From Sphingomonas sp. (GTDB taxonomy: Bacteria; Pseudomonadota; Alphaproteobacteria; Sphingomonadales; Sphingomonadaceae), in assembly GCA_013817375.1 (NCBI GenBank), contig JACDCV010000004.1, positions 1 to 42,865 on the forward strand: a DNA stretch of 42,865 nucleotides, given 5' to 3'. How positions within the stretch are numbered: position 1 is the stretch's first letter; every line of letters begins with the position of its first letter. Below, in pieces: positions 1 to 42,865 of this stretch. The notes beneath the pieces were generated by a model that saw nothing but the letters and a program-made list of their open reading frames with translations, was not told the DNA's origin and ran no database searches. The position numbers and the translations under genes were made by a program.

Positions 1-1848
1 CTTCTTCGCCGCAATCCAGCGGTCGATCTTCTGCTCCAGAATCTGCAGCGGCAGTGCACCGGTATCGAGCACCTGCGTATGGAATTCGCGCACGTCGAAC
101 TTCGGCCCGAGCTCCACTTCCGCCTTGGCACGCAGCCGCTGGATCGTCAGCGCGCCCACCTTGTAGGCGGTCGCCTGGCTTGGGATGGCGATGTAGCGCT
201 CGACCTCGGCGGTGGCGTCGGTGCGACCCATCCCAGAATTGGCGAGCATATAGCCAATCGCCTGGTCACGGGTCCAACCCTTCGAGTGGATTCCGGTGTC
301 GACGACCAGCCGCATCGCGCGAAGCATTTCGTCGTTGAGCGTTCCGAACCGCTGGTACGGGTCGGTGTAGAGCCCCATCGGATAACCGAGCGTTTCCGAA
401 TAGAGCGCCCAGCCTTCGACATAGGCGGTATTGCCGCCGAAGCGCATGAATGATGGCAGCGCCTCATTCTCCTGCGCAAGGCTGATCTGGAAATGGTGCC
501 CGGGAGCACCCTCGTGGAGGAACAAAGTGGTGATCTCGGTCGTGTTGCGCGACGGCAAATCATAGGCGTTGAAATAGAAAACTCCGGGGCGCGAGCCATC
601 GGGAGTGCCTTGCTCGTAGGAGCCGCCGGCCTCGAACTTCTCGCGGAAAGGCTCGTAGGGGCGGATCTCCAGGCCGGCCCTGGGAAGCTTCGAGAAATAT
701 TGCGGGAGCAGCGGCTCGACCTTCTTCTCGACGTCATAATAAGCCTGGGTGAGCGCCTCGCGGCTCTTGGGCCGCAACTGCGGGCTGCTTCGGATGTGCT
801 GGAAGAATTGCTTCAAACTGCCCTTGAACCCGACCTCGGTCTTCACCTTTTCGAACTCGCCGGTGATCCGGGCGACTTCGCCAAGGCCGATGTCGTGAAT
901 CTCTTCGGGCGTTAGCGGCAGGGTCGTCGTCGACTGCACCTGGTGGCGGTACAGGCGGTCGCCGCCGCGCATGTACATCAAGCCGTGGCCTTCGCGCGCC
1001 GAGGCCAGATAGTCGGACTTCAGATAATCGCGAAGGCGGGTCATCGCCGGATAGAGATCGTCGGTGATTGCCGCCCGATAAGCGGCGGTCAGCCGCTGGC
1101 GGTCGGCGGCGCCGATGCTGTCGGGGAACGACTTGACCGGACCGTAAAAGGAGGAGTCCTCGACCTTCTGGTCAAGCTGGGTGCTGAGCTGCTCGATCAT
1201 GTTGCGGACCGTCATCTTGGTCTCGACGACGCCGCTTAGCTGTCCTTCCCGAAAGCGGCCGACGGCGCGGTCGAGATAGATGACGTAATCCTTGTGGCGC
1301 TTGAGGTTGTTCTCATAGTCATCGAGCGTCTTGAACGGAGCCGCGCCCTGGCCGCTGGCGAAGGTCGGGTAAAAGGTGTGGAAGCCGAAGAAGTGGTTCA
1401 TCGGCCGGACCGCGGTGAGCGCCAGCATGTCGGGCTGAAGTTCGCGCAATTCGTCCTTCGTCTGGAACGCGAACGTGTCGTAGGCGAGCTGGTCGGTCGG
1501 GTTCAGCCTGGTCCGGTCGATCCCGGCAAGCGCCGCCAGGTCCTCCTCGGCAGCGGCGCGTTCGGCGGCATAATATTGGTCGGTAATATTGTCGCCCAGC
1601 CGGTCTGCGTAGCGAAGGTCGCCGCGGAAGATCGCCTGCAGCGGATTGCGCTTAAGCGAAGCCTGGTCGCTGGCCTGGAACAGAGCGAACAATTTGTCGT
1701 GCTCGCTCTGCGCCGGCTGCGCGGCGTCAGCTTCCACCGGAACCGCGACGGCTGCCGGGGTCATTGGCGCGGGTGCGGGAGCGGTAGCACAGGCGCTCAG
1801 CGCGCAGGTGGAAAGAAGCGCAACGAAGGCGAGTGAGCGAGACGTCAT
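1..1848 (-). CDS. DUF885 family lipoprotein (putative metallopeptidase-like), 3' end cut by window
   Basis: The minus-strand frame is open from an ATG at 1848 to base 1 (616 codons, no stop), so the C-terminus lies outside; the last residues seen are DRWIAAKK. The N-terminus MTSRSLAFVALLSTCALSACA is a lipoprotein signal with lipobox LSAC, so the mature protein is probably anchored in the membrane facing the periplasm. Near residue 440 there is an HEGAPGHHFQ motif, the conserved metal-ligand-like signature of the DUF885 family, which is distantly peptidase-like. A GGGAG sequence just upstream of the ATG supports the start. The ORF track lists only shadows here because the true frame has no stop inside the window. 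Family assignment is confident; the substrate is unknown. Confidence 0.88.
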   Translation of the reverse strand, partial: MTSRSLAFVALLSTCALSACATAPAPAPMTPAAVAVPVEADAAQPAQSEHDKLFALFQASDQASLKRNPLQAIFRGDLRYADRLGDNITDQYYAAERAAAEEDLAALAGIDRTRLNPTDQLAYDTFAFQTKDELRELQPDMLALTAVRPMNHFFGFHTFYPTFASGQGAAPFKTLDDYENNLKRHKDYVIYLDRAVGRFREGQLSGVVETKMTVRNMIEQLSTQLDQKVEDSSFYGPVKSFPDSIGAADRQRLTAAYRAAITDDLYPAMTRLRDYLKSDYLASAREGHGLMYMRGGDRLYRHQVQSTTTLPLTPEEIHDIGLGEVARITGEFEKVKTEVGFKGSLKQFFQHIRSSPQLRPKSREALTQAYYDVEKKVEPLLPQYFSKLPRAGLEIRPYEPFREKFEAGGSYEQGTPDGSRPGVFYFNAYDLPSRNTTEITTLFLHEGAPGHHFQISLAQENEALPSFMRFGGNTAYVEGWALYSETLGYPMGLYTDPYQRFGTLNDEMLRAMRLVVDTGIHSKGWTRDQAIGYMLANSGMGRTDATAEVERYIAIPSQATAYKVGALTIQRLRAKAEVELGPKFDVREFHTQVLDTGALPLQILEQKIDRWIAAKK

Positions 1849-1925
1849 TAAAACTCCCGAGATCTGATTATTCCTACTATTCACACCGCTTAATAGGGCG
1901 CGGGCGCCGCGGCAACGCGGAGTGC

Positions 1926-1960
1926 AAAAAGGGCGCTGCGGTCATCCCGCAACGCCCTTT
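1926..1960 (-). terminator. Intrinsic terminator downstream of the RcnB-like gene
   Basis: Arms AAAGGGCG-c-TGCGG and CCGCA-a-CGCCCTTT form a 13-pair stem with one mismatch and a short loop. Read on the minus strand it ends in TTTTT, about 20 bases after the stop of the RcnB-like gene at 1982. It also has A/T on the other side, but no plus-strand gene ends here. Confidence 0.8.
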
Positions 1961-1981
1961 CGACCAAAGGCGTGACCGCCT

Positions 1982-2842
1982 CTACCAGAAGAAGTCGTAG
2001 GCTACGTCCATGACCTGGCCGCTGTATGTGTTCACCAACAGCGCATCATTGTAGTAGCGGACCCACTTGTACGGATATGGCGCGTAAGGAAGCCGGTACA
2101 TCGACGGGTCGTTGAGCCAGTGCGACTGGTTGTAATAGCTCGGCCACAGGCGCCAGCCGACATTGTAGCGGCGATAATTCCAGCCGAACGGATCGAAATA
2201 CAATCCGAGACGGAAGGTCGACCGGTTGCGGTCGCGGTGCCTGCGCCAATCGTAGCGACGGTCGTTGCGCCAATGGCTGGTCCACTGTGGAGTCGGGACC
2301 CTGCTGTTCACCCGCGGCGGCGGAGCCGGACGATCCGACCGGGCGCCGGCGGGCGGCCGTACCCGCTGGCGGGCCTGGTTGGCCTGCTCGACGATCCGCT
2401 CGCGGGATTCCTGACGCTTATCGCGGACATCCTGCCGCTGTTGCTGGCGCTCCTGTATTGCCTGACGCTGATCGCGGACACCCTGCCGCTGCTGCTGGCG
2501 CTCCTGTATTGCCTGACGCAGTTCGCGAACCTGCTGCGGGGGAGCCTGACGGTCCTGGCGCACCTGCTGACGCTGCCCGTGAACCTGCTGCGCGGGAGCC
2601 TGACGAGCCCGACGCTCCTGGACCCGCTGGCGAATCTGTTGGGCCGGAGACTGACGGGACTGCTGGGCCTCGGCGGGCGCCTCACGCGCTGAGCGAGCCT
2701 TCTGGCGGGCGTCGGAACGGTCGGAGCGCGCCTTCTCCCGCTCCTCGCGCGACGTCTCGCGATCGTCGCGATCGGCCCGCTGCGCAATTGCCGGAGTGAC
2801 TGCTGCGGTTGCAAGAAGAATGGAGAGTAAGAGTGTACGCAT
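1982..2842 (-). CDS. RcnB-like secreted protein with Gln/Arg-rich repeat region
   Basis: 286 residues. An N-terminal signal peptide (MRTLLLSILLATAAVTPAIAQ) predicts export to the periplasm. Residues about 20-165 are extremely rich in Arg, Gln, Glu and Asp and include a 17-residue tandem repeat (RQAIQERQQQRQ...). The C-terminal 90 residues, rich in Tyr and Trp and ending NDALLVNTYSGQVMDVAYDFFW, match the C-terminal pattern of RcnB-family proteins. E. coli RcnB is a periplasmic nickel/cobalt homeostasis protein, but that role cannot be assumed here. The track starts at GTG 2845; I prefer the adjacent ATG at 2842 because ACGAGG then sits at better spacing. The long charged linker could be a coiled or disordered spacer. 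An inverted repeat lies upstream at 2905-2928. Confidence 0.8.
   Translation of the reverse strand: MRTLLLSILLATAAVTPAIAQRADRDDRETSREEREKARSDRSDARQKARSAREAPAEAQQSRQSPAQQIRQRVQERRARQAPAQQVHGQRQQVRQDRQAPPQQVRELRQAIQERQQQRQGVRDQRQAIQERQQQRQDVRDKRQESRERIVEQANQARQRVRPPAGARSDRPAPPPRVNSRVPTPQWTSHWRNDRRYDWRRHRDRNRSTFRLGLYFDPFGWNYRRYNVGWRLWPSYYNQSHWLNDPSMYRLPYAPYPYKWVRYYNDALLVNTYSGQVMDVAYDFFW
2411..2512. repeat. 51-bp tandem direct repeat, two copies, inside the RcnB-like gene
   Basis: Bases 2411-2461 and 2462-2512 are near-identical 51-mers beginning CTGACGCT, differing at only a few positions. The period is exactly 17 codons, so the repeat adds 17-residue units (RQAIQERQQQRQGVRDQ type) without shifting frame. 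Flanking sequence shows further degenerate units. Confidence 0.85.
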
Positions 2843-2904
2843 CACGGACCTCGTTAGTGCGAGTGAATTGAACCCTTTGTACCATTTTGAAATTAGCCGT
2901 TGCT

Positions 2905-2928
2905 GAACCGTTACGTTTGCCGCGGTTC
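2905..2928. promoter_or_regulatory. Inverted repeat GAACCG-N12-CGGTTC in a divergent intergenic region
   Basis: GAACCG at 2905-2910 and CGGTTC at 2923-2928 are perfect 6-base inverted arms. They lie 60-90 bases upstream of the RcnB-like start and about 40 bases upstream of the alpha/beta hydrolase start. The position between two divergent genes fits an operator for a dimeric regulator. No regulator can be named from the sequence. Confidence 0.35.
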
Positions 2929-2969
2929 ACTCGCTAGCGCTTGCAAACGGACGGGCGGCCGCACATCGG

Positions 2970-3743
2970 TTGGCGGTGGCGACTATCGATACGAAAGCCG
3001 GGCGGATTGGCGTCGAGGAACGGGGTAGCGGCGGCACAGCGCTCGTCTTCCTCCACGGAGTTGGATCCGACAAATCGGTGTGGGCGCCGCAGCTCGAGCA
3101 TTTTGGCGCGAGCCGCCGCGCGGTTGCGTTCGACTACCCGGGCTATGGCGAAAGCGATCCCGTGCCCGACGGTGCAAGCCGCGACGATTTCGCAGCGGCG
3201 ATCCTTGCCGGGATGGACTCGCTCGACATCTCGACAGCGCACATCTGCGGACTGTCGCTCGGCGGTGTGATCGCGATCGCAATCCATTCAGCAGCGCCCG
3301 AGCGCTGCCAGTCGCTGATCCTTGCCGACACTTTCGCTGTTCATCCCGACGGGCAGGAGATTTACGACCGCGCGGTGGCCGCAAGCGCGGACCTTCGCAA
3401 GCTGGCCGAAGCCCGAGTCGATGTGCTTCTCGCGCAGCCTGCGGACCCGGATGTTCGGACGCAAGTCGTCGAGACGATGGCTGCAATCGATCCGGCCGCC
3501 TATCGCGCCGGCGCCGAGGCGGTGTGGCTCGCCGATCAGCGCGACCGCGCAAGCGCCATCGACGTTCCGGCGCTGATCCTGTGCGGGACCGAGGACAAGG
3601 TGACTCCGCCGGAGCTTTCGAACGAGCTCGCCGGGCTTGTCCCAAGGGCGCGCTACGCGCTGATCGAGCGCGCCGGCCACCTTTGCAATCTCGAAAGGCC
3701 GGCAGAGTTCAACCGTATAATCGGCGGGTTCATCAATGGCTGA
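2970..3743 (+). CDS. Alpha/beta-fold hydrolase (3-oxoadipate enol-lactonase-like)
   Basis: 257 residues, the usual size of a single-domain alpha/beta hydrolase. The oxyanion loop HGVGSDKSVW is near residue 29, and the nucleophile elbow GLSLGG places Ser96. The acid is probably Asp209 (CGTEDK) and the catalytic base His237 (ERAGHLC), so the triad is complete. The fold and loops resemble enol-lactonases of the PcaD type, but substrate specificity is not readable. The track start is TTG at 2970; a GTG at 2976 is equally possible, and neither has a strong ribosome binding site. The 3' end overlaps the thiolase start by 8 bases, so the two genes are very likely co-transcribed. Confidence 0.85.
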   Translation: MAVATIDTKAGRIGVEERGSGGTALVFLHGVGSDKSVWAPQLEHFGASRRAVAFDYPGYGESDPVPDGASRDDFAAAILAGMDSLDISTAHICGLSLGGVIAIAIHSAAPERCQSLILADTFAVHPDGQEIYDRAVAASADLRKLAEARVDVLLAQPADPDVRTQVVETMAAIDPAAYRAGAEAVWLADQRDRASAIDVPALILCGTEDKVTPPELSNELAGLVPRARYALIERAGHLCNLERPAEFNRIIGGFING

Positions 3744-4896
3744 AGCTTATATCGTCGACGCAGTCCGGACCGCGGGCGGGAAACGCGAAGGCGCACTGAA
3801 GGGCTGGCATCCCGCCGACCTGGGCGCGGCGGTGCTGAACGCATTGATCGAGCGGACCGGGATCGACCCGGCGGCAATCGACGACGTCATCACTGGCTGC
3901 GTCGGCCAGATCGGCGAGCAGGCGTTTCACGTCGGGCGCAACATGGTGCTCGCCTCCTCGCTTCCCGACAGCGTCCCGGCAGTCACCATCGACCGCCAGT
4001 GCGGAAGCTCCCAGCAGTCGATCCATTTCGCTGCCCAGGCGGTGATGAGCGGGACCCAGGACCTGGTGATCGCCGCCGGTGTCGAAAGCATGAGCCGGGT
4101 GCCGATGGGCGCTCCGCTGCTTCTTGCGATGCAGGCGGGGGTCGGCGCCGGGCCGTGGCCGAGCTCGATCCAGGAGCGCTACGGGGTCAGCGAGTTCACC
4201 CAGTTCCGGGGCGCCGAGATGATGGCGAAGAAGTACGGCTTCTGCCGCGAAGAGCTCGACGCTTTCGCTCTCGACAGCCATCGCAAGGCGGCGGCGGCCA
4301 CCCAGGCAGGCGCCTTCGACGAAGAGATCGTGCCGCTCAAGGTCGATGGCGGTGAGCACCGAAGCGACGAGGGCATTCGCTACGATGCGTCGCTCGAAGG
4401 GCTCGCCGGCTTGCGGACTCTGGTTCCCGACGGAGTGATCACCGCCGGCAATGCAAGCCAGATTTGCGACGGGGCGGCCGCAGTCCTGGTCGCGAGCGAG
4501 CAGGCAGTAAAAGCGCACCGACTAAAGCCGCTGGCGCGAATCGACCAGCTGACGGTCACTGCGGGCGACCCCGTCATCATGCTCGACGAGCCAATTCGAG
4601 CGACTCGCGTGGCGCTCGAGAAATCGGGGCGGAGCATCGACGACATCGGCCTCTACGAGGTCAACGAGGCGTTCGCGCCGGTGCCGCTCGCCTGGCTCCA
4701 GCAGCTTGGCGCCGACCCGGAGCGACTCAACGTCAATGGCGGCGCGATCGCGCTTGGCCATCCGCTCGGAGCGTCGGGAGCGAAGCTGATGGCGACCCTG
4801 GTCCATGCGCTCCGCCGCAACGGCAAGCGCCTGGGACTCCAGACCATGTGCGAGGGCGGCGGGATCGCCAACGTGACGATCATCGAGCGGCTGTGA
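3736..4896 (+). CDS. Acetyl-CoA acetyltransferase / 3-ketoacyl-CoA thiolase
   Basis: 386 residues, normal thiolase length. The acyl-accepting cysteine is Cys89 in DRQCGSSQQS, the catalytic histidine is His342 in GGAIALGHPLGASG, and the second cysteine is Cys372 in MCEGGG. The CEGGG form instead of CIGGG is common among thiolases annotated for degradative or sterol side-chain 3-ketoacyl-CoA cleavage, so a degradative thiolase is more likely than a biosynthetic acetoacetyl-CoA synthase. It overlaps the upstream hydrolase by 8 bases and the downstream ferredoxin by one (TGATG). Thiolase assignment is certain; chain-length preference is not. Confidence 0.93.
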   Translation: MAEAYIVDAVRTAGGKREGALKGWHPADLGAAVLNALIERTGIDPAAIDDVITGCVGQIGEQAFHVGRNMVLASSLPDSVPAVTIDRQCGSSQQSIHFAAQAVMSGTQDLVIAAGVESMSRVPMGAPLLLAMQAGVGAGPWPSSIQERYGVSEFTQFRGAEMMAKKYGFCREELDAFALDSHRKAAAATQAGAFDEEIVPLKVDGGEHRSDEGIRYDASLEGLAGLRTLVPDGVITAGNASQICDGAAAVLVASEQAVKAHRLKPLARIDQLTVTAGDPVIMLDEPIRATRVALEKSGRSIDDIGLYEVNEAFAPVPLAWLQQLGADPERLNVNGGAIALGHPLGASGAKLMATLVHALRRNGKRLGLQTMCEGGGIANVTIIERL

Positions 4897-5213
4897 TGCC
4901 CAGCGTCTGGGTCACCAGGCGCAACGGCGAGACAAAGGCCGTCGAGTGCCGAAGCGGCAAATCGCTGATGCTGGGCCTCAAGACGTCCGGGATCGGCGAA
5001 ATCGCCGCCATCTGCGGCGGCTGCGCAAGCTGCGGCACCTGCCACGTCTACGTCGCCGACGCCTGGCTCGACCGGCTGCCGCCGATGCAGAGCGACGAGG
5101 ACACCATTCTCGCCTTTTCCGACTGGCGGCAACCGAACAGCCGCCTGTCCTGCCAGATCCAGGTCATCGACAGGCTCGACGGACTGGCGGTGACGGTCGC
5201 GTCCGAAGACTGA
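4896..5213 (+). CDS. 2Fe-2S ferredoxin (adrenodoxin/putidaredoxin type)
   Basis: 105 residues. Cysteines 40, 46, 49 and 86 have the spacing CX5CX2CX36C of vertebrate-type/putidaredoxin-type [2Fe-2S] ferredoxins (motif ICGGCASCGTC). An extra Cys43 lies within the cluster loop. The real start is the ATG at 4896, sharing the A of the thiolase TGA; the track shows a longer artefactual ORF from 4464. Such ferredoxins typically pass electrons to cytochrome P450s or ring-hydroxylating oxygenases, but no P450 or ferredoxin reductase is in the window, so the partner is unknown. Ends four bases before the convergent DUF305 gene. Confidence 0.9.
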   Translation: MPSVWVTRRNGETKAVECRSGKSLMLGLKTSGIGEIAAICGGCASCGTCHVYVADAWLDRLPPMQSDEDTILAFSDWRQPNSRLSCQIQVIDRLDGLAVTVASED

Positions 5214-5217
5214 GCGC

Positions 5218-7653
5218 CTAGCGAAGCCGGGCGGCGATCCCCGTCACAGTCTTGCGAAGCGCTCCGGCGCGGCCTTGCGCGGAAGCATCCGAACCCGCGA
5301 TCGCGACAGTGCTGGCAAGCGCTGCAAGCCGCGACCCGAGCGCTGGATCCTTGCCCCCTGCGCCAATGGTCGCATTGGCCGCGTTCAGTGAAGCGCGTAA
5401 ATCTGCGAGCGCGGCGGGCGCGAGCGAGTTGGTCCGCTCCAGCTGATCCAGATATGCGAGCGCGACTATTGGGTGATCGGGCCAGCTCACCGGGAACTGC
5501 TGCTGCGGGTTGAACCTTTCGGCCTTGTCGGCGAGCGCCGCAGCGGCGATCTCGTTCTGGCTCAAATGCGCGCTCGGAGTTAGCGCAAGCACGTCGATAC
5601 CGCGCGCGATTTCGGTTCCGTAGATCCGGCCATCGTACCAATAGGTCGACCAGAATCCGGCAGTCACCAGTTCGTCGGCGGACAGCGGGCCGCGGTCGAA
5701 ATATGCGATCTCGACCGGCCTTGCGGAATCGGTGAAATCCATCACCGAAAGGCCGCCCTGGTACCAGGCCTGGACGAAGATATCGCGGCCCGGGACGGGA
5801 ATGACCGACCCGTTGTGGGCGACGCAATTTTCCTGCTCCGACTGGGTCGCGGGAAGCTTGTAGTGGCTGCGGAAGCGAAGCTTTCCATCGACGATGTCGT
5901 AAATCGCATTGGCGCCCCAGTTGCGGGGATCCTGGACCCGGCAGCGCGCCCGCGATCCGCCGCCCCATTCGTCTGTGAACAGCACTTTCGTCCCGTCATT
6001 GTTGAACGTTGCCGAATGCCAGTAAGCAAACCCAGGGTCCGTGACCGCATCGATCCGGCGCGGCTTTCTGGGATCGCTGATGTCGAAGATTATGCCGTTG
6101 CCAGAACAGGCGCCGGCGGCGAGGTTGCGGCTCGGGAAGACAGTGATGTCGTGGCACTGGTCGGTTCGCCTGGTCTCCTGCGTGCCATCGCCGTGGTCGC
6201 CTCCGCGCCACAGACCGGCAAGGCTGCCGCGGTCCGCGAACACTGTTGGGCTGTCGATGATCCGCGCACGCGACGGATCGGCAATTGGGATTTCGATGAC
6301 GTCGATCCGGAACAATGCGGTCTGCGGATCGCCCGGCACGTCGCCGATGCAGCCCTTCAACTCCTCTTCGTCGCGGACGCTGGAAGTGCCGCTATTGTAG
6401 ACGATGATGGTCCCGTCGCGGCCGGGACCGGACACGACCGAATGGGTGTGCGAGCCCCGGCAGGTCTGCACCTGCCCGACCTGAACCGGGCGCGCGGGGT
6501 CGCGGATGTCGAATATGCGCAAGCCCCGGAAGCGCTCGGCGCTGACGTCTGGAACGACCCCTTGGCGGCCGCAATCGACTCGCCCGCGGGTCTGCTCGAC
6601 CGACATGATCATCAGATTGCCGACGATCGACAGGTCGCCCTGGCCGCCCGGGCAGATCACCGAGCTGACGAGGTTCGGCATTCCGCTGCCGTCGAGACGA
6701 TAGATGTTGAACCCGTGATAATTGCCGACCGCCATCAGATTGCCCTGGAACGCGATGTCGGTGTTGGCGAAGCTGAGCAGCGGCGAGCGGCCGCTGTCAT
6801 CGTCGCCCGACGGCTTCTTCGCGTCTCCGTCTTTTGGCTCGCCCGGCTTCTTGGGCGGAAGGCCGGCAGGGTTGGCGGGGTCGAAGAAACCGGTTGGCTT
6901 GGGAAGCGAAGCGACCAGCCTCATGTTGCTGATCGCCTGGCCCGCGTCGCGGTAACCGGCGGCAAGCTTGGACCTTGGATCCTCGACCAGCCCCGCGAGA
7001 ATCCCCGACATCCGGTCGATCTCGGCGCGCTGATCGTTGATCACCTCGTTGACGAAGTCGAAAAGGACGGGATCGTGGGCGGAGCCGGGCCGCTTCAAAA
7101 GATCCTGGGCCATCGTCACCGCGCCATCGTGATGAGCGATCATCAGCTGGAAAAACAGGCGGTCGAAGGCGATTCCCTTCGCCGCCGCCAGCTCCGCCAT
7201 CTGCTGCGGAGTGATCATGCCTTTCATGTTGCCGTGGGTGCTGGCCGCGCCATGCATCGCATGACCGTCGGCGACGTTCGGAACCGGCTGGCCGCGCTCG
7301 CGAAGCCAGCCCTGCATGAACGCCATTTCATCAGCTTGCGATGCCCGGATCCGCCCCGCGGCGGCGATGACCTCCGGCCGGTTGGTCCTACCCTCTACCA
7401 AAGCGACCATCTGCACCGCCTGCTGGTGGTGGAGCATCATGCCTTGCATGAAGCGCACGTCGTCGGGCGAGAAGCGAGTATTGGCAATCTGCACCGCTTC
7501 CTGCGGAGTCAACGCCCTCGGCGGCTGGCCCGGAGCGCCGGGCTGGAGAATTGGGGCGCCCTGGGCAATTGCGGCGGTGGTCGTGGCGGCAATCGCCAGG
7601 CCGGTAAGGGCCCGCGCAAAGGCGGTGCCGATCGATCGATGGTTGGAAGACAC
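5218..7653 (-). CDS. Secreted DUF305 / LVIVD-repeat fusion protein
   Basis: About 811 residues from a GTG at 7653; the track ORF begins 25 codons earlier at 7728, before the signal sequence. The N-terminus (SIGTAFARALTGLAIAATTTAAIAQ) is a signal peptide. The first ~200 mature residues are a DUF305 domain with His-rich helices FMQGMMLHHQQAVQM and FQLMIAHHDGAVTM, a ferritin-like bundle that often binds metal such as copper. A Pro/Lys/Asp-rich linker follows, and then ~450 residues of LVIVD-type beta-propeller repeats (FRGLRIFDIRDPARPVQVGQ, FDISDPRKPRRID, SVMDFTDSARPVEIAYFD). AAAAGGCGAG upstream is a possible ribosome binding site for the GTG. Function unknown; periplasmic or cell-surface location inferred. 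Confidence 0.85.
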   Translation of the reverse strand: MSSNHRSIGTAFARALTGLAIAATTTAAIAQGAPILQPGAPGQPPRALTPQEAVQIANTRFSPDDVRFMQGMMLHHQQAVQMVALVEGRTNRPEVIAAAGRIRASQADEMAFMQGWLRERGQPVPNVADGHAMHGAASTHGNMKGMITPQQMAELAAAKGIAFDRLFFQLMIAHHDGAVTMAQDLLKRPGSAHDPVLFDFVNEVINDQRAEIDRMSGILAGLVEDPRSKLAAGYRDAGQAISNMRLVASLPKPTGFFDPANPAGLPPKKPGEPKDGDAKKPSGDDDSGRSPLLSFANTDIAFQGNLMAVGNYHGFNIYRLDGSGMPNLVSSVICPGGQGDLSIVGNLMIMSVEQTRGRVDCGRQGVVPDVSAERFRGLRIFDIRDPARPVQVGQVQTCRGSHTHSVVSGPGRDGTIIVYNSGTSSVRDEEELKGCIGDVPGDPQTALFRIDVIEIPIADPSRARIIDSPTVFADRGSLAGLWRGGDHGDGTQETRRTDQCHDITVFPSRNLAAGACSGNGIIFDISDPRKPRRIDAVTDPGFAYWHSATFNNDGTKVLFTDEWGGGSRARCRVQDPRNWGANAIYDIVDGKLRFRSHYKLPATQSEQENCVAHNGSVIPVPGRDIFVQAWYQGGLSVMDFTDSARPVEIAYFDRGPLSADELVTAGFWSTYWYDGRIYGTEIARGIDVLALTPSAHLSQNEIAAAALADKAERFNPQQQFPVSWPDHPIVALAYLDQLERTNSLAPAALADLRASLNAANATIGAGGKDPALGSRLAALASTVAIAGSDASAQGRAGALRKTVTGIAARLR

Positions 7654-7790
7654 AGGAGGGCTCGCCTTTTCTTGCCGATTCGAAGCGCGCCTAACATACC
7701 CCCAGCGCGATGAGGAGCAGCTGAACATGGCCGTCAGACCTCGACAAGCGGGTAGCGAACGGGTTTTGCTTGAACGATGGTGACCAGCAG

Positions 7791-10175
7791 ATGAAAATCG
7801 CGTGCATCGGCGGCGGGCCGGCGGGGCTCTATTTCGCGATCTCGATGAAGCTTCGCGATCCGGACCACGAGATTCACCTGTTCGAGCGCAACGCCCGGGG
7901 CGTGACCTTTGGCTGGGGGGTCGTCTTTTCCGACCAGACGCTCGACAATTTGATGGCCAGCGACCGCAAGTCGGCCGAAATCATCGCCAGCGAGTTCGCT
8001 CACTGGGACGATATCGACGTCCATATCCACGGGCAGTGCATCACCTCGTCCGGACATGGCTTCATCGGCATCGGCCGCAAGCGGCTGCTCGAGATATTGC
8101 AGGAGCGGGCGATCGAGCTTGGAGTCGTTCTTGCCTTCGAATCCGAGTGCGATCCGGCCGACGCGAAGTGGCGAAGCTATGATCTGGTGATCGCGGCCGA
8201 CGGAGCCAATTCGCGCTTCCGCGACGCGCAGGTCGAAGCGTTCGAGATCGACGTCGACGAGCGCGCAAACAAGTTCGTCTGGCTCGGCACATCGAAAGTG
8301 TTCGACGCCTTCACCTTCGCGTTCGAGGAAACGGAGCACGGCTGGATTTGGGCTCATGCCTATCGCTTCGCGCCGGACTGCTCGACCTTCATCGTCGAAT
8401 GTTCGGAAAAGGTCTGGCGCGGCATCGGCTTCGATACGATGAGCCAGGACCTGAGCATCGCCACCTGCGAGGCGCTGTTTGCCAAATATCTCGACGGCCA
8501 TTCGCTTCAATCGAACGCCAGCCACCTGATCGGCTCGGCGGCCTGGCTGAACTTCCGCCGGATCAAGTGCGACACCTGGTCGCACGGCAACGTCATCCTG
8601 CTGGGCGACGCGGCGCACACCGCGCATTTTTCGATCGGGTCGGGGACGAAGCTTGCGCTCGAGGATGCGATCAAGCTTGCCGAGGTCCTGGATCGCGTTT
8701 CGTCATTGCGAGGAGCGCAAGCGACGAAGCAACCCAGCGGCACCGACTCTGGATTGCTTCGCTCCGCTCGCAATGACGGACCATTGTCATTGCAAGCGGC
8801 GCTCGAGGAATATCAAGCGGAGCGCAATCTCGAGGTTCTCAAGCTTCAGAACAGCGCCCGCAACTCAACCGAATGGTTCGAAACTCTCGACCGCTATTTG
8901 CACTTCGAGCCGCTTCAATTCACCTATTCGCTGCTGACCCGAAGCCAGCGCATCAGCCACGAGAATTTACGCCTTCGCGATCCGGAATGGCTGGAAGGCG
9001 TCGAGCGCTGGTTCTGGAGCAAGGCGACCGACGGCCGGTCCGAGAAAAGCGCCCCGCCGATGTTCGCGCCGTTCAAGCTTCGCGGAATGCAGGTCGAAAA
9101 CCGGGTCACCGTGTCGCCAATGGCGATGTATTCGGCCGTGGACGGGACGCCGAACGACTTCCACTTCGTCCACTATTGCGAGCGCGCGCTCGGCGGCGCG
9201 GGCCTGTTGTTCACCGAGATGACCTGCGTGTCGGCGGAAGGCCGGATCAGCCCGGGCTGCACCGGAATGTGGAACGAGAGCCATGTCGCCGAGTGGAAGC
9301 GGATCGTCGGCTTCGTCCATTCGAACAGCAAGGCGAAGATATGCCTCCAGCTCGGCCATTCGGGCGCCAAGGGCTCGACGAGGGTCGGCTGGGAAGAGGA
9401 CAATGCGCCGCTAGAGGATGGCAACTGGCCGTTGCTTGCGCCCAGCAACGTGCGCTGGTCGCCGGCCAACCAGATGCCGCGGCCCATCACCCGCGCCGAC
9501 ATGGACAGGGTTCGCGATCAGTTCGTCGCCGCAGTCCGGATGGGGATCGAATGCGGTTTCGACATGGTCGAGCTTCACGCCGCCCACGGCTATCTGTTGT
9601 CGGGGTTCCTGACCCCGCTTCAGAACAGGCGCACCGACGAATATGGCGGGAGCCTCGCCAACCGCCTCCGCTACCCGCTCGAGATATTCGGCGCGATGCG
9701 CGACTCCTGGCCGTCGGACAGGCCGATGTCGGTGCGGATCTCGGCGACCGACTGGGCCGGCGATGACGGGATCACGCCCGACGACGCCGTCGAGATCGGC
9801 GAGGCATTCGCGCGCGAAGGCGCCGATTTGATCGACGTGTCGGCGGGCCAGACCTGGACCGGTGGAAAGCCGGTTTATGGCCGGATGTTCCAGACGCCTT
9901 TCTCGGATCAAATCCGCAACGAGGCAAAGCTTGCGACCATGGCTGTCGGCAATATCTACGAGCCCGACCACGCCAATTCGATCCTTGCCGCGGGGCGCGC
10001 CGATCTGGTGGCGCTTGCACGGCCGCACCTGATCGACCCGTTCTGGACTCTGCGCGCGGCGGCAGCGCTCGACTATCGCGACGTGCACGTCCCGCCCCAA
10101 TATCTCAACGGCCAGGCCCAGCTCGCCCGCAACCTGAAGCGCGAAGCCGAAGCGGCGGCGGCCCTCAAGGTGTGA
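7791..10175 (+). CDS. Bifunctional salicylyl-CoA 5-hydroxylase / old yellow enzyme-type oxidoreductase, with in-frame repeat insertion
   Basis: 794 residues from ATG 7791 (the track starts at TTG 7770). Residues 1-390 are a class A flavoprotein monooxygenase: dinucleotide motif GGGPAG near residue 8, mid motif [10 protein letters not shown], and the FAD ribityl motif GDAAHTAHF near 272. Residues ~420-785 are an old yellow enzyme TIM barrel ([50 protein letters not shown]). This architecture is that of salicylyl-CoA 5-hydroxylase/oxidoreductase and of 2-aminobenzoyl-CoA monooxygenase/reductase; both hydroxylate an aromatic CoA thioester. Which substrate is used cannot be told. Residues ~304-330 ([11 protein letters not shown]...GLLRSARND) come from a palindromic repeat and are not expected in homologues. 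No CoA ligase is nearby. The stop overlaps the downstream kinase start. Confidence 0.9.
8701..8778. repeat. Palindromic repeat, copy 1, inserted in frame in the monooxygenase gene
   Basis: 78 bases with inverted ends. The left end CGTCATTGCGAG is exactly the reverse complement of the right end CTCGCAATGACG, and the inner halves CGAAGCAACCCAG and CTGGATTGCTTCG also pair. The same family occurs at 30982-31049. Length 78 = 26 codons and no stop in the host frame, so the reading frame is kept. It translates to [13 protein letters not shown]...GLLRSARND, a peptide type commonly seen in spurious ORFs derived from this widespread repeat class. Confidence 0.92.
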
Positions 10176-10843
10176 CGAATGCTCGAGCGGAATGCCTGAA
10201 GCGCGTTGCCGGACGAATCCTCGGCCTCTCGCCCGGCCATCCTGTCAGGGTGGCCGTGGATGGCCGCACCGCTTCGGGCAAGTCGACGCTGGCAACCGAG
10301 CTCGCGCGGCTTCTCGAAGCGAGCGGCCGTGCCGTGATCCGCACGTCGATCGACGCGTTTCACCGGCCGGCGGCGGAGCGCCACCGGCGCGGCCGCTTTT
10401 CCGCCGAGGGCTATTATCGGGACGCGCGCGACCTCTCCGCGGCCATCGATCTCCTGCTCCGGCCGCTCGGCGCGGGTGGGAATCGCGGCTATGCGACCGC
10501 CTCGTTCGATCTCGACTCGGACAAGCCCGTGGAGGCCGAATTGCAAATAGCGGACGCGGATTGTGTGCTGCTGTTCGACGGCACTTTCCTGCAGCGCCCC
10601 GAGCTTGCAGGCTATTTCGACTTCGCAATCTTCGTGGATGTGCCAGCGACTGTCGCCAGGGTGCGTGGAGTTGCTCGGGATTCAGCGATGACAGGCGGCA
10701 TCGCGGCCGCGGAAGCGCTGTATGACCGCCGCTACGCCGCAGCTTTCGATCTCTACCTTTCCGAGGTGGACCCCGCCGCATCGGCAGACGTGCTGTTCGA
10801 CAATTGCGACTTCGAATCACCCGGCGTCTCGTTTGGGTCGTGA
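10172..10843 (+). CDS. P-loop kinase, uridine kinase-like
   Basis: 223 residues. A Walker A motif GRTASGKST lies at residues 31-39, followed by [11 protein letters not shown], the uridine kinase/phosphoribulokinase-like substrate segment, and a [10 protein letters not shown] strand typical of this family (VLLEGIF). This suggests phosphorylation of a nucleoside, ribose or similar small molecule, but no specific substrate can be named. The GTG start at 10172 overlaps the preceding TGA (GTGA), so it is probably translationally coupled to the monooxygenase gene. Its last 91 bases overlap the convergent PAP2 phosphatase gene. Confidence 0.8.
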
Positions 10844-11424
10844 CCCTCTTCCGCCGAATCGACCGGCCACAGTTTGGCGAGCAGTGCCTCGGACGCCGCT
10901 CCGATGAAGGAGCCGGCGGCGACGTCGGTCGGATAATGCGCGGATTTGGGGATTTGGCCGAGCGCGACAGTTCCGGCCGCCGCTAGCGCCGGCAATCGAA
11001 ATTCGGGAAACTCGCGAGCGAAGCCCTGGGCGACAGCGACCGAGCCGGCACTATGCCCGGAAGGGAAGCTGGTGTGCTTCTTGTCCGTCTTGCGTCCAGG
11101 CGACGGCTTCGACTGCCCCCTCCCGCCAGCGTTCCCAGGCCGGGTGCGGTCTATTCGATTTTTGACGAAATCCTTGGCGGATGTGGCAACCTCGTGCGCG
11201 AGAAGCATTCGCAATCCGGCGCGAAGCAGCCGCTGACGGCGCAGCAGAAGCCCGGCCGCAATCACCGATCCGCTGATCAGCCGAAGCTCGGGCTGGTCGC
11301 CGAGCTTGGCGATCGCCGACAGCGCGCGCCCGGGAAGCGTGTCGCGATATTCGCCGAGGGTCTCGGTGATCTTCGCGTCGGCTTGCGCCACCGCCGCGGG
11401 TGCGTCTTTCTTTCGCGTCGCCAT
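10753..11424 (-). CDS. PAP2-family phosphatase
   Basis: 223 residues from ATG 11424 (GTG 11427 directly upstream is the alternative). The three phosphatase motifs are recognisable: KNRIDRTRP (KX6RP) near residue 90, PSGHSAG (PSGH) near 120, and a third motif GQIPKSAHYPTD with HX3D. In the usual third motif SRX5HX3D an arginine precedes the histidine; here GQ replaces SR. PAP2 enzymes dephosphorylate lipid phosphates such as phosphatidate or undecaprenyl pyrophosphate. Clear membrane helices are fewer than in the classic integral enzymes. The last ~34 residues are a polar, Ser/Asp-rich tail that lies in the 91-base overlap with the kinase gene. Phosphatase fold likely, activity less certain. 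Confidence 0.78.
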   Translation of the reverse strand: MATRKKDAPAAVAQADAKITETLGEYRDTLPGRALSAIAKLGDQPELRLISGSVIAAGLLLRRQRLLRAGLRMLLAHEVATSAKDFVKNRIDRTRPGNAGGRGQSKPSPGRKTDKKHTSFPSGHSAGSVAVAQGFAREFPEFRLPALAAAGTVALGQIPKSAHYPTDVAAGSFIGAASEALLAKLWPVDSAEEGHDPNETPGDSKSQLSNSTSADAAGSTSER

Positions 11425-11485
11425 CACCCGTCAACAGCCGGATTGACAATTTGTGCCGACGAGGCCCGCGCCCGGATAGTCGTGA

Positions 11486-11644
11486 TCAGTGGCGCGAAGC
11501 GGCTGCGGCTGACTGGCGCTTGCTATGTGCCTCTCCGAGCTTCAGCCGACACTCCATCTCGCGGGCGATCGCGGCGCGGCTCGGCTGGAACACGCCCTTT
11601 CCCAGGGTTTCACGGTTGATCGGCTCGAAAACTTCCTTGTGCAT
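11486..11644 (-). CDS. Small basic hypothetical protein (52 aa)
   Basis: MHKEVFEPINRETLGKGVFQ... begins at an ATG at 11644 with AGAGAGGA about nine bases upstream, a good ribosome binding site; the track's TTG start at 11668 lies upstream of that site. The protein is basic and soluble, with a short helix-prone middle (RAAIAREMECRLKLGEA) and no motif I recognise. It is the only plausible gene in 11425-11756, which otherwise shows nothing except the tRNA terminator. It could be a real conserved small protein or chance. Confidence 0.5.
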   Translation of the reverse strand: MHKEVFEPINRETLGKGVFQPSRAAIAREMECRLKLGEAHSKRQSAAAASRH

Positions 11645-11737
11645 CTGTAAAAATCCTCTCTTTTCCAACCAACGAGCGGGAAGAGCCGTCGATGCTCACG
11701 CCGACGCACCGATGGCGCCGTTCACCCAAGTTATTAG

Positions 11738-11757
11738 GAAAAAAGCAAAAATTTGCT
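11738..11757 (-). terminator. Probable terminator directly after tRNA-Ser
   Basis: Read on the minus strand, AGCAA-ATTT-TTGCT forms a 5-base-pair hairpin followed by TTTTT, starting at the end of the encoded CCA. The stem is short but the T-run is good and the position is right for ending the tRNA transcript. Confidence 0.5.
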
Positions 11758-11849
11758 GGCGGAGACGGAGGGATTCGAACCCTCGGTACGGGAATACCCC
11801 GTACGGCGGTTTAGCAAACCGCTGGTTTCAGCCACTCACCCACGTCTCC
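11757..11849 (-). tRNA. tRNA-Ser(GCU)
   Basis: The minus strand folds as a class II tRNA. The acceptor arms are GGAGACG (5') and CGTCTCC (3') with discriminator G and an encoded CCA at 11759-11757. The anticodon stem GCGGT/ACCGC encloses loop TTGCTAA, giving anticodon GCT. The long variable arm CGTACGGGGTATTCCCGTACC is typical of serine tRNAs, and the T arm contains GGTTCGAATCC. It reads AGC/AGU codons. Its 5' 22 bases overlap the 3' end of the PAS-GGDEF-EAL ORF on the same strand. Confidence 0.95.
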
Positions 11850-14848
11850 CGTAAAGCGGCAAGGCCATGCCCTATATAGGGGGTCACCGGGGGCTTCAAC
11901 CTGAACGGAGCACTAGTTTTGGCTGGCAATGCGACAGGTGTGCCGGCCCTGGTCGCGGATGCCGACCGAGCTAGGCGGCTTGCAGAGCCGCGGGGCCCGC
12001 ACCTTTGCGCAAGTCGCTCCACCAGGGCCGCGAGCCGGCTTGCAGCAACTGCCTTGGAATATAAAAACCCCTGTCCCACGTCACAACCAAGCTGGCGCAG
12101 CCTGCCGTCCTGCAACTCCGTCTCGATCCCTTCGGCAACGACGCTAATGTCGAGGCTCTTGCCCAAATTGATCACCGCGCGGATGATTGCTTCATCATCC
12201 GCATTGGCTTCCATGCTCCGGACGAAGCTCTGGTCGATCTTGATGATGTCCACCGGAAATTGTTTGAGGTGCCTGAGAGAAGCATAGCCCGTTCCGAAGT
12301 CGTCGAGTGCGATCTTAACGCCTTGCGAGCTGAGCAGCTTCAGGGCCCTGTCCACATATTCCGAACCTCGTCCGAGAAAGACAGTCTCCGTCACTTCGAG
12401 TTGGAAGTGCCTGGTCGGAATTGAGCTTCGCGCCAGTCTCTCGAGTACGCGTTCGGCAAAGTTGTTGCGCCTGAACTCGGCAGCCGAAGCATTGACGGCA
12501 ACGTGGCCGAACTCGACGCCATCGTCGAGCCAGCGGCGCATGTCACTAATCACCATCTCGATCATCCGGTCGCTGACCGCAGCCGCCAGCTCCAGGTCTT
12601 CGAACGCCGCCTGGATCGACTGGGGAGGCTGGATACCTCGGGTTGGATGGCGCCAACGCAGCAGGGCCTCGAATCCCGACAGTCCATCCGTCCCATAGTC
12701 GATTTTTGGCTGGTAATATGGCCTGATGGTGTCGTCACGAAGCGCGTCCCGGGCCAGCGAGATCATTGAGCTTCGCTTCTGCATCTCCAGGCGCATTGCC
12801 GACTGGAACACCATCAGGCCCCCCCGGCCGGCCGCTTTCGCACTGTAAAGAGAGATGTCCGCGCTTTTGAGCAATTCCTCGGGCGTGTTGCCGTGCTGGG
12901 GATAGATGCTTGCTCCTATGCTCGCTCGGCAATCCAGAATATTTCCGGCATAGGTGAAAGGCTCTCGCATTCGATCGAGGATCGCGTTGGCACGCCGGTG
13001 AACGTCCTGTGCGTCGCTGACGCCCGGCAGAAGGACCGCAAACTCGTCGCCGCCGAGGCGAGCGACGACGTCCGAAGACCGGACGACGCTTCTGAGCCTC
13101 TCCGCAAACATTTGCAGAAGTGCATCGCCGGCGTCATGGCCCAATGAGTCGTTGATCTGCTTGAAATGATCGACGTCGAGGTGAAGAAGCCCGAACTTCC
13201 TTCCCGTCGAAGATGCTTCCGCCAGGCATTCCGCAAGCCCGTCGTTAAACATGCTTCTGTTCGGGAGCCGGGTCAAAGCGTCGTGAGTCGCCGTCCACAG
13301 CACCCGTTCTTCCGCGGCCTTGCGCTCCGACAAATCCTGCATCGCTCCAACAGCGCGAACGGGACCTTCCGCGGTTCGAACAATATATCCGCGATCGACA
13401 ACTGCAGCGTAGGTCCCGTCCTGTCGTGCAAAGCGGTACTCGGAAGCGAAATGCGTTCCCTCGCCGGCGATGGTCCGAGCGAGTTCGTCAAGAACCCTTC
13501 GGCGGTCGTCGGGGTGGATTCGATCTTCCCACCAGCTCGCTTCGCGCCCCAACTCAGCGAACGCATATCCAAAGAGCCTGTCGTGAGATTCATTCCATTC
13601 GATGGTCTGAGCGACCAGGTCATGATCCCAAATGAGATCGTTGGTTGCCTGTGTCGCGAGCCGGTAGCGCTCTTCGGCCTTGAGGAGCGCGCTCTGCGCT
13701 TCGACCCGCTCCTGGATGTCCTCTACCGCTCCATACCAGCGGATGATCCTGCCATCGGCAACTCGCCTCGGCCGGGCACGCACTCGTACCCAACTGTAAT
13801 CGCCGGTCTTGAGCTTGATTCGATACGTGCAATCCAGCGGTTCGCCCGATGAGAGCGATTCTGACCAATCGCGATCGGTTGCTCCGAGATCGTCAGGGTG
13901 GATGGATTTGAGCCATCCGCTTCCCAGCGCCTGGTCCGAGGTTGTTCCCGTAAGCGCGAGCCAATGGGGACCTACCTCCAGGAGAGCTCCGTCCGGACCT
14001 GCGGTCCACGGAATATTCGGGCTAAGCTCGACAGCATATCTGTGATGCTCTTCGCTTTCGGCGAGGCGGCACTCCGCTTCCACCTGGTCGTGAATGTCCT
14101 CCGACAATCCGTACCAGCGGACAATGTGCCCTGCCTCGTTGCGTTTCGGGTAAGCGCGCGTGCGCAGCCACCTGTAATCGCCCTCGGCGCATCGGACACG
14201 ATATCTGTGATCCAGCGGTTGCCCTGCGGAGATCGACTGCCCGATTAGCGCGATTGCGGAAGCGACATCTTTCGGGTGGATGACGTTGTACCAGCCGTGC
14301 GTTAGCGCTCGCTCGGCGGAGATCCCGGTCATGGCCGTGAACCGACTGCTAACGCTCAATAGACGGCCTCGAGCGTCAGCAGTCCAGGGCATCTGCGGGC
14401 TAAGTTCGATCATGTTGCGATAGTCGGCCTCACTGTCGCGCACCGCCGCCTCGGTCTGGCGCAAATAAGTGATGTCGAGGCAGACGCCCCTGACTTGCAC
14501 GACGACGTCGTTCTTTACGACGGGACGCACTTTGCTCCAGCAAATGCGCTCCGTTCCGTCACTTCGTATGACTCGGAATTCACGCTCGTACGATTGACGA
14601 TCACGAACAGCGTCCAGCAGCCGTGCCATGGTCGCATCGCGATCGTCGGGATGAATGTTCCTGAAGGTGCTTTCGAGCGTCGGCGTGTACGTCCCGGGGT
14701 CGAACCCCATGATCGCGAAAAGCTGCTTTGACCATGTGAAGGTCTCGGTTCCGACAACCCAGCACCACAGGCCGAGCTTCGCGATCTGATGGAGGCCGTC
14801 CAGATCTTCCAGGAAATCCGCGCCCACTTCATCTTCAAGATAGTTCAA
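11828..14848 (-). CDS. PAS-GGDEF-EAL cyclic-di-GMP signalling protein
   Basis: 1006 residues from a TTG at 14848 with AGAGGT at good spacing. Four PAS domains of the PAS_3 type fill residues ~20-515, each with the HPDD or HPKD signature. The GGDEF domain (~520-680) has an intact GGDEF (599-603) and, five residues before it, RSSD, which fits the inhibitory I-site RxxD. The EAL domain (~705-945) has FEALLRWRHP near 727 and DDFGTGYASL near 850, so both synthase and phosphodiesterase motifs look intact. No membrane segment or signal peptide: a cytoplasmic sensor. The last ~60 residues after the EAL domain are Arg/Ala/Ser/Pro-rich and run across the tRNA-Ser promoter into the tRNA, suggesting loss of an earlier stop codon. 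Confidence 0.92.
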   Translation of the reverse strand: MNYLEDEVGADFLEDLDGLHQIAKLGLWCWVVGTETFTWSKQLFAIMGFDPGTYTPTLESTFRNIHPDDRDATMARLLDAVRDRQSYEREFRVIRSDGTERICWSKVRPVVKNDVVVQVRGVCLDITYLRQTEAAVRDSEADYRNMIELSPQMPWTADARGRLLSVSSRFTAMTGISAERALTHGWYNVIHPKDVASAIALIGQSISAGQPLDHRYRVRCAEGDYRWLRTRAYPKRNEAGHIVRWYGLSEDIHDQVEAECRLAESEEHHRYAVELSPNIPWTAGPDGALLEVGPHWLALTGTTSDQALGSGWLKSIHPDDLGATDRDWSESLSSGEPLDCTYRIKLKTGDYSWVRVRARPRRVADGRIIRWYGAVEDIQERVEAQSALLKAEERYRLATQATNDLIWDHDLVAQTIEWNESHDRLFGYAFAELGREASWWEDRIHPDDRRRVLDELARTIAGEGTHFASEYRFARQDGTYAAVVDRGYIVRTAEGPVRAVGAMQDLSERKAAEERVLWTATHDALTRLPNRSMFNDGLAECLAEASSTGRKFGLLHLDVDHFKQINDSLGHDAGDALLQMFAERLRSVVRSSDVVARLGGDEFAVLLPGVSDAQDVHRRANAILDRMREPFTYAGNILDCRASIGASIYPQHGNTPEELLKSADISLYSAKAAGRGGLMVFQSAMRLEMQKRSSMISLARDALRDDTIRPYYQPKIDYGTDGLSGFEALLRWRHPTRGIQPPQSIQAAFEDLELAAAVSDRMIEMVISDMRRWLDDGVEFGHVAVNASAAEFRRNNFAERVLERLARSSIPTRHFQLEVTETVFLGRGSEYVDRALKLLSSQGVKIALDDFGTGYASLRHLKQFPVDIIKIDQSFVRSMEANADDEAIIRAVINLGKSLDISVVAEGIETELQDGRLRQLGCDVGQGFLYSKAVAASRLAALVERLAQRCGPRGSASRLARSASATRAGTPVALPAKTSAPFRLKPPVTPYIGHGLAALRETWVSG
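11871..11899 (-). promoter_or_regulatory. Probable sigma-70 promoter of tRNA-Ser
   Basis: On the minus strand TTGAAG (11899-11894) and TATAGG (11876-11871) are separated by 17 bases, a good housekeeping promoter layout placing the start about 15 bases before the tRNA. The -10 lies inside the perfect palindrome CCCTATATAGGG (11870-11881). The promoter is embedded in the 3' coding end of the GGDEF-EAL ORF. Confidence 0.5.
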
Positions 14849-14959
14849 ATCGATACCTCTGCCGCTGCTGCTGAAGGCCGCCGTGCATCAGCGATGTCGA
14901 GGGTGCGCGTTCAGATTCTCCAGGTGTTCGAGCCCGCTACACGCCGCCGATTTACCGGC

Positions 14960-15033
14960 GCCCTAATCAAAGGTCCGCAATGGGGGAAAGCGGCGGTGGC
15001 TGCAGGCCGCGGCGCGTCAAGTCCGATTAGGGC
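14960..15033. repeat. 9-bp perfect inverted repeat spanning the mutarotase stop codon
   Basis: GCCCTAATC (14960-14968) and GATTAGGGC (15025-15033) are perfect inverted arms 56 bases apart. The right arm contains the mutarotase stop. A smaller hairpin CGCCG-ATTTAC-CGGCG (14945-14960) abuts it. No T-run follows, so a classical terminator is not supported; an mRNA 3'-end structure is possible. Confidence 0.35.
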
Positions 15034-15917
15034 TGGGTCTTCGGCTGCACTTCGATCCGCGAGTCCAAAGTCATTTCTTCGCCGGGCATCAGCACGCGGA
15101 TGCCAAGATTTGGCCAGGCCTCGTCCGGCTCGTTGAGAGCCGCGTTCGCGTGGGTCACCGGCTCGGCGACGAAGATACCGCCGGCGGCCGGCGAATAGAG
15201 CTGGAAGAAGCGGGCCTGGCGCGACGACAGGACGATCTCGAACGGCCAGTCGGGGTCGGTCAGCAGCGCCCGGCCGCTCCACCCGCCATAGCCATTGTCG
15301 AGGTCGCGACCGCACACCAATGAATCGGCGATGTCGTAACGGCCGGCCGGCGCCACCCGCTCCACCGGAAGCACGTCCTCGTCCACCGTCCACACCTCGT
15401 CGACGAAAGTCTGTATTCGCGTGTCCGGACCGCAGATGAAATAGGGGTGAATTCCAAGCCCGCAGGGCATCGGTTGGTCCGACAAATTCCGGCAGGCGAG
15501 CTGCAGGCAAAGCGAGTCGCCGGTAAGCCGCAGCTGCTGGCGCCCCTGATAGGCCCAGGGCCACTCGCCCGGCTCGTGATCGAACAGCAAAACGGCTTCG
15601 TCATCCGACGCGGATTCGACCCTCCACGGCGACAGCCAGCCCTGCCCGTGGAGCGGGCTTGGATCGCCGGGCATGTTGGGCGCGAGCCGGATTTCCTGTC
15701 CGCGGAACTCAAAGGCTCCGCCGCGGATCCGGTTGACGAAAGGGATCAGCGGGAAGCTGGCGCAATCGAGGACATTTTCGATCGGGTCCGGGCTGGCTCT
15801 CAATATTGGCGCCCGGCCGGAGCCGGAGTCCCAGGTGAAGCTGGAAATGGCGCCGCCGGTCGCGGGTGCAATCTCCAGCTCGAGCGAGCCGGAACGAAGC
15901 AACAGGGATTTGGACAT
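15027..15917 (-). CDS. Aldose 1-epimerase (galactose mutarotase family)
   Basis: 296 residues, typical for the family. It would interconvert alpha and beta anomers of galactose or a related aldose. Family landmarks are FPLIPFVNRIRGGAF near residue 60, DPSPLHGQGW with the conserved histidine near 90, CGLGIHPYFI with the second catalytic histidine near 155, and FVAEPVTHANAALN near the C-terminus, with a Glu typical of the active site. No signal peptide, so cytoplasmic. It lies just outside the galactonate cluster on the same strand as dgoD, separated by a divergent small gene, and could supply beta-galactose to the dehydrogenase. Subfamily (AGE/GalM-like) is certain; the sugar is inferred from context. 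Confidence 0.88.
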   Translation of the reverse strand: MSKSLLLRSGSLELEIAPATGGAISSFTWDSGSGRAPILRASPDPIENVLDCASFPLIPFVNRIRGGAFEFRGQEIRLAPNMPGDPSPLHGQGWLSPWRVESASDDEAVLLFDHEPGEWPWAYQGRQQLRLTGDSLCLQLACRNLSDQPMPCGLGIHPYFICGPDTRIQTFVDEVWTVDEDVLPVERVAPAGRYDIADSLVCGRDLDNGYGGWSGRALLTDPDWPFEIVLSSRQARFFQLYSPAAGGIFVAEPVTHANAALNEPDEAWPNLGIRVLMPGEEMTLDSRIEVQPKTQP

Positions 15918-16044
15918 CGCTCAATAAACCTCAGCCGACAAACTTGTTCACAGCACCGAAACTTCCCTGGGGATAAATGTAGATTAGCCGTTGCGTCGAG
16001 ATTCGGGCCCGCAGTAAATTGGTCCCGGGACGGGGAGGGTGGTC

Positions 16045-16365
16045 ATGGGTCGTAAGGTCAGGGACTTCATCGAAATCAGCGACTACACGTCGCTCGACAG
16101 CCTCATCAAAACATTGTGCGCAATTCGCGACACGCTTCCCGGCGATGCCGAGCCCGAGCTGAAGCTTCGCGGCGACGACGTGTTCGGCCGGCGGTTGACG
16201 ATCAGCTATCTTCGCGAACTTTCGACCGAAGAGGCGGAGTGCGAAGCGCGCTACACCGGCGCCGTCGTCGAGCCCAATCCGGACATCGACGAGCTTCGCC
16301 AAAAACTCGACAATATCCCGTACGGCGACGAGGACGAATCCCCGCCGGTGCGCCGGGTCGCCTGA
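16045..16365 (+). CDS. Conserved-looking hypothetical protein (106 aa)
   Basis: The ATG at 16045 has GGGGAGGG seven bases upstream; the track starts two codons earlier at a GTG. The protein begins MGRKVRDFIEISDYTSLDSLIK and is acidic overall (GDAEPELKLRGDDVFGRRLTISY, ELSTEEAECEARY). No membrane segment, signal or known motif is visible. Codon use matches the neighbours, so it is very probably a real gene. Unknown function; ends 36 bases before the convergent dgoD stop. Confidence 0.7.
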   Translation: MGRKVRDFIEISDYTSLDSLIKTLCAIRDTLPGDAEPELKLRGDDVFGRRLTISYLRELSTEEAECEARYTGAVVEPNPDIDELRQKLDNIPYGDEDESPPVRRVA

Positions 16366-16401
16366 CGCCGCACTGTTCAATAGCGCCACCGCGAAGCCCA
16401 A

Positions 16402-17541
16402 TTACCATTCGGCGAAGCTTCCGTCGCTGAGCCTCCACACCGGGTTGCGCCAGCGATGGCGGTCCTTGTGCGATTCGCGCACCGCTTCCTCGTCGATCGT
16501 GATTCCAAGGCCCGCGCCTTCGGGGATCGGGAGATGCCCGTCGACCGGAGTCAGCGCCGCCTTGTCGCTGCAATAGCTGAGCAGGTCCGCTCCGACATTG
16601 TAATGGATGCCGAGACTCATTTCCTGGATCGCGACATTGGGCGTGCAGGCGGCCAGCTGAAGGCAGGATGCGAGCGCAAGTGGCCCAAGCGGGCAATGCG
16701 GGGCGACCGCCACGTCATAAGCCTCCGCCATCGCAGCGATCTTCCGGCATTCCAGGATTCCGCCGGCGTGGCTGAGGTCGGGCTGGATGATGTCCACCGC
16801 GCCCGTTTCGAAAAAGCGCTTGAAGTCCCAGCGCGAGTAGAGCCGTTCGCCGAGCGCGATCGGAGTAGCGGCGATCTCGGCGATCTGCCTCAGCCCCTCG
16901 GGATTCTCCGACAGCAGAGGCTCTTCGATGAACAATAGCCCAAGTGGCTCGAGCGCCTTGGCGAGCTGCTTTGCGAGCGGCCGGTGAACCCGGCCATGGA
17001 AGTCCAGCCCGACGTCCATTCCGACCGCCTGCGCCGCCTTCACCCGCTCGATCACATCGTCGAACAGCCTTGGCGTCCCGATCCAGTCCAGCTCGGCGGT
17101 CGCGTTCATCTTGACCGCCGAAAAGCCTTGCTCGAGCCGCGCGGCGGCGGCGCCTGCGATCTCCTCAGGACGGTCGCCTCCGATCCAGGCATAGGCTCGG
17201 ATCCGGTCGCGCACCCGGCCGCCGAGCATTTCCCAGACCGGCAGGTTCAGGGCCTTGCCCTTGAGGTCCCAGAGCGCCTGCTCGAGCCCGGCGATGGCGC
17301 TCATCAGAACCGGCCCGCCGCGGTAGAAACCGCCGCGATAGGCGACCTGAAAAATGTCTTCGATTCGGTACGGGTCGTGGCCGACAAAACGGTCGCGAAG
17401 CGCTTCGAACGCTCCGTCCACCGCCTCCGCATGGCCCTCCAGGCTCGCTTCGCCCCAGCCGACCGCGCCGTCGTCGCTCTCGACCCGGACGAATAGCCAG
17501 CGCGGAGCGACGAAGAAGGTTTCGATGCGGCCGATCTTCAT
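16402..17541 (-). CDS. dgoD: D-galactonate dehydratase
   Basis: 379 residues from ATG 17541; the track's 499-residue ORF carries a false N-terminal extension that is antisense/out-of-frame to the upstream gene. It belongs to the enolase superfamily and converts D-galactonate to 2-keto-3-deoxygalactonate. Visible active-site blocks are FSAVKMNAT, LDFHGRVHRP (metal-binding Asp and catalytic His), LFIEEPL (Glu), IALGER (Glu) and the diagnostic VAVAPHCPLGPLALASCLQ with its His, all closely like E. coli DgoD. The ATG overlaps the TGA of the upstream glycosidase (ATGA), so they form one operon. All later pathway genes lie on the opposite strand just beyond. Confidence 0.93.
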   Translation of the reverse strand: MKIGRIETFFVAPRWLFVRVESDDGAVGWGEASLEGHAEAVDGAFEALRDRFVGHDPYRIEDIFQVAYRGGFYRGGPVLMSAIAGLEQALWDLKGKALNLPVWEMLGGRVRDRIRAYAWIGGDRPEEIAGAAAARLEQGFSAVKMNATAELDWIGTPRLFDDVIERVKAAQAVGMDVGLDFHGRVHRPLAKQLAKALEPLGLLFIEEPLLSENPEGLRQIAEIAATPIALGERLYSRWDFKRFFETGAVDIIQPDLSHAGGILECRKIAAMAEAYDVAVAPHCPLGPLALASCLQLAACTPNVAIQEMSLGIHYNVGADLLSYCSDKAALTPVDGHLPIPEGAGLGITIDEEAVRESHKDRHRWRNPVWRLSDGSFAEW

Positions 17542-18833
17542 TTCGCTGCCCCGCTCGAAAGGTCCACTTCCTCCGACTTCAGCCGCTCCTTGGCGGCCTC
17601 CTCCTGCTCGCGAGCGCTCTGCCAGTCGTAATGGGACGGCGGGACGATCGGAACGGTCAGGCACAGGCTGGAGGCCGGAAGGACCTCGCGCCAGTCCTTG
17701 ATCAGCTTCTTGTAGGCGCGGCCGACGCTTCGGATATTGCGGTCGAGGTCGTAGAGGCCAAGCGGGTTCACATGGCCGTTCTGCTCGCGAAGGGCAGTGT
17801 CCCAGTCGATCTGGTCGGTCAGCGAATACCAGGTGAAACCGACGGTCGGGATTCCGACGTTGCGAAGCCGAAGGACGTTCGCCCATTCCTTCCACAGCCA
17901 TTGCACGGCCTCGTCGCCGACCGGCCCTTCGACATGGTTGGTCTCGGTATGCATCACCGGCAGCTGGTAGCGGTCATAATATTGGCGGGTGATCTCCGTA
18001 TATCCGAACACCTCCCCCGACGCGGTCGTATGGCCGTCGGCGAAAACCCGGTGCTCGTTGGTCTTGTAATAATCGTTGCCGAGGATGCAGTGCTGCTTCA
18101 TCCGGTTGTGAAGGAAGAAGTGATATTCCTCCTTCGTCATGCCGTTATCTAGCAGATATTCGTACATCTCGCTGTCGACCCGCCGCCCGTAGTTGAGGTC
18201 GAGGCTCAGGAACCGGCGGCTGTTGAGCGGCTCCGCGATGTGGATCGCCTTGGGGCTGTCGGCGTGGAAATATTCCGACGATTCCGACTGGATGAAGATT
18301 GCGTCGGCACGGTATTTGAGGATGGCGAGCATCCCCAGCACATTGGCTTTGACGATATGCTTGAGCGCGGTGACGAAGCCCTGGTCGGACGTCAGCTGCT
18401 CGTTCCACCAGCCGTATTTTGCGGAGAACATCGCGCAGATGAACATCTCGTTCACCGGCGTGTACAATTGCACCCACGGAAAGCGTTCGGCGAAAGCTGC
18501 CGCATAGTCCTGGAACAGGCGCGGGAAGTCCGGATTCTGGAAATTGCCGATCCAGTCGGGCACTCCGAAATGGCACAGATCGACGATCGGCGTGATGTCG
18601 CGCCGCTTCAGCTCGGCGAAGGTGACATCGGCGAACTCCCAATCATATTTGTCCGGCCCGAGGAACGTGCGGTGAATCGGGGGACCATAGCGAAGATAGT
18701 GGATCCCGAGCTCCTGGACCGCATCGAAATCCTCACGCCACCTTTTGTAATGGTCGCACGCCTCCATCTGGTCGACACGGGTCGTGCCGTTGTTGATCGT
18801 CGGGATGCTGTTTTCGATCCCGGTCGCGAACAT
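17538..18833 (-). CDS. Family 1 glycoside hydrolase (beta-glycosidase-like)
   Basis: 431 residues from ATG 18833; the track begins 39 codons upstream at a start with no support. It has the GH1/COG2723 barrel, with acid/base Glu129 in YTPVNEMF and nucleophile Glu297 in MHTETNH (family pattern [IV]TENG), plus a HYLRYGPP start and WYSLTDQIDWDTALRE near the C-terminus. The nucleophile context TETN differs from classical TENG, a divergent branch. No signal peptide, so it would act on imported galactosides or glucosides; a beta-galactosidase role is inferred from the galactonate genes around it. AGGAG lies about 20 bases before the ATG, too far, so the start is somewhat uncertain. It is coupled to dgoD by a 4-base overlap. 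Confidence 0.82.
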   Translation of the reverse strand: MFATGIENSIPTINNGTTRVDQMEACDHYKRWREDFDAVQELGIHYLRYGPPIHRTFLGPDKYDWEFADVTFAELKRRDITPIVDLCHFGVPDWIGNFQNPDFPRLFQDYAAAFAERFPWVQLYTPVNEMFICAMFSAKYGWWNEQLTSDQGFVTALKHIVKANVLGMLAILKYRADAIFIQSESSEYFHADSPKAIHIAEPLNSRRFLSLDLNYGRRVDSEMYEYLLDNGMTKEEYHFFLHNRMKQHCILGNDYYKTNEHRVFADGHTTASGEVFGYTEITRQYYDRYQLPVMHTETNHVEGPVGDEAVQWLWKEWANVLRLRNVGIPTVGFTWYSLTDQIDWDTALREQNGHVNPLGLYDLDRNIRSVGRAYKKLIKDWREVLPASSLCLTVPIVPPSHYDWQSAREQEEAAKERLKSEEVDLSSGAAK

Positions 18834-18880
18834 GAAGTTAGCGATGATTAACTCTCCTCGGCGTCTCGCCGCTTCTTGGG

Positions 18881-19756
18881 TCAGCCGGCGAAAGGCATCT
18901 GCGGAACACCGCGAGCGCCCGTCTCCAACAAAAACAGTCCGCCCGCACAAGGTTGCATCTCAAGTGCATTCTGATCGAGGCCGACGCGCGCCGAAGTCAC
19001 GTAGAGCCGGTCAAGACCGGGACCTCCGAAAGCGCAGCTGGTCGGCTTTTGCACCGGCATTTCAAGCTTCCGGATCACTTCGCCATCGGGAGAAATCCGG
19101 CGGAGACACCAGCCGTCCCAAAAGGCGACCCACAGGCAGCCCTCGCTGTCGACGGTCATTCCGTCCGGATACCCATCGCCCTCGCTAAATTGCGCGAAGA
19201 CCCGGCGTTCGCCCAGCTCGCCCGACGTGCCGACATCGAACATGTAGATCGTCTGCCGAGCCGAATCATTATGGTACATACGCCGTCCATCGGGCGCGAA
19301 AGCCGGGCCGTTGGTGACCCTATAGTCCTTGTCGACCACCCGGCTCTCCAGGTTCGGGTCCAGCCGGTAGAGGGAGCCGGTCGCCTGCTTTTCCCGGTTG
19401 TCCATCGTGCCGGCCCAGAAGCGGCCCGCCGGGTCTGTCTTGCCGTCATTGAACCGGTTGTCGGGAAGATGCGGTTCGGGATTGTGGAAAATTTCAAAAC
19501 GGTCCCGGTCGAGGTCGATCCAGGCGAAACCGTCTTCGGTACCGGCGACGAAGCCGCCGCTCTGCCGCGGCGCAATCGAGCCGACGCGCATCGGCGTGTC
19601 CCACTGATCCAGCTCGCCGGTTTCGCCGAGCCGGAAGATCCTTCGGCCCTTGATGTCGAGCCAGTAGAGCGCCTGCTCGCGCTCCACCCAGACCGGCCCT
19701 TCGCCGAGGATGGCCTTGACGTCAGCCACGCATTCGGCCGGGCTTTCCTTGTCCAT
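18881..19756 (-). CDS. SMP-30/gluconolactonase family lactonase (probable galactonolactonase)
   Basis: 291 residues from ATG 19756 (the track adds 39 false codons). A six-bladed propeller with the family's metal ligands: Glu in ILGEGPVW near residue 15, Asn in DNRFNDGKTDPAGRFWAGTM near 100, Asn in VTNGPAFAPDGRRMY, and Asp in YPDGMTVDSEGCLW. These enzymes hydrolyse sugar lactones; in this cluster the obvious substrate is D-galactono-lactone produced by the dehydrogenase at 21334. It precedes the glycosidase gene by 47 bases on the same strand and is divergent from dgoK with a 70-base gap that must hold both promoters. Family certain, substrate inferred. Confidence 0.9.
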   Translation of the reverse strand: MDKESPAECVADVKAILGEGPVWVEREQALYWLDIKGRRIFRLGETGELDQWDTPMRVGSIAPRQSGGFVAGTEDGFAWIDLDRDRFEIFHNPEPHLPDNRFNDGKTDPAGRFWAGTMDNREKQATGSLYRLDPNLESRVVDKDYRVTNGPAFAPDGRRMYHNDSARQTIYMFDVGTSGELGERRVFAQFSEGDGYPDGMTVDSEGCLWVAFWDGWCLRRISPDGEVIRKLEMPVQKPTSCAFGGPGLDRLYVTSARVGLDQNALEMQPCAGGLFLLETGARGVPQMPFAG

Positions 19757-19826
19757 CGCGCCGCGATAGCGCCCGCAACGGAAAAGGAAACGGAGCCATG
19801 TCGTCGTCGCGCAGTTTAGTGAAGCA

Positions 19827-20708
19827 ATGAGCTGGGCAGAGGGATTCATTGCGGTCGACTGGGGAACCACCAATCGACGCGCCTATCGGGTGGCGGCCGA
19901 CGGCAGCTGCGTGGAGGAGCTTGAGGACGGCAAGGGCATCCTTTCGGTGAAGAGCGAAGAGTTCGAAGGCGCCGTGAGCGAGATCCGCGACCGGCTTGGC
20001 GAAGGCCCAATGCTGCTGGCCGGAATGGTCGGGTCGAACAGGGGCTGGGTCGAGGCGCCCTACGTCTCCTGCCCCGCCGGCCTCGACGAGCTTGCCGGCG
20101 GGCTCGTTTGGACGGACGACAAAACCGCGATCGTCCCCGGTGTCGCCTATAGCGCCGATCGGTCCGACGTGATGCGCGGCGAGGAGGTGCAGATCCTCGG
20201 CGCCGCCGCCTCGGGCGAGATCCCGGCCGACTGCCTGGTCTGCCACCCGGGCACGCACAACAAATGGGTTCTGGTCGAGAACAGCCGGATCCAGTCGTTC
20301 CGGACGGTGATGACCGGCGAGCTGTTCAATCTCCTTCGAAAGCACAGCATCCTCAGCGACTCGCTCGATACTGACGAAATGTACGATGCTCCGTTCCGCG
20401 CCGGGGTTCGCGAGGGCTTGTCCGGAAACGCGCTGACATCCGAATTGTTTTCGGTCCGAGCAAGCGTGCTCCTGGGCCGCCTCGACAAGGCGCATGCGGT
20501 GTCGTTCACCAGCGGACTTCTGATCGGCTATGACGTGTGCGCCGGCGTTTCGGGGAAATCGGCCGAGCCGCTGATCGTGATGGGCCGGCCCGAGCTCACG
20601 ACGCTGTACAGCAAGGCGCTTGAGGAAGCGGGCGTGGAGAGCAGGCAGATCGACGGCGAAGGCGCGTTCCTGGCCGGAGCTCGAAAGATCGCTGAGAGGA
20701 TCCGATGA
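19827..20708 (+). CDS. dgoK: 2-dehydro-3-deoxygalactonokinase
   Basis: 293 residues, the normal DgoK length. It phosphorylates 2-keto-3-deoxygalactonate with ATP. The N-terminal phosphate-1 motif AVDWGTTNRRAYRV is characteristic, followed by LLAGMVGSNRGWVEAPYVSCPA and the CHPGTHNKWV block of the DgoK family. ATG 19827 is the first in-frame start. It is the first gene of a plus-strand operon and its stop overlaps the aldolase start by four bases. Confidence 0.93.
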   Translation: MSWAEGFIAVDWGTTNRRAYRVAADGSCVEELEDGKGILSVKSEEFEGAVSEIRDRLGEGPMLLAGMVGSNRGWVEAPYVSCPAGLDELAGGLVWTDDKTAIVPGVAYSADRSDVMRGEEVQILGAAASGEIPADCLVCHPGTHNKWVLVENSRIQSFRTVMTGELFNLLRKHSILSDSLDTDEMYDAPFRAGVREGLSGNALTSELFSVRASVLLGRLDKAHAVSFTSGLLIGYDVCAGVSGKSAEPLIVMGRPELTTLYSKALEEAGVESRQIDGEGAFLAGARKIAERIR

Positions 20709-21337
20709 ACGCACGCGAGCTGTTCGACCGCTACTTCGGCCAGTGCCCGCTGGTCGCGATCATCCGCGGGGTGACGCCTGAAGATGCCGCGGGGATCGGC
20801 CGTGCCCTGTTCGACGGCGGAATCCGGATCGTCGAAGTGCCGCTCAATTCGCCCGAGCCGTTCGCAAGCATCGAGCGGATCGCAGCGGAGCTTGGCGAAG
20901 ACGCGCTCATCGGTGCCGGGACCGTTCTCGACCCGGCCGATGTCCAACGGGTGAAAGCCGCGGGCGGACGGATCGTCGTTTCGCCGAACAGCAATCCGGA
21001 CGTCATTCGAGCGACCGTTGCAGCGGGGATGGTGTCGAGTCCCGGCATCTTCACGCCGAGCGAGGCCTTCGCGGCGCTCGATGCGGGCGCTCACGCGCTC
21101 AAGCTGTTCCCCGCCGAGGCAGCCTCGCCCAAGGTGGTGAAGTCGATCCGCGCCGTTCTTCCGAAGGACGTCCCGCTGCTCGTCGTCGGCGGAGTGACTC
21201 CGGACACGGTCGGCGCTTGGATGGGCGCTGGAGCCAATGGCTTCGGCCTCGGCGGCGGGCTCTACAAGCCCGGCCAATCCGCAGACGAAACTCTCGAAAA
21301 AGCGCGGGCCTATGTCGAGGCGGCGAGCCGCCGGTGA
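20705..21337 (+). CDS. dgoA: 2-dehydro-3-deoxy-6-phosphogalactonate aldolase
   Basis: 210 residues. A class I aldolase of the KDPG/KDPGal type that cleaves 2-keto-3-deoxy-6-phosphogalactonate to pyruvate and glyceraldehyde-3-phosphate. The Schiff-base lysine is Lys133 in HALKLFPAE and the acid/base is Glu44 in IVEVPLNSP; the phosphate site is GGVTPDTVGAWMGAGANGFGLGG. The VPLNSP loop matches DgoA rather than Eda (which has VTLRT). The start overlaps dgoK (ATGA) and the stop overlaps the dehydrogenase GTG. Confidence 0.93.
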   Translation: MNARELFDRYFGQCPLVAIIRGVTPEDAAGIGRALFDGGIRIVEVPLNSPEPFASIERIAAELGEDALIGAGTVLDPADVQRVKAAGGRIVVSPNSNPDVIRATVAAGMVSSPGIFTPSEAFAALDAGAHALKLFPAEAASPKVVKSIRAVLPKDVPLLVVGGVTPDTVGAWMGAGANGFGLGGGLYKPGQSADETLEKARAYVEAASRR

Positions 21338-22266
21338 AGCCGATCCGGATCGCCATCATCGGTTTTGGCAAAATCGCCGCCGACCAGCATGTCCCGTCGA
21401 TCGAGGCGAACCCGCGCTTCGAGCTTGCGGCAAGCTCGAGCCGCAGTGGCAAGGGGCCGGAGCCCGCTTTCACCGACTGGCGCGAGCTGCTCGGGACGGT
21501 CAAATCGCTCGACGCGGTCGCCATCACCACTCCGCCCAAGCCGCGTTACGAGATCGCGCGCGAGTGCCTCGAAGCCGGGCTCCACGTGCTCCTCGAAAAG
21601 CCGCCGGCGGCGACACTGTCGGAGATCGAAGACCTCGCCTGCATCGCCGAGGCGCGGCAGCGGACCCTGTTCGCGACCTGGCACGCCCGCCACAATCCGG
21701 CGGTTGCGGCCGCCGCAAAGGCGCTGGCCGGCAATCGGATCAAGTCGATGGAGATCCTGTGGCACGAGGACGTGCGCAAATGGCATCCGGGGCAGCAATG
21801 GATCTGGGATGCTGGCGGCTTTGGAGTCTTCGATCCGGGCATCAACGCTTTTTCGATCGCGACCGCGATCTTCCCCGGAAACCTCGCCGTGGAGGAGGCG
21901 GCGCTTAGCGTCCCCGAGGGGGCCCAGACCCCGATCGCGGCCGACATCGTCTTTGGCAGCCCGGCCGCGGACGGGCCGCTGACCTGCAGCCTCGACTGGC
22001 GCCGAAGCGAGGGCGAGGAGTGGACGATCCGGGTCCATACCAGCGACGGCGAAGAGGTTCTGCTCGACAATGGCGGTGCCCGGCTGTCGATCGGCGGGGT
22101 CGTTGTATCCACGCCCGGCGCGGGCGAATATGCCGACATCTACCGCAACTTCGTCGACCTCATCGACCTCAGGCGGAGCGACGTTGATGTGCGGCCGCTT
22201 CGGCTTGTCGCCGACTGCCTGCTCGTCGGCAGCCGCAAGACGGTTGCCGTCGCGCCGCAACTGTAA
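21334..22266 (+). CDS. Gfo/Idh/MocA oxidoreductase, probable D-galactose 1-dehydrogenase
   Basis: 310 residues from a GTG at 21334 that overlaps the dgoA TGA; the track's ATG at 21217 lies within dgoA and is false. A Rossmann motif IAIIGFGKIAADQH near residue 10 and the catalytic EKPPAAT (Lys) near 92 are standard for the family. The second domain with WHPGQQWIWDAGGFGVFDPGINA strongly resembles NAD(P)-dependent D-galactose 1-dehydrogenases. It would carry out the first step of the De Ley-Doudoroff route, galactose to galactonolactone. L-arabinose or D-fucose could also be substrates, as these enzymes are often promiscuous. Confidence 0.87.
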   Translation: MKPIRIAIIGFGKIAADQHVPSIEANPRFELAASSSRSGKGPEPAFTDWRELLGTVKSLDAVAITTPPKPRYEIARECLEAGLHVLLEKPPAATLSEIEDLACIAEARQRTLFATWHARHNPAVAAAAKALAGNRIKSMEILWHEDVRKWHPGQQWIWDAGGFGVFDPGINAFSIATAIFPGNLAVEEAALSVPEGAQTPIAADIVFGSPAADGPLTCSLDWRRSEGEEWTIRVHTSDGEEVLLDNGGARLSIGGVVVSTPGAGEYADIYRNFVDLIDLRRSDVDVRPLRLVADCLLVGSRKTVAVAPQL

Positions 22267-22339
22267 CCTGGGTTATTCACTGGCAACAAACTTGAGAATC
22301 TGGAGCGCTGGCGCTTAAGGTCGCCGCGGGGGCATACCG

Positions 22340-23104
22340 ATGAACCGAGTCGCAACTGACGAGCTGGATCGCGTCGACGAGGCGTTTGCAGGCAATCGCC
22401 TGCTCTCGACCTTCCCGACCGAAGCCCGCTCGATCATCGAGCCGTTCAGCGACGTCGTCCAGCTTTCCTCCGACAAAGTGATCCACGAACGGGGCATCGA
22501 CGTCGACGCCAGCTACTTTCCCTACGGGCCGGCAATGATTTCGCTCGTCGTCGAACTCAGCGGCGGCCGCTCGCTGGAGGTCGCATCGATCGGCCACGAA
22601 GGCGCGGCCGGCGGAATCGTCAGCTGCGGCCATGCGCCCGCGTTCGGAAGCTCGCGCGTGCTGGTCCCCGGTCCGGCGCTTCGAGTGCCCATGGCCGCGC
22701 TCGAGGATGCCAAGGCGCGCTCCGGACATATCCGCAACCTGTTCTGCCGCTTTTCCGACTATCTGCTGAGCCAGGTGATGCAGTCGGCCGCCTGCAACAC
22801 CTTCCACCCGATCGAACAGCGGGCGGCGCGCTGGCTGCTGACTGCGCAGGACCGCGCCGGAAGCCGGATCGAGCTGACGCAGGAGGCGTTCGCGGGCCTT
22901 CTTGGAGTGCAGCGCACCACAGTCAACGCGGTGATCCGAATCCTTCAGGACGAAGGGCTGATCACGCACCGGAGGGGTGTCATCCAGGTGATCGACCGGG
23001 CAGGCCTCAAGCAGCGCTCCTGCGAATGCCACGCCGCACTCGAATCGCATTTCGCCGGAGTTATCGGACCAAGCGGCAACGCCGGAAGCGGCGACTGCGG
23101 CTGA
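22340..23104 (+). CDS. Crp/Fnr-family transcriptional regulator
   Basis: 254 residues. The N-terminal half is a cyclic-nucleotide-binding-like barrel (VIHERGIDVDASYFPYGPAMISL); the C-terminal winged helix is ELTQEAFAGLLGVQRTTVNAVIRIL near residues 180-205. There is no Fnr-type N-terminal cysteine cluster, but the tail carries a CECH motif. It sits 73 bases after the galactose dehydrogenase on the same strand, behind GGGGG just upstream of the ATG, so it may be co-transcribed with the galactose operon or have its own promoter. Whether it regulates that operon is unknown. Its stop directly abuts the convergent pyrC stop with no intervening base. Confidence 0.88.
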   Translation: MNRVATDELDRVDEAFAGNRLLSTFPTEARSIIEPFSDVVQLSSDKVIHERGIDVDASYFPYGPAMISLVVELSGGRSLEVASIGHEGAAGGIVSCGHAPAFGSSRVLVPGPALRVPMAALEDAKARSGHIRNLFCRFSDYLLSQVMQSAACNTFHPIEQRAARWLLTAQDRAGSRIELTQEAFAGLLGVQRTTVNAVIRILQDEGLITHRRGVIQVIDRAGLKQRSCECHAALESHFAGVIGPSGNAGSGDCG

Positions 23105-24133
23105 TCAGCTCGCAAGGCTCCAGCACAGTTCCGACCCCGCAAGGAACGGCACCAGCTCGATGTCGTCAAGACCGAGCGCGTCGGGCACCTCGGCGGCATT
23201 GCGTTCTAGGGTCACACTGCCCTCGTTGAGTGGGAGCCCGTAGAAGCGAGGCCCGTTCTCGGACGCGAAGGCTTCCAGCTTGTCGAGCGCGCCTTCTTCC
23301 TCGAACGCCGCCGCATAGGTTTCCAGCGCGAACGGCGCATTGAAGATCCCGGCGCAGCCACAGGCGGATTCCTTGGCGCCGCGCGAATGCGGAGCGCTGT
23401 CGGTGCCAAGGAAGAATTTGGGCGAGCCCGAGGTCGCTGCACGTCGAACCGCCTGCCGGTGCCGCTCGCGCTTGGCGACCGGAAGGCAATAAGCATGCGG
23501 CCTGAGCCCGCGCTCGAACAAGGCATTGCGGTTGATGAGCAAATGATGCGGCGTGACCGTCGCCGCCAGGCTCGGCCCGCTGGCCCCGACATAATCGGCG
23601 GCCTCCGCCGTGGTGATATGCTCCAGCACAATCTTGAGCTCGGGAAAGTCGCTGGTGAGCGGCGCGAGAACGCGCTCGATGAACATGGCCTCACGGTCGA
23701 AGATGTCGACTTGCGGGTCGGTCACTTCGCCGTGGATGCACAGCACCATCCCGATCGCCTGCATTCGCTCCAGCACGGGCCGGATGTTGCGGATATCGGT
23801 GACTCCGAAGGCGGAGTTGGTGGTTGCATTGGCGGGGTAGAGCTTGGCCGCGACCCAGGCGCCGCGTTCGAACCCCGCCGCGATCTCGTTCGCGTCCGTG
23901 TCGTCGGTCAGATAGCAGGTCATCAGTGGCGTGAAGCCCGGGCCAGCAGCCTCGACGATGCGATCGCGGTAAGCTTCCGCCGCCGCCGCCGTTGCCACCG
24001 GCGGCATCAGATTGGGCATGACAATGGCTCGGGCGAACTGCCGGGCGGTGAACGGCGCCACCAGCCGCAGCATGTCGCCGTCGCGAAGATGCACGTGCCA
24101 GTCGTCGGGTCGGCGGATGGTCAGCGTTTGCAT
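23105..24133 (-). CDS. pyrC: Dihydroorotase
   Basis: 342 residues from ATG 24133, which has GGAG at proper spacing; the track uses a GTG two codons earlier. It makes dihydroorotate in pyrimidine biosynthesis. The zinc-binding [10 protein letters not shown] gives His13 and His15, the carboxylated lysine is Lys97 in [13 protein letters not shown], further ligands lie in LCIHGE and LEHITT, and the catalytic Asp is in [11 protein letters not shown]. This is the compact E. coli PyrC type (class II) rather than the long PyrX/CAD type. Only 28 bases separate it from the divergent ygfZ, so promoters must overlap coding sequence. Confidence 0.95.
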
Positions 24134-24161
24134 TGGCACTCCGGCTCCCTAACTGAAGGCA

Positions 24162-24887
24162 ATGGCTGCTTCCACCCGTGCAACGACTTTGGCCGACCGC
24201 GCCGTGATCCGGCTTTCAGGCGAGGGCGTCCGCGAATTCCTTCAGGGGCTTGTCACCAATGACGTAGCCGGCGAGCTTCCGGTCTGGGCCGGCCTGTTGT
24301 CGCCACAGGGCAAGTGCCTGTTCGATTTTCTGGTATGGGACGATGCGGAAGATGTGCTGCTCGATTGCGAGGCGGAAGCCGCGGACGAGCTTGTGAAGCG
24401 GCTCGGCATCTACCGCCTTCGCCGCAAGATCGTCATCGACCGCGACGAATCGCTCGCGGTCCACTGGTCACCGGAGGCAAGCGAAGGCGTGACCGATCCG
24501 CGCTTGCCCGAGCTTGGCTGTCGATGGCTTGCAGCCGCGGACGCACCGGCCTCGGGGTGGCTCGAGCACCGGCTTTCCCTCGGGGTGTGCGAGGGCCGCG
24601 CCGAGCTCGGCGACATCCTCTGGCTCGAGTGCAATGCCGCCGAGCTCAACGGGGTCAGCTTCACCAAGGGCTGCTTCGTCGGTCAGGAAAACACCGCTCG
24701 GATGAACTGGCGATCCAAAGTGAACCGGCGGCTGGTGGTGGTGCCGGCAAGCGAGACCGGCAAGCGAACGCGGACGCTTTACGAAGACCTCGGACTAGCC
24801 GTCGAGCACCGCCGGGTGGACGACTTGGCCGGGGCGATCATTCCGGATTGGCTGAAGCCGGCCCTCGCTCAGCCAAGCACCGCGTAA
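24162..24887 (+). CDS. ygfZ: YgfZ/GcvT-like folate-binding protein (Fe-S cluster assembly factor)
   Basis: 241 residues. The signature KGCFVGQENTAR places the family cysteine at Cys171, in the motif KGCYxGQE required for YgfZ function. The N-terminal part (RAVIRLSGEGVREFLQGLVTNDV) matches the GcvT-like folate-binding fold. YgfZ (IbaG/IBA57 family) supports repair or assembly of certain [4Fe-4S] enzymes such as aconitase, whose gene acnA is nearby on the other strand. Its last 19 bases overlap the convergent cyclase gene. Confidence 0.9.
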   Translation: MAASTRATTLADRAVIRLSGEGVREFLQGLVTNDVAGELPVWAGLLSPQGKCLFDFLVWDDAEDVLLDCEAEAADELVKRLGIYRLRRKIVIDRDESLAVHWSPEASEGVTDPRLPELGCRWLAAADAPASGWLEHRLSLGVCEGRAELGDILWLECNAAELNGVSFTKGCFVGQENTARMNWRSKVNRRLVVVPASETGKRTRTLYEDLGLAVEHRRVDDLAGAIIPDWLKPALAQPSTA

Positions 24888-25540
24888 GCGCGGACAGGAA
24901 ACGAACCCATGCCGCGCACCTTGGGGGGCGCTGCGGTGAACCGAAGGCCACTGTCAGGGACTCGGTCCAGCCCGGTCATATGCTCGCAGATCGGGATTTC
25001 GGCAGCGAGAAGAGTCGAGTGGACGGGCCGGCTGCGGGCGCGCGTATCGTCGATGTTGTTGCTGTCGATCCCGACCAGCGCGGCGCCATGATCGACCAGC
25101 CACTGCGCCGCCGCTTCGGTCAGGAACGGGTGATCGACCGAATAAGCGTCCGTTCGCCAAAAACGGTCCCAGCCGGAGTGGATCAGCACGGCTTTGCCCC
25201 GAACGTCGAGACCCTCGAAGTCCGCCGCATCGGTCGCAAGCCCGGTCTCGTGAGGCCGCCTGACGACGATCGCAGGAAGGTCGGCGAGTGAAGTCAGCGG
25301 AAGGTCCGAAATATCCTTGCCCTCGGCATAGCGGTGGAACGGGCTGTCCACATAAGTGCCGGTGTTCGCGACCATGTCGATCCGCCCGATCTGGAAGCTC
25401 GACCCGTCGTCGTAATTGGCGGCCGAATCCGCGCGCGTCCAATAATCGCAGATGTGCGGCGGCGGTAGGCCCTTGTAGGTGGTCATGCCGTGCTCGATCA
25501 CGTGGCTGAGGTCGATGATTTCCGTTTCGCGATTCGCCAC
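24869..25540 (-). CDS. Cyclase-family protein (kynurenine formamidase-like fold) with altered metal motif
   Basis: 223 residues from a GTG at 25540 preceded by GGGGGAG; the track start at 25606 is inside the upstream gene's region. The fold is the Pfam cyclase family (DLSHVIEHGMTTYKGLPPP, LIHSGWDRFW, LVGIDSNNIDD). The usual metal motif HTGTHVDAPxH reads NTGTYVDSPFH here: both leading histidines are replaced by Asn and Tyr, while the Asp and last His remain. Such NTGTY variants may form a subgroup with different metal use. The 5' end overlaps the small membrane protein gene by 43 bases and the 3' end overlaps ygfZ by 19, so it is tightly packed. Substrate unknown. Confidence 0.83.
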   Translation of the reverse strand: MANRETEIIDLSHVIEHGMTTYKGLPPPHICDYWTRADSAANYDDGSSFQIGRIDMVANTGTYVDSPFHRYAEGKDISDLPLTSLADLPAIVVRRPHETGLATDAADFEGLDVRGKAVLIHSGWDRFWRTDAYSVDHPFLTEAAAQWLVDHGAALVGIDSNNIDDTRARSRPVHSTLLAAEIPICEHMTGLDRVPDSGLRFTAAPPKVRGMGSFPVRAYAVLG

Positions 25541-25740
25541 AAAGCGACTCCCCCGATGAGCATCCAGACGACGTTGAGCGCGGTGTTGGGGATTGCCCCG
25601 TGCCACCAGCCGTTGACGATGAAACCGGCTGCGCCGACGACATTCATCGCCTGATAGGCGGCTGACTGCCCAGTCAGCTTGCCAGCCGAGAGCAGCAGAT
25701 AGCCGAGCAGGATCAGCGCCGCGCCGATCCAGCCGACCAC
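25498..25740 (-). CDS. Small membrane protein, CBU_0592-like
   Basis: 80 residues from a GTG at 25740, beginning MVGWIGAALILLGYLLLSAGKL. Three hydrophobic segments are visible (GWIGAALILLGYLLLSA, AMNVVGAAGFIVNGWWHG and ALNVVWMLIGGVALW), the pattern of the CBU_0592 family of small inner-membrane proteins of unknown function. It lies 23 bases after acnA and overlaps the next gene by 43 bases, so the three genes probably form one minus-strand operon. No function is known. Confidence 0.8.
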   Translation of the reverse strand: MVGWIGAALILLGYLLLSAGKLTGQSAAYQAMNVVGAAGFIVNGWWHGAIPNTALNVVWMLIGGVALWRIAKRKSSTSAT

Positions 25741-25763
25741 TTCGACCGCGATCTCCGTGCCGG

Positions 25764-28442
25764 TCAGGCCGCCAGCCTCCTCAGCACATAATGGAGGATC
25801 CCGCCGGCCTTGAAATATTCAAGCTCGTTGAACGTATCGATCCGGCAGCGGGCGGTGAAGCTGAACTCGGTGCCGTCGTCGCGGTGGACTTGCACCTCGA
25901 CCTCCTGCCGCGGCTCGAGCTCGCCGATCCGAAGCACGCTGTATTTCTCCTCGCCGGTGAGGCCGAGGCTCTGCGCTCCGTCGCCTTCCTTGAACTGCAG
26001 CGGGAGCACGCCCATCCCGAGCAGGTTGGAGCGGTGAATCCGCTCGAAGCTCTCGGCGATCACCGCTTTCACCCCGAGCAGGATGGTGCCCTTTGCCGCC
26101 CAGTCGCGCGAGCTTCCCGTGCCATATTCCTTGCCGGCGATGACGACGAGCGGCCGCTCGTCCTGCTTGTAGAGCATTGCCGCGTCATAGATCGGCATGA
26201 TCTCGCCGGTTGGCGCATAGCGGGTGAAGCCGCCCTCGACATCGTCGAGCATCTGGTTGCGGATCCGGATATTGGCAAAGGTGCCGCGCATCATCACCTG
26301 GTGGTTGCCGCGCCGCGAGCCGTAGCTATTGAACTGCCCGCGCGACACGTCGCGGTCGAGCAAATAGCGCCCAGCCGGGCTGTCCACCTTGATCGCTCCA
26401 GCCGGCGAGACGTGGTCGGTGGTGATCGAATCGCCGAACAGGGCCAGCGGCCGGGCCCGCTTGATATCGCCCGGCGGCACCGGCTCCATCGTCATGTCGG
26501 TGAAGTAAGGCGGGTTCTGGATGTAAGTGGATTGCGGCGGCCAGCTGTAGGTGGCGCCTCCGCTCACTTCGATGTCGCGCCAGCGCTCGTCACCCCGATA
26601 GACGTCGGCGTAGCGATTGCGGAACATGTCGGAGTGGACGTGGGCGTCGATCAGCTCGCGGATTTCCGCATTGGACGGCCAGATGTCCTTGAGGAAAACC
26701 GGCTCGCCGCTGGACGAGGTGCCGATCGGCTCCTGAACCATATCGGCGCGCACGGTCCCCTTGAGCGCATAAGCGACCACCAGCGGCGGCGAGGCAAGAT
26801 AATTGGCCCTGCAGTCGGGCGAGACCCGGCCTTCGAAGTTGCGATTGCCGGAAAGCACGCTGACGGCGACCAGATCATTCTCGTTGACCGCCTTTGAGAT
26901 CGGCTCCGGGAGAGGACCGCTATTCCCGATGCAGGTGGTGCAGCCATAGCCGACAAGGTCGAAACCGATCGCGTCCAGGTCATCCTGAAGGCCGCTCGCT
27001 TCCAGATAGTCGCTGACGACCTGGCTTCCCGGCGCAAGGCTGGTTTTCACCCATGGCTTCACCTGAAGACCCATTTCGCGCGCCTTCCTGGCGACGAGGC
27101 CGGCGCCGATCATCACCGACGGGTTGGACGTATTGGTGCAGCTCGTGATCGCGGCGATGACGACGTCGCCATTGCCAAGGTCGTGGTCGAGCCCCGGGAC
27201 ATCGATCCGCGGGTCATTGTGCTTGTTGTACGTCTTCTCGAGCTCGCCGTTAAACTGTTCATCGACGTTGGAAAGCAGAACCCGGTCCTGCGGGCGCTTG
27301 GGCCCGGCGAGCGACGGCTCGATGATGCTCATGTCGAGCTCGAGAGTGTCGGTGAACAAGGGATCGGGGGTGGAGGATTCGCGCCACAGGCCCTGCGCCT
27401 GGCAATACGTACGGACGAGCTCGATCTGCTCTTCATCGCGGCCGGTCAGCCGAAGATAGTCGATGGTCCGCTCGTCGATCGGGAAGAAGCCGCAGGTGGC
27501 GCCATATTCGGGCGCCATGTTGGCGATCGTCGCTCGGTCGGCGAGCGGCAGATTGTCGAGGCCCGGCCCGTAAAATTCGACGAAGCGTCCGACGACGCCC
27601 TTCTGCCTGAGCATCTGGGTGACGGTGAGCACCAGATCGGTCGCGGTGATCCCCTCGTTGAGCTGGCCATCGAGGCGGAAGCCGACGACTTCGGGGACCA
27701 GCATCGATACCGGCTGGCCAAGCATCGCCGCCTCGGCCTCGATCCCGCCGACTCCCCAGCCCAGGACCCCAAGGCCGTTGACCATGGTGGTGTGACTGTC
27801 GGTGCCGACCAGCGTGTCCGGGTAGGCGACAATTTCGCCATCCTCGCCCTCGAGAGTCCACACGCAGCGGGAAATATATTCGAGGTTCACCTGGTGGCAG
27901 ATGCCGGTCCCGGGCGGGACGACCTTGAAATTGTCGAACGACTCGCTGCCCCATTTGAGGAACTGGTAGCGCTCGCCGTTGCGCTCATATTCGATCTCGA
28001 CGTTGCGCTCGAACGCCTGCGGAGTGCCGAACTCGTCGACCATGACGCTATGGTCGATGACCAGATGAACCGGGACCAATGGGTTAATCTTCTGCGGATC
28101 GCCGCCGAGGCTCGTCATCGCATCGCGCATGGCGGCAAGATCGACGACCGCGGGAACGCCGGTGAAGTCCTGCATCAGCACCCGCGCCGGGCGGTACTGG
28201 ATTTCGCGGTTGACCTTCCGCTCCTTCAGCCAGTCGGCCATCGCCTGAAGATCCTTGGGCCTGACCGACTCGCCGTCCTCGAAGCGAAGCAGATTCTCGA
28301 GAAGCACCTTCATCGAGAAGGGCAGGCGGGAAAGATCGCCAAGCGTCTCGGCCGCCTTTGGCAGCGAATAATAGGTATACGTCCTGGAGCCGACATTGAG
28401 CGTCGAACGCGTCTTGAGACTGTCGTTGCCGGTCGGCGTCAT
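25764..28442 (-). CDS. acnA: Aconitate hydratase
   Basis: 892 residues from ATG 28442, close to E. coli AcnA length; AAGGA lies at proper spacing and the track's extra 26 codons are unsupported. It isomerises citrate to isocitrate in the TCA cycle. The [4Fe-4S] ligand cysteines are in [15 protein letters not shown] and [14 protein letters not shown]; substrate and swivelling-domain motifs include [33 protein letters not shown] and [15 protein letters not shown]. This is the AcnA/IRP1 type, not AcnB. A GC-rich hairpin (GCCCC-N8-GGGGC at 28490-28507) lies in its upstream region. Confidence 0.97.
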
Positions 28443-28661
28443 CCTGTTTCCTTGGCTTTGCTTCAATTGCCGCAATTGGTTCGGTGAGCGCCCCTTAGCA
28501 ATGGGGCAACGCACCCGCAAAGCCGAGGTTCAGCTTCAGCTTCATTCCGTCTGCGTTCGGATGAGCCGGGAGGGGGATGAGGTGAGCCCGCGCGACTCCA
28601 CCAAAGACCTCGAACGCGCTAATGTGATGACGCTGGCCAGAAAAGGGAGAAAACGGCGAAC

Positions 28662-28862
28662 ATGCCTCATGACCGCGAATACTTCCGCCAGCGCGAAGTC
28701 CAGGCCCGAGCGGCCGCATTCCGCAGGGATGAAGGCGAAGACGTGGAAATCGCCGGCCAGCTTGCCCTCGCTTATTCCGCACTTGCCCGCCGCCGCGCCG
28801 CCGCCCCGGACGGGTCCGCCCCCGCCCCCTCGGCTGTGGCTGACGAGAAGCTGGAAGCCTAG
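28662..28862 (+). CDS. Small hypothetical protein (66 aa)
   Basis: MPHDREYFRQREVQARAAAF... begins at ATG 28662, with GGGAG about 12 bases upstream. It is highly charged at the N-terminus and shows an amphipathic alanine-rich helix (IAGQLALAYSALARR) resembling small sphingomonad proteins that begin with a YxxRxExA-type helix. No domain is recognised. The surrounding 28443-28661 and 28863-29037 contain no better candidate, and the antisense ORF 28495-29136 looks like a shadow. Confidence 0.55.
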   Translation: MPHDREYFRQREVQARAAAFRRDEGEDVEIAGQLALAYSALARRRAAAPDGSAPAPSAVADEKLEA

Positions 28863-29037
28863 ACTCCCTCCCGCTTTGTTCAAAGTTGGTTTCACGCATC
28901 ACCGCGGACCTCAAGCGCAAGCGAAAGAGTGGACCTGCAACCCCGTTCAGGCATAAGCTAAAGCCTTGAGCTAAAAGCTTGCGGCACCAATCGTGCGCAC
29001 AATCATTAAACCTGCAACGGATATCTGGAGACCATGA

Positions 29038-29565
29038 GTGAAGAGTCTCGCAATTGCTTTTTGTGCCGGCCTGGTCGCGCTTTCTCAATCGGGCGCGGCT
29101 TCGGCGAATGAAATCTTCGGGGGAATCTATGTTCACGGGGTCGATACCCCGCTGACGCTAGGCGGCGATCCGGAAGGCGGCGTCGACGTCCAGGTCGGGT
29201 GGCGCGGCGACCGAATCGGCCGCACGCCGCTGCAGCCTTATGCGTTCGGCGCTCTCAACAGCGCCGGCAACACCAGCTACGCCGCAGTCGGACTGTCGGC
29301 GAAGTTTGGTGACAGGGTCTATGTGCGGCCAGGGCTGGGACTTGCGGTCCACACCGGCTCGGCCGCCAGGTTCGACAATCCATTCAACGACAAGGTCGAA
29401 TTCGGGTCGCGGGTGCTGTTCGAGTCGGAAGTGGCTGTCGGCGTTCGCGTATCGCCGCGGGTCACGGCCGAAGCCAGCCTGGTGCACCTGAGCCACGCGA
29501 CGATTTTCAGCGGGCAGAACCCGGGGATCGACAATATCGGCGTTCGGGTGAACTTCGACTTCTGA
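29038..29565 (+). CDS. Acyloxyacyl hydrolase family protein (PagL-like lipid A 3-O-deacylase homologue)
   Basis: 175 residues from a GTG at 29038 with GGAG seven bases upstream. It has a signal peptide (MKSLAIAFCAGLVALSQSGAASA) and then alternating hydrophobic beta strands ending in VNFDF, the terminal Phe of an outer-membrane beta-barrel. The segment LVHLSHATIFSGQNPGIDNIG matches the PagL catalytic region: His and Ser in HLSHA, followed by the NPGIDNIG loop. PagL removes the 3-O acyl chain of lipid A at the outer membrane. Family assignment is good; the substrate in a sphingomonad is an open question. Ends five bases before the convergent fumC. Confidence 0.83.
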   Translation: MKSLAIAFCAGLVALSQSGAASANEIFGGIYVHGVDTPLTLGGDPEGGVDVQVGWRGDRIGRTPLQPYAFGALNSAGNTSYAAVGLSAKFGDRVYVRPGLGLAVHTGSAARFDNPFNDKVEFGSRVLFESEVAVGVRVSPRVTAEASLVHLSHATIFSGQNPGIDNIGVRVNFDF

Positions 29566-29570
29566 CGGCT

Positions 29571-30962
29571 CTAGCGGCCGACCATCGATCCTGGCTTCAC
29601 GACCCGCTCGAAAGTCTCCTCATCGACATGGCCGAGCTCGAGCCCGGCTTCTTTTAAAGTCTTGCCGGTCTTGTGCGCGTGCTTGGCGATCTCGGCCGCC
29701 TTGTCATAGCCGATCTCCGGAGCAAGCGCCGTCACCAGCATCAGCGAGCGCTCGAGAAGGTCGCTGATCCTCGCCTCGTCCGGCTCCAGACCTTCGAGGC
29801 AGCGCTCGCAAAAGCTCTCCATCCCGATCGCGAGCAGGGTGATCGATCGAATGATGTTCGCGCCAATGAGCGGCTTGAACACGTTGAGCTCGAGGTGGCC
29901 CTGGAGCCCGCCGATCGTAACCGCGACATGATTGCCCATCACCTGGGCGGCAACCATCGTCAGCATTTCCACCTGGGTCGGGTTGACCTTGCCCGGCATG
30001 ATCGAGCTTCCCGGCTCATTCTCGGGAAGTTTCAGCTCACCGAGACCGCAGCGCGGGCCGGAACCCATCAGCCGGATGTCGTTGGCGATCTTGGTCAGCG
30101 ACACGGCGAGCGTGTTCAGGGCGCCTGAAAGCTCCACCATCGTATCGTGAGCGGCCATTTCGGCGAACTTGTTGGGCGCCGAGGTGAACGGCAAACGCGT
30201 GAGATTGGCAACTTCCCTGGCGACCGCCTCGTCGAATCCCTTCGGGGTATTGAGCCCGGTGCCCACAGCGGTCCCGCCCTGCGCCAGCCGATAGATGCGC
30301 GGCATCAGCTCCTCGAGCCGGGCGATATTGGCTTCCATCTGCGCTGAATAGCCGGAGAATTCCTGGCCGAGCGTCAGCGGAGTCGCATCCTGCAAATGCG
30401 TGCGGCCGATCTTGACGATATCGTCCCACTTGCGCGCCAGCTCGGCGAGCAGCCGGTGCATCTCTTTGGCCGCGGGAAGGAGCCTGGAGGTGATCGCCCG
30501 GGCGGCGCTGATGTGCATCGCGGTCGGGAAGCTGTCGTTCGACGACTGGCTCTTGTTGACATGGTCGTTGGGGTGAACCGGCTCCTTGCCGCCTCGCTTT
30601 CCGGTCAGCTTCTCGTTGGCGCGGCCGGCGATCACCTCGTTGGCGTTCATGTTGGACTGGGTGCCGGAGCCGGTCTGCCAGATGACCAGCGGGAACTGGT
30701 TGTCGAGGTCGCCGCAAGCGACTTCGCCGGCGGCCTGCTGGATCGCTTCGGCAAGCTCGGCGTCGAGCAAACCTTCGCGCGCATTCACCCGTGCCGCCGC
30801 CTGCTTGACGAAGCCGAGCGCGTGGATGATCTCGACCGGCAGCGCCTCGCGCGGCCCGAACGGGAAGTTGCCGATCGACCGCTCGGTCTGCGCTCCCCAA
30901 TAAGCGTCGGCAGGAACGTCGATGGGTCCGAAGCTGTCGGTTTCGGTGCGATTGCTGCTCAT
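29571..30962 (-). CDS. fumC: Class II fumarate hydratase
   Basis: 463 residues. It catalyses fumarate to malate in the TCA cycle, with no Fe-S cluster. The fumarase/aspartase signature [13 protein letters not shown] lies at residues 318-330 with the catalytic Ser; other blocks are [13 protein letters not shown] near 98, [11 protein letters not shown] near 140 and [20 protein letters not shown] near 186. ATG 30962 fits the family start [26 protein letters not shown]. The upstream region holds the second palindromic repeat. Confidence 0.97.
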
Positions 30963-30981
30963 CAGATTCTCACTTGCATGG

Positions 30982-31049
30982 CGTCATCGCGAGGAGCGGT
31001 AGCGACGAAGCGATCCAGCGCGACTGCTTCGCTTGCGCTCGCAATGACG
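30982..31049. repeat. Palindromic repeat, copy 2, between sspB and fumC
   Basis: 68 bases: left half CGTCATCGCGAGGAGCGG... with inner CGACGAAGCGATCCAG; right half CTGCTTCGCTTGCG...CTCGCAATGACG. Its ends are the same as those of copy 1 at 8701-8778 (one base differs in the left end). It starts 20 bases upstream of the fumC ATG and ends 9 bases after the sspB stop, and could form a large hairpin in the sspB 3' end or fumC leader. Confidence 0.9.
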
Positions 31050-31058
31050 GCGCTCCTG

Positions 31059-31544
31059 TTATTTTTTGCGCGTGAAGTCCACGCTGACGACGTTCGATCC
31101 GTCGTCGGCGACGGCTCCCACCGAGGGCGAGTCATTTTGCGCCTGCTCATGCTCCTCGGGCGCCGGCTCGGCAGCATTTGCCTGAAACTTGAGGCTGAAA
31201 TCCACGGCCGGGTCGACGAACTCGGTCACTGCAGCGAAGGGCACGTGCAAGGTTGACGGCACCCCACCGAACGACAGGCCGACCGAAAAGGCATCCTGTT
31301 CGACCTTCAGGTCCCAGAAGCGGTGCTGGATGATGATGGTCATCTCTTCGGGGAACTGCTCGGTGAGATGTTTGGGGATCAACACGCCCGGCATCCGGGT
31401 CTGGAAGGTGATGTAGAAATGGTGAGGCCCGGCGAGCCCGCCGGACCGCTCGACCTCGCCGAGCACTCGCCCGACGACATCGCGAAGCGCCTCCTGCACG
31501 ATTTCGTCGTACGGAATCAGGCTTTCTGGAGTCTCGTCGCTCAT
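31059..31544 (-). CDS. sspB: SspB-family ClpXP adaptor protein
   Basis: 161 residues from ATG 31544; the track ORF carries 51 false N-terminal codons overlapping the HIT gene. The core (IPYDEIVQEALRDVVGRVLG, HHFYITFQTRMPGVLIPKHL, MTIIIQHRFWDLKV, FSVGLSFGGVPSTLHVPFAAVTEFVDP) is the alphaproteobacterial SspB fold, which in Caulobacter SspBalpha delivers ssrA-tagged proteins to ClpXP. A disordered acidic linker follows, and the C-terminal tail ends VVSVDFTRKK, in the place of the ClpX-binding tail. Divergent from the HIT gene with a 50-base gap. Confidence 0.87.
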   Translation of the reverse strand: MSDETPESLIPYDEIVQEALRDVVGRVLGEVERSGGLAGPHHFYITFQTRMPGVLIPKHLTEQFPEEMTIIIQHRFWDLKVEQDAFSVGLSFGGVPSTLHVPFAAVTEFVDPAVDFSLKFQANAAEPAPEEHEQAQNDSPSVGAVADDGSNVVSVDFTRKK

Positions 31545-31594
31545 CGATTCGGGTGGTAACGAGGCGACGTTCCCGGTCAAGCGGAGTTGAGTTG

Positions 31595-31972
31595 ATGCCG
31601 ATCGATCCGACGCAGCCTTACGACGACAGCAATGTCTTCGCGAAGATCCTTCGCGGCGAGCTTCCATGCAAGAAGGTCCATGAAGACGAATGGGCACTCG
31701 CCTTCCACGACATCAACCCCATCGCCCCCGTCCATATCCTGGTGATTCCCAAGGGCAATTACGTCTCCTGGGACGATTTCGCCGAACAGGCGTCGGATGC
31801 AGAGCTTGCCGGATTCGTCCGTGCAGTCGGCAAGGTCGCCCGCGACCAGCAGCTCGAGGTCCAGGGCTACCGGCTTCTCGCCAACACCGGAAAGCGCGCC
31901 GGTCAGGAGGTTCCGCACCTCCATGTTCACATCTTCGGCGGGCAGCCGCTGGGACCGATGCTAGCCCGCTGA
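31595..31972 (+). CDS. HIT (histidine triad) family protein
   Basis: 125 residues from ATG 31595, which has GGAG eight bases upstream; the track's 139-residue start lies in the divergent sspB region. The triad HLHVHIF (His108, 110, 112) is complete, with the HINT-branch features FAKILRGELPCKKV at the start and FHDINPIAPVHILVIPK in the middle. These proteins hydrolyse nucleoside phosphoramidates such as AMP-lysine. A general housekeeping enzyme; the natural substrate is unknown. Confidence 0.93.
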   Translation: MPIDPTQPYDDSNVFAKILRGELPCKKVHEDEWALAFHDINPIAPVHILVIPKGNYVSWDDFAEQASDAELAGFVRAVGKVARDQQLEVQGYRLLANTGKRAGQEVPHLHVHIFGGQPLGPMLAR

Positions 31973-32045
31973 GCGTTTTCGCCGTTGCGTGTGCAGCAAC
32001 AGCCGCTAGGCTCCGGCGCAATTCAGGCCTTAACAGGGGTGTTCA

Positions 32046-33677
32046 ATGGCGACTTCACCATCTCGCGGCGGGTTGTTTGGCCGCGTAAAGCCACTCGACG
32101 CAATCCTGGCTACTGCCGAAAAGAAGGGGCTTCACCGCTCGCTTGGCGCCGTGCAGCTGACCTTGTTCGGCGTTGGCTGCATCATCGGCACCGGCATTTT
32201 CGTCCTGACTTCGGTCGGGGCTCAGAAGGCCGGCCCGGGGCTGATGATCAGCTTCATCATCGCCGGCGCGGTGTGCGTGGTGGCGGCGCTTTGCTATGCG
32301 GAGATCGCCTCGATGGTGCCGGTCTCCGGCTCCGCCTACACTTACAGTTATGCAGTTCAGGGCGAGCTGCTCGCCTGGACGGTCGGCTGGGCGCTGCTTC
32401 TTGAATATGCGGTCGGCGCGTCGGCGGTGTCGGTGGGCTGGTCCAACTATTTCACAAATTCGGTCCTCCAAGCGTCGATGGGGATAGACCTGCCCGCCTG
32501 GATAAAGACCGGCCCGCTCATTTTCGGTGGCGAGCCTGGCGGGCTGATCAACCTTCCGGCAGCGACGATCGCACTCCTCGTTACCTGGCTGCTTGTGATC
32601 GGCACTACCGAGAGCGCTCGGGTCAATGCAGTTCTGGTCGCGATCAAGGTGACCGCGCTGGTCGTGTTTATCGCTCTCACGATCCCCGCCATCGAAGGCG
32701 ATAATTTCAGCCCATTCATGCCGGGAGGCGTATTCGGCGGCTTCGGCTCGGGCGTTGGAGTCCTTGGCGCCGCGGCGACGATGTTCTTCGCCTATATCGG
32801 CTTCGATGCGGTCTCGACCGCCGCCGAGGAGACCAAGAACCCGCAGCGCAACGTTCCCATCGGCCTCATCGGAAGCCTCGCCATCTGCACGGTCTTTTAC
32901 ATATTGGTGACCGCCGGCGCGATCGGCGCTGCGGGCGGCGCTCCCATCATGGGCGCCGACGGAGCGCCGCTCTCGACCGGTTCGGAAGCGCTCGCCCGCG
33001 CCTGCGCCCTTCCGGAGAATGCGCAAGCTTTGGTCTGCTCGGGAGAGCCGCTGGCGCATGTGCTGAGGCAGATCGGCTTTGGAACGATCGGCAACATGCT
33101 CGGCTATGCCGCCTTCATCGCTCTGCCGTCGGTGGTTCTGATTCTGATCTTCGGCCTCACCCGCATCTGCTTCGTGATGGGCCGCGACGGTCTTCTCCCC
33201 GAGCGGCTGGCGACGGTTCATCCCAAGTGGAAGACCCCGCACGTGGTGACGATCATCACCGGGTCGGTCATCGCCGTGCTTGCGGCGCTGTTCCCGGTCG
33301 GCCAGCTCGCCGACATCGCCAACGCCGGAACGCTCTACGCCTTCATGATGGTGGCGATCGCGGTATGGACGCTTCGCCGCCGCGACCCGGACCGGGTGCG
33401 GCCGTTCCGGGTGCCGGCGCTGTGGCTCGTCGCGCCGCTGACCATCGCCGGCTGCCTGTTCCTGTTCCTCAACCTTCCGACGGAAGCCCTGATCGGACTG
33501 CCGCTGTGGGGAGCGATCGGCCTCGTCGTCTATTTTGCCTACGGCTATCGCAAGAGCCATCTCGGCCTCGGCCTGGTCGAGGTCCACGAGCCCGAGATCC
33601 ACGACATCGACCCGAGCATCCCGGGCGTGGACGAACGCGATCCGCTCGATCCGCCGCGCAGGCCCCCGGGGCTCTAG
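32046..33677 (+). CDS. APC-superfamily amino acid permease
   Basis: 543 residues with about 12 membrane segments. The N-terminal LTLFGVGCIIGTGIFVLT contains the GxGxxIGTGIF substrate-binding signature of APC transporters, and FFAYIGFDAVSTAAEETKNPQRN is the conserved segment of the cationic amino acid transporter (CAT/YfnA) branch. The C-terminal ~40 residues after the last helix are charged and Pro-rich (EVHEPEIHDIDPSIPGVDERD...). Likely imports amino acids by cation symport or exchange; the substrate is not determinable. A gap of 69 bases without a hairpin separates it from the AGCS symporter, so they may be co-transcribed. Confidence 0.9.
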   Translation: MATSPSRGGLFGRVKPLDAILATAEKKGLHRSLGAVQLTLFGVGCIIGTGIFVLTSVGAQKAGPGLMISFIIAGAVCVVAALCYAEIASMVPVSGSAYTYSYAVQGELLAWTVGWALLLEYAVGASAVSVGWSNYFTNSVLQASMGIDLPAWIKTGPLIFGGEPGGLINLPAATIALLVTWLLVIGTTESARVNAVLVAIKVTALVVFIALTIPAIEGDNFSPFMPGGVFGGFGSGVGVLGAAATMFFAYIGFDAVSTAAEETKNPQRNVPIGLIGSLAICTVFYILVTAGAIGAAGGAPIMGADGAPLSTGSEALARACALPENAQALVCSGEPLAHVLRQIGFGTIGNMLGYAAFIALPSVVLILIFGLTRICFVMGRDGLLPERLATVHPKWKTPHVVTIITGSVIAVLAALFPVGQLADIANAGTLYAFMMVAIAVWTLRRRDPDRVRPFRVPALWLVAPLTIAGCLFLFLNLPTEALIGLPLWGAIGLVVYFAYGYRKSHLGLGLVEVHEPEIHDIDPSIPGVDERDPLDPPRRPPGL

Positions 33678-33746
33678 TCTAGGCCTGATTTGAACTGCGC
33701 CACATCGGCGTGACGTGAACGTAAATGGGAAACGAGGGACCAAGCC

Positions 33747-35336
33747 ATGGCGGCAGCTGCTCAGGACCAGGCCGCGGCCTGGGGTGTGATCGACTGGGTC
33801 ACCAACGTCTCGGACTTCATCTGGGGCGGCAGCTGGAACGGCGAGCAGGCGATCCCGTTTCCGCCGATGATCCTGATCCTGCTTGGGATCGGGCTGTTCA
33901 TGATGATCGGCCTTCGCTTCTACCCGATCACTCAGCTGTGGCCGGCGTTCAAGGGCATCTTCAAGAAATCCGGGGATGAGACCTCCGGAGAAATTTCGCC
34001 GTTCGCCGCATTGTCCACGGCTCTGTCCGGGCAGGTCGGAACCGGCAATCTCGCGGGCGTTGCCACGGCAATCGCGCTCGGCGGGCCCGGTGCGATCTTC
34101 TGGATGTGGATCACCGCGCTCATTGGCATGGCTTTGGCGTTCGCCGAGGGCTCGCTTGCGATCCGCTATCGCGAAATCACTCCCGGCGGCACCTATCGCG
34201 GCGGGCCGATGAGCTACATAACTTATGGCCTCGGGCCGAAGTGGAAGTGGCTCGCAATCCTGTTCTCGCTCGGAACCCTTTTCTCGGCGATCGTCACCGG
34301 AAACATGATCCAGGCCAATTCGGTCGGCGATTCCTTCGCACAGCTGACCGGCATGGAGGAATGGATCGGCGGCGCTCTTATCGCCGCCTTGGTGTTCGTT
34401 GTCATCATCGGCGGTATCAAGTCGATCGGCGCGGTTGCCGAGAAGGTCGTTCCGACCATGGCGGCGCTCTATCTGCTGATGGCGCTGATCGCGGTCCTCA
34501 TCAATATCGCGGACATTCCCGAGACCTTCGGCCTCATCTTCTACGGCGCCTTCAACGCCCAGTCGGCGACCGGCGGCTTCCTTGGCGCAGCGATCATCAT
34601 CGCCATGCGTGCAGGCGTCGCGCGTGGCCTGTTCTCCAACGAGGCGGGCCAGGGGTCGACCCCGATCGCTCACGCGGTCGCCCGGACCACCGATCCGGCG
34701 CTTCAGGGCCGCTTCGCGATGATGGGGACGTTCATCGATACCATCCTCGTCTGCACGATGACGGCGCTGGTGATCCTGACCGTCCAGGGAAGCTTCCCCG
34801 GAACCGATCCCACTACCGGCGTGACGACGATGCAGCAGCATGCCTGGTCATCTGACCTTCGCGGCTTCGACATGACCGCCGGCGCCTTCTCGGCGGCGTT
34901 CCCGTTCGCCATCGGTCACATCACCATCGGTGCCCTGATCGCATCGATCGCGCTTCTATTGTTCGTGTTCACGACCCTGATCACCTGGTCTTATTATGGC
35001 GAGAGGGCGATCACCTACCTCTACGACCGGATCCCCGGCGTCAGCCCCGGCGGCGAGAAAATGGTTCACATCGCGTGGCGCCTTTTGTGGTGCGTGATGA
35101 TCTGGGTCGGCTCCTACCAGGACCTGGAGCTGGTCTGGCGCTTGGGCGACATCGCCAATGCCGCAATGGCATTGCCGAACCTGATCGCTCTCGCAGTGCT
35201 TGCGCCTGTGGTGTTCGCTCTTGCGCGGGGCAACCGCTCCGCCGGCCGCGACCATGGACGCGAATGCCCGCGCGAGCTGATCGACGAGCCACTTGCAAGA
35301 CAAGCCCCCCCACCGGGGACGGAGGACCGGGCCTAG
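33747..35336 (+). CDS. Alanine/glycine:cation symporter (AGCS family)
   Basis: 529 residues, slightly longer than the usual ~450-500, with about 10-11 membrane segments. Family marks: FAALSTALSGQVGTGNLAGVATAIALGGPGAIFWMW (signature with GxGNxxG) near residue 90, PGGTYRGGPMSYI, and the FSNEAGQGSTPIAHA block near 290. It takes up alanine or glycine with Na+ (or H+). The C-terminal extension (RSAGRDHGREC...) is hydrophilic. ATG 33747 follows a weak AGGGA. Its stop overlaps the glnD stop: one CTAG at 35333-35336 supplies TAG to both strands. Confidence 0.93.
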   Translation: MAAAAQDQAAAWGVIDWVTNVSDFIWGGSWNGEQAIPFPPMILILLGIGLFMMIGLRFYPITQLWPAFKGIFKKSGDETSGEISPFAALSTALSGQVGTGNLAGVATAIALGGPGAIFWMWITALIGMALAFAEGSLAIRYREITPGGTYRGGPMSYITYGLGPKWKWLAILFSLGTLFSAIVTGNMIQANSVGDSFAQLTGMEEWIGGALIAALVFVVIIGGIKSIGAVAEKVVPTMAALYLLMALIAVLINIADIPETFGLIFYGAFNAQSATGGFLGAAIIIAMRAGVARGLFSNEAGQGSTPIAHAVARTTDPALQGRFAMMGTFIDTILVCTMTALVILTVQGSFPGTDPTTGVTTMQQHAWSSDLRGFDMTAGAFSAAFPFAIGHITIGALIASIALLLFVFTTLITWSYYGERAITYLYDRIPGVSPGGEKMVHIAWRLLWCVMIWVGSYQDLELVWRLGDIANAAMALPNLIALAVLAPVVFALARGNRSAGRDHGRECPRELIDEPLARQAPPPGTEDRA

Positions 35337-38029
35337 CCCTCTTCTTCGCGCGCAGCGGCGACGAGCGCCTCGCGAAGCTCTTCGGCTTGCGCTTGCGACA
35401 GCTTTCTGCCCTTGGCGTTGCTGAGGTAGAAGACGTCGACCGCGCGCTCGCCATAAGTGGCGATATGGGCCGAGTGGATTTCATGCCCGCAGGAATGGAT
35501 CGCGCGAGCAAGGCGAGCGAGAAGCCCCGGCCGGTCGAGCGCATTCACTTCGACGACGCTGGTCCGGCTCGACGCTCGCTCGGCAATCGCAACCGACGGC
35601 GCCACGTGGAAGGCCTCGACCCGGGCACTGCCCCGGCTTCCGCCGGGGATTTGTGGCGGTTGCTCGCGGTTGATCGCGCCCTCGACCGACCGGACGAGCC
35701 GGTTGCGGATTCGCTTGTCGGAATAAGGACGGCCCTGCGAATCCTGGACCAGCAGATTGTCGAGCGCCATTCCATCGCGGGTGGTATGGATGCGGGCATC
35801 GATGATGCTTGCTCCCGCCGACGCTAGACCGGCGCAAATCCGGAAGAACAGCCCTTCGCGGTCGGGAGTGAAGACGCTGATCCGGGTCGCTCCGCGGTCA
35901 GGCTCATGCTCGGCGACGATGCTCGGGCGAGCCTCCCCGATCCTGGACTCTGAGGTCGCGACCTGCCTGGCGTTGGAAAGCTGCACCTCGGGCGGCTCGG
36001 CGAGCCAATAGCTGTCGGACAGCCGGCGGGCGAAGGCGCGGGCGATCTTGGGATTCCAGTCGAGGCCGGTGGCGAGCTGCTGCTGCCGCTGAGCGACAAT
36101 TTCGTTCCTGCCGCGCTGCTTGTGCCCCAGCCGAAGCTTCTCCTCGGCCGCGTCGAACAGGCTCCGAAGAAGCATCCGCTTCCATTCATTCCAGATGCCC
36201 GGCCCGACCGCGCGGATGTCGACGACGGTCAGGATCAGGAGCAATCGAAGCCGCTCCGGGCTTTGCACCCGGCCGACGAAATCCGCGATGGTCTTGGGGT
36301 CGGCAAGGTCGCGCTTGAAGGCGGTCGATGCCAGCAGCAGATGATAGCGGACGAGCCAGGCGACGGTCTCGGTCTCGGCCTCGTCGAGTCCGAGGCGCGG
36401 GCACAGCTCGAACGCGATCTGCTCGCCGAGCACGCTATGGTCGCCGCCCCGTCCCTTGGCGATATCGTGGAGGAGGACCGCGACATAAAGCACCCGGCGC
36501 GAGGCGATCTGCCGAAACAAGGCGGTCGACAGCGGGTGGTCGTCGGCAAGCTCGCCGCGTTCGATGCCGGCAAGCAGCCCGATCGCCCGGATCGAATGCT
36601 CGTCGACCGTATAATGGTGATACATGTCGAACTGCATCTGGGCGACGACGCGGCCGAAGTCGGGGATGAAGCGTCCGAACACGCCCGATTCGTTCATCCA
36701 CCGAAGCACGACGTCCGGCCGGTCGGGGTTGGTCAGAACTTCCAGGAACAGCGCGTTGGCGCCCGCGTCCTTTCGCACTTTCGCCTTGATGAGCCTGGCG
36801 TCCCGGCTCGCCTCGCGCATCGCTTTCGGGTGGATCTCGAGCCGCTCGCGGGCGGCAAGAGCGAACAGCTCGACAAGCCTCACCGGATCCTGTGCGAAGA
36901 AATCGTCCGACGGGATGGACAGCCGACCGCGTTCCAGGACGAAGCCGTTCAGCGCCTTTGGCCGCCGGCGGATCGCCGGAAGCGCGAAGCGGCGCCCGTC
37001 ATCGGCCATCTTCTCGTCGAGCTGGGCGAGGAACACGCCGGTGAGGTCGCCAACGGCTTTGGCGTTGAGGAAATAGAAGTGCATGAACCGCTCGACCGCG
37101 GATTTGCCCGGCCGGTCGGCGTAGCGCATCCGCCTGGCGATCGCCTTTTGATATTCAAATCCTAGCCGCTCTTCGGCGCGACCTGCTTCCAGGTGGAGGT
37201 GGCAGCGAACCGCCCAGAAGAAGCGTTCGGCGCGCTCGAACGACGCGAACTCTTCCGCCGTCAGCAACCCCACCGAGACCAGCTCCGACGGCTGCCTCAC
37301 GTCATAGACATATTTGCCGATCCAGTAGAGTGTCTGGAGATCGCGAAGCCCGCCCTTGCCGTCCTTGACGTTGGGCTCGACGACATAGCGGCTGTCGCCC
37401 ATCTTCACGTGCCGTTCGTCGCGCTCGGCGAGCTTGGCGGCAACATATTCGGCCGCCGAGCCGGACACGATCCTGGCTCGGAACCGCTGCATCGCCTGCT
37501 CGAAGATCGCCTCGCTTCCCCACAGCAATCGAGCCTCGAGGAAGGCGGTGCGGACGGTCGTGTCGCTCTTCGCAAGCTTCATGAGCTCGTCGGCCGAACG
37601 CAGCGAATGGCCGACCTTCAGCTGCAGGTCCCAGAGCAGATAGAGGACGGACTCAACGATTTTGCCGATCTCCGCCGACGGCTTGGCGGGAGTGAGGAAC
37701 ATCAGGTCGAGATCGCTGAACGGCGCCATTTCGCCGCGGCCGGTTCCGCCGAGGCCGACGATCGCAAGCTCAGGGGGCGAGTCGCCGGTCACATGCTCAT
37801 AAGCGAGTCGGACCAGCTGCGCGTGAAGATAGGCCGTCGACCGCGCTGCAGTCCGTCCCCTGTCGGGACGTGCCCGCAATCTCTTGGCAATCTCGATCCT
37901 GCCCCTCTCGAGCGCCTTGCCCAGAATGTCCGCGGCCTTCGCCGGATCGGCGCCGGTTAGTGCGTCGCCGACCTTCCGCGGGTCGATGATCGCTCGCCGG
38001 TCGTCGATGGGATCGAACGGAGCGTTCAT
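35333..38029 (-). CDS. glnD: [Protein-PII] uridylyltransferase / uridylyl-removing enzyme
   Basis: 898 residues, normal for GlnD. It modifies PII proteins in response to glutamine, controlling nitrogen assimilation. The nucleotidyltransferase motif GLGGTGRGEMAPFSDLD spans residues 93-108; the uridylyl-removing HD domain with VLLHDIAKGRGGDHS lies near 520; two ACT domains that sense glutamine occupy ~713-790 and ~816-897 (VNALDRPGLLARLARAIHSCG). ATG 38029 overlaps the mutS TGA (ATGA), so mutS and glnD form one operon, a gene order common in sphingomonads. Confidence 0.96.
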   Translation of the reverse strand: MNAPFDPIDDRRAIIDPRKVGDALTGADPAKAADILGKALERGRIEIAKRLRARPDRGRTAARSTAYLHAQLVRLAYEHVTGDSPPELAIVGLGGTGRGEMAPFSDLDLMFLTPAKPSAEIGKIVESVLYLLWDLQLKVGHSLRSADELMKLAKSDTTVRTAFLEARLLWGSEAIFEQAMQRFRARIVSGSAAEYVAAKLAERDERHVKMGDSRYVVEPNVKDGKGGLRDLQTLYWIGKYVYDVRQPSELVSVGLLTAEEFASFERAERFFWAVRCHLHLEAGRAEERLGFEYQKAIARRMRYADRPGKSAVERFMHFYFLNAKAVGDLTGVFLAQLDEKMADDGRRFALPAIRRRPKALNGFVLERGRLSIPSDDFFAQDPVRLVELFALAARERLEIHPKAMREASRDARLIKAKVRKDAGANALFLEVLTNPDRPDVVLRWMNESGVFGRFIPDFGRVVAQMQFDMYHHYTVDEHSIRAIGLLAGIERGELADDHPLSTALFRQIASRRVLYVAVLLHDIAKGRGGDHSVLGEQIAFELCPRLGLDEAETETVAWLVRYHLLLASTAFKRDLADPKTIADFVGRVQSPERLRLLLILTVVDIRAVGPGIWNEWKRMLLRSLFDAAEEKLRLGHKQRGRNEIVAQRQQQLATGLDWNPKIARAFARRLSDSYWLAEPPEVQLSNARQVATSESRIGEARPSIVAEHEPDRGATRISVFTPDREGLFFRICAGLASAGASIIDARIHTTRDGMALDNLLVQDSQGRPYSDKRIRNRLVRSVEGAINREQPPQIPGGSRGSARVEAFHVAPSVAIAERASSRTSVVEVNALDRPGLLARLARAIHSCGHEIHSAHIATYGERAVDVFYLSNAKGRKLSQAQAEELREALVAAAREEEG

Positions 38030-40632
38030 GCCCCGTCCCGCTCTGCCCAGACCCGTTTCAGCCGATACAAGGCCTCGAGCGCCTCGCGAGGCGTGAGCGA
38101 ATCAGGGTCGATCCCCGCAAGTTCTTCCAACAGCGGGTCCGGCGCGGGTTTCTCCGCCTCCGCGCTGGCAGCAAACAGCGGCAGATCGTCGAGCCCCGCG
38201 GCGATCCCGCCGGTCGCGTCGCGCCCAGCCTCCAGCTTGGCGAGCACCGACTTCGCGCGGGCGACAACCCCAGGAGGGAGGCCCGCGAGCTTTGCGACCG
38301 CGATCCCATAGCTTCGGTCGGCAGCTCCGTCGGCGACTTCATGCAAGAGCACCAGATCGCCCTTCCACTCACGCGCACGGACGTGGTGGAGCGACAGCGA
38401 ATCGAGCCGCCCGGCCAGCCTGGTCAGCTCGTGATAATGGGTGGCGAACAGTGTCCGGCACCTCACCTCATCGTGCATCGCCTCGACCACTGCCCAGGCG
38501 ATCGCAAGCCCGTCATAAGTCGAAGTGCCTCGTCCGATCTCGTCGAGGATGACCAGGCTCTGCGGTGTCGCCTGGGCGAGGATCGCCGCGGTTTCGACCA
38601 TCTCCACCATGAAGGTCGAGCGGCCGCGGGCGAGATTGTCGGACGCTCCCACCCGGCTGAACAACCGGTCGACGAGCCCGACCTTGGCCCGCGCCGCGGG
38701 GACGAAGCTTCCTGACTGGGCGAGGACCGCGATCAGCGCCGCCTGCCTGAGGAACGTCGACTTGCCGCCCATGTTGGGCCCGGTGATCAGCCACAACCGG
38801 TCGCCGCTTCCAAGGCTGAGGTCGTTGGCGACGAAGCGCTCGCCCGAGCCCTTGAGCGCGCTTTCCACGACCGGGTGGCGGCCGCCCTCGATATCGAGGC
38901 ACGGCTCGTCGGTCACCTGCGGCCGGGCCCAGCCGTCCTCCGCCGCCCGCTGCGCATTGGCGGCTGCGACATCGATCCGGGCAAGCGCGTCGGCGGTGGC
39001 AAGAATTTTCGGCGACCGGGCCAGCGCCTTGGCGGTCAATTTCTCGAGATGCGCGGCTTCCAGCGAAAGCGCGTGGCCGCCCGCTTCCACCACCCGCGAC
39101 GCCTCTTCGTGAAGCTCCGGGGAATTGAAGCGGACGACCCCGGCGAGAGTCTGCCGGTGCGTAAAGCCGCTGCCCTCGGCCATCAGTCTGTCGGAATGCT
39201 TCGACGAGACTTCGATATGATAGCCGAGCACGGCGTTGTGACGGATCTTGAGCGACGGGACCGCGGTCGATTCGCGGTAGCGCGCCTCCAGCGCGGCGAT
39301 CGCCCGGCGACCGTCCGACGAGGCCGCTCGAAGCAGATCGAGCTCCGCGTCATAACCTTCGGCGATATAGCCGCCCTTAGATGGATCGAGCGGGGGCGAG
39401 GCGACCAGCGCCGCCGACAGTCCGTCGACAAGCGCTTCATGTCCGCCGAGCCTGGGCAGGAGATTCACGAGTAGCGGGGGCAAATCGGGCTCGCCGTCGA
39501 GCTCGCGCTTCAGCGCATCGGCGGCAGCAAGACCGTCGCGAAGCTGCGCAAGATCGCGAGACGCCCCGCGCCCGGCGGTCAGTCGCCCCAGCGCCCGGGC
39601 GATGTCGGGAAGCGCCTTGAGCGCGACTTGAGTGCGCTCGCGCCGAAGCTGCCCCTCGTGGAACCAGGCGACCAGCGCCAGCCGCTGCTCGATCTCGGCC
39701 CTTGCGGTGAGCGGAGCGGCAAGGTCGGCGCCAAGCAGCCGCCGGCCGCCCGCGGTCACACAGCGGTCGATCTCGCCGAGCAGGCTTCCGGCGACCGAAC
39801 CCGACGCGGTCCGGGTCAGCTCCAGGCTCTCGCGGGTCGCGACATCGATCTGCATGTGCGCCGAGCGGGCGACCCGCCTCGGAGCGTCGAGAAGCACTCC
39901 CGCGCCCTTCTGGGTCGAATCGAGATAGGCAAGCAATCCGCCGGCGGCGGCAAGCTCGGCCCGTGTCGGCGCTCCGATGCCGTCGAGCGTCGCAAGCCCG
40001 AAGCGGCTCTTTAGCGCTTGCTCTCCAGCGAGACTGTCGAAGCCTCCCTGCCCGTTGCGTGTCGACACACCGGGCACCGGCCCATCCGCAACCACTTCGG
40101 CCGGCGACAGCCGGGCAAGCTCGGACGACAGTTCGCCCGGCCCGCAGGCGACCAGTTCGAACCGGCCGGTGGAGATGTCGGCGGCGGCAATCGCCCAGTC
40201 CTCTCCAGCCCTGCCGACCGCGGCGAGCCAATTGGCAGCGCCGGACTGAAGCAACGTCTCCTCGGTCAGCGTGCCGGGAGTGACCAGCCGGACGATTGCT
40301 CGATCCACCAGCGCCTTCGACCCGCGGGCCTTGCGGGCCTCGGCCGGGCTTTCCGTCTGTTCGGCGATGGCGACCCGGTTGCCACCCTTGATCAGCCGGG
40401 CGAGGTAGGATTCGGCCGCGTGCACGGGCACCCCGCACATCGGGATCGGCTCGCCCGCGTCCGTGCCGCGCTTGGTCAAGGCGATGTCGAGGCAAGCGGC
40501 AGCGATCTTCGCATCCTCGAAGAACAATTCGAAGAAATCGCCCATCCGGTAGAAGAGCAAGGCGTCGCCCGCCTCTTCCTTGAGGCGCTTGTATTGCGCC
40601 ATCATCGGGGTCGGGGCGTCGGCTCTGGCCAT
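38026..40632 (-). CDS. mutS: DNA mismatch repair protein MutS
   Basis: 868 residues from ATG 40632; the track adds 12 codons from a GTG at 40668 with a poor binding site, and the family core begins TPMMAQYKRLK shortly after the ATG. The mismatch-binding motif is FYRMGDFFELF (Phe-x-Glu type). The ATPase has Walker A GPNMGGKSTFL near residue 615 and DEIGRGTSTYDG (Walker B/signature) near 695, and the helix-turn-helix dimer region is present. It recognises base mismatches and recruits MutL. First gene of the mutS-glnD operon; divergent from maeB. Confidence 0.96.
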   Translation of the reverse strand: MARADAPTPMMAQYKRLKEEAGDALLFYRMGDFFELFFEDAKIAAACLDIALTKRGTDAGEPIPMCGVPVHAAESYLARLIKGGNRVAIAEQTESPAEARKARGSKALVDRAIVRLVTPGTLTEETLLQSGAANWLAAVGRAGEDWAIAAADISTGRFELVACGPGELSSELARLSPAEVVADGPVPGVSTRNGQGGFDSLAGEQALKSRFGLATLDGIGAPTRAELAAAGGLLAYLDSTQKGAGVLLDAPRRVARSAHMQIDVATRESLELTRTASGSVAGSLLGEIDRCVTAGGRRLLGADLAAPLTARAEIEQRLALVAWFHEGQLRRERTQVALKALPDIARALGRLTAGRGASRDLAQLRDGLAAADALKRELDGEPDLPPLLVNLLPRLGGHEALVDGLSAALVASPPLDPSKGGYIAEGYDAELDLLRAASSDGRRAIAALEARYRESTAVPSLKIRHNAVLGYHIEVSSKHSDRLMAEGSGFTHRQTLAGVVRFNSPELHEEASRVVEAGGHALSLEAAHLEKLTAKALARSPKILATADALARIDVAAANAQRAAEDGWARPQVTDEPCLDIEGGRHPVVESALKGSGERFVANDLSLGSGDRLWLITGPNMGGKSTFLRQAALIAVLAQSGSFVPAARAKVGLVDRLFSRVGASDNLARGRSTFMVEMVETAAILAQATPQSLVILDEIGRGTSTYDGLAIAWAVVEAMHDEVRCRTLFATHYHELTRLAGRLDSLSLHHVRAREWKGDLVLLHEVADGAADRSYGIAVAKLAGLPPGVVARAKSVLAKLEAGRDATGGIAAGLDDLPLFAASAEAEKPAPDPLLEELAGIDPDSLTPREALEALYRLKRVWAERDGA

Positions 40633-40704
40633 GAGTGAGTGGTAGCCGGTCGGCGTGACTCTTCCCACACCCTTTGGCTAAGGCACCGCTCAAGGAGCGG
40701 CTAT

Positions 40705-42865
40705 ATGTCCGAAAGCAACGTCACATTCTCCGAACAGGAAGCGCTAGACTTCCATTCGCAAGGCCGGCCGGGGAAGATCGAGATCATCGCCTCCAAGCCG
40801 ATGGCGACCCAGCGCGACCTCAGCCTCGCTTATTCTCCAGGAGTGGCGGTGCCGGTTCGAGCGATCGCCGCCAACCCGACCGCCGCTTATGATTTCACCG
40901 CCAAGGGCAATCTCGTCGCGGTCATTTCCAACGGAACTGCGATCCTTGGCCTGGGCAATCTCGGAGCGCTCGCTTCGAAGCCGGTGATGGAAGGCAAAGC
41001 GGTGCTGTTCAAGCGCTTCGCCGACGTCGACGCGATCGACCTCGAGCTTGCGACCGAGGATTGCGACCGGTTCATCGACGCTGTCGCTTTGCTCGAGCCG
41101 AGCTTCGGCGGGATCAACCTGGAAGACATTGCCGCACCCGATTGCTTCGTCATCGAGCAGACGCTTCGCGAGCGGATGAACATCCCGGTGTTCCACGACG
41201 ACCAGCACGGAACCGCGATTATCACCGCAGCGGGCCTGATCAACGCCTGCCTGCTCACCGGCCGCGAGCTCGCCGACATCAAGGTCGTCGTCAACGGCGC
41301 CGGCGCGGCTGCCATCGCCTGCACCGAGCTGATCAAGGCGATGGGGGTCAGAAGCGACCGGGTCACCATGTGCGACCGCAAGGGCGTGATCCACAAGGGG
41401 CGAAGCGACCTCGACCAGTGGAAGTCGGCGCACTCGGTCGAGACCGACGCCCGGACGCTGACCGAGGCTCTCGTCGGAGCAGACGTGTTCCTCGGCCTGT
41501 CCGCAGCCGGCGCCCTGAAGCCCGAAATGGTCAAGGAGATGGCGGAGCAGCCGATCATCTTCGCAATGGCCAATCCCGATCCCGAAATCTGGCCGCCGGA
41601 CGCGACTGCGGCGCGGCCCGACGCGATCATCGCCACCGGCCGGTCGGACTTCCCCAACCAGGTCAATAACGTTCTCGGCTTCCCCTTCATCTTCCGCGGC
41701 GCTCTCGACGTGCGGGCGACGGCGATCAACGATGCGATGAAGATCGCGGCCGCCGAAGCGCTTGCCGAGCTCGCTCGAGAGCCGGTTCCGGAGGAGGTTG
41801 CGGCGGCTTACGGCGGGCAGAGCCACAGCTTCGGGCGCGACTATATCATCCCCGCCCCGTTCGACCCGAGGTTGATGGAGGTCGTCGCGTCGGCAGTGGC
41901 GCAAGCGGCGATGGATAGCGGTGTCGCGCTCAAGCAGATCGACGACATCGACGCCTATCGCCAGACGCTGAGGGCGCGGCTGAACCCAACCGTCTCGGTG
42001 CTCAGCCTCGCCTATGAAGCGGCCAAGTCGAACCCCAAAAGGGTGCTGTTTGCCGAAGGCGAGGAGCCCAACGTGCTTCGCGCCGCAATCGCCTTCAAGG
42101 AAGCCGGTCTCGGGACCCCGGTTCTGGTCGGGCGCGAGGACGTTCACAATCTGCTTCGCTCGATGGGGGTCGACGACCCGCAAGCCTATCAGGTGCTCAA
42201 CAGCCGCAATTCGCCTTTGGTCGGCCGCGCGGTCGATCATATCTACGAGAAGCACCAGCGGCACGGCCTTCTTCGCCGCGAGGTCGAGCGGATGGTCAAC
42301 CAGGACCGCAATTACTTCGCCGCGGCGATGCTTTCGCTCGGCGAGGCCGACGCGATGATCACCGGAACGACGCGGCCGTTCAGCCAGTCGCTCAAGCAGG
42401 TGCGGCTGATCATCGAGGACGAAAAGGATTCGACCCCGTTCGGGATCAGCCTGGTCGTCGCCCGCCACCGGACAGTGCTCATTACCGACACTGCCGTGAC
42501 CGAAAGGCCCGACTCAAAGCAGCTCGCTGCAATCGCTCTTCGCTCGGCAAGCTTTGCTCGCCGGATGGGGCTCGAGCCCCGGATCGCGTTCATCAGCTAC
42601 ACGACCTTCGGAAACCCGCCGGGCACCCACATCGACGACCTTCGCGAAGCAGTGAAGATGCTCGACTCGATCACCACCGATTTTGAATATGAAGGCGAAA
42701 TGGGCCCCGACGTCGCCCTCAATTACGACATGCAGCAGCGCTATTATCCGTTCAGCCGGCTGACGGGCCCCGCCAACGTGCTGGTGATGCCCGGGCTCCA
42801 GTCGGCCAATTTGTCGGCCAAGCTGCTCCGTGCGCTTGGCGGCGAAAGCGTTCTCGGACCATTCC
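40705..42865 (+). CDS. maeB: NADP-dependent malic enzyme with phosphotransacetylase-like domain, 3' end cut by window
   Basis: Open from ATG 40705 (AAGGAG seven bases upstream) to the window edge, 720 residues seen of about 750-760. Residues 1-~425 are the malic enzyme: FHSQGRPGKIE, LAYSPGVAVP, FKRFADVDAIDLEL, VFHDDQHGTAI (metal-binding Asp residues), and the dinucleotide motif NGAGAAAIAC. Residues from ~430 form the phosphate acetyltransferase-like domain (VLFAEGEEPNVLRAA, MITGTTRPFSQSLKQV), which in MaeB proteins is regulatory, responding to acetyl-CoA, rather than catalytic. It converts malate to pyruvate, making NADPH. It links TCA intermediates (fumC, acnA here) to pyruvate. Confidence 0.95.
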   Translation, partial: MSESNVTFSEQEALDFHSQGRPGKIEIIASKPMATQRDLSLAYSPGVAVPVRAIAANPTAAYDFTAKGNLVAVISNGTAILGLGNLGALASKPVMEGKAVLFKRFADVDAIDLELATEDCDRFIDAVALLEPSFGGINLEDIAAPDCFVIEQTLRERMNIPVFHDDQHGTAIITAAGLINACLLTGRELADIKVVVNGAGAAAIACTELIKAMGVRSDRVTMCDRKGVIHKGRSDLDQWKSAHSVETDARTLTEALVGADVFLGLSAAGALKPEMVKEMAEQPIIFAMANPDPEIWPPDATAARPDAIIATGRSDFPNQVNNVLGFPFIFRGALDVRATAINDAMKIAAAEALAELAREPVPEEVAAAYGGQSHSFGRDYIIPAPFDPRLMEVVASAVAQAAMDSGVALKQIDDIDAYRQTLRARLNPTVSVLSLAYEAAKSNPKRVLFAEGEEPNVLRAAIAFKEAGLGTPVLVGREDVHNLLRSMGVDDPQAYQVLNSRNSPLVGRAVDHIYEKHQRHGLLRREVERMVNQDRNYFAAAMLSLGEADAMITGTTRPFSQSLKQVRLIIEDEKDSTPFGISLVVARHRTVLITDTAVTERPDSKQLAAIALRSASFARRMGLEPRIAFISYTTFGNPPGTHIDDLREAVKMLDSITTDFEYEGEMGPDVALNYDMQQRYYPFSRLTGPANVLVMPGLQSANLSAKLLRALGGESVLGPF

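Follow-up and report, generated by a model that had tools for sequence, protein, structure and literature searches.

The window, the whole 42,865-nucleotide stretch of a Sphingomonas sp. contig that was analysed, contains a fused salicylyl-CoA 5-hydroxylase/oxidoreductase gene with a palindromic repeat lying in frame within it (Table 1). The encoded protein matched NF006101 ('bifunctional salicylyl-CoA 5-hydroxylase/oxidoreductase') over residues 1-790 with 1239 bits against a cut-off of 1078, and its Pfam domains are FAD_binding_3 and Oxidored_FMN. This match bears out a preliminary description of the DNA, in which the gene was considered unbroken and its flanking domains intact. The position and 78-bp length of the element, its perfect 12-bp ends (8701-8712 and 8767-8778) and its stop-free host frame were also exactly as described there, and the element as a whole is an imperfect palindrome. 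On each strand, one of the three frames of the element is closed by a stop. The host frame is open over 27 codons, and the element would therefore be read through by the ribosome. As RNA, the whole element folds into a hairpin of -41 kcal/mol (z -4.8 relative to dinucleotide shuffles), and folding as DNA gave z -5.0 relative to shuffles. The perfect 12-bp inverted repeat taken alone was rejected as evidence, with three such repeats in the window and 0-4 in 20 simulated windows. Because it is within chance, the case for the element rests on its full-length pairing and dispersed repetition.

Table 1. Features of the hydroxylase gene, the palindromic element and the second copy of the repeat in the window
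Feature	Position	Strand	Details
Host gene, salicylyl-CoA 5-hydroxylase/oxidoreductase (OYE) fusion	7791..10175	+	794 aa; single copy in the genome
Helix before insert	8640..8714	+	residues 284-308, the last five from the insert; AlphaFold2 model
Family A palindromic repeat	8701..8778	+	78 bp, in frame; codes for host residues 304-330
Longer half-palindrome	8701..8737	+	CGTC tag, ATTGCGAGGAGCGCAAGCGACGAAGCAAC, CCA(G) tail; alignment A1 of 11 copies
Variable loop between halves	8738..8748	+	CGGCACCGACT; in G005 a second palindrome is nested here
Shorter half-palindrome, inverse orientation	8749..8778	-	on the - strand CGTC tag, then ATTGCGAGCGGAGCGAAGCAAT and the CCA(G) tail
Helix after insert	8790..8882	+	residues 334-364; AlphaFold2 model
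OYE-type FMN domain	9060..10067	+	residues 424-759, PF00724; intact downstream of the insert
Second family A copy	30982..31049	+	intergenic; the SspB-like gene and fumC on either side are encoded on the - strand

An orthologue of the host gene was present in 45 genomes of the genus; 42 of these have no insert at the site and three have one. Between fixed motifs, the window gene has 159 nt and the insert-free orthologues have 78 nt, giving a net gain of 81 nt (27 codons) that is made up of the 78-bp element and 3 nt. All 80 loci fetched from the species collection were screened for the motif, and of those in which it was found, only the G005 record had a long insert. For the hydroxylase, the same peptide at the same place was not met with outside the genus. 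An AlphaFold2 model calculated with 31 orthologues has a coil at residues 307-328 with pLDDT <50. In this model, the insert lengthens the linker, predicted to be disordered, that joins two FAD-domain helices, in agreement with the surface loop previously proposed between these helices. The conservation of the frame suggests that the insert is translated as a disordered, Arg/Ser-rich surface loop. Directly 3' of the element, TTGTCATTGCAAGCG (8786-8800) resembles the element's own start, yet it codes for the conserved LSLQAA segment, and the likeness is probably due to chance.

Copies of this repeat, which we call family A, consist of two unequal half-palindromes, each starting with CGTC and ending with CCA, that are separated by a variable loop and have their CGTC tags pointing outward. 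The 5' CGTC was invariant in the alignment of 11 copies. The longer half folds differently from the shorter half, and the halves pair over about 5 bp; the shorter half pairs over 5 bp plus 2 bp and by itself folds no better than shuffles (z 0.25). This architecture is similar to that of the CGTC-tagged REPs, which Di Nocera, De Gregorio and Rocco (2013) described as abundant in alphaproteobacteria, including sphingomonads, and as having no dedicated transposase (PMC3733652). The CGTC ends, the A-T at the first two stem positions, the CCA tails and the dimeric arrangement are the same; CGTC stands at the end of the unit in both halves, and the shorter half (CGTC-ATTGC...GCAAT-CCA) has both the A-T start and the CCA tail. 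A dedicated transposase is absent in both cases. However, the published units have a continuous stem of 8-9 bp and a loop of 4-5 nt, whereas the half-palindromes here pair over ~5 bp. Since the continuous 8-9 bp monomer stem was not found, the element, compared here with the published text description, is termed CGTC-REP-like rather than filed as a member. The GTAG REPs associated with RAYTs are likewise short dispersed palindromes that are often paired in inverse orientation, but the element has no GTAG tag and the genome has no Y1/RAYT gene.

The repeat is dispersed in the window genome. The element end, CGTCATTGCGAG, occurs exactly 17 times, compared to 0 for a reversed control, and a search with a covariance model of family A built from 11 copies detected 13 distinct full copies at >65 bits and 17 at E<=1e-3. 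Together with the orthologues that are 27 codons shorter at the site, these copies confirm that a real palindromic repeat has been inserted in frame, as the preliminary description held. The hydroxylase copy scored 89.5 bits, the second best in the genome, and its arms are near the family consensus. The second copy in the window is 19 bp upstream of fumC (29571-30962, -) and lies 9 bp past the stop of the SspB-like gene (31059-31697, -). The flanks of 157 family A copies were fetched from the genus, and the open frames spanning them were tested against Pfam. Only four of the 157 sampled copies, a lower bound, were in frame within a Pfam-supported gene, including those in PCC-alpha of G065 and G082 and SufC of G033. 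Coding copies are thus a small minority, and the majority of copies appear to be intergenic. Several long open frames across copies had no domain on both sides and were not counted, being probably spurious or extensions of the N-terminus. A codon-usage classifier of coding versus intergenic copies, applied to the same 157, was too weak, missed the window copy and was discarded.

Inserts were found at the same hydroxylase codon in two other species of the genus, G005 and G031. In G005, the complete family A repeat is present with a second palindrome (CACGCGGAG.../CTCCGCGTC...) placed exactly between its CCAG and CTGG. In G031, the left arm of the family A repeat is followed by the second palindrome of G005, and the right arm is gone. 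The gains are 81 nt in the window genome (G000), 162 nt in G005 and 126 nt in G031, all open and all multiples of three. The insertion had been described as recent and, by implication, single; this is not supported, as the same codon is occupied in these two species, with a nested second palindrome. In the gene tree, grouping of the three carriers as a clade was rejected (AU p 0.005), and with it a single origin of the three inserts. An unusual right flank, x-P-L-S-L, is common to G000 and G005 and absent from the insert-free orthologues; it may point to shared ancestry or to an exchanged segment, so that exchange or losses are still conceivable. Because the three carriers are not a clade, the gene sequences indicate at least two gains, or one gain with several losses or an exchange.

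The same kind of recurrence was observed, more strongly, in two further enzymes, and the counts given for them refer to the loci examined rather than to every genome. In the alpha subunit of propionyl-CoA carboxylase (PCC-alpha), which is biotinylated, a palindrome was present between RYxPP and VRVDDGV in 16 of 30 genus loci. Five families were represented: A, the repeat found at 8701-8778; B, CATCCCCGCGAAAGCGGGGAC; C, CGCGGAGACGCGGAG; D, GTTCGTCCTGAGCG; and E, CCCTCCCGC-GCGGGAGGGG. Palindromy was significant against shuffles in each of the 16 loops (p <=0.035), whereas the 14 loops that remain all lacked it. Sister species carried different families, with A in G065 and C in G086 (support 99), and D in G093 and B in G009. 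The loop of G079, a cultured carrier, reads PPQTRHPRESGDPAKQEKLGSRLRGNDEVRVR, and G014 is a relative that has no insert. Four species of other genera of Sphingomonadaceae had inserts of the B, D and E types in this loop. In eight further species, the stretch is 49 residues long and is not palindromic.

In SufC, palindromes were detected in 12 of 29 genus loci (p 0.0 each), and every one of them sits at the same point, between the VTF strand and DLLAM. They belong to families A, B and D, a D variant, E and one more family (F). The 17 loci without an insert have a constant 41-residue stretch, and none of them is palindromic. The window genome's own SufC (L370, G000:C210:1545-2111) contains a family D palindrome in frame (CCGTTCGTGTCGAGCGAAGTCGAG...). 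Family D is also a dispersed repeat, as its arm matched the window genome 21 times and the reversed control 0 times; the complete genome of G110, from another genus, has 135 family D arm matches, far above the window genome. One SufC insert is common to G003 and G088, which differ by ~27% per synonymous site in the flank, and the pN/pS of this insert, from one usable pair, rests on 7 changes, too few to be informative.

Across the hydroxylase, PCC-alpha and SufC loops, 35 of 35 inserts kept the frame and contained no stop; the carriers were found via protein similarity, which favours open copies, but stops were read through and counted, and no broken copy was seen at the loci examined. Nesting was demonstrated at two loci only, both in G005. 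In the hydroxylase, a family C palindrome lies within A, and in PCC-alpha an intact family B left arm is followed by C and then by a remnant of the B right arm (p 0.013). Apparent nesting in G016 and G086 was not significant.

No Y1/RAYT transposase (PF01797) was found in the window genome, and the gene was absent from 68 of 71 genus genomes, including complete genomes having 52-68 matches to the repeat model. For most of the genus, RAYT-driven mobility was therefore rejected. The survey of the genus yielded just three genes for Y1-type transposases, L204, L205 and L206 (G086, G005 and G034). At the borders of 155 copies, direct repeats of 1-6 nt were no commoner than in re-paired flanks. With no target duplication found, DDE-type transposition and MITE membership are unsupported.

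Collectively, these results make it highly probable that the element is an in-frame, CGTC-REP-like dimer in the FAD-domain linker that is translated as a tolerated loop, and that it is one case of the recurrent occupancy of the same loop. As judged from the sequences compared, unrelated palindrome families have repeatedly occupied a small number of permissive loops in conserved enzymes of the genus and family. We infer that the insert peptide is neutral, and that insertion may proceed along the following lines. Repeats without a transposase would spread through the genome without target duplication, and an intragenic copy would survive if the frame is kept, the closed frame is avoided and the position is a loop. 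Once a palindrome resides in a permissive loop, further palindromes could follow. A new palindrome would land in the loop of an old one, whose arms would then decay, and turnover may occur at least partly in this way. The G031 hydroxylase is an example of an arm lost after nesting, and nesting followed by erosion may be the main route of family switching.

A recent one-off insertion in frame at a site that is not special would explain why 42 of the 45 genus orthologues have no insert and why the arms of the window copy, second best in the genome at 89.5 bits, are still near the family consensus. We consider this improbable, given that the same codon is filled in two other species and that such recurrence is more extensive still in PCC-alpha and SufC. 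The recurrence itself might instead reflect a selected function of the insert, such as a hairpin that slows the ribosome between subdomains or a basic peptide used for binding or localisation. Some palindrome is kept at the same loop in many species despite differing sequence, and the SufC insert has been inherited by G003 and G088 across the ~27% synonymous difference in its flank. Yet the peptides are unrelated between families and many species manage without any insert, which makes selection an unlikely explanation.

The strength of the hairpin, at -41 kcal/mol, would also suit removal of the palindrome at the mRNA level, or a ribosome that skips it, leaving a protein of normal length. All 35 inserts are multiples of three and free of stops, though one frame per strand is closed, and this argues against removal because a removed element would not need an open frame; we regard such an event as very improbable. 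An assembly artefact might be suspected from the fragmented assemblies of the window genome, G005 and G031 (253, 180 and 150 contigs, respectively). However, three independent assemblies agree on the hydroxylase site, and among the genomes with an insert in PCC-alpha are near-complete ones and that of a cultured isolate (G065, G079, G095, G110). The near-complete genomes refute an artefact as an account of the overall pattern, and its likelihood is negligible.

The preferred reading, a translated and tolerated loop that is repeatedly occupied, may be extended further. It is possible, although we are inclined to doubt it, that the PCC-alpha, SufC and hydroxylase loops of Sphingomonadaceae are landing sites in which palindromes insert into one another, so that recurrence would reflect an insertion preference for existing palindromes and not tolerance alone. 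If so, enzymes that are conserved and in many cases essential would contain a translated peptide that changes rapidly. Protein-coding palindromes have so far been treated chiefly as a Rickettsia curiosity. The inserts in PCC-alpha, SufC and the hydroxylase bring them to free-living bacteria, to purifiable enzymes and to many species and repeat families. Two questions thereby become testable: whether the peptide is present and harmless in the protein, and how REPs without a transposase move and choose their sites.

In-frame palindromes and REPs are a known kind of element. CGTC-tagged REPs are mostly intergenic near 3' ends, with some lying within genes, and in-frame intragenic REPs have already been reported for other sphingomonads (PMC3733652). 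According to PMC10969869 and PMC3733652, the palindromic elements of Rickettsia (Ogata et al. 2000, 2002) occur in frame in genes of unrelated function and are read as an extra peptide. The window element acts in a similar mode, being an in-frame, stop-free palindrome in a conserved gene that has insert-free orthologues, and the parallel drawn in the preliminary description is apt in the sense of a tolerated in-frame insertion. The further statement there that both lineage and sequence differ holds for the lineage; the sequence part is weakened by RPE-4 and RPE-6 of Rickettsia conorii, which have been placed in the CGTC-tagged superfamily that the element resembles (PMC3733652). Compared to the Rickettsia elements as those papers present them, the repeats described here are found in a free-living sphingomonad, are mostly ~70-80 bp long, occupy the same loop recurrently and are nested. 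For CGTC-tagged REPs, one case of nearly coincident positions in two species is reported, in recB of two Xanthomonas (PMC3733652), whereas in the present data a single loop can hold palindromes from several unrelated families across many species. Colonisation of the same loop by unrelated palindrome families thus appears to be new within the open-access papers searched, with recB in the two Xanthomonas species as the nearest precedent.

No family matching the element was found in Rfam, and a search of papers for the literal repeat sequence returned nothing but unrelated primers. The sole Rfam match in the window was a tRNA gene at 11760-11849 (-). Beyond the genus, the family A model also matched 19 of 191 other genomes sampled from the class. 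In another alphaproteobacterium (L398, G270:C13), the model matched tandem-like groups of ~108-bp copies, a related repeat with a different organisation.

Follow-up and report, generated by a model that had tools for sequence, protein, structure and literature searches.

The palindrome that nearly fills the gap between sspB and fumC in this Sphingomonas genome raises the questions of what the element is, how it came to lie there, and whether it takes part in the expression of its neighbors. The window analyzed here is the whole stretch of 42,865 nucleotides. Both genes are on its minus strand. The sspB gene, encoding the ClpXP adaptor SspB (PF04386; Pfam, 5.8e-44), spans 31059 to 31697, with its stop codon at 31059 to 31061 and its conserved part at 31062 to 31544, and fumC, encoding a class II fumarase (Pfam FumC, 2e-110), spans 29571 to 30962, with its ATG at 30960 to 30962. 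The palindrome, referred to as copy 2 (30982 to 31049, minus strand), is located downstream of the sspB stop codon and upstream of the fumC ATG. It occupies 68 of the 96 nt between them (30963 to 31058), with 9 nt remaining toward sspB and 19 nt toward fumC, in agreement with the original prediction of an element that fills most of the gap. The best explanation, to which we assign a probability of about 0.75, is that copy 2 is a non-autonomous pair of CGTC-tagged REPs that would have arrived specifically in this lineage and would be transcribed within a read-through mRNA as a hairpin without a terminator tail.

Structure and copy number of the repeat

Copy 2 has the sequence CGTCATCGCGAGGAGCGGTAGCGACGAAGCGATCCAG / CGCG / ACTGCTTCGCTTGCGCTCGCAATGACG and consists of two inverted units separated by a spacer of just 4 nt. 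Sequence and alignment place the long unit, with a CGTC tag, an ATCGC...GCGAT stem, and a CCAG tail, at 30982 to 31018 (plus strand) and the short unit, with a CGTC tag and an ATTGC...GCAGT stem, at 31023 to 31049 (minus strand); the tail of the short unit is degraded and its CCAG has been lost. Read along the sense strand of sspB and fumC, the short unit precedes the long unit, an order also seen by inspection in five other gap occupants of the same core type (type A, GTCATTGCGAG). Copies of the family are built as CGTC-hairpin-CCA in each of two inverted units, CGTC-ATTGC-GAGGAGCGCAAGCGACGAA-GCAAT-CCAG for the long unit and CGTC-ATTGC-GAGCGTAGCGAA-GCAAT-CCAG for the short unit. The units are unequal in length (37 nt versus 27 to 30 nt), and their stems show 5 bp of uninterrupted pairing, with internal mismatches and bulges further in. 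The left end, CGTCAT, was invariant in 19 of 19 aligned copies.

The earlier proposal that this is a second copy of the repeat at 8701 to 8778 was confirmed, with 87% identity between the two over the left 39 nt of copy 2. Copy 1 (plus strand) lies in frame within an open reading frame at 7770 to 10175 (plus strand) that encodes a fusion resembling an FAD monooxygenase and OYE, in which the insert reads as a 26-residue peptide. The insert was absent from 14 of the 16 relatives aligned at that point. Two genomes (G031 and G005) have an insert in this very position; it contains a further, nested palindrome and keeps the frame open. Other repeats in the window include a 54-nt repeat (family D1) at 2411 to 2734, in six copies spaced mostly 51 to 54 nt apart inside overlapping open reading frames, and two direct-repeat families (D4 and D19) at 13776 to 14236. 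The latter two have an equal spacing of 378 nt, which suggests a duplicated domain in the open reading frame at 11828 to 14848. A tRNA gene was detected at 11760 to 11849 (minus strand; Rfam RF00005, 58 bits).

A covariance model built from 19 copies, copy 2 itself among them, detected 16 copies in the present assembly (E <= 1e-5; 2.23 Mb, 253 contigs, 89.9% complete), all of them paired, and scored copy 2 at E = 1.4e-10 within its own genome. The same model detected copies in 26 of 37 genus genomes. The family is thus genome-wide, as had been predicted from the two copies in the window, and most copies in the assembly lie within tens of bases of the 3' ends of open reading frames. Similar elements were found on plasmids of Methylosinus, Methylocystis, and Novosphingobium and in one cyanobacterium. 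Taken by itself, the outer palindrome is not unusual, since 28 position pairs in the window form such a stem (at least 11 of 12 positions, span of 45 to 110 nt, overlapping offsets counted). Outer stems of this length therefore arise by chance elsewhere in the window, which would allow copy 2 to be a palindrome formed by chance or else a conserved cis element found only in the sspB-fumC gap. Against this, 15 further copies of the same sequence lie at unrelated places, and the original pattern search returned 5 matches compared with 0 for the reversed pattern. Either reading has next to no probability and was ruled out by the copy count; the family membership of copy 2 is well beyond chance.

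In the sense RNA, copy 2 was predicted to fold at -32.8 kcal/mol (z = -2.8), and copy 1 gave a more stable fold (-42.8) on its minus strand. No compensatory pair changes were found among the 19 copies, and thus there was no sign of selection on RNA structure. The palindrome appears to be maintained by copying, with no visible contribution from selection on the RNA.

Probable transcription across the sspB-fumC gap

The stable hairpin directly 3' of the sspB stop codon could be taken for an intrinsic (Rho-independent) terminator of sspB, with fumC transcribed separately, and a termination hairpin for the sspB mRNA had been suggested originally. However, an intrinsic terminator is a GC-rich hairpin followed immediately by a T-run, and the sense-strand sequence after the stem of copy 2 has no T-run; what is T-rich on the opposite strand is the sspB 3' end. 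In addition, a scan of 30700 to 31900 for terminators and sigma-70 consensus sites returned nothing. In some relatives, the two genes touch or overlap, which further argues against termination between them. We therefore regard a terminator as very unlikely and dropped that part of the earlier suggestion. Processing of the mRNA at the hairpin is possible.

In 55 distinct loci, sspB and fumC lay side by side in the same direction, sometimes touching or overlapping, an arrangement that fits co-transcription. Copy 2 would most likely be transcribed in a read-through sspB-fumC mRNA, where it would form a stable stem-loop without a terminator tail. In this genome, it could act only as an mRNA structure, if at all, either protecting the 3' end of sspB or providing a cleavage site.

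Occupation of the gap in the genus and a candidate fumC promoter

CGTC-REP-like palindromes of four core types were found in 34 of 56 genus gaps, with types assigned by hand-set sequence patterns and some occupants being single or degraded units. Type A was found in 6 gaps, type B (CCTGAACTTG) in 9, type C (CCCGGGCTTGA and similar cores) in 17, and type F (CTGAGCTTGTC) in 2; copy 2 belongs to type A. Under a strict count, 10 REP pairs occurred in 55 gaps (5.3 kb), whereas the flanks, about 273 kb in all, contained 5 (including one that overlaps a gap) and shuffles contained 0. On fumC trees, the types were scattered, and the well supported branches require a minimum of 4 label changes for type A, 5 for type B, and 6 for type C, where label changes may be gains or losses and transfer of the fumC gene would also scatter labels. 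The REP types at this site have turned over repeatedly. Among the nearest relatives of the present genome on the fumC tree, three (G015, G023, and G033) have no REP pair and one (G063) has another type. Because of this and the scatter of types, the preferred reading of copy 2 is a lineage-specific insertion, an arrival that would be independent of type A elsewhere. The gap, directly after a stop codon and upstream of the fumC ribosome-binding region, may for that reason tolerate or favor insertions. These data newly point to the sspB-fumC gap as a hot slot for CGTC-REP-like pairs.

Two motifs with specific spacing were detected in the gaps. CTCGAC-N17-NTA[GA], a frequent motif where the gap has no REP pair, was present in 12 of 53 genus gaps; at other spacings, it occurred once at 13 and not at 12, 14 to 16, or 18 to 23. 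CTTG[AT] and YTAG were separated by 18, 19, or 20 nt in 6, 5, and 1 gaps, respectively, which were gaps holding pairs of type B or C, and by no other spacing from 12 to 25. Here, CTTG falls within the first (left) REP unit and YTAG within the spacer. In one gap (G018, locus L293), an intact CTCGAC-N17-GTAGGC is preceded upstream by a REP-like pair with another core, and thus some insertions leave the -35 region in place.

Housekeeping promoters of Sinorhizobium have the form CTTGAC-N17-CTATAT, and the gap motifs resemble such alphaproteobacterial promoters in both spacing and sequence. We infer that in many species the gap contains a dedicated fumC promoter, which REP pairs straddle. A further step would be that the slot holds the fumC promoter, with the left REP unit supplying the -35 element (CTTGA), the -10 element staying in the spacer, and the second unit becoming the fumC mRNA leader; copy 2 would then be a variant with a diverged or displaced promoter. 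In line with this, the combined motif occurred in 15 of 53 gaps, compared with 0.15 expected from shuffles, none in reverse complements, and none of the 37 REP pairs located outside the gaps of these genomes. This motif was first defined by eye after the first gap set had been viewed, which weighs against it; in a fresh gap set, it was present in 5 of 23 gaps, compared with 0.13 expected from shuffles (maximum of 3 in 500). It was absent from copy 2 and from the other type A occupants examined (L007 and G017). We hold this account of copy 2 only tentatively, as we do the wider proposal of a swap-in site at which a REP unit would supply the fumC -35 element and unrelated CGTC-REP pairs would serve as exchangeable promoter or leader pieces.

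A search for CTTGAC/CTATAT upstream of fumC in the present genome gave a best match of 7 of 12 positions and no convincing site. Since the motif is missing here, transcription of fumC probably depends on read-through from sspB or else on a promoter that went unrecognized in this analysis. The original prediction that the fumC promoter overlaps the element or lies upstream is partly supported, by a putative overlap in relatives and not by the present genome, where the motif is absent. For copy 2, the reading as a lineage-specific pair carried in a read-through mRNA is preferred.

To our knowledge, CGTC REPs are widespread in Alphaproteobacteria and have neither a known mover nor a demonstrated function. 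A single gap that has been filled over and over with different REP types within one genus would provide natural replicates, with which one can ask which enzyme is responsible, why insertion occurs there, and whether fumC expression is altered. If the promoter proposal is true, small repeats without a known transposase would be exchangeable promoter or leader pieces of a central metabolic gene. Refilling of the slot and overlap with the promoter, both suggested by computation, are the parts worth following.

Proposed mobility and relation to known REPs

The two inverted tagged hairpins resemble a REPIN, and movement of the repeat by a Y1 (HUH) REP-associated tyrosine transposase (RAYT) encoded in the genome had been proposed. 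Both genus genomes with a Y1_Tnp gene (G005 and G034) do carry the repeat. However, no copy lies near either gene, no Y1_Tnp gene was found in the present assembly (89.9% complete), and none was found in a genome with 47 pattern matches (G039). The Y1_Tnp gene of another genome (G048) is also not flanked by the present repeat and has its own unrelated palindromes. Furthermore, the tag is CGTC, not GTAG, and Di Nocera 2013 (PMC3733652) reports no RAYT association for CGTC REPs. A RAYT-moved REPIN is thus very unlikely, and linkage to a RAYT was rejected. In G048, the Y1 transposase gene is located between two copies of a palindrome, CTATTT...GTGACAGTTACTTTTTT (locus L122, 3568 to 3658 and 4330 to 4420), which is the arrangement expected for a RAYT with its own repeat. 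A clean empty site with a target duplication was not found for copy 2. The family would be a non-autonomous dispersed repeat moved in trans by another enzyme.

No Rfam family matched copy 2, and a literature search by the element sequence gave nothing relevant among the matches listed. The anatomy of the repeat points to the CGTC REP superfamily, which is defined by its tag. Both units of copy 2 carry an unpaired CGTC tag, the stems begin with AT (ATTGC/GCAAT or ATCGC/GCGAT), the long unit ends in a CCA tail (ATCCAG), the 16 copies in the assembly are dispersed pairs of opposite orientation, and no dedicated transposase is flanked by the repeat. The four families named in Di Nocera 2013, CGTC-1 to CGTC-4, have stems of 8 to 9 bp and loops of 4 to 5 nt, which the present units do not have. 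The element was therefore not filed under any of them, a separation based on their described stem and loop lengths.

REPINs and BIMEs with a RAYT are similar to the present element as two inverted tagged hairpins that are intergenic and present in many copies, but their GTAG tag and RAYT linkage are both missing here. The CGTC REPs described in PMC3733652 are mostly inverted dimers, occur in Alphaproteobacteria, S. wittichii and S. chlorophenolicum among them, lie mostly just past the 3' ends of open reading frames and sometimes within genes, and have no associated transposase. The present family shares with them the tag on each unit, the AT-first stem, the CCA tail, the inverted pairs, the location just after open reading frames with occasional intragenic copies, and the absence of an associated transposase. 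It differs from the four published families in its 5-bp uninterrupted stem, its bulges, and its unequal units. Taken alone, the element is ordinary. CGTC REPs in sphingomonads are already reported in that paper. The same paper describes the Rickettsia palindromic elements RPE-4 and RPE-6 as CGTC repeats, some of which lie in frame inside genes; in another host, and as likened by description, they resemble copy 1.
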